A stretch of 22,261 nucleotides of DNA from a virus. The position numbers were made by a program, and so were the translations under genes. The stretch lies in the IMG/VR virus record IMGVR_UViG_3300050192_000044, positions 1 through 22,261 of that record; one strand, given 5' to 3'. The notes under the pieces are model-generated. The model was not told the origin of the DNA, made no database searches, and was given only the letters and a program-made list of their open reading frames with translations. The number at the start of each line of letters is the position of its first letter. Position 1 is the stretch's first letter. Below are positions 1 through 22,261 of this stretch, in pieces.

Positions 1-1927
1 CCTCGCCGCTGAAGGTGAACGGGACGAGGCTCGTCCCGCCGGCGTACCCGTAGGAACCCTGGTACAGGGTTCCGTCCGGGGTGTACCCGGTCGGGAGCTC
101 GTTGATAACAGCGGCCACGGCGACAGTCTGAGGGGCAGGCAGGAGCCCGGAGCCGGTGATGGCGGCGCTGTACTGGGACAGCAGCCGCCAGGGGGGGAGG
201 ATGGAGCCCCAGACGGCCCAGTGGGAGTAGGCGACGTTCCCGCCGTGCTGGATGTCCGCCGGGCTGGAGCCGCCGTTCGCCCCGTAGTCGCCGTTCAGGG
301 TGAGCCACGTCCAGCCGGCGGTCATGCCGGCGGCGGTGCCGCTGACGTTCGCGGTGAGGCCGCCGTTGACCAGGACCGTCCATGTCGTGGTGGTGAGCTG
401 GAGGTCAATGCAGTGCCACGACGCCGAGCGAAGGTCAGAGGAACTGTAGATGGGGTGCGTGGTCGCCGTCGGGCCGTTGTAGGTGATCAGCTCGAGCGCC
501 CCGGCCAGGGACAGCTGCAGGATCGCGACGGGCGCGGAGCCCGTCGAGAGGGTCGCCAGGGTAATGACCGAGCAGGGCTGCCCGGCGATGGGATAGTACT
601 GCCCGGTGCCGTTGTCCTTCCAGCCTGTCGCCGAGGCGAAGAAGTCGGCGCTGAACCAGCCCTTGACCGTGATACCGCCGGACAGGGGCGGGTAGGCCGG
701 GTCGAGCGCGGCGAGGAACCAGGTGTTCGCTCCCCCGCTGCCGAGCAGCCCGGTCTGCTGCCATGCCGCCGAGCCGGGGCTGGACGTGACCGGGTTCCCG
801 GTGGAGTAGCTGGCCGGGGACGACTGCGGGTCGCCGTAGTTCCATCCTTGCTGCTGGCCGACTGCGGACACGGCGACGGACGGGGGGACGATGGTGCTGC
901 CGCCGCCTGTTGCCGTCGCGTCGATGCCGGTGGTGGTGTAGGAGTCCCCGGCGGTGATCCCGCCGGGTGAGGCGACGATGCTCATCGTGTTCGTGTTGCC
1001 GGGCGCGCTGCTGGCCAGTGATGCGGGCTGCACGCCGCCCGCCAGGGGCTGGTCGTCCATCGCCCACCAGGAGTGCGGGGCGTCTCCGGGTGCGGTGCCG
1101 AGCACTTCCCCCCGGTACGGGGTTGGGCACGGGACGCCGGCGACGGACCAGCCGTCGGTGAGGCCGGTCTCGACGTAGCTGTGCTGGTCCTCGTCGCGTT
1201 TCTCTGTCCAGCCCAGGGCGTTCCGCTGCCAGATGTAGGTGCGGTCCACCGGTACCCCGCCGACGGTGCCGAGCATGATCCGGAGCCGCAGCGGGGTGCC
1301 GGTGGTCACGCCCGGGTAGTACAGGCCGGCCGCGTTGGAGGGCGTGAAGTTGCCGGGCCCGTTGTCGAGGGTGACGCTGCCCTCGGAGGACTGTAGCTGG
1401 CCGAGGGCGTACGGGATCCCGGTGCTGGTTTCCTCCCACGCCCAGAAGCACTTGTCCTCTTCGGCCGGGGTCAGCGCGGAGTCGTTGAGGGTGACCCATT
1501 CCATCTCGTCGGCGGGGGTCTGGAATCCCGACCCGATGGCGGCTTCGAGGATGGTCCGGCCGGCCCCCCCGGGGGCCACGGCGGAGTCCTCGGGGATCGG
1601 GCTGGGCGCGCCGGCCTGGACGCCGAGGATGGAGCCGCTGAGATCCTCGGCCGTGCCTGCGGTGCCGGTGACTGATTCGGAGGATGAGGTGACGGTCCAC
1701 GCGGCGGTGAGAACCACATCGCAGCTGTGATCGGTCCCGTTGCTGGCGGTGACGGCCGGGAGGGTGGTCCAGCCGGCCGGCGCGAAGGCCTGGGTTGCGC
1801 TGGTGTTGTCCCCGGTGATGAACGCGATCTCGAAGGCGTTGACCGGGGCCGCCGCCGCCGCCGAGTAGCCGCCAGGGACGGCCAGGCCGGGGACGGCCAG
1901 GCCGGGAGTGGAGACGGGAGCTGCCAC
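1..1927 (-). CDS. Baseplate/minor tail protein, C-terminus beyond window
   Basis: The open frame runs from a GTG at 1927 to the left edge with no stop, giving 642 visible residues. A GGGGGTG-type ribosome binding site lies just upstream. Residues about 177-220 read like the segment seen in actinophage baseplate or distal-tail proteins: a stretch ending in TLDNGPGNFTPSN, followed by YYPGV and TPLRLRIML. Residues about 280-300 contain HSWWAMDD, and residues 415-580 look like a LamG/concanavalin-like beta sandwich (GGITVKGWFSADFF, then HCIDLQLTTTTWTVLVNGG). Such proteins sit at the tail tip and hold or contact cell-surface glycans. It follows the tailspike gene by 29 bases, so it is probably the next gene in the tail transcript. 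An overlapping GTG at 1934 opens another minus-strand frame that is arginine-rich and looks like a shadow. The tail location is fairly sure; the exact role (Dit-like, hub or fibre) is inferred. Confidence 0.75.
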   Translation of the reverse strand, partial: MAAPVSTPGLAVPGLAVPGGYSAAAAAPVNAFEIAFITGDNTSATQAFAPAGWTTLPAVTASNGTDHSCDVVLTAAWTVTSSSESVTGTAGTAEDLSGSILGVQAGAPSPIPEDSAVAPGGAGRTILEAAIGSGFQTPADEMEWVTLNDSALTPAEEDKCFWAWEETSTGIPYALGQLQSSEGSVTLDNGPGNFTPSNAAGLYYPGVTTGTPLRLRIMLGTVGGVPVDRTYIWQRNALGWTEKRDEDQHSYVETGLTDGWSVAGVPCPTPYRGEVLGTAPGDAPHSWWAMDDQPLAGGVQPASLASSAPGNTNTMSIVASPGGITAGDSYTTTGIDATATGGGSTIVPPSVAVSAVGQQQGWNYGDPQSSPASYSTGNPVTSSPGSAAWQQTGLLGSGGANTWFLAALDPAYPPLSGGITVKGWFSADFFASATGWKDNGTGQYYPIAGQPCSVITLATLSTGSAPVAILQLSLAGALELITYNGPTATTHPIYSSSDLRSASWHCIDLQLTTTTWTVLVNGGLTANVSGTAAGMTAGWTWLTLNGDYGANGGSSPADIQHGGNVAYSHWAVWGSILPPWRLLSQYSAAITGSGLLPAPQTVAVAAVINELPTGYTPDGTLYQGSYGYAGGTSLVPFTFSGE

Positions 1928-1956
1928 GGGTCACCCCCGCGCGGTCGCGCCGGCCG

Positions 1957-4302
1957 TCACGAGAGGGCCGCCCAGAACCCGACGCCCTGCTGGGTGATGC
2001 TCGACGGCGTGATCGACCCCGGCAGCGACGTCTGCCCGGAGAGAATCCCCCCGTACCGGGACGTCGCGGCGCTGTTCGCGCCGTTCACCAGCCCCGCGAC
2101 GTTGTTGACGTTGCGGCCGAACGCCGGGCTGGTCGTCCCGTTCGCCACCAGCGCCACCCAGTACATCCCGGCGGGGAGCGTGAACGGCCCCCCCGCCAGC
2201 GCCATCGTCTTCAGTCCCGCCCCCGCGGAACCCCACGCGGTCGTCTGGTCGGCACTGGTCCCGATCAGCGTCCCCGCGGAGTTGTACAGCCCGGCGAAAT
2301 TCTCGCTCGCGGTGAGGGTACCCCCGGCCGTGCTGACGACGGTGATGACATTCGTGCAGGACACCGGGGAGCGGACGTTGACCCCGATCAGCACGATCCC
2401 GCCGAGGGAGGGCAGGGTGCTGGAGTTGACGATCAGCGCCGGGTCATAGTTCCACGCCAGCCAGCCCACGTCGGACGGCAGGAACGGCGGCCCGGCGGCC
2501 GGCAGCTGCACCTGCGCCGGGTACCAGACCCCCGCGTTGCCCCACCACAGGAACGTCATCGAGGTCCCCGCCGGGACGACGCAAGCGGTCCCGGTGGCCA
2601 CGTGAGACGTCGCCAGGGCAGCGAAGGTGATCGACCCGGTGCCGGCGTTGACCAGCGTGAACGTCCGGTTCGCCCAGGATGCGGCCCCGGCGCCCTGCGC
2701 GCCCGGGTCGTTGGTCCCCAGGATGCAGCCGGTGACATTCCCCGCCGGCACCGCGACGGCGAGCGCGTTATACCGGGTGGTGATGAACGCGCCGTTCGTG
2801 ATGGTGCCCAGGGCGAAATGCGTCATGCCCGCGCCGGTTACCCGGAACAGGTTGACGTCGCCCATGCAGATGCCGTCGAAGTCGAAGGACCCGACCGAGT
2901 TGATAGTGGTGGCGAATCCGCTGCTGCCCGTGAAGTCGATGATGCCGGTGCAGTCGCGGATGGCGTTGCTGCCTGCAGTGCCGAAGTTGATGGTGACCGG
3001 CTGGTAGATCCGGCCGCCGCCGCTGGTGGCGTTGCATTCCACGCCGATGTCCAGGCGGCTGGCGTAGATCCTGCTGAACGGCCCCTGGACGGTGCCTGAC
3101 CCGGTGGACGTCGAGTTGACCGCCGCGCCGCCCGCCGTGGCCGACAGCCCGAAGGTGGCGCCGCTGGCGTTGACGACGTAGTAGCCGCCCGCGGTGAACC
3201 CCGCGGGGAGAGACCCGCCGGACAGGGTGACGTACGTGGCGTTGGCGAAGTAGCTGCCCGTCGCGGTGAAAACGCAGGGGCTGGCGTTCGTCGCGGTGAA
3301 CGAGTAACCCGGCCCCCCGGTGATGTTCATGACGGAATGCTGGGCGGTGCCGTAGTCGCAGTTGCCGTAGATCCCGATCCTGCTGTCGTAAAGCTCCGCG
3401 CCGTTCAGCAGGGTCACCCCGTCGCCGACGGCTTTCATGTCCAGCACGATGTCCAGGAGGGTGCGGGCGAAGCTGGTGGCAGCAAGGCCGCTGACGTTGG
3501 CGGAGTTGTCGAAGACCACGTTGGAGGTGTTCTCCTGCGCCCAGATATGCCCGTACATGTCTTCGCACCAGAAGTACTGGTTGTCGAACCACCAGCCTTT
3601 GGAGCCGCTGCCCTGGAAGAACCGGACGCCGGCGTCCCACCCGAGCTGGTAGATGTCGCCGGCGTGGACGCCGCACGACCCCGCCCCCGCGCTGGTGCCG
3701 TCGATCGTCAGGCCCTTGATGCCGCCGCCGAACCCGCTGGTGTACTGGCTCGTCGCGTACATCCGGATGACGGTGCCCGTGCCGACCGCGTAGGCGACGG
3801 TGGCGTCCAGCCCGGCGCCTTGCAAGGTGATCCCGGCCTGGTCGATGACGGTGCCGCCGCACGTCCAGTAGAAGACGCCCGCCGCGACCCGGACGACCCC
3901 GCCCTGGCTCCCCAGCTGGGCGATCGCCGCGTTGAGGTAGGCGGTGTCCAGGACGCCCGTCGCGTCCCCGGCCGGCTGGAGCGCGATCACCGCCGAGTTG
4001 AGCCAGTTCGCCACGATCGCCTGCGTGACCGTGAACGGCGCGGAATGCGCTACCGGGGTCGTGCCGCCCGCGCCCCGGACCACGGTCGCCGACGTGCCGG
4101 AGGTGTTCTCGACCAGGATCAGCTCGGCGCTCTTACCCGGCGCGGTGTCGTAAATGTGGTACTGCGTGCTGCCTGTCGTCGCCTGCGCGAACGCCGCCCA
4201 CGACGGGGCCGTCCACGTCTCGACGGTGCCGGCGCTCGGGGCGGTGGTGCCGCCGCTGGTGACCGTGGCCGTGGGCTGGTTGGCGAAGACTTCTACGGCC
4301 AC
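1957..4302 (-). CDS. Tailspike with pectate-lyase-like beta helix
   Basis: This 781-residue protein starts at GTG 4302 behind a GAGGGGAG ribosome binding site. Residues 1-105 form an N-terminal domain probably used for virion attachment. Residues about 118-330 have the opening of a pectate-lyase-3-type right-handed beta helix (YLNAAIAQLGSQGGVVRVAAG is split across 122-141; TVIDQAGITLQGAG at 151; GIKGLTIDGTS at 194). Residues 336-408 are an inserted beta module (LPAGFTAGG then YYVVNAS), and the helix resumes to about 510. Residues 607-781 form a separate C-terminal beta sandwich. Family members bind or cut host surface polysaccharide; catalytic residues cannot be assigned by eye. It lies between the glycine-rich fibre and the baseplate-type gene. 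Tailspike or receptor-binding fibre is a solid call; enzymatic activity is not shown. Confidence 0.85.
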   Translation of the reverse strand: MAVEVFANQPTATVTSGGTTAPSAGTVETWTAPSWAAFAQATTGSTQYHIYDTAPGKSAELILVENTSGTSATVVRGAGGTTPVAHSAPFTVTQAIVANWLNSAVIALQPAGDATGVLDTAYLNAAIAQLGSQGGVVRVAAGVFYWTCGGTVIDQAGITLQGAGLDATVAYAVGTGTVIRMYATSQYTSGFGGGIKGLTIDGTSAGAGSCGVHAGDIYQLGWDAGVRFFQGSGSKGWWFDNQYFWCEDMYGHIWAQENTSNVVFDNSANVSGLAATSFARTLLDIVLDMKAVGDGVTLLNGAELYDSRIGIYGNCDYGTAQHSVMNITGGPGYSFTATNASPCVFTATGSYFANATYVTLSGGSLPAGFTAGGYYVVNASGATFGLSATAGGAAVNSTSTGSGTVQGPFSRIYASRLDIGVECNATSGGGRIYQPVTINFGTAGSNAIRDCTGIIDFTGSSGFATTINSVGSFDFDGICMGDVNLFRVTGAGMTHFALGTITNGAFITTRYNALAVAVPAGNVTGCILGTNDPGAQGAGAASWANRTFTLVNAGTGSITFAALATSHVATGTACVVPAGTSMTFLWWGNAGVWYPAQVQLPAAGPPFLPSDVGWLAWNYDPALIVNSSTLPSLGGIVLIGVNVRSPVSCTNVITVVSTAGGTLTASENFAGLYNSAGTLIGTSADQTTAWGSAGAGLKTMALAGGPFTLPAGMYWVALVANGTTSPAFGRNVNNVAGLVNGANSAATSRYGGILSGQTSLPGSITPSSITQQGVGFWAALS

Positions 4303-4335
4303 GGGCGCTCCCCTCGTCGGTGCGCCCGCCGCATA

Positions 4336-4416
4336 ATGGGCGGATGGACGGGACTAGCGGAGTTCCTGGCGGCCCGGGCGGACGAGGATGAGGCGGTGGC
4401 TACGCTCGGGTCATGA
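4336..4416 (+). CDS. 26-residue plus-strand mini-ORF, DUF6221-like N-terminus
   Basis: ATG at 4336 opens a 26-residue frame. Its core, LAEFLAARADEDEAVA, resembles the start of the actinobacterial DUF6221 family (FLxARLDEDE-type), whose members are normally several times longer. The TGA at 4414-4416 overlaps the ATG of the next plus-strand gene, a layout typical of translational coupling. It could be a truncated remnant of a DUF6221-like gene, a small leader peptide, or chance. The family resemblance is from memory and short, so confidence is low. Confidence 0.35.
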   Translation: MGGWTGLAEFLAARADEDEAVATLGS

Positions 4417-4691
4417 CAACCCCCGGCGGCGAGCCGTTCCCGTTCCCCGGCATCGCGATACCCGTCTTCGATGAGGCGGACATCCGCATGTCCGGCTGGG
4501 ATATCGGGAGCTCAGAGGGTCGCGCCGTCCTCCAGGCCGGCCGCTGCGGCGACCACTTCACCCTGATCTTCCGGCCGGGCTCGTACATCACCTGCCGCGC
4601 GGACGGAAGCCTGGAAATTAGCAGCATCGATTTCGGCGGCGGTCCGGTCACCCACGACCCCGGCTGCCCCACCGCAAGCGCGGCACCGTGA
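4413..4691 (+). CDS. Plus-strand protein of unknown function (92 aa)
   Basis: ATG at 4413 overlaps the stop of the 26-codon ORF before it; the gene ends at TGA 4689-4691, 16 bases before the stop of the convergent glycine-rich fibre gene. The protein has ordinary composition for a real product: a proline-rich start (PFPFPGIAIPVFDEADIRM), a middle with GDHFTLIFRPGSYITCRADG, and cysteines near residues 45, 60 and 85. I do not recognise the family. It fits neatly into the only space between two minus-strand fibre genes, which supports a real gene rather than a shadow. No promoter or ribosome binding site of obvious strength is seen. Confidence 0.6.
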   Translation: MTTPGGEPFPFPGIAIPVFDEADIRMSGWDIGSSEGRAVLQAGRCGDHFTLIFRPGSYITCRADGSLEISSIDFGGGPVTHDPGCPTASAAP

Positions 4692-4707
4692 GCACTCCCG
4701 CCGCCCT

Positions 4708-6111
4708 CTACTCCGGTGCAGGCAGGTCCAGCCCCAGCGACGTTGCCCCGCCCGCATAGCCGGTCTCGTAGCCCGTCACCGCATCCCACGGCCCGAGGTT
4801 CGCGACCTCCACGACCATGACCGCCATCGCCGCGCTCGCCCCGCTGGGAGCCACGTAGACCACAGCGGGAATCCTGGCCAGGTTGGCGGTGTACCAGGTG
4901 ACCGAGCGCGTGCTGCCGCTGAGCGTGCTCGGCGACTGAGGCCGCCAGAAAGAGTGAATGTCATCGGCCACGCCCACGGTCATCGCAGGCAGCCCGTTGT
5001 CCTGGTTCCAGCCGGCGAGGCAGAACAGCCAGTTACCCTCCGACGGGAACCCCGTGCCGCTGATGATGCTGTAAGTCGGGTCCAGCGGGACGGTGAGGCT
5101 CTGGAGCGCGGGCGGCATCGGCCCGAACGAGGACGGCTGAGCGAAGCTGCTGGCCCACGCGTTGACCACGCCAGGGTTGAAAGCGGCACCGGCGAGGATC
5201 CCGTACCCGGCCGCGTAATCCTTCGCCGCGCCCTTGCGGTTCGCGCGCCCGGTCGCCGTGCCGATGCCGGCCGCGTAGCCGTTCGCCGACGACGACGGAG
5301 GCGGGTTGATGATCCCCGTGCCGGCCGCGTAGTCCCTGGCCGCGCCTGACGTGTGCTTGGACCCGGACGCGGAGCCGGTTCCCGCCGCGTAGCCCTTGCT
5401 GCTGCTGGCCGCCTTCTTGAGCCCGGACGCCGATCCGGTCCCGGCCGCGTAGTCCTCAGCAGGACCGCCGACGATCTCAGTCCAGGTGATGATGACCTGG
5501 CCGGCCGCGCCGTCCCCGCCAGGCTGGTTGCCGGAGTCGCCACCACCGCCAGGGGCCCCGCCGGGGGCAATCCCGTCGACGCCGGGCGATGCGGGACCGC
5601 CGCCAGCGGCGCCCGGCGTGCCCCCGCCGGCCCCGGCTGCCCCTGCTGACCCGCCGACCGTCCCGCCGAGGCCACCAGCCCCGCCGGACCCCGAAGCCCC
5701 CGGCGACCCGGGGCCGCCGGCACCCCCCTTGCCGCTTCCTGAGGTGCCGTGCGTCCCGCCGGTTCCCGCCGTGGCGACGGTGTTGCTGCCCGCCGCGCCG
5801 GCAGCCCCGGGGATGTTCGCCACCGCACTGGTGCCGGCATCGGCCTGCACGGTGACCGAGCCGCCAGTCACGGTGGTGGCCGTGCCCGTGCCGCCCGTGC
5901 CGATCGTGATCGCCAGGACGGTCCCGGCGACTACCCCGCCAAGAGCCGGCTCCGCAGCGTAGGCACCGGTCCCGGCCGACGCGCCGGAATGGGATCCGGA
6001 TACGCCGTGCCCGGCGTTCCCGCTCTCACCCCGCGCCTGGACCTCGGGGGCGCCGCTGATGTTGCTGGGGGCGGTCCACGTGGTGCTGGCCGGGATCGTG
6101 ATCGAGGGCAC
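4708..6111 (-). CDS. Glycine-rich tail fibre protein with YAAG repeats
   Basis: A 467-residue protein starts at GTG 6111 behind a GAGGGGG ribosome binding site. Residues 1-95 match the glycine-rich domain common at the start of phage fibre proteins (TTWTAPSNISG, later GGVVAGTVLAITIGTGG). Residues 100-204 are almost wholly Gly/Ala/Ser/Pro, collagen-like without strict triplets. Residues 219-308 hold five copies of a Y-A-A-G-x-G motif about 20 residues apart. Residues 340-445 form a C-terminal beta-rich domain (NWLFCLAGWNQ, VTWYTANLARIPAVVYV). It probably forms a shaft with a terminal globular domain on the tail. It sits between the TAA-split fibre gene and the tailspike. Function is inferred from domain style and position. 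Confidence 0.75.
   Translation of the reverse strand: MPSITIPASTTWTAPSNISGAPEVQARGESGNAGHGVSGSHSGASAGTGAYAAEPALGGVVAGTVLAITIGTGGTGTATTVTGGSVTVQADAGTSAVANIPGAAGAAGSNTVATAGTGGTHGTSGSGKGGAGGPGSPGASGSGGAGGLGGTVGGSAGAAGAGGGTPGAAGGGPASPGVDGIAPGGAPGGGGDSGNQPGGDGAAGQVIITWTEIVGGPAEDYAAGTGSASGLKKAASSSKGYAAGTGSASGSKHTSGAARDYAAGTGIINPPPSSSANGYAAGIGTATGRANRKGAAKDYAAGYGILAGAAFNPGVVNAWASSFAQPSSFGPMPPALQSLTVPLDPTYSIISGTGFPSEGNWLFCLAGWNQDNGLPAMTVGVADDIHSFWRPQSPSTLSGSTRSVTWYTANLARIPAVVYVAPSGASAAMAVMVVEVANLGPWDAVTGYETGYAGGATSLGLDLPAPE
5188..5457 (-). repeat. Five in-frame YAAG-type repeats in fibre gene
   Basis: The motif [D/G]-Y-A-A-G-x-G starts at residues 221, 241, 261, 279 and 299 of the glycine-rich fibre. 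On the plus strand it appears as recurring cc(g)gccgcgtag-type blocks. Spacing is 20, 20, 18 and 20 residues; the linkers differ more than the motif, so selection appears to act on the protein motif. The array joins the glycine-rich shaft to the C-terminal domain. Confidence 0.85.
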
Positions 6112-6152
6112 CTAGACCGCCCCCCTCGCGAGCAGGTGCCGGACGGGAAGGA

Positions 6153-6320
6153 TCAGGCGATTGTGATCGTCGCGGCGGTCACCTCATAGGTGCCCGCCCC
6201 GCTGAAGGCCTCCGTCGTGATCGCCAGGACGATCCCGGACCCGTCAGCGGACAGCGAGATGGCGCTACCGCCGTTTGTCGCCGAGAGCTGGAACGAGTCG
6301 CTCGACGGGGATTTGGTCCA
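6153..6320 (-). other. In-frame continuation of fibre-like gene past a TAA
   Basis: After the TAA at 6321-6323 the same reading frame stays open for 55 codons to TGA at 6153-6155. The encoded sequence begins WTKSPSSDSFQLSATNGG and ends GAGTYEVTAATITIA, the expected second half of a fibre module. The tailspike in this window carries the same module uninterrupted, with a tyrosine where the TAA falls. No other gene occupies this interval. An out-of-frame ATG at 6321 that overlaps the TAA gives only 18 codons. It could be readthrough sequence, a decayed gene end, or the effect of a base-call error. Confidence 0.75.
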
Positions 6321-6752
6321 TTAGATGGTCCCCGCCGTGAGCCCGGTCGGCAGTGTCGTGCCCGCAGGAGCGAACACGACCACCGGCTGATTGGCGCTGT
6401 ACGCCGTGCCGGGGGCCAGCAGCGTGGACGTGCTCGACGGGGCCGAGAATCCGTAGCCCGTCGCCCCGCCGAGCGGCGACATGCCCTGGAAGGTCCCGCC
6501 GGTCGCGGCAGTCCAGAAGCCCACAAAGGCCACCGTGGTGGAGGCCGGGACGTTCAGCGTGTACGGGGTCCCGGCCAGCGCCACGGCGTTGCTGCCAGGC
6601 GTGGCCCAGGTGACCGCCACGCGGGCGTAGGAACCGCCGGCCAGCTCGTTGGCACCGGATGCGCTGTAGGCGGAGTGCAGAGACGCGTACAGGGCCTCGT
6701 TGGTGGCCCACTGGCCGAGCATGTAATCGCTGGCACTGGTGCTGAAAGGCAC
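6321..6752 (-). CDS. Tail-fibre-like protein, ended early by in-frame TAA
   Basis: GTG at 6752 lies 7 bases after a full AGGAGG ribosome binding site. The 143-residue product begins like the small phage fibre proteins that follow tape measures: YMLGQWATNEALYASLHSAY, then GGSYARVAVTW, VPASTTVAFVGFW and TAATGGTFQG. Near the end, LPTGLTAGTI is the first strand of a second small beta module, which the TAA at 6321-6323 cuts off. Full length through the continuation would be 199 positions. The truncated product may still fold, since the first domain is complete. TAA is used as a genuine stop by the capsid and 165-residue genes, so it is not simply a sense codon in this genome. Confidence 0.75.
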   Translation of the reverse strand: MPFSTSASDYMLGQWATNEALYASLHSAYSASGANELAGGSYARVAVTWATPGSNAVALAGTPYTLNVPASTTVAFVGFWTAATGGTFQGMSPLGGATGYGFSAPSSTSTLLAPGTAYSANQPVVVFAPAGTTLPTGLTAGTI

Positions 6753-6759
6753 GGCAACG

Positions 6760-6765
6760 CCTCCT
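6760..6765 (-). promoter_or_regulatory. Strong ribosome binding site of fibre-like gene
   Basis: The minus strand reads AGGAGG, 7 bases before the GTG at 6752. This is one of the two best Shine-Dalgarno matches in the window and fixes the start of the fibre-like gene. The 71-base gap after the tape measure also holds an AT-richer stretch (GTTTAGTTAAC on the minus strand); I could not make a convincing promoter from it. Confidence 0.7.
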
Positions 6766-6823
6766 GGTTTTATCCGGCCCGCCGCGCTGTGACCTGCGGG
6801 TTAACTAAACTGCCGAGGACTGG

Positions 6824-9800
6824 CTAGCCCGCCCGGCCCGGCCTGATTATTCCGGTCTGCCAGTTTGCCGCGCCCTTTGCCCGGAGTCCCTTTGTTACCG
6901 CGTTGACGAGATCCTGCTGCGTAGAGACGCTGCCGTTCACCGTCATGTTTATTGTGATGTGCGTGTCTCCGCCGCCCCCGCCGCCGCCTGAGCCGCTCCC
7001 GCCGCCATGCCCGCCGCCGTAGCCCGCGTAGGCCATGCCCGGGTGGTAGGCGCCTGTCATCCGGCTGCCCATCCGGCCCACCGCGGCGACAGCCTGCCCG
7101 GCCCCGGCGTCGACGCCCATCGCCACGCCCGCGGGGACCATGGCGCCCCGCTCGGCGAACACCAGCGACGGGGACTTGATCTTGAGGTCATGCTCGATCG
7201 TCGCCACCATCGACCTGGCCATCGCCGAGATCGCCGCGTCAACCGTCCCGAGCTGGGACTCCAGGCCCTGCGCGAGACCCGCGCCCGCCTGGACCCCCGC
7301 CTGGTACATCGCCGGGCCGCCCACGCCGCCCAGCTGGGCGGCTGACGCCTGGATCTGGGATTGCAGCTTGTTGACCTGCCCGATCGCGCCCTTCCCGCCG
7401 GAGGTCAGGCCCTCAGCGACAGGCAGGCCGGACGACGCCCCGGACTGGACGATCTGGTTCAGGCTGGCCGAGTTCAGGCCCATCTTCTTCAGCTGGCCGG
7501 CCTGCTGCGCGAACTGCGCCTGGTCTGCTGCCTGCTCCTGCATCCCGGTGATGGTCGCCGAGGCGGCCAGCGGGCCGTCGCTCGCCGCGAGCGACGGGGT
7601 GTACGTGCCGGCGCTCATCACGCCGGTGCTGCTGAGCACCTGCTGGGCGATCTGCTGGGCGTCGGTGATCTCCGTCTCCAGCACGGTGCGCCGCGCCGAC
7701 AGCGACTGGAGCTTCGCATTGTCAGCCGTCAGCATCCTCGTCAGCGCCGAGTCCTGCGGCTGGCTGACCTGCCCGGCGGCCAGGGCGTGGGCCACGTCGC
7801 CCTTGAGGGTGGAGATCGTGCTGATGATCGTGGTGATGTCCTGCGGCCGGGACCCCTTGCCGGTGACGGCCTGCATGGCCGCGTCGATTGCGGAGGTGCC
7901 GCCCTGCAGGCCCTGGGTAAGGCTGGTGATGGTGGCGGCCGACAAGGTGAGCGCGGACGTCTTCACGGCGGTCGTGCCGCCGGTGATGCCCTTCGCCAGG
8001 CCGGCGGAGGTGTCCACGCCGACCGCCTCAGTGACCTTCGACGGGGAGAAGCTTTTCAGTACGCCCTTCATGGCGCCCTCGACAGCGCCTGCGACATGCT
8101 CGGCCGCGCCGACGACAGCGCCGATCCCGGCCTCGATCCCGTGCGCGAGCCCGGCGACCGCTGACGACCCGATCGATTCCAGCTCGCCCGGCATCCGCGC
8201 CAGGGCAGCCGCCGCTTTCCCGCCGATCGAGCCCACTTCGGATACGACCCGGCCGGCCCCGGACTCAGCCGCCGACGCCGCCCCGGACATGGCCGAGGAC
8301 ACCGCTGACTCCACGGCATGGAACCCGGACGACGCCGACGCGGCGGCCTTGGAGCCCGCGCCTGAAACCTCCGCCGCGATCCCCGACAGCGCCGCCCCGG
8401 CACCGGACTTCGCACTGTCGAACGCCGACTCGATCGCGTGCCCGGCCGAGGTGAACGCCCCGGTGTCCGGTGGCTTGACCTGCGCGAATTTGACGGAGTC
8501 ACCCCCGCCGCCCCCGCCTACCCGCTCCATCTGCGGGGGGCCGCCGCCGCCGAACAAGCTGGCGATCGAGTGACGCGCGTCATCGAACAGGCTGCGGGGG
8601 ATTCCCCCGGCGATCTGGCTTCCGGCCGACTGCGCCCGGCTGATGTCCTTGCCGATGTCGAGGCCGATGTTCGACAGCCCGAGCTTGCCGATGATCCCGC
8701 CGACAGCCCAGTCGGGGCTCATCGGGTTCGACTTCTGGACGTCCTGGCTGATCTGCCCGGCAGGGGTTCCCTTCGGGGCCAGCGAGTCGCTGTAGCCCCG
8801 GAGCATCAGCCCCGCCGTGACTCCCGCGGCAATCGGGGTCACCGCGGCGGCCAGGCCCGCGCCGTCCAGGCCGCCCTTGCTTGCCACCTTCGCGAACAGG
8901 CCCCCGGCGCCTGCACCTTCGGCAGTACCTGCAGCGTCCCCTTCGGCAGTCCGGGCGGCTCCGGCCTCGGCACCCGCCGCGCCGCCGGCGCTGCCCTCCT
9001 TGAGGGTTGCCGCCGCCTCGCTGAGGTCGGCCGCCGAACCGCTAAGGTCACCCGCCGAGCCCTTCAGGCCTGCCGCCGCGCCGTCGAGCCCTGAGCCCTG
9101 GCCGAGACCCGACAGCTTGGACAAGCCGGGAATGTTCAGCGTCTCCGCAACCTTGCCGACACTCGCCAGCGCAGTGGCCCCGGCGCTGGCGACCTTCCCC
9201 GCGACCGCGACGCCGGCCAGGACACCCCCGGCCTCAACGAGCGGCTTGGTCAGGCCCGGATTGCTGGCGAGGAACCCGCCGACGTCCGACAATCCGTGCA
9301 TGAGGCCCGTCAGGGCAGGCAGCGCCACCTGCCCGGCCTCGGTGGCCACGGCCTCAGTGGACTTGGTGAAGCTGCCGAGCTGGAAGTTCAGCGTCGACTG
9401 GACCGCGGACCAGCCCTTCACGTTGTCCCCGGCGTGCTGCGCGCTCGCTGCGACCGCGTCGACGTTCGCCTTGGCGGTCCCGGCGTGCTGCCCCGTCAGC
9501 ATCAGCGCCGTCTGCAGCCCGACGGTCCCGCCGAGGATCTTCGACATCGCGGCCGAGTACACCTGCGCGTCGGGCTGGCCGGACTTCAGCGCGGCGTTGA
9601 AGCCGTGGGCGGCGTTCGCCGTCGTGGCGAACTGCGAGAGCAGGTTCTTCTGGCCGGCCGATTCGGACCCGGAGAAAACCTCAGCGTTGTACTGCTTCGC
9701 CGAGATAGTCCCGTCCAGGTAGGACTGCGCGACCTTCGAGATCGCGGGCGGCATCGCCTTCATCATCGTCGTGGCGTCCTGAGCCGCCGACGCGCTCTGG

Positions 9801-11311
9801 TTGAACGTCTTGAGCATCACCAGGCCGCTGGGCCCCATGGACTTCATGACCGCCGTCTGGATCTCATCCAGGGTGCCGGTGATCCCGGTCTTGCCGAGGT
9901 TCTTGGCGATGCCGACCGGGTTCAGGCCGAGCTGCTGCATCTCCCCGGTCTGCACCGTGTTCGGGTTCTGCAGCGACCCGATGGTGTGCCGGAGGTTCTG
10001 GGCGGCCCAGTCCGGGCTCATGCCCATGCTGGTCATCGTGGCCAGTGCCCCGGCGACCTGCGGAAACGAGACGTGAGCGGCGGAGGCGACCGGCAGGACG
10101 GCAGGCAGTGCCCCGACCGCCCCGGCCATCGTCATCTTGCCCTGGCCGACCATCGTGATGATCTCGTTCATGTCCGACATGGCGGTCTGCGAGGTCGTCT
10201 TGCCCTTCTGGGGGCCGTACGCGTTCATCAGCGACGTGAGCGCGTTGCCGACCTCGGACAGCGGGGCGCCCTCAGCCTGCGCGCCCTGCGCCGCGGCCTT
10301 CAGCACGCCGAGGCCGGCCTGACCGTGGAACCCGGCCGAGTTGATCATGTACGCGCCCTGCGCCAGCTGGGACTGCGACGTGTTGGTCTCACCCGACAGC
10401 TTCAGGATCCCCGCCGAGTCCATCGGGAGGCTGGCCTGACTCTCCCCGGCGCTGGTGTACAGCCGGGTCACCTGCGTCTGGAGCTGGGCCGCCTTGTCGA
10501 CGCCGTACGCCAGCGCGGCCGCGCCGCCGAGCGCCAGCAGGTGGTACTTCGTCGCGCTGGCCTCGGCTGCGCTCGCGTCGTCAGCGGCCTGCTGGGCGGC
10601 GACCTTCCTCGCCGCCTGCTGCTGCGCCACCGCCGCGTCCTGCTCGACGCTCGAGGTGGCCAGGGAAGGTGCGGCCACGGCCATCGCCGCGTCACCCTTC
10701 GCCAGCGACAGCGAGCTATCCGCCGACCCCGCCGCGATCTTGTCCTGCATGGCGGAGGTCTCGGCGATGGTTGCGCTGATCTCCGCCCGGAGCGCCGCCA
10801 CCTGCGCGGCAGCCTCGTCCGAGGAGGTCCCGATGCCCTTGATGCCGTCGCCGACCGCGCCGAGCCCGGCGCCCTCCTCGGCTACGCCGCCGAGCGCATC
10901 ACCGAGCTTGCCGACTTCGCCGGCCGCGCCCGCAGCCCCTTCGCCGAGGTCATCGAGCTTGCCGCCGCTCTCGGCGATCTTGTCCATGCTCGCCGAGATG
11001 TCCGCCGCCGCGGTGTCGTACTTAGCGACGAGATCATCCAGCCCGGCCCCGCCTGCCAGCGCCCCGGCGTCACCGAGGCTCGCGATCTCGTCGCGGATCT
11101 TGCCGATGCTCCCCGACACCTTCGCCGCGGCATCGTTCCAGGCAGCGGCGATGTCGCCAGCCCCGGCCCCGTCAGCCGCCCCGCCTCCGAGGGAGGCCAG
11201 CTCGTCCTTGAGCTTGCCGACAGACTCTGAAGCCTTGTCGAAGGCGCCAGCCAGGTCGTCGACGGCGCCGAGGCCGGCGACATCGACGGTGATGGTCTCT
11301 TCGATCGCCAC
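6824..11311 (-). CDS. Tail tape measure protein
   Basis: This is the longest gene, 1495 residues, starting at GTG 11311 behind GGGGGGTGAG. It acts as the ruler for tail length and is threaded inside the tail tube. Residues 1-125 carry three related helical repeats (VGKLKDELASLGG; IGKIRDEIASLGD; GGKLDDLGE). Residues 160-255 are Ala/Gln-rich coiled-coil-like. A hydrophobic stretch at 256-271 (YHLLALGGAAALAYGV) precedes a phage tape-measure core at roughly 275-480 (TNTSQSQLAQGAYMINSAGF; MSPDWAAQNLRHTIGSLQNP). The C-terminal third has long Ala/Gly helices and two SPS motifs typical of these proteins (FSPSKVTEAVG and IKSPSLVFAERGAMV), then a glycine run and a beta tail with HITINMTVNGSV. No peptidase or lysozyme motif is recognised. 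Very long plus-strand frames opposite this gene are shadows. Confidence 0.95.
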   Translation of the reverse strand: MAIEETITVDVAGLGAVDDLAGAFDKASESVGKLKDELASLGGGAADGAGAGDIAAAWNDAAAKVSGSIGKIRDEIASLGDAGALAGGAGLDDLVAKYDTAAADISASMDKIAESGGKLDDLGEGAAGAAGEVGKLGDALGGVAEEGAGLGAVGDGIKGIGTSSDEAAAQVAALRAEISATIAETSAMQDKIAAGSADSSLSLAKGDAAMAVAAPSLATSSVEQDAAVAQQQAARKVAAQQAADDASAAEASATKYHLLALGGAAALAYGVDKAAQLQTQVTRLYTSAGESQASLPMDSAGILKLSGETNTSQSQLAQGAYMINSAGFHGQAGLGVLKAAAQGAQAEGAPLSEVGNALTSLMNAYGPQKGKTTSQTAMSDMNEIITMVGQGKMTMAGAVGALPAVLPVASAAHVSFPQVAGALATMTSMGMSPDWAAQNLRHTIGSLQNPNTVQTGEMQQLGLNPVGIAKNLGKTGITGTLDEIQTAVMKSMGPSGLVMLKTFNQSASAAQDATTMMKAMPPAISKVAQSYLDGTISAKQYNAEVFSGSESAGQKNLLSQFATTANAAHGFNAALKSGQPDAQVYSAAMSKILGGTVGLQTALMLTGQHAGTAKANVDAVAASAQHAGDNVKGWSAVQSTLNFQLGSFTKSTEAVATEAGQVALPALTGLMHGLSDVGGFLASNPGLTKPLVEAGGVLAGVAVAGKVASAGATALASVGKVAETLNIPGLSKLSGLGQGSGLDGAAAGLKGSAGDLSGSAADLSEAAATLKEGSAGGAAGAEAGAARTAEGDAAGTAEGAGAGGLFAKVASKGGLDGAGLAAAVTPIAAGVTAGLMLRGYSDSLAPKGTPAGQISQDVQKSNPMSPDWAVGGIIGKLGLSNIGLDIGKDISRAQSAGSQIAGGIPRSLFDDARHSIASLFGGGGPPQMERVGGGGGGDSVKFAQVKPPDTGAFTSAGHAIESAFDSAKSGAGAALSGIAAEVSGAGSKAAASASSGFHAVESAVSSAMSGAASAAESGAGRVVSEVGSIGGKAAAALARMPGELESIGSSAVAGLAHGIEAGIGAVVGAAEHVAGAVEGAMKGVLKSFSPSKVTEAVGVDTSAGLAKGITGGTTAVKTSALTLSAATITSLTQGLQGGTSAIDAAMQAVTGKGSRPQDITTIISTISTLKGDVAHALAAGQVSQPQDSALTRMLTADNAKLQSLSARRTVLETEITDAQQIAQQVLSSTGVMSAGTYTPSLAASDGPLAASATITGMQEQAADQAQFAQQAGQLKKMGLNSASLNQIVQSGASSGLPVAEGLTSGGKGAIGQVNKLQSQIQASAAQLGGVGGPAMYQAGVQAGAGLAQGLESQLGTVDAAISAMARSMVATIEHDLKIKSPSLVFAERGAMVPAGVAMGVDAGAGQAVAAVGRMGSRMTGAYHPGMAYAGYGGGHGGGSGSGGGGGGGDTHITINMTVNGSVSTQQDLVNAVTKGLRAKGAANWQTGIIRPGRAG

Positions 11312-11372
11312 GGCGACTCACCCCCCGTGCGCGAGAAAGAAGCAGCGGCGAGAGGGACGGGAGAGGTGCAGG

Positions 11373-11798
11373 TCAGAGCGTCAGGTACTCGGCCAGGATG
11401 ATCTGCATTGCCGCGGGCATCGTCCCCCGGACCTCATCCTCCGCGCGCTCCATGTAATGACTGCCGGCCTGGGTAACCGACCCGCCGGGCCGGCTGAATA
11501 CCTGCCCGGTCGCCGCGTTCCGCAAGGGCCACGGACCCTTCGCGGTGATCGTCCCGCCGTCGTTGCGGAACCGGCCGTAGATGATGTGCGGCGCTACGAC
11601 CGCGGTCGCATGGGTCCCGGAGCCGAACACCGCGTCGACGTGCTCCGAGCGCCGCAGTGCCCCGGACAGGACCGGGGTCGTGACGTCGAGACCGGCGAGG
11701 TACTCCTTCGACCCCGCCTTCGCGCAGTCCAGGGCAAGGGACTCCTCGCAGTGCTCCGCCATCTCGCGGTATGCCGTCGCTGCTTCGGAGAGGTTCAC
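11373..11798 (-). CDS. HK97 gp10-like minor structural protein
   Basis: The 141-residue protein starts at GTG 11798; this GTGA overlaps the TGA that ends the chaperone frameshift frame, so the two are likely coupled. The motif TPVLSGALRRSEHV followed by HIIYGRFRNDGGTI resembles the P-x-xSGxLxxS...Y..xxNGG pattern of the HK97 gp10 family, small proteins that act at the head-tail joint or tail terminus. Position is unusual: gp10-like genes normally lie before the tail tube, whereas this one lies between the chaperone and the tape measure. It could instead be a divergent tail-tube capping or chaperone-associated protein. Family call is moderate. Confidence 0.6.
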   Translation of the reverse strand: MNLSEAATAYREMAEHCEESLALDCAKAGSKEYLAGLDVTTPVLSGALRRSEHVDAVFGSGTHATAVVAPHIIYGRFRNDGGTITAKGPWPLRNAATGQVFSRPGGSVTQAGSHYMERAEDEVRGTMPAAMQIILAEYLTL

Positions 11799-12411
11799 CG
11801 GCCGCCCCCGTTCTGGATCGCCCTCAGCGTGTAGGCCACCGCATCGAGGACCCCGGCAACAGGGATGGGGATGTCATCGGGGGTGGCGGGGTGGATCCAC
11901 CCTTCGGCTATCCAGCGGGCGTGGCGGATGGTGCGGGGGCTGAGGCCTCCGGGGGGGCGGCGGCACTGGCCGAGGAGGTACTGCCTGAGGTGGGGGCCGA
12001 AGGCTGGGTCTCTTTTGGGACATTTCCGTTGAGGATTTCAAAATACGGATCCAGGGCCTTCAGCAGCGCGTTCCACACGACCAGGCCGCCTGCGGTGGCG
12101 AGGCGATTCCGCGACCCGGCGTCCCACGGGAGAATGCCAGGGAATGAGATGCCCTGCACGATCCACTGGCATACCAGGTCGTGAACGGGCTTAAGGTCCC
12201 GCCGCAGCAGCCTGACCGAGGGGGGCGGAGCGTCCGGGTCGGGTACCGCCCCCGGGTACGCAGCCGCCGCAACGGCTATCGCGGCCTTCTCCTTGGCGTC
12301 GATGATCTCCAGGCGAAGATCCTGGTAATCGTCCTGCTGACTCGGCTGGAGCGTCGCGGGGTTCTTGATGTCCGCCAGATCGACCCATCCGCCGGGCAGG
12401 GGAATCTGCAT
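11795..12411 (-). CDS. Tail assembly chaperone, long product by -1 frameshift
   Basis: Ribosomes starting at ATG 12411 and slipping back one base at 12013-12019 would make a 205-residue product: 133 shared residues, then 72 from the -1 frame. The second frame reads sensibly (DPAFGPHLRQYLLGQC, LSPRTIRHARWIAEGW, IPVAGVLDAVAYTLRAIQNG) and ends at TGA 11795-11797, overlapping the next start. It has no good start codon of its own. This matches the G/GT arrangement known in long-tailed phages, in which short and long chaperones bind the tape measure and help polymerise the tail tube. The gene order (tube, chaperone, then tape measure nearby) agrees. Join: 12013-12411 then 11795-12013, with base 12013 read twice. 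Confidence 0.8.
11908..12411 (-). CDS. Tail assembly chaperone, short product
   Basis: The unshifted frame gives 167 residues from ATG 12411 to TAG 11908-11910. The N-terminal 133 residues have normal protein character (GGWVDLADIKNPATLQPSQQ; LRRDLKPVHDLVCQWIVQGI; NRLATAGGLVVWNALLKALD). The last 34 residues, after the slippery site, are low-complexity Ala/Pro/Ser/Thr. That contrast suggests the downstream DNA is constrained mainly by the -1 frame. The role is the short (G-like) tail chaperone. The start has only a weak upstream GAAAGCGAG as ribosome binding site. Confidence 0.8.
   Translation of the reverse strand: MQIPLPGGWVDLADIKNPATLQPSQQDDYQDLRLEIIDAKEKAAIAVAAAAYPGAVPDPDAPPPSVRLLRRDLKPVHDLVCQWIVQGISFPGILPWDAGSRNRLATAGGLVVWNALLKALDPYFEILNGNVPKETQPSAPTSGSTSSASAAAPPEASAPAPSATPAG
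12013..12019 (-). promoter_or_regulatory. CCCAAAA slippery heptamer for -1 frameshift
   Basis: On the minus strand the zero frame reads gtC CCA AAA gag, an exact X XXY YYZ heptamer with X=C, Y=A and Z=A. Slipping one base back keeps CCC and AAA pairing and enters the 72-codon chaperone frame. I did not find by eye a strong hairpin or pseudoknot just downstream; this GC-rich stretch should be folded computationally. Confidence 0.8.
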
Positions 12412-12470
12412 TGTGCTCGCTTTCGTGTTCGGGTAAGCGCCGCAGGGTACGTAAAGTAGCGTAGAGGTGA

Positions 12471-13736
12471 CTACGCGTAAGTTGGTAGTGCGTTTTGCAA
12501 CGTTATGGAGCAGGGGGATCGGCCTCCGGAGTTACCACTGTTAGTTACGTTCGAAACGAAATCTCCCGAAACATCGAAGCCAAAAAATTCGTCCCCCGAC
12601 AGCGGCGCCGTCTTGTACGCGGCCTGGTTAGCAGCCAGCGCGAACGACCACAGGCCCGTTCCGCTGCCGCCATTGCCGATTGACCACGCCAGGGTCGGCT
12701 GCGCGTTCGTCAGCATGTTCGTCAGCGCGCTCTCATCCAAAGCCGGGTCGTACGTGAGCTTGAACGAGCAGTCGAAGTTGCCCCTGCCGATCAGGTAGGG
12801 CTGCTGGTACCCGTCGCCCGTGTTCTTCGGCGTGACCTTGCGGGTCAGGGTGGCTGACCACACCGTGATGTCGTCCAGGAGCGTGGATGCGACCGTGGTC
12901 GTGCTCTTCCAGCCCGGGATCATGCGGACAGCGCTGAAGCCCGGCACCGGGATAAACGACGGGTAGGCCTTGGCGTAGCTCGTCACCTTGCCCGACCAGG
13001 TGAGGATCCCCGACGCCTTGGCGTTGATGGTGATCTCGCTCATGCACCCGTACGGGAACAGCCACGCGTAGTTGTTGCCCGCGCCGGGGATGTTGTTGCG
13101 GTGGATGAGCGAATGGGTCGGCCCCTGCCCGGTGACGACCCCCGTGCTGCCGTAGGGGTTGAGCAGGGAGAACGTGTGGCTGAAGGGTGCGATGACCGTC
13201 ACCACGGCGATGGTGGTCAGGTGGGAGAAGCGCAGCGGCGTCGTCGCGTCCAGCACGATGGAAGTCGCCGTCGACCCGGTGCCGACCTTCACGACCTCCG
13301 CGTTGACGCCGGTGTCAACCTGGATGAGCGTCCCGGCCACGGCGGAGGTCGCGGACGTGACCGCGACCGGCCCCGCCCCGGCCGTCAGCGCCCCCGATGT
13401 CGTCCACGTCGGCGTGCTCGCGGTCCCGGTCTCCACGAGATCGGACATCAGGTTATACAAAAAATGGCCGAACGTATCGCAGTAGAGGGGGCTCTCGGCG
13501 ATGTCGGACTCAGCCCACAGGGGTCCCTGCTGCACGTCGTGAGTTTTGGTGAAGTCGCCCCACATGCTGCCGTCTTCTACCCACGTGACCTTGTTGTCCG
13601 GCTTGAAGTCCACGATCGGCGCGCTGGCAAAGGCGGCCTGGGCGGGAGTGACCCCGAATCCGCCCGATTCCAGGCCGATCTGCAGGAGCTGCGTGCACTT
13701 CGGGTACACGCCAACCGGGGGCGAGGGGGCAGCCAT
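12471..13736 (-). CDS. Major tail tube protein
   Basis: A 421-residue protein from ATG 13736, placed just before the tail chaperone, where tail tube genes normally lie. The N-terminus (YPKCTQLLQIGLESG, then TWVEDGSMWGDFTKTHDVQQ) and the C-terminal half (YGCMSEITINAKASGILTWS; WSATLTRKVTPKNTGDGYQQ; FDCSFKLTYD) fit a tube protein of siphovirus type, stacking as rings around the tape measure. It is long for the family because of an extra beta module at residues 122-182 that resembles one in the connector. The last 40 or so codons are markedly less GC-rich than the rest. Length, position and style support the call; there is no single diagnostic motif. Confidence 0.8.
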   Translation of the reverse strand: MAAPSPPVGVYPKCTQLLQIGLESGGFGVTPAQAAFASAPIVDFKPDNKVTWVEDGSMWGDFTKTHDVQQGPLWAESDIAESPLYCDTFGHFLYNLMSDLVETGTASTPTWTTSGALTAGAGPVAVTSATSAVAGTLIQVDTGVNAEVVKVGTGSTATSIVLDATTPLRFSHLTTIAVVTVIAPFSHTFSLLNPYGSTGVVTGQGPTHSLIHRNNIPGAGNNYAWLFPYGCMSEITINAKASGILTWSGKVTSYAKAYPSFIPVPGFSAVRMIPGWKSTTTVASTLLDDITVWSATLTRKVTPKNTGDGYQQPYLIGRGNFDCSFKLTYDPALDESALTNMLTNAQPTLAWSIGNGGSGTGLWSFALAANQAAYKTAPLSGDEFFGFDVSGDFVSNVTNSGNSGGRSPCSITLQNALPTYA

Positions 13737-13738
13737 CT

Positions 13739-14077
13739 CTAGTTCTCCTCGCTGCCGGGCTGGCCGGCGGGGGTCGGGGCGGTAGCGGGCATGACGGCGG
13801 GAGGTGCGGGGACGGGACCGGCGGCCACAGGACCGGGCGCCGCGGGCTGCTCTTCGGCCGCCTCAGGCTCCGCCTCGGCCCTGTCCGCGGCTTCCTCCGC
13901 TTCCAGGGCTGCGGCCCTGGCCCGGTCCTCGCCGGTGACGGGGCGCCACTGGCGGTCGGGGGCCTCGTCCAGGTCCCGGATGTCACCCGGCTTCACCTCG
14001 CTGAGGAGGATGCCCCTGGCGTCCCTGGTGGCGGGGTAATACCAGGGGGTAGAACCGGTGTAGATCAGTTCAGGCAC
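13739..14077 (-). CDS. Small unknown protein before the tail tube (112 aa)
   Basis: I place the start at GTG 14077, because a GGAGG site lies 7 bases upstream and residues become sensible there (PELIYTGSTPWYYPATRD, then LSEVKPGDIRDLDEAPD). The frame stays open upstream to 14329, but that part is Arg/His-rich and overlaps an opposite-strand gene. The N-terminal half looks like a short beta-rich domain seen in small actinophage neck or tail genes; the C-terminal half is an acidic Ala/Glu helix followed by Pro/Ala-rich tail. It ends 3 bases before the tail tube ATG, so the two are likely coupled. Function unknown. Confidence 0.7.
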   Translation of the reverse strand: MPELIYTGSTPWYYPATRDARGILLSEVKPGDIRDLDEAPDRQWRPVTGEDRARAAALEAEEAADRAEAEPEAAEEQPAAPGPVAAGPVPAPPAVMPATAPTPAGQPGSEEN

Positions 14078-14122
14078 GGGACGGCCTCCAGGGAGCGCAG
14101 CGAGGAAGAGGGGCGTGGGACG

Positions 14123-14557
14123 ATGGCGGCCATGAGCAGCACGAAGGGGGCAGCGGCGTGGCCTGAGGGGACGCTGCCCGCGATCCTCGAGCCCTGGATA
14201 CGGGTCACCATCACCGGTCCGGCGATGGGATGGGGCGGGCAGGTGATCCAGGTCGCCGGGTACGTCAAGGGGCCGGAGACCGTAGGCGACACCGGCGCGG
14301 ACATCGACGCGCTGGTCGGCCGCAGCCATCAGCGGTTCACCGACGGGCTGGCCCGGGCCACCCGGGAGACGATGTACCGGCAGGCCGAGGAGGCGATCGA
14401 GGCCGCGCTAGAGGCCGGGTGGGTCCTCGCCGGGCACCCGGAGATCAGGGTCGGCGGCACGGTCAACCGCGACCGCGACACGGGCGTTGATGTCCCGATG
14501 GCCGAGGTGGGCGTCGCGCTGCACTTCCGCGCGCCTAGCCCGCCGGATCAGGAATAA
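14123..14557 (+). CDS. Plus-strand protein of unknown function (144 aa)
   Basis: ATG at 14123 gives 144 residues; an in-frame ATG at 14132 is almost as good, so the start is uncertain. It diverges from the 112-residue minus-strand gene with a 45-base gap. The sequence looks real: ILEPWIRVTITGPAMGWGGQ, then an acidic/helical middle (TYR-containing ETMYRQAEEAIEAALEAGW) and a C-terminal strand AEVGVALHFRAP. I do not recognise a family. It is followed after 9 bases by another plus-strand gene, so the pair probably forms one unit. Confidence 0.65.
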   Translation: MAAMSSTKGAAAWPEGTLPAILEPWIRVTITGPAMGWGGQVIQVAGYVKGPETVGDTGADIDALVGRSHQRFTDGLARATRETMYRQAEEAIEAALEAGWVLAGHPEIRVGGTVNRDRDTGVDVPMAEVGVALHFRAPSPPDQE

Positions 14558-14566
14558 TCGCTTCCC

Positions 14567-15064
14567 ATGACGACCCCTCAGCCTGAGCCCGCCCGCGGCA
14601 ATGACGGCTCCTCCGCCCCTGACGGCTTCCTCTCCGGCATCCCGCAGCAGATCGGCCAGGCGGTGGCCGCTGCCGTCGCGCAGGTCCTGCAGCAGGTCCC
14701 CATGCGCGTTCAGCAGCTCAAGTGCGCGACATGCGTCCTGGCCCGGGCCCAGTGGGCAGCAGCCCACGCTGCCGACATCAAGGCCGCCGGGGAGCGGATG
14801 GCGGAGGCGCTGGCAGCTTTCCCGCCGGATCACCCGATCCGCCAGCAGGCGGACCTCGTGGCGTTCCTGCCGCCGCACCTGCACCCCGGGGCGGGCCCGG
14901 AGTCGATGCCGCCCGTCCAGGACGGGGCCGTGATGACCGCGGGGACGATCGTGTGCCCCGCGCACATCCCCGGCATACCGCAGGCGGGCGGGGGGCGCAG
15001 GGAGTTCCTGATCGCCAACGGGTCCCTGTCCGCGACGATGCTCGCGGAGATGGCCAGGCGCTAA
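14567..15064 (+). CDS. Plus-strand protein with CxxC and CxxH pairs (165 aa)
   Basis: ATG at 14567 opens a 165-residue frame ending at TAA 15062-15064. The N-terminus is disordered (Pro/Gly/Ser), followed by a helix (IPQQIGQAVAAAVAQVLQQV). Cys53 and Cys56 (CATC) and Cys130 with His133 (CPAH) could together bind one zinc ion, separated by an Ala-rich helical region. The stop codon overlaps the stop of the convergent minus-strand neck gene by four bases. I do not recognise the family; a small zinc-binding protein is an inference from residues only. Confidence 0.65.
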   Translation: MTTPQPEPARGNDGSSAPDGFLSGIPQQIGQAVAAAVAQVLQQVPMRVQQLKCATCVLARAQWAAAHAADIKAAGERMAEALAAFPPDHPIRQQADLVAFLPPHLHPGAGPESMPPVQDGAVMTAGTIVCPAHIPGIPQAGGGRREFLIANGSLSATMLAEMARR

Positions 15065-15576
15065 GCCTGGATAGTCTCGGTGACCAGCAGCCTGAGCAGC
15101 GAGTCGTAGCGCAGGTACGCCTGATCCTCCAGCGCGGCGACGAAGATCTTGCCGCGCATCACCTCGCCGAGGTTCGAGATCTGCGTTTCCTCGCCCGTCC
15201 ACGGGTCGATGACGTCCGCCGGCATCGGGTAGGCGAACCGGAACGCTTTCATCGCTGCGTCGACGATGCCGGGGAACAGCGAGTCGGCGTCTTCCTCGTC
15301 GTCGGCTTCCATGTGGATGATGAACACGTCGATCGAGTGCCGGAGCACCTTGAAGCCGGCGGAGGTGTCAGGACCCTGGTTGCGGGACATCGACCCGCCG
15401 TTCTTCAGGTCCCGCGCCTCGCTGATCTCCGTGGGCCACACGTAGGAGGTCGGGATGTCCGTCTCGGTGTTCGGGTCCGGGGCGTTGATGTAGGCCGCCA
15501 TGTCCGGCACGCTGCCGGGCATCGGGAGGCTGACCAGAAGACCCTTGACGTATGCGAGGCACGAGGCGATGGGCAC
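15061..15576 (-). CDS. Probable neck or tail-terminator protein
   Basis: The 171-residue protein starts at GTG 15576 behind GGGGGGTGAGCG, 13 bases after the connector gene. Residues VLRHSIDVFIIHMEADDEED and RFAYPMPADVIDPWTGEE suggest a compact alpha/beta protein of the kind found between connectors and the tube gene, where tail-terminator or completion proteins are encoded. No diagnostic motif is recognised and the name rests mainly on position and size. Its 3' end meets the plus-strand 165-residue gene. Confidence 0.55.
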   Translation of the reverse strand: MPIASCLAYVKGLLVSLPMPGSVPDMAAYINAPDPNTETDIPTSYVWPTEISEARDLKNGGSMSRNQGPDTSAGFKVLRHSIDVFIIHMEADDEEDADSLFPGIVDAAMKAFRFAYPMPADVIDPWTGEETQISNLGEVMRGKIFVAALEDQAYLRYDSLLRLLVTETIQA

Positions 15577-15589
15577 CGCTCACCCCCCG

Positions 15590-16555
15590 CTAGATAACCC
15601 GGTCGAACGTGCCGACGAGCAGCGCCTTCGCGTCCTTCTTGAAGTCCGCGATCCGGCTGGTACCCGATGCCCCCGTGGCGGGGACCTGCCGGGTCGTGGT
15701 GCTCGTCGCGCCCCGGGTCAGTGCCTGCGCGGCGCCGAACAGGATCGCGGCCTGCACCACGGTCTGAGGCAGCGTGGAAACCATCACCCCGGCCGCGTGC
15801 TCGTAGGTGAGCGGGGTGGCCAGGGTCAGCGTCCCCGGCCCCTGGCTGGCGGACGCCGCAGTGACCTGGATGACCTCCTGGGCTGCGGCGTCGTACGCGG
15901 TGCCGGTCGCCCCCGTCGCCCCGTTCAGCGCCGCCGCGATGACCCACCCGGCGCAGTCATCGACCTGGATCGTCTGCACGGCGGGCGAGACGGCCGGGGT
16001 AGCGATCGCGGTCAGCCCCGCGTGCGGCCAGCCGTTGACGTACTGCACCTGGACGGCCAGGCCGTTGCGCCCGTAACGCCCGTTGACGTACTCGCTGGAG
16101 ACGAGGATGCCCTGCCCGCCCTCGCCCGCCGCCGGGGGGGCCGTGGAGCCATACAGCCCCGCCGGGGGGTACTGCACCTGGTACAGGCCGGCGGGGACGG
16201 TCGTCCACACGTACGGGAGCCGGTTCTGCGCCACCTGGACGGAGACGACCTCGAGCACCGGGCAGCGGGTCATGATCAGCGTGGCGTCACCGCACCCGCC
16301 CCGCGGGGCGCCGACCCGGGCACCGGGCCCGTACAGGATCAGCGTGTCGATGGTGGCCCGCAGCGGCTGATGGCATACGCCATCGACCATCGCCGTGGAC
16401 CGGGCGCAGATATTCGACTGCTCGGCGAGACGCTGCTCCGGGCTGACATTGCTGCCGGCAGGGATCGATGACCAGCTCACACCGGTGCTCGCCTGGGTCA
16501 ATAGCTCCGGGGTGCAGTACGGAGTGAGGCCCGCCACGGGCAGGGGGGTAGTCAC
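15590..16555 (-). CDS. Probable head-tail connector protein
   Basis: This 321-residue protein starts at GTG 16555. Residues 35-75 (SNVSPEQRLAEQSNICARST, then VCHQPLRAT) look helical as in gp6-type adaptors; the middle is beta-rich (VLEVVSVQVAQNRLPYVWTT; ILVSSEYVNGRYGRNGLAVQ). Residues 192-263 carry an extra beta module (QTIQVDD, EVIQVTAAS, GTLTLATPL, YEHAAGVMVS) that resembles one in the tail tube. The final helix TVVQAAILFGAAQALTRG fits adaptor-type proteins. It is followed closely by the neck candidate. Connector is likely, not certain. Confidence 0.6.
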   Translation of the reverse strand: MTTPLPVAGLTPYCTPELLTQASTGVSWSSIPAGSNVSPEQRLAEQSNICARSTAMVDGVCHQPLRATIDTLILYGPGARVGAPRGGCGDATLIMTRCPVLEVVSVQVAQNRLPYVWTTVPAGLYQVQYPPAGLYGSTAPPAAGEGGQGILVSSEYVNGRYGRNGLAVQVQYVNGWPHAGLTAIATPAVSPAVQTIQVDDCAGWVIAAALNGATGATGTAYDAAAQEVIQVTAASASQGPGTLTLATPLTYEHAAGVMVSTLPQTVVQAAILFGAAQALTRGATSTTTRQVPATGASGTSRIADFKKDAKALLVGTFDRVI

Positions 16556-16623
16556 GGGGCGCTACCCCCCGCCGTCATCTCCGGGCAGCCCTCGCTGCGT
16601 GAATGAAGTCCCGCAACGCGTCT

Positions 16624-17283
16624 TTACCGGATGCCGTACCAGAGCTTGCTCGCGGACAGCGCCCACGACGTGCCCCATGCCAGCGTGGTCGTCGCGCCGA
16701 TGGTGGTCGGCGCACCTGAGGTCAGGACCGCCGAGTTCAGCGTGGGGACCGTGGCCGACAGCGAGCAGTTCGGGTTCATCACCGCAGCGCCCACCGACCC
16801 GGTAGCCGTCGCGGTCACGGCCGGCATCGACGGGGTGGTCGCCGTGTGCTCCTGGAAGACGTAGTAGTAGCCCGGGGTCAGCGCCACCGGGGTCACCCAC
16901 GGGACCGAGGTCAGGCCGTTGGCGGTGATGAGCGCGTGGGACTCCGCCGTCCAGGCCACCGGGCCGACGCCGGTGGCGGTGTACAGCCCCCAGATGGAGT
17001 TGGACGGGGAGCCGTAGGCGGTGAAGATCACGTCCAGGTAGGTGCTGGTGCCGGAGACGGGGACGTAGACGCGGGTCAGGTAGCCGTAGGCGGTCGTCAG
17101 GACCACGGCGGTCGGGGAGAGAATCTCCGTGTTGACCGACTGGCCGAGGTAGCCGCCGGCTACGGCCTGGGTGCTGACACCCGACTCCGCGACGATGAGG
17201 CCGGCGACGGACTGGGGCAGCGGGGACGTCGAGTTGATCGTGTTCGGGTAGCCGGCGATGAGGCCGTCGTTGTTGTTGCCCAC
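16624..17283 (-). CDS. Beta-rich head-region surface protein candidate (219 aa)
   Basis: The start is GTG 17283, 7 bases after a GGAGG site. Residues 5-50 are polar and low in complexity, followed from about 60 by a beta-sandwich-like region (YLTRVYVPVSGTSTYLDVIF, IWGLYTATG, VALTPGYYYVFQEH). The order of motifs, with GLY then LTPGYYYV, parallels the C-terminal domain of the tailspike in this window (FAGLYNSAG then LPAGMYWVALVA). Encoded between capsid and connector, it could be a head decoration or head-fibre protein that contacts glycans. The similarity is by eye and weak, and the role is inferred. Confidence 0.6.
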   Translation of the reverse strand: MGNNNDGLIAGYPNTINSTSPLPQSVAGLIVAESGVSTQAVAGGYLGQSVNTEILSPTAVVLTTAYGYLTRVYVPVSGTSTYLDVIFTAYGSPSNSIWGLYTATGVGPVAWTAESHALITANGLTSVPWVTPVALTPGYYYVFQEHTATTPSMPAVTATATGSVGAAVMNPNCSLSATVPTLNSAVLTSGAPTTIGATTTLAWGTSWALSASKLWYGIR

Positions 17284-17340
17284 AGGGGACCTCCAGGAGT
17301 GCTGTCAGGTTGATGTGTCCGGGCAGGTCCCGGGGTGGCG

Positions 17341-17673
17341 CTACTTCGCTGCAGTGGCGGCCCTGGGGGCGGCCTTGGCGGTCTCCGGTGCACTGTCCGC
17401 GGCACCGGCCTTCCTTGCCAGGCTGACGAGCTCGCCGATGGCGGCGTAGAGCGTGGCCGGGTCACGCTGGCGGGCGGTCTCGTCGCCGTGGAGGCGCTCG
17501 GAGCGCTCGTCCTCGGTCTCCCAGATCTTCTTGCCGCGGTGGTGGAAGCTGTGCATCTCATCCGACAGCTCGTCCGGCAGGTCGAAGCCGCCGTGATCCG
17601 GGTCGGCCGCGAAGTTGCCCCAGACGGGGTGGTCGATGACTGCCCGGGGTGCCCCGAGCGGGTACAGGCGCAT
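17341..17673 (-). CDS. Small protein downstream of capsid gene (110 aa)
   Basis: ATG at 17673 lies 7 bases after an AAAGGAA site. The sequence is hydrophilic (IDHPVWGNFAADPDHGGFDL, then ELSDEMHSFHHRGKKIWETE) with a helix DPATLYAAIGELVSLARKAG and an Ala/Pro/Lys tail. Small proteins of this style often follow the capsid gene in actinophages; I know no assigned function. A long hairpin separates it from the capsid gene, so its expression could differ from that of capsid. Confidence 0.7.
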   Translation of the reverse strand: MRLYPLGAPRAVIDHPVWGNFAADPDHGGFDLPDELSDEMHSFHHRGKKIWETEDERSERLHGDETARQRDPATLYAAIGELVSLARKAGAADSAPETAKAAPRAATAAK

Positions 17674-17695
17674 GGTGCATTCCTTTGGTTGCCTG

Positions 17696-17741
17696 CCGTT
17701 ACCGCCCCCGGCGCGGAGCAGCAGCGCCGGAGGCGGTACGG
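17696..17741 (-). terminator. Large hairpin after the capsid gene
   Basis: Arms at 17696-17714 and 17724-17741 pair over about 17 base pairs with one bulged base and one mismatch, around a 9-base loop. The stem is very GC-rich. No U tract follows on the minus strand, so it may be a partial terminator, a processing site or a block against 3' exonucleases protecting capsid mRNA. The structure is visible; the role is inferred. Confidence 0.5.
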
Positions 17742-17761
17742 GCCTGGTGATGGGTGCGGCT

Positions 17762-19258
17762 TTACCCCACGTTTGAGATGACCGCCTGGGCTACCGGAGC
17801 CCGGTTGATGAAGGCGGAGTTCGTGCGGATCTCGAACTCCTTGCGCGGACCCCCGCCCTTGACGTTGGCGACGCGGGAGATCCCGTAGTCGAACTGCGCC
17901 ATGTCGCGCAGGCAGCGGACCTCGAACACGGAGCTGATGTTCGCCTGCGGGAACGGGACCCGGTCCATCCGGCCGATGATCGTGCCGGGCGGGAGGGAGA
18001 CGTCGACCTCGATGGGTACGTCGATGCCGCCGGCGGGCGCGTTGATGATGTTCCCGACCCGGCCGCCCGCGGTGACGTTGATACGGCCGGAGCTGTCGGT
18101 GTTCAGGAACGTGGTCGCCGAGCTTGCCCCGAGGACGAGATTGGCCATCTCCTGGGCCTGCGCCGCGTTCACCATGACCGCGGTCGGGGACGCCTTGACC
18201 TGGTTGAACAGGGTCATGAAGATGTATTCCTGGACCTCGTTGATGGTGCCGCCGCTCAGGGTCAGCGCCGCGCCGTTGAGGCTGGTCCAGATGGACGGGT
18301 TGGCGGTGCCCGTTCCGGGCTGGACCCACTGGCCCACGCCGTTGTAATCGCCGCTCAGGGACGCGAGCAGCCCGTCATAGTCGTTGGCGAAACCGCTGCC
18401 GTTGTCGGCCGCGGAGTTGTAGGCCGGGACGCCGGTGACGCCCTGCCACAACTTGCTCAGGTCCGGCAGGGTGGTCGGCAGCGCGTTGCTGCTGGACAGG
18501 ACCGACGTCATCGTGACCGTGTTCGTGGTCGTCGTGCCGTAGTAATACCAGGTGACGCCGTTGGACGACTGGAACCAGTCGTAGCAGACGGCGCCCCGGA
18601 CGGCGGCCGTGGTGGCCAGGACCGAGTTGGTAGTACCGCCCGAGAAGGTGGTGTGCGCGGAAGCGCCCTGAGAGTTGCCGTTGCCGTAGAAGTAGCCCGA
18701 GCCGGTCCGGGCCGCCACGCCGGTGTACACCTCGACGTTGGTGATGGTGCCGCCCGTGGACACCTGGGTCAGGGTCGGGGCGGTCGCCGCGGCCAGCGGG
18801 AACGACTGGGCGGTGAGCAGCTGCCGGTCTTCCGCGATCAGCATCTGGTTCATCACGTTGAAGGTTTCAACGGCATACGGATCGGCGTAACCGGACGCCA
18901 GGTCGTAGGCGTCCTGGGTGACCAGGCCGGAGTAGGCCAGCGGCTTGTAGCGGGCCTGGAAGTCCTGCTCTTCGATGTTGATCTCGTTGCCCGCGAAGTC
19001 GAAGCCGGGCGCCGGGGACGGCTGGGTGTTGTTGACGTTCATGATCGCGCGCCACACGGCGAACGGGTTGCCCTGCTTGGCCTTGGTGCGGGCCACGCGG
19101 TCACGCCACGGGGTGACGACCGGGATCAGGCTGACCAGCTCGGACAGGTCATAGCCGTAGATGCCGGTGTCGTTGTAAATACCAGCCTCAGTGGCCTTCT
19201 GGACGCTGACGATGGCGTCGATGGTCTCCTGGGTGAGACCGTCAAGCGTTGCGGTCAC
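17762..19258 (-). CDS. Major capsid protein
   Basis: I choose GTG 19258 as start because AAAGGAGG lies 6 bases upstream; an in-frame ATG at 19282 would add 8 residues but would include the ribosome binding site. The 498-residue product has an HK97-like layout: an N-terminal helix and loop (VTPWRDRVARTKAKQGNPFA), an E-loop-like stretch (EEQDFQARYKPLAYSGLVTQ), DAYDLASGYADPYAVETFN and a C-terminal part with VPIEVDVSLPPGTIIGRMD. Residues 158-255 look like an inserted Ig/fibronectin-like domain (VYTGVAARTGSGYFYG; GAVCYDWFQSSNGVTWYYYG). It follows the scaffold-like gene across a terminator-like hairpin. It ends with TAA. Confidence 0.9.
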   Translation of the reverse strand: MTATLDGLTQETIDAIVSVQKATEAGIYNDTGIYGYDLSELVSLIPVVTPWRDRVARTKAKQGNPFAVWRAIMNVNNTQPSPAPGFDFAGNEINIEEQDFQARYKPLAYSGLVTQDAYDLASGYADPYAVETFNVMNQMLIAEDRQLLTAQSFPLAAATAPTLTQVSTGGTITNVEVYTGVAARTGSGYFYGNGNSQGASAHTTFSGGTTNSVLATTAAVRGAVCYDWFQSSNGVTWYYYGTTTTNTVTMTSVLSSSNALPTTLPDLSKLWQGVTGVPAYNSAADNGSGFANDYDGLLASLSGDYNGVGQWVQPGTGTANPSIWTSLNGAALTLSGGTINEVQEYIFMTLFNQVKASPTAVMVNAAQAQEMANLVLGASSATTFLNTDSSGRINVTAGGRVGNIINAPAGGIDVPIEVDVSLPPGTIIGRMDRVPFPQANISSVFEVRCLRDMAQFDYGISRVANVKGGGPRKEFEIRTNSAFINRAPVAQAVISNVG

Positions 19259-19264
19259 GGGATG

Positions 19265-19272
19265 CCTCCTTT
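19265..19272 (-). promoter_or_regulatory. Consensus ribosome binding site of capsid gene
   Basis: The minus strand reads AAAGGAGG 6 bases before GTG 19258. It is the strongest Shine-Dalgarno match in the window, as expected for the most abundant virion protein, and it decides the start codon. Confidence 0.85.
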
Positions 19273-19287
19273 CAGGGGGCATGCGAA

Positions 19288-19316
19288 AGCCCCGCGCGCT
19301 CAGGCGTCACGGGGCT
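19288..19316 (-). terminator. Terminator-like hairpin before the capsid gene
   Basis: AGCCCCG (19310-19316 read on the minus strand) pairs with CGGGGCT (19288-19294), leaving a 15-base loop, and is followed by a short TT run. It lies in the 74-base gap between the scaffold-like gene and the capsid ribosome binding site. It may reduce readthrough or mark a processed 5' end for capsid mRNA. The U tract is very short, so termination is uncertain. Confidence 0.45.
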
Positions 19317-19332
19317 GGAGAGTTCCGGGGGG

Positions 19333-21465
19333 TTAAGGGGCGGCGACGGCAGGCGACTGCGGGTTAGCGCGGATCTGCGCCAGCTTGGTGACGGCCATCA
19401 GTTCCATCTCGTGGAAGGCCTTCGCCTGCTCGGGGCCGGAGCCGTGATAGAGGGTCTCCCTCAGTTCCGCGGCCTTGGCCACGTCGACCGGGGCCGCGCC
19501 CTGGTCCTGGCCGCGCAGCTGACTCGCTGGCGGCACCTGGCCGTTCGTGAACACCTTCGGTGCCGCTTCGCTGTTCTCCACCGTCACCAGGCGGGCCTTC
19601 AGCGTCTCGACCTGCTCGCTGAGCCCGGCGACATCAGCCTGCTTGGCGATGTCCTGTGCCGGGCCCTGCGTGCCGAACGCTGCTGCCACTGCCTTCGCGA
19701 CGATGCTCTCCAGCACCGCGTACCTGTCGCTGTCACTGCTCTTCGCGACCGTGCCGTCAGGGTCGACGGCATCAGCCGGGGTTCCGGTCTCCGCTGGGGG
19801 AGCCGGGGTCATGTCAGCAGGATCGGCCGCGGGGGCCGCATCCGCTGCCGGGTCGTCGCCGTCTGCGGCGGCCGCGGGCTTGCCGGCGCCGGTCACGGGC
19901 TGGATCGCATCCGGGGCCACGATGCCGATCAGGTCGCCGTTCTGGTCGAACACGGCCTGCATCGGCGCCTTCTCCCCGTCGGCCTTGGCGACCTGCTGCA
20001 CGATCTCCGCCGCGCTGGTGACGCCGATGAGGCGCCGCTCCTGGTCATAGACGAGGGCGAGCGCGGACTTCAGCACCTCGCGGCCGGGCAGGTCACCGGG
20101 GAGCGGCTTGACGTCGCCGCCCTTCGGGGTGCCCATGCCGGCAGTGCCTCCCGCGTTCACGGGGCCGGTGTCCTTCGCCTGCTCGTCGGCGTCCGCCTTG
20201 GCGACCTGCGCGGGCGCGGTTACGGTAGCGGTCACGGCCGCCTCCTTCTGCTTGGCGACGGGCTGGCCGTCATCGGTGACAGGGGCTTGCGGCAGCGAGG
20301 AAAGGACCGTGGTCAGCCTCTGCGCCGCCTCGCGGATGTGCGTCTCGTTCGCGGAGGACAGGACCCGGCCGGACTTCGCGACCGCGCACAGGCCCTCGAC
20401 GGTGACGAGCGGCGCAGGATCGAACGCGGCCATGGCCTTGCCGATCGCTTCCAGCGCCTCGCCGCCGAGATCCGCCTCAGCCTGCTCGTCGGCCGCATAC
20501 ACGGCCAGCTCGCTGATCACGTAGTCCACGGCGCACATGGCGTCCTCGAGGTCGAACGCGTTCTCGATGTCGTCCGGGTCAGCGGAAGCGGCCTCGAGCA
20601 TCTCCCGCTCGGCCAGGACACCGAGGGCGTTCTTCAGGCGGACCGCGATGGACGTCCACTTCTGGGCGGTGGCCGCGTCGATGGCCTCCCATGCGGGACT
20701 GCCGGGGTCGGCGGGGTCGCCGGGGGCATCCTCATCGGGGGCGGCCAGCGGGACTGTGGGGTCCATGCCGTCGACACCGGTGTCGAGCTCGGGGCCAACG
20801 TCCTTGGCCACGGTCGCTGTCTTGGACACTGACGCCTCCTTGAGGCTGCCGTCGGCTGCCCAGTTGTCGGGGATCTCGCCGGACGCGCCGAGCGCCCTGG
20901 CGCGCTTGATGACGTACTTCCGGATCGCGTCGTGGCCAGCACCGCCCCGGCCCACCGCGTGGATTGCGTTGCCCAGGTCTGCGGTGTCGCCGACCGGGTA
21001 GCTGTAGCTGCCGTCCGGGTTCTTGAAGGCGCGGCCCTTGGCGCCCATCGCCTTGAGGTCGTCGGCGCTGTACTTGCCCTTGAGGATCCCCGTCGCCATG
21101 CCGGCCATCGCCGTGTCGACGCCTGCGAGCGAGACCTTCAGCTCGTCCGCGAGGCCGGCGCCGATCCGCTGCCCCCCGGTGAGGCTGGCACGCTGCGAGG
21201 CCTTATGGATGAAAGCGGCCATTGCGGCCGGGCTGCCGGTCATCGTCACCGGCCCGTCGCTCGCAGGCTCGGGCTTGGCGTCGGGTTCGGCCTGCTTGCC
21301 GATCAGCTCGCGGACCATGCCGGGGGGGACGAGGCCGCGGGAGTCTTCGGCCTGCTTGGCGATCAGCCACCGTCCGACGCCGTTAGCGCCCTTGCCTACC
21401 GCGTCGACACGATCACAGTCAAAATCGACCAGCTCGGTCAGCTCGTCGTCATCAAGGTCGGGCAT
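19333..21465 (-). CDS. Scaffold/capsid assembly-like protein
   Basis: This 710-residue protein begins at ATG 21465 behind GGGGTGA. Residues 14-37 (DFDCDRVDAVGKGANGVGRW) resemble the opening of XkdF-like phage proteins. Residues 141-203 (GRAFKNPDGSYSYPVGD; AIHAVGRGG; IRKYVIKRARALGASGEIPD) resemble DUF6582-type domains. The middle is Ala/Asp/Pro-rich, with two related short units (LVYDQERRLIGVTSAAEI and AVFDQNGDLIGIVAPDAI). A coiled coil (LSEQVETLKARLVTVE) lies near residue 620, typical of scaffolds. It sits directly upstream of the capsid gene. A fused maturation protease is possible, but I cannot identify catalytic residues. Confidence 0.7.
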   Translation of the reverse strand: MPDLDDDELTELVDFDCDRVDAVGKGANGVGRWLIAKQAEDSRGLVPPGMVRELIGKQAEPDAKPEPASDGPVTMTGSPAAMAAFIHKASQRASLTGGQRIGAGLADELKVSLAGVDTAMAGMATGILKGKYSADDLKAMGAKGRAFKNPDGSYSYPVGDTADLGNAIHAVGRGGAGHDAIRKYVIKRARALGASGEIPDNWAADGSLKEASVSKTATVAKDVGPELDTGVDGMDPTVPLAAPDEDAPGDPADPGSPAWEAIDAATAQKWTSIAVRLKNALGVLAEREMLEAASADPDDIENAFDLEDAMCAVDYVISELAVYAADEQAEADLGGEALEAIGKAMAAFDPAPLVTVEGLCAVAKSGRVLSSANETHIREAAQRLTTVLSSLPQAPVTDDGQPVAKQKEAAVTATVTAPAQVAKADADEQAKDTGPVNAGGTAGMGTPKGGDVKPLPGDLPGREVLKSALALVYDQERRLIGVTSAAEIVQQVAKADGEKAPMQAVFDQNGDLIGIVAPDAIQPVTGAGKPAAAADGDDPAADAAPAADPADMTPAPPAETGTPADAVDPDGTVAKSSDSDRYAVLESIVAKAVAAAFGTQGPAQDIAKQADVAGLSEQVETLKARLVTVENSEAAPKVFTNGQVPPASQLRGQDQGAAPVDVAKAAELRETLYHGSGPEQAKAFHEMELMAVTKLAQIRANPQSPAVAAP

Positions 21466-21503
21466 CGCTCACCCCTGCTCTGGTCGTGGGACGATCGGGG
21501 GCT

Positions 21504-21902
21504 ATGAGCGAGTACGGGATTGAGCTTTACGACCTGGAGCCTCCGGTTGACCGCCGCATGCAGCCCGCATATTCGCCGCTGCGAAACCCCTGGCGGGGTC
21601 CCCGGCCGCCGCAGCCTCGCTGGTCGCCGCCGCCGCTGCCGGACGGATTCGCCCGCGTTGAGCTTGAGGACGACTACGAGACCGGGCCGCAGTTCGCGGA
21701 CTGGAGCGCCGAGGAGGCCGGGCATCCGTCGCGGGTCTTCGATATCCCTGCCGAGCAGCACGAGCGGTGGGCGGGCGCCGTTGCTGCCTACTCTGCGATG
21801 CAGGAAGAGATCGAGGCGCTGCGCGAGGAGCGGCTGCGCACGCCCGGGTGGGCGCTGTCTGGCTGGGTGCGCAAGGACAAGCCCTATCAGGCGCAGCCGT
21901 GA
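21504..21902 (+). CDS. Plus-strand protein of unknown function (132 aa)
   Basis: I place the start at ATG 21504 (MSEYGIELYDLEPP), with a GGGGG stretch two bases upstream; a GTG at 21486 would add 6 residues. It diverges from the scaffold-like gene with only 38 bases between starts. The N-terminal half is Pro/Arg-rich (PRPPQPRWSPPPLPDGF), the middle acidic, and the C-terminal part has a helix (EQHERWAGAVAAYSAMQEEI). Family unknown. Its TGA overlaps the next GTG. Confidence 0.65.
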   Translation: MSEYGIELYDLEPPVDRRMQPAYSPLRNPWRGPRPPQPRWSPPPLPDGFARVELEDDYETGPQFADWSAEEAGHPSRVFDIPAEQHERWAGAVAAYSAMQEEIEALREERLRTPGWALSGWVRKDKPYQAQP

Positions 21903-22195
21903 GCAGCGGACATGCCGACCTGAGCCGGTTCCTATCCGAAGGCTGCACGGAGTGCGGGACGCCGGGATACCAGCGGCACCTCAGCGCGGTCAATGGGTGC
22001 GCTACCTGCGCGGCGGAAGATCCCCGGCCGGTTCACATCCCGGTGCGGGACGTCATCGGGACCGTGCTGGTCCGATCCATGCGGAGTGCGACCGAAGTGG
22101 CGTTCCCGCCGCCGAGGACACGCGAGCCCGTGCGCTCGTGCTACCGGATGGCCAGCGGGGCGATGGTCCACGTCAAGCCGGACTGCCGGTGCTAG
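21899..22195 (+). CDS. Plus-strand cysteine-rich, zinc-ribbon-like protein (98 aa)
   Basis: GTG at 21899 overlaps the TGA of the preceding gene (GTGA), which decides the start over the out-of-context upstream codons. The 98-residue protein has Cys16/Cys19 (CTEC) and Cys34/Cys37 (CATC), a spacing that suits a zinc ribbon, then Cys81 and a C-terminal CRC. The middle is a beta-prone stretch (HIPVRDVIGTVLVRSMRS). Zinc binding is inferred; partner and role are unknown. It probably belongs to an operon with its neighbours. Confidence 0.65.
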   Translation: MSSGHADLSRFLSEGCTECGTPGYQRHLSAVNGCATCAAEDPRPVHIPVRDVIGTVLVRSMRSATEVAFPPPRTREPVRSCYRMASGAMVHVKPDCRC

Positions 22196-22261
22196 CCGTA
22201 GGGGAAGGCGCGAAGGAGTGCCAGACCTGCTTCCGGTACCGGCCCCGTGGCGAGTTCGAGC
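22189..22261 (+). CDS. Start of a further CxxC protein, cut by window end
   Basis: GTG at 22189 overlaps the end of the 98-residue gene and opens a frame to the right edge (24 residues visible), including ECQTCFRYRPRGEFE. The CQTC pair followed by a basic-aromatic stretch looks like a small zinc-binding protein. No clear ribosome binding site is seen; coupling to the preceding gene would be needed. Only a fragment is present. Confidence 0.45.
   Translation, partial: MLAVGEGAKECQTCFRYRPRGEFE

Follow-up and report, generated by a model that had tools for sequence, protein, structure and literature searches.

A predicted lambda-like −1 frameshift in a putative tail assembly chaperone gene of an uncultivated long-tailed phage

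A frameshift in the tail assembly genes is already known to be widely conserved among long-tailed phages, and Xu, Hendrix and Duda reportedly described it in 2004 as a conserved feature of the dsDNA phages. The mechanism is exemplified by gpG and gpGT of lambda. The upstream open reading frame (ORF) of this pair is flanked by the genes for the major tail protein and the tape measure protein, and a −1 slip near its 3′ end, at the sequence G GGA AAG, adds a C-terminal extension that has no start codon of its own. In Burkholderia phage KL1 (gp18/gp19), as in HK97 and SPP1, a further tail gene follows the frameshifted pair and precedes the tape measure gene (PMC3483164); the KL1 slip site is GGGAAAC. 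Frameshifted tail ORFs are reported to be poorly similar between phages (PMC5009743).

Here we analyse a stretch of 22,261 nucleotides (the window) that constitutes an IMG/VR record of an uncultivated long-tailed phage (IMGVR_UViG_3300050192_000044). From its sequence and that of its relatives, we consider it very probable (about 0.93) that the minus-strand interval 12411–11908 is a G-like chaperone gene with a programmed −1 frameshift, and that a minority product would be a 205-residue G–T fusion resembling lambda gpGT. A first-pass annotation had proposed such a frameshift, and the positions and lengths that it gave are all correct. The mechanism itself is already known, and the locus is a member of the lambda G/GT class that is not recognised by sequence. 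Like lambda, it has an upstream ORF between the major tail protein and tape measure genes, a candidate slip site near the 3′ end of that ORF and a startless C-terminal extension. It differs from lambda in its slip site, C CCA AAA, and in the neck/tail-completion gene that separates its fusion from the tape measure gene.

Slip site and reading frames

The zero-frame ORF starts at the ATG at 12411, ends at 11908 (minus strand) and encodes a 167-residue protein that we predict to be a lambda G-like tail assembly chaperone. Residues 1–133 extend up to and including the slip site. The final 34 residues form a low-complexity tail, as the first-pass annotation had pointed out, and are poorly conserved. 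The minus strand of the window contains a single CCCAAAA heptamer, at 12019–12013, where the zero-frame codons are GTC CCA AAA GAG. This reading places the heptamer in X XXY YYZ phase, such that the P-site and A-site codons are both able to re-pair after a −1 slip. The proposal of an exact and correctly phased slippery heptamer is thus borne out.

The −1 segment (12013–11795, minus strand) comprises 72 codons followed by a TGA stop, and a −1 shift would join it to the G part as a predicted T-like domain. Recomputing both products from the zero-frame ORF and the −1 path returns the proposed lengths of 167 and 205 residues. The stop codon (TGA, 11797–11795) overlaps the GTG start of the next ORF at 11798, again as first described. 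Upstream, the −1 frame is closed by a stop 21 nt before the heptamer, and no ATG, GTG or TTG codon lies between that stop and the site. The segment itself contains a single such codon, a GTG at index 58 of its 72 codons, in agreement with the earlier view that the frame has no good start of its own.

At the base composition of the window, 72 open codons would arise by chance in about 36% of cases, and an open −1 frame by itself therefore counts for little. When the codons of the zero-frame ORF are shuffled, an in-phase C CCA AAA turns up in only about 0.5% of cases, and conservation of the arrangement in nine lineages (below) removes chance as an explanation.

The first −1 codon past the slip (window 12011–12013, minus strand) is AGA and encodes an invariant arginine, spelled AGG in lineage L024. 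AGA does not occur in the zero-frame structural genes of the window that were counted.

Gene neighbourhood and identity of the products

Directly upstream of the G gene, at 12471–13736 (minus strand), lies the gene for a 421-residue major tail protein, assigned by profile comparison with the protein that is annotated in this role in Arthrobacter phage Mufasa8 (E = 1.7e-8 in that single comparison). The next gene downstream (11373–11798, minus strand) matches the tail-completion/Neck1 (HK97 gp10-like) family phrog_5 (E = 5.6e-5), and its match to the Pfam family HK97-gp10_like is below the cut-off. It is followed by the gene for a 1,495-residue tape measure protein (6824–11311, minus strand; phrog_2723, E = 2e-53; PhageMin_Tail, E = 3e-24) that shares 38% identity with the Mufasa8 tape measure protein over 416 aligned positions. 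The gene order is therefore major tail protein, G, T, neck, tape measure. This order supports the proposed lambda G/GT-like chaperone frameshift as far as position between the major tail protein and tape measure genes is concerned. The lambda-like context is departed from in the one extra gene before the tape measure gene.

Inside the minus-strand structural cluster, the plus strand carries two protein-like ORFs (14123–14557 and 14567–15064), neither with a significant match in Pfam or PHROGs.

Searches of Pfam and PHROGs with the G and T parts matched no known tail chaperone, a profile search of solved structures gave no match, and tblastn of phage records found no relative. We modelled the two parts separately with AlphaFold, using the nine-sequence alignments as inputs. 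The T domain is predicted to form three helices (mean pLDDT 89.0) and the G domain (residues 1–133) a mixed, mainly helical fold (pLDDT 84.6). A fold search with the T model against BFVD and with the G model against BFVD and the PDB returned no E value below 0.8; weak matches named as tail assembly chaperones had non-significant E values of 2.7 and above. In contrast to the shared architecture, these comparisons detected no similarity of the protein to a known chaperone, in either sequence or fold. The chaperone role consequently rests on position, on architecture and on a remote match to gp13 of Mufasa8 and another Arthrobacter phage, Sonali.

The capsid proteins of Sonali (MK411746) and Mufasa8 (MN586027) are 39–41% identical to that of the window, and the Mufasa8 tape measure and major tail proteins are related to those of the window. 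The gene order in both phages also corresponds: major tail protein, gp13, gp14, a minor capsid or hypothetical protein, and tape measure. The product of gp13, a hypothetical protein, matches the G part of the window by profile (E = 3.7e-5 in one comparison). The T-part profile gave a non-significant match to the Sonali and Mufasa8 T parts (E = 0.067). Sonali has C CCT TTT in the same phase near the end of gp13 (at 12488), and the Mufasa8 junction has no perfect XXXYYYZ site. The −1 frame is open across the end of gp13 in both phages, and the two are homologous to each other in this frame upstream of the annotated start of gp14. The deposited records leave gp13 and gp14 unjoined and annotate no frameshift. 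Judged on these features, gp13 and gp14 (12047–12747 in Mufasa8 and 12051–12748 in Sonali) seem to represent a single frameshifted gene whose two parts were deposited as separate hypothetical ORFs, which suggests that the frameshift has been missed in two cultured phages.

The −1 frameshift might be genuine and yet produce something other than a chaperone, such as a neck protein or a different tail factor. Such an identity would accord with the failure to match any known chaperone by sequence or fold, and with the gene that separates the fusion from the tape measure gene. We nevertheless consider it improbable, because the gene directly follows that for the major tail protein, has a frameshifted two-product architecture and remotely matches the gene at the same position in Mufasa8 and Sonali, and because an intervening gene has the precedents noted above.

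Conservation and the origin of the second frame

Searching viral contigs with the G and T parts identified three further IMG/VR contigs, identical to the window in the slip region, and one relative (L005/L006). A search with the upstream major tail protein, which presupposes no frameshift, added L016, L017, L018/L019, L021, L023 and L024, and a profile search with the same protein added L028. Final scans with the L024 and L028 proteins found no further lineage. The nine lineages compared are the window, L005, L016, L017, L018, L021, L023, L024 and L028. One candidate, L012, was rejected on its ORFs as a chance match antisense to a recombinase-type gene. No recognisable G/T pair lies near the partial major tail protein match in L025, and a scan of genome contigs with the profile of the major tail protein turned up nothing beyond a short stretch of similarity in a Clostridiales MAG (L026).

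The octamer CCCAAAAG, comprising the heptamer and the next G, is present at the same codon and in phase in all nine lineages. It is the only run of invariant columns between 30 nt upstream of the site and 60 nt from its first base, and, C CCA AAA apart, no in-phase X XXY YYN site in which Y is A or T occurs in the nine G genes. The first-pass annotation had named a −1 frame that relatives fail to conserve as grounds for refutation. The proposal passes this test, because the exact heptamer is accompanied by a homologous −1 segment, 70–74 codons long, in 9/9 lineages. The zero-frame proteins of the other eight share only 22–70% identity with that of the window. Past the site, the zero frame continues for 34, 8, 34, 12, 12, 12, 4, 23 and 30 codons in the nine lineages, the stop in L005 coming already eight codons after it. 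That the zero-frame tail varies from 4 to 34 codons while the −1 segment stays at 70–74 indicates that the tail is dispensable and the −1 segment is not. The overlapping −1 ORF has no start of its own and is conserved as protein.

The window and L005 are identical over about 26 nt surrounding the stop of the zero frame (window 11895–11920, minus strand). This block includes the −1 frame codons ATA, GAA and GGG, and the more distant lineages do not conserve it. In L017, L018, L019, L021 and L024, an interval of about 1–1.7 kb that the window lacks separates the major tail protein gene from the chaperone gene; the two of these that were scanned, in L018 (7275–8519) and L021 (2909–3811), each contain an HNH endonuclease gene on the opposite strand (phrog_374, E = 7e-40 and 1e-43, respectively).

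Differences in the −1 segment fall mainly at third codon positions of the −1 frame. The counts at positions 1, 2 and 3 are 9, 5 and 26 between the window and L005, 5, 4 and 22 between L017 and L018, and 3, 1 and 21 between L017 and L021 (chi-square p, 9e-5 to 5e-7 across these three close pairs). The dN/dS ratio of the segment is about 0.06–0.25 in close pairs. By these measures the −1 segment is under strong purifying selection. Both codons of the slip site are also uncommon: CCA accounts for 6 of 239 proline codons (2.5%) and AAA for 8 of 147 lysine codons (5.4%) in the window genes, and outside the slip site the nine G genes use CCA at 2/110 and AAA at 5/37. Because both codons are rare in the window genes, a requirement for Pro-Lys alone would not preserve CCA AAA.

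The −1 frame could instead be a separate gene, expressed from an internal start by re-initiation or translational coupling; this is how the Sonali and Mufasa8 records list it, as a small ORF of its own (gp14). We regard this as highly improbable. In L017, L018, L023 and L024, as in the window, no ATG, GTG or TTG lies between the preceding −1 stop and the site, and internal start codons are scattered, with none common to the lineages. The lineages are homologous in the −1 frame from the slip site itself onwards, and in Sonali and Mufasa8 the homology sets in before the annotated gp14 start. Re-initiation would also leave the retention of the rare codons CCA AAA unexplained. Transcriptional slippage, which likewise yields mixed frames at short homopolymers, could join the frames without ribosomal frameshifting. 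RNA polymerase slippage usually requires about eight or more A or T residues, whereas the run here is only AAAA and the conserved element is a tandem-tRNA heptamer rather than a homopolymer, making this origin more improbable still. The contigs are metagenome-derived, but the likelihood that errors of sequencing or assembly, or decay of the gene, account for the two-frame layout is negligible given the three identical contigs, the same junction in eight divergent lineages and purifying selection on the −1 frame.

Proposed mechanism and significance

We infer the occurrence of the shift, its efficiency and the binding roles of its products from these features and from lambda. In the frameshift model, the majority of ribosomes would complete the zero frame to give the 167-residue protein. 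A minority would slip back one base on C CCA AAA, with tRNA-Pro moving from CCA to CCC and tRNA-Lys from AAA to AAA, and would then read 72 more codons to produce the 205-residue G–T fusion. By analogy with lambda, the G part would coat the tape measure protein and the T part would recruit the major tail protein; through these two binding roles the ratio of G to G–T would tune tail assembly, and both products would be absent from the finished virion.

Folding of the RNA downstream of 12013, suggested in the first-pass annotation as a check, revealed no structure that stands out. For the 90 nt downstream of the site in the nine lineages, folding z scores relative to shuffles range from −1.25 to 0.87, none of them significant, and folding of the alignment gave a consensus energy of only −1.34 kcal/mol and no common structure. 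A conserved downstream stem-loop of the dnaX kind was thus not found by this folding, which covered pseudoknot-free structures, and by eye no Shine–Dalgarno-like element is conserved in the 20 nt 5′ of the heptamer. The locus resembles other members of the tail-assembly frameshift class in this regard: according to a review of such frameshifts, some tailed phages apparently shift frame with no stimulator, and the site C_CCA_AAG is highly shift-prone in E. coli (PMC5009743). A bolder reading is that the chaperone family is unrelated by sequence or fold to known ones and that its frameshifting is set by tRNA supply alone, three consecutive rare codons (CCA, AAA and the −1 frame AGA) replacing an RNA stimulator; we find this doubtful.

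The lambda-like frameshift, if it operates as predicted, corrects the annotation of a gene that automatic callers truncate. It would extend the conserved tail frameshift to a group of phages with no recognised chaperone family, and it leads us to predict a fusion that the records of two cultured Arthrobacter phages do not annotate. The nine lineages would also provide a natural series for a slip site that seemingly works without RNA structure.
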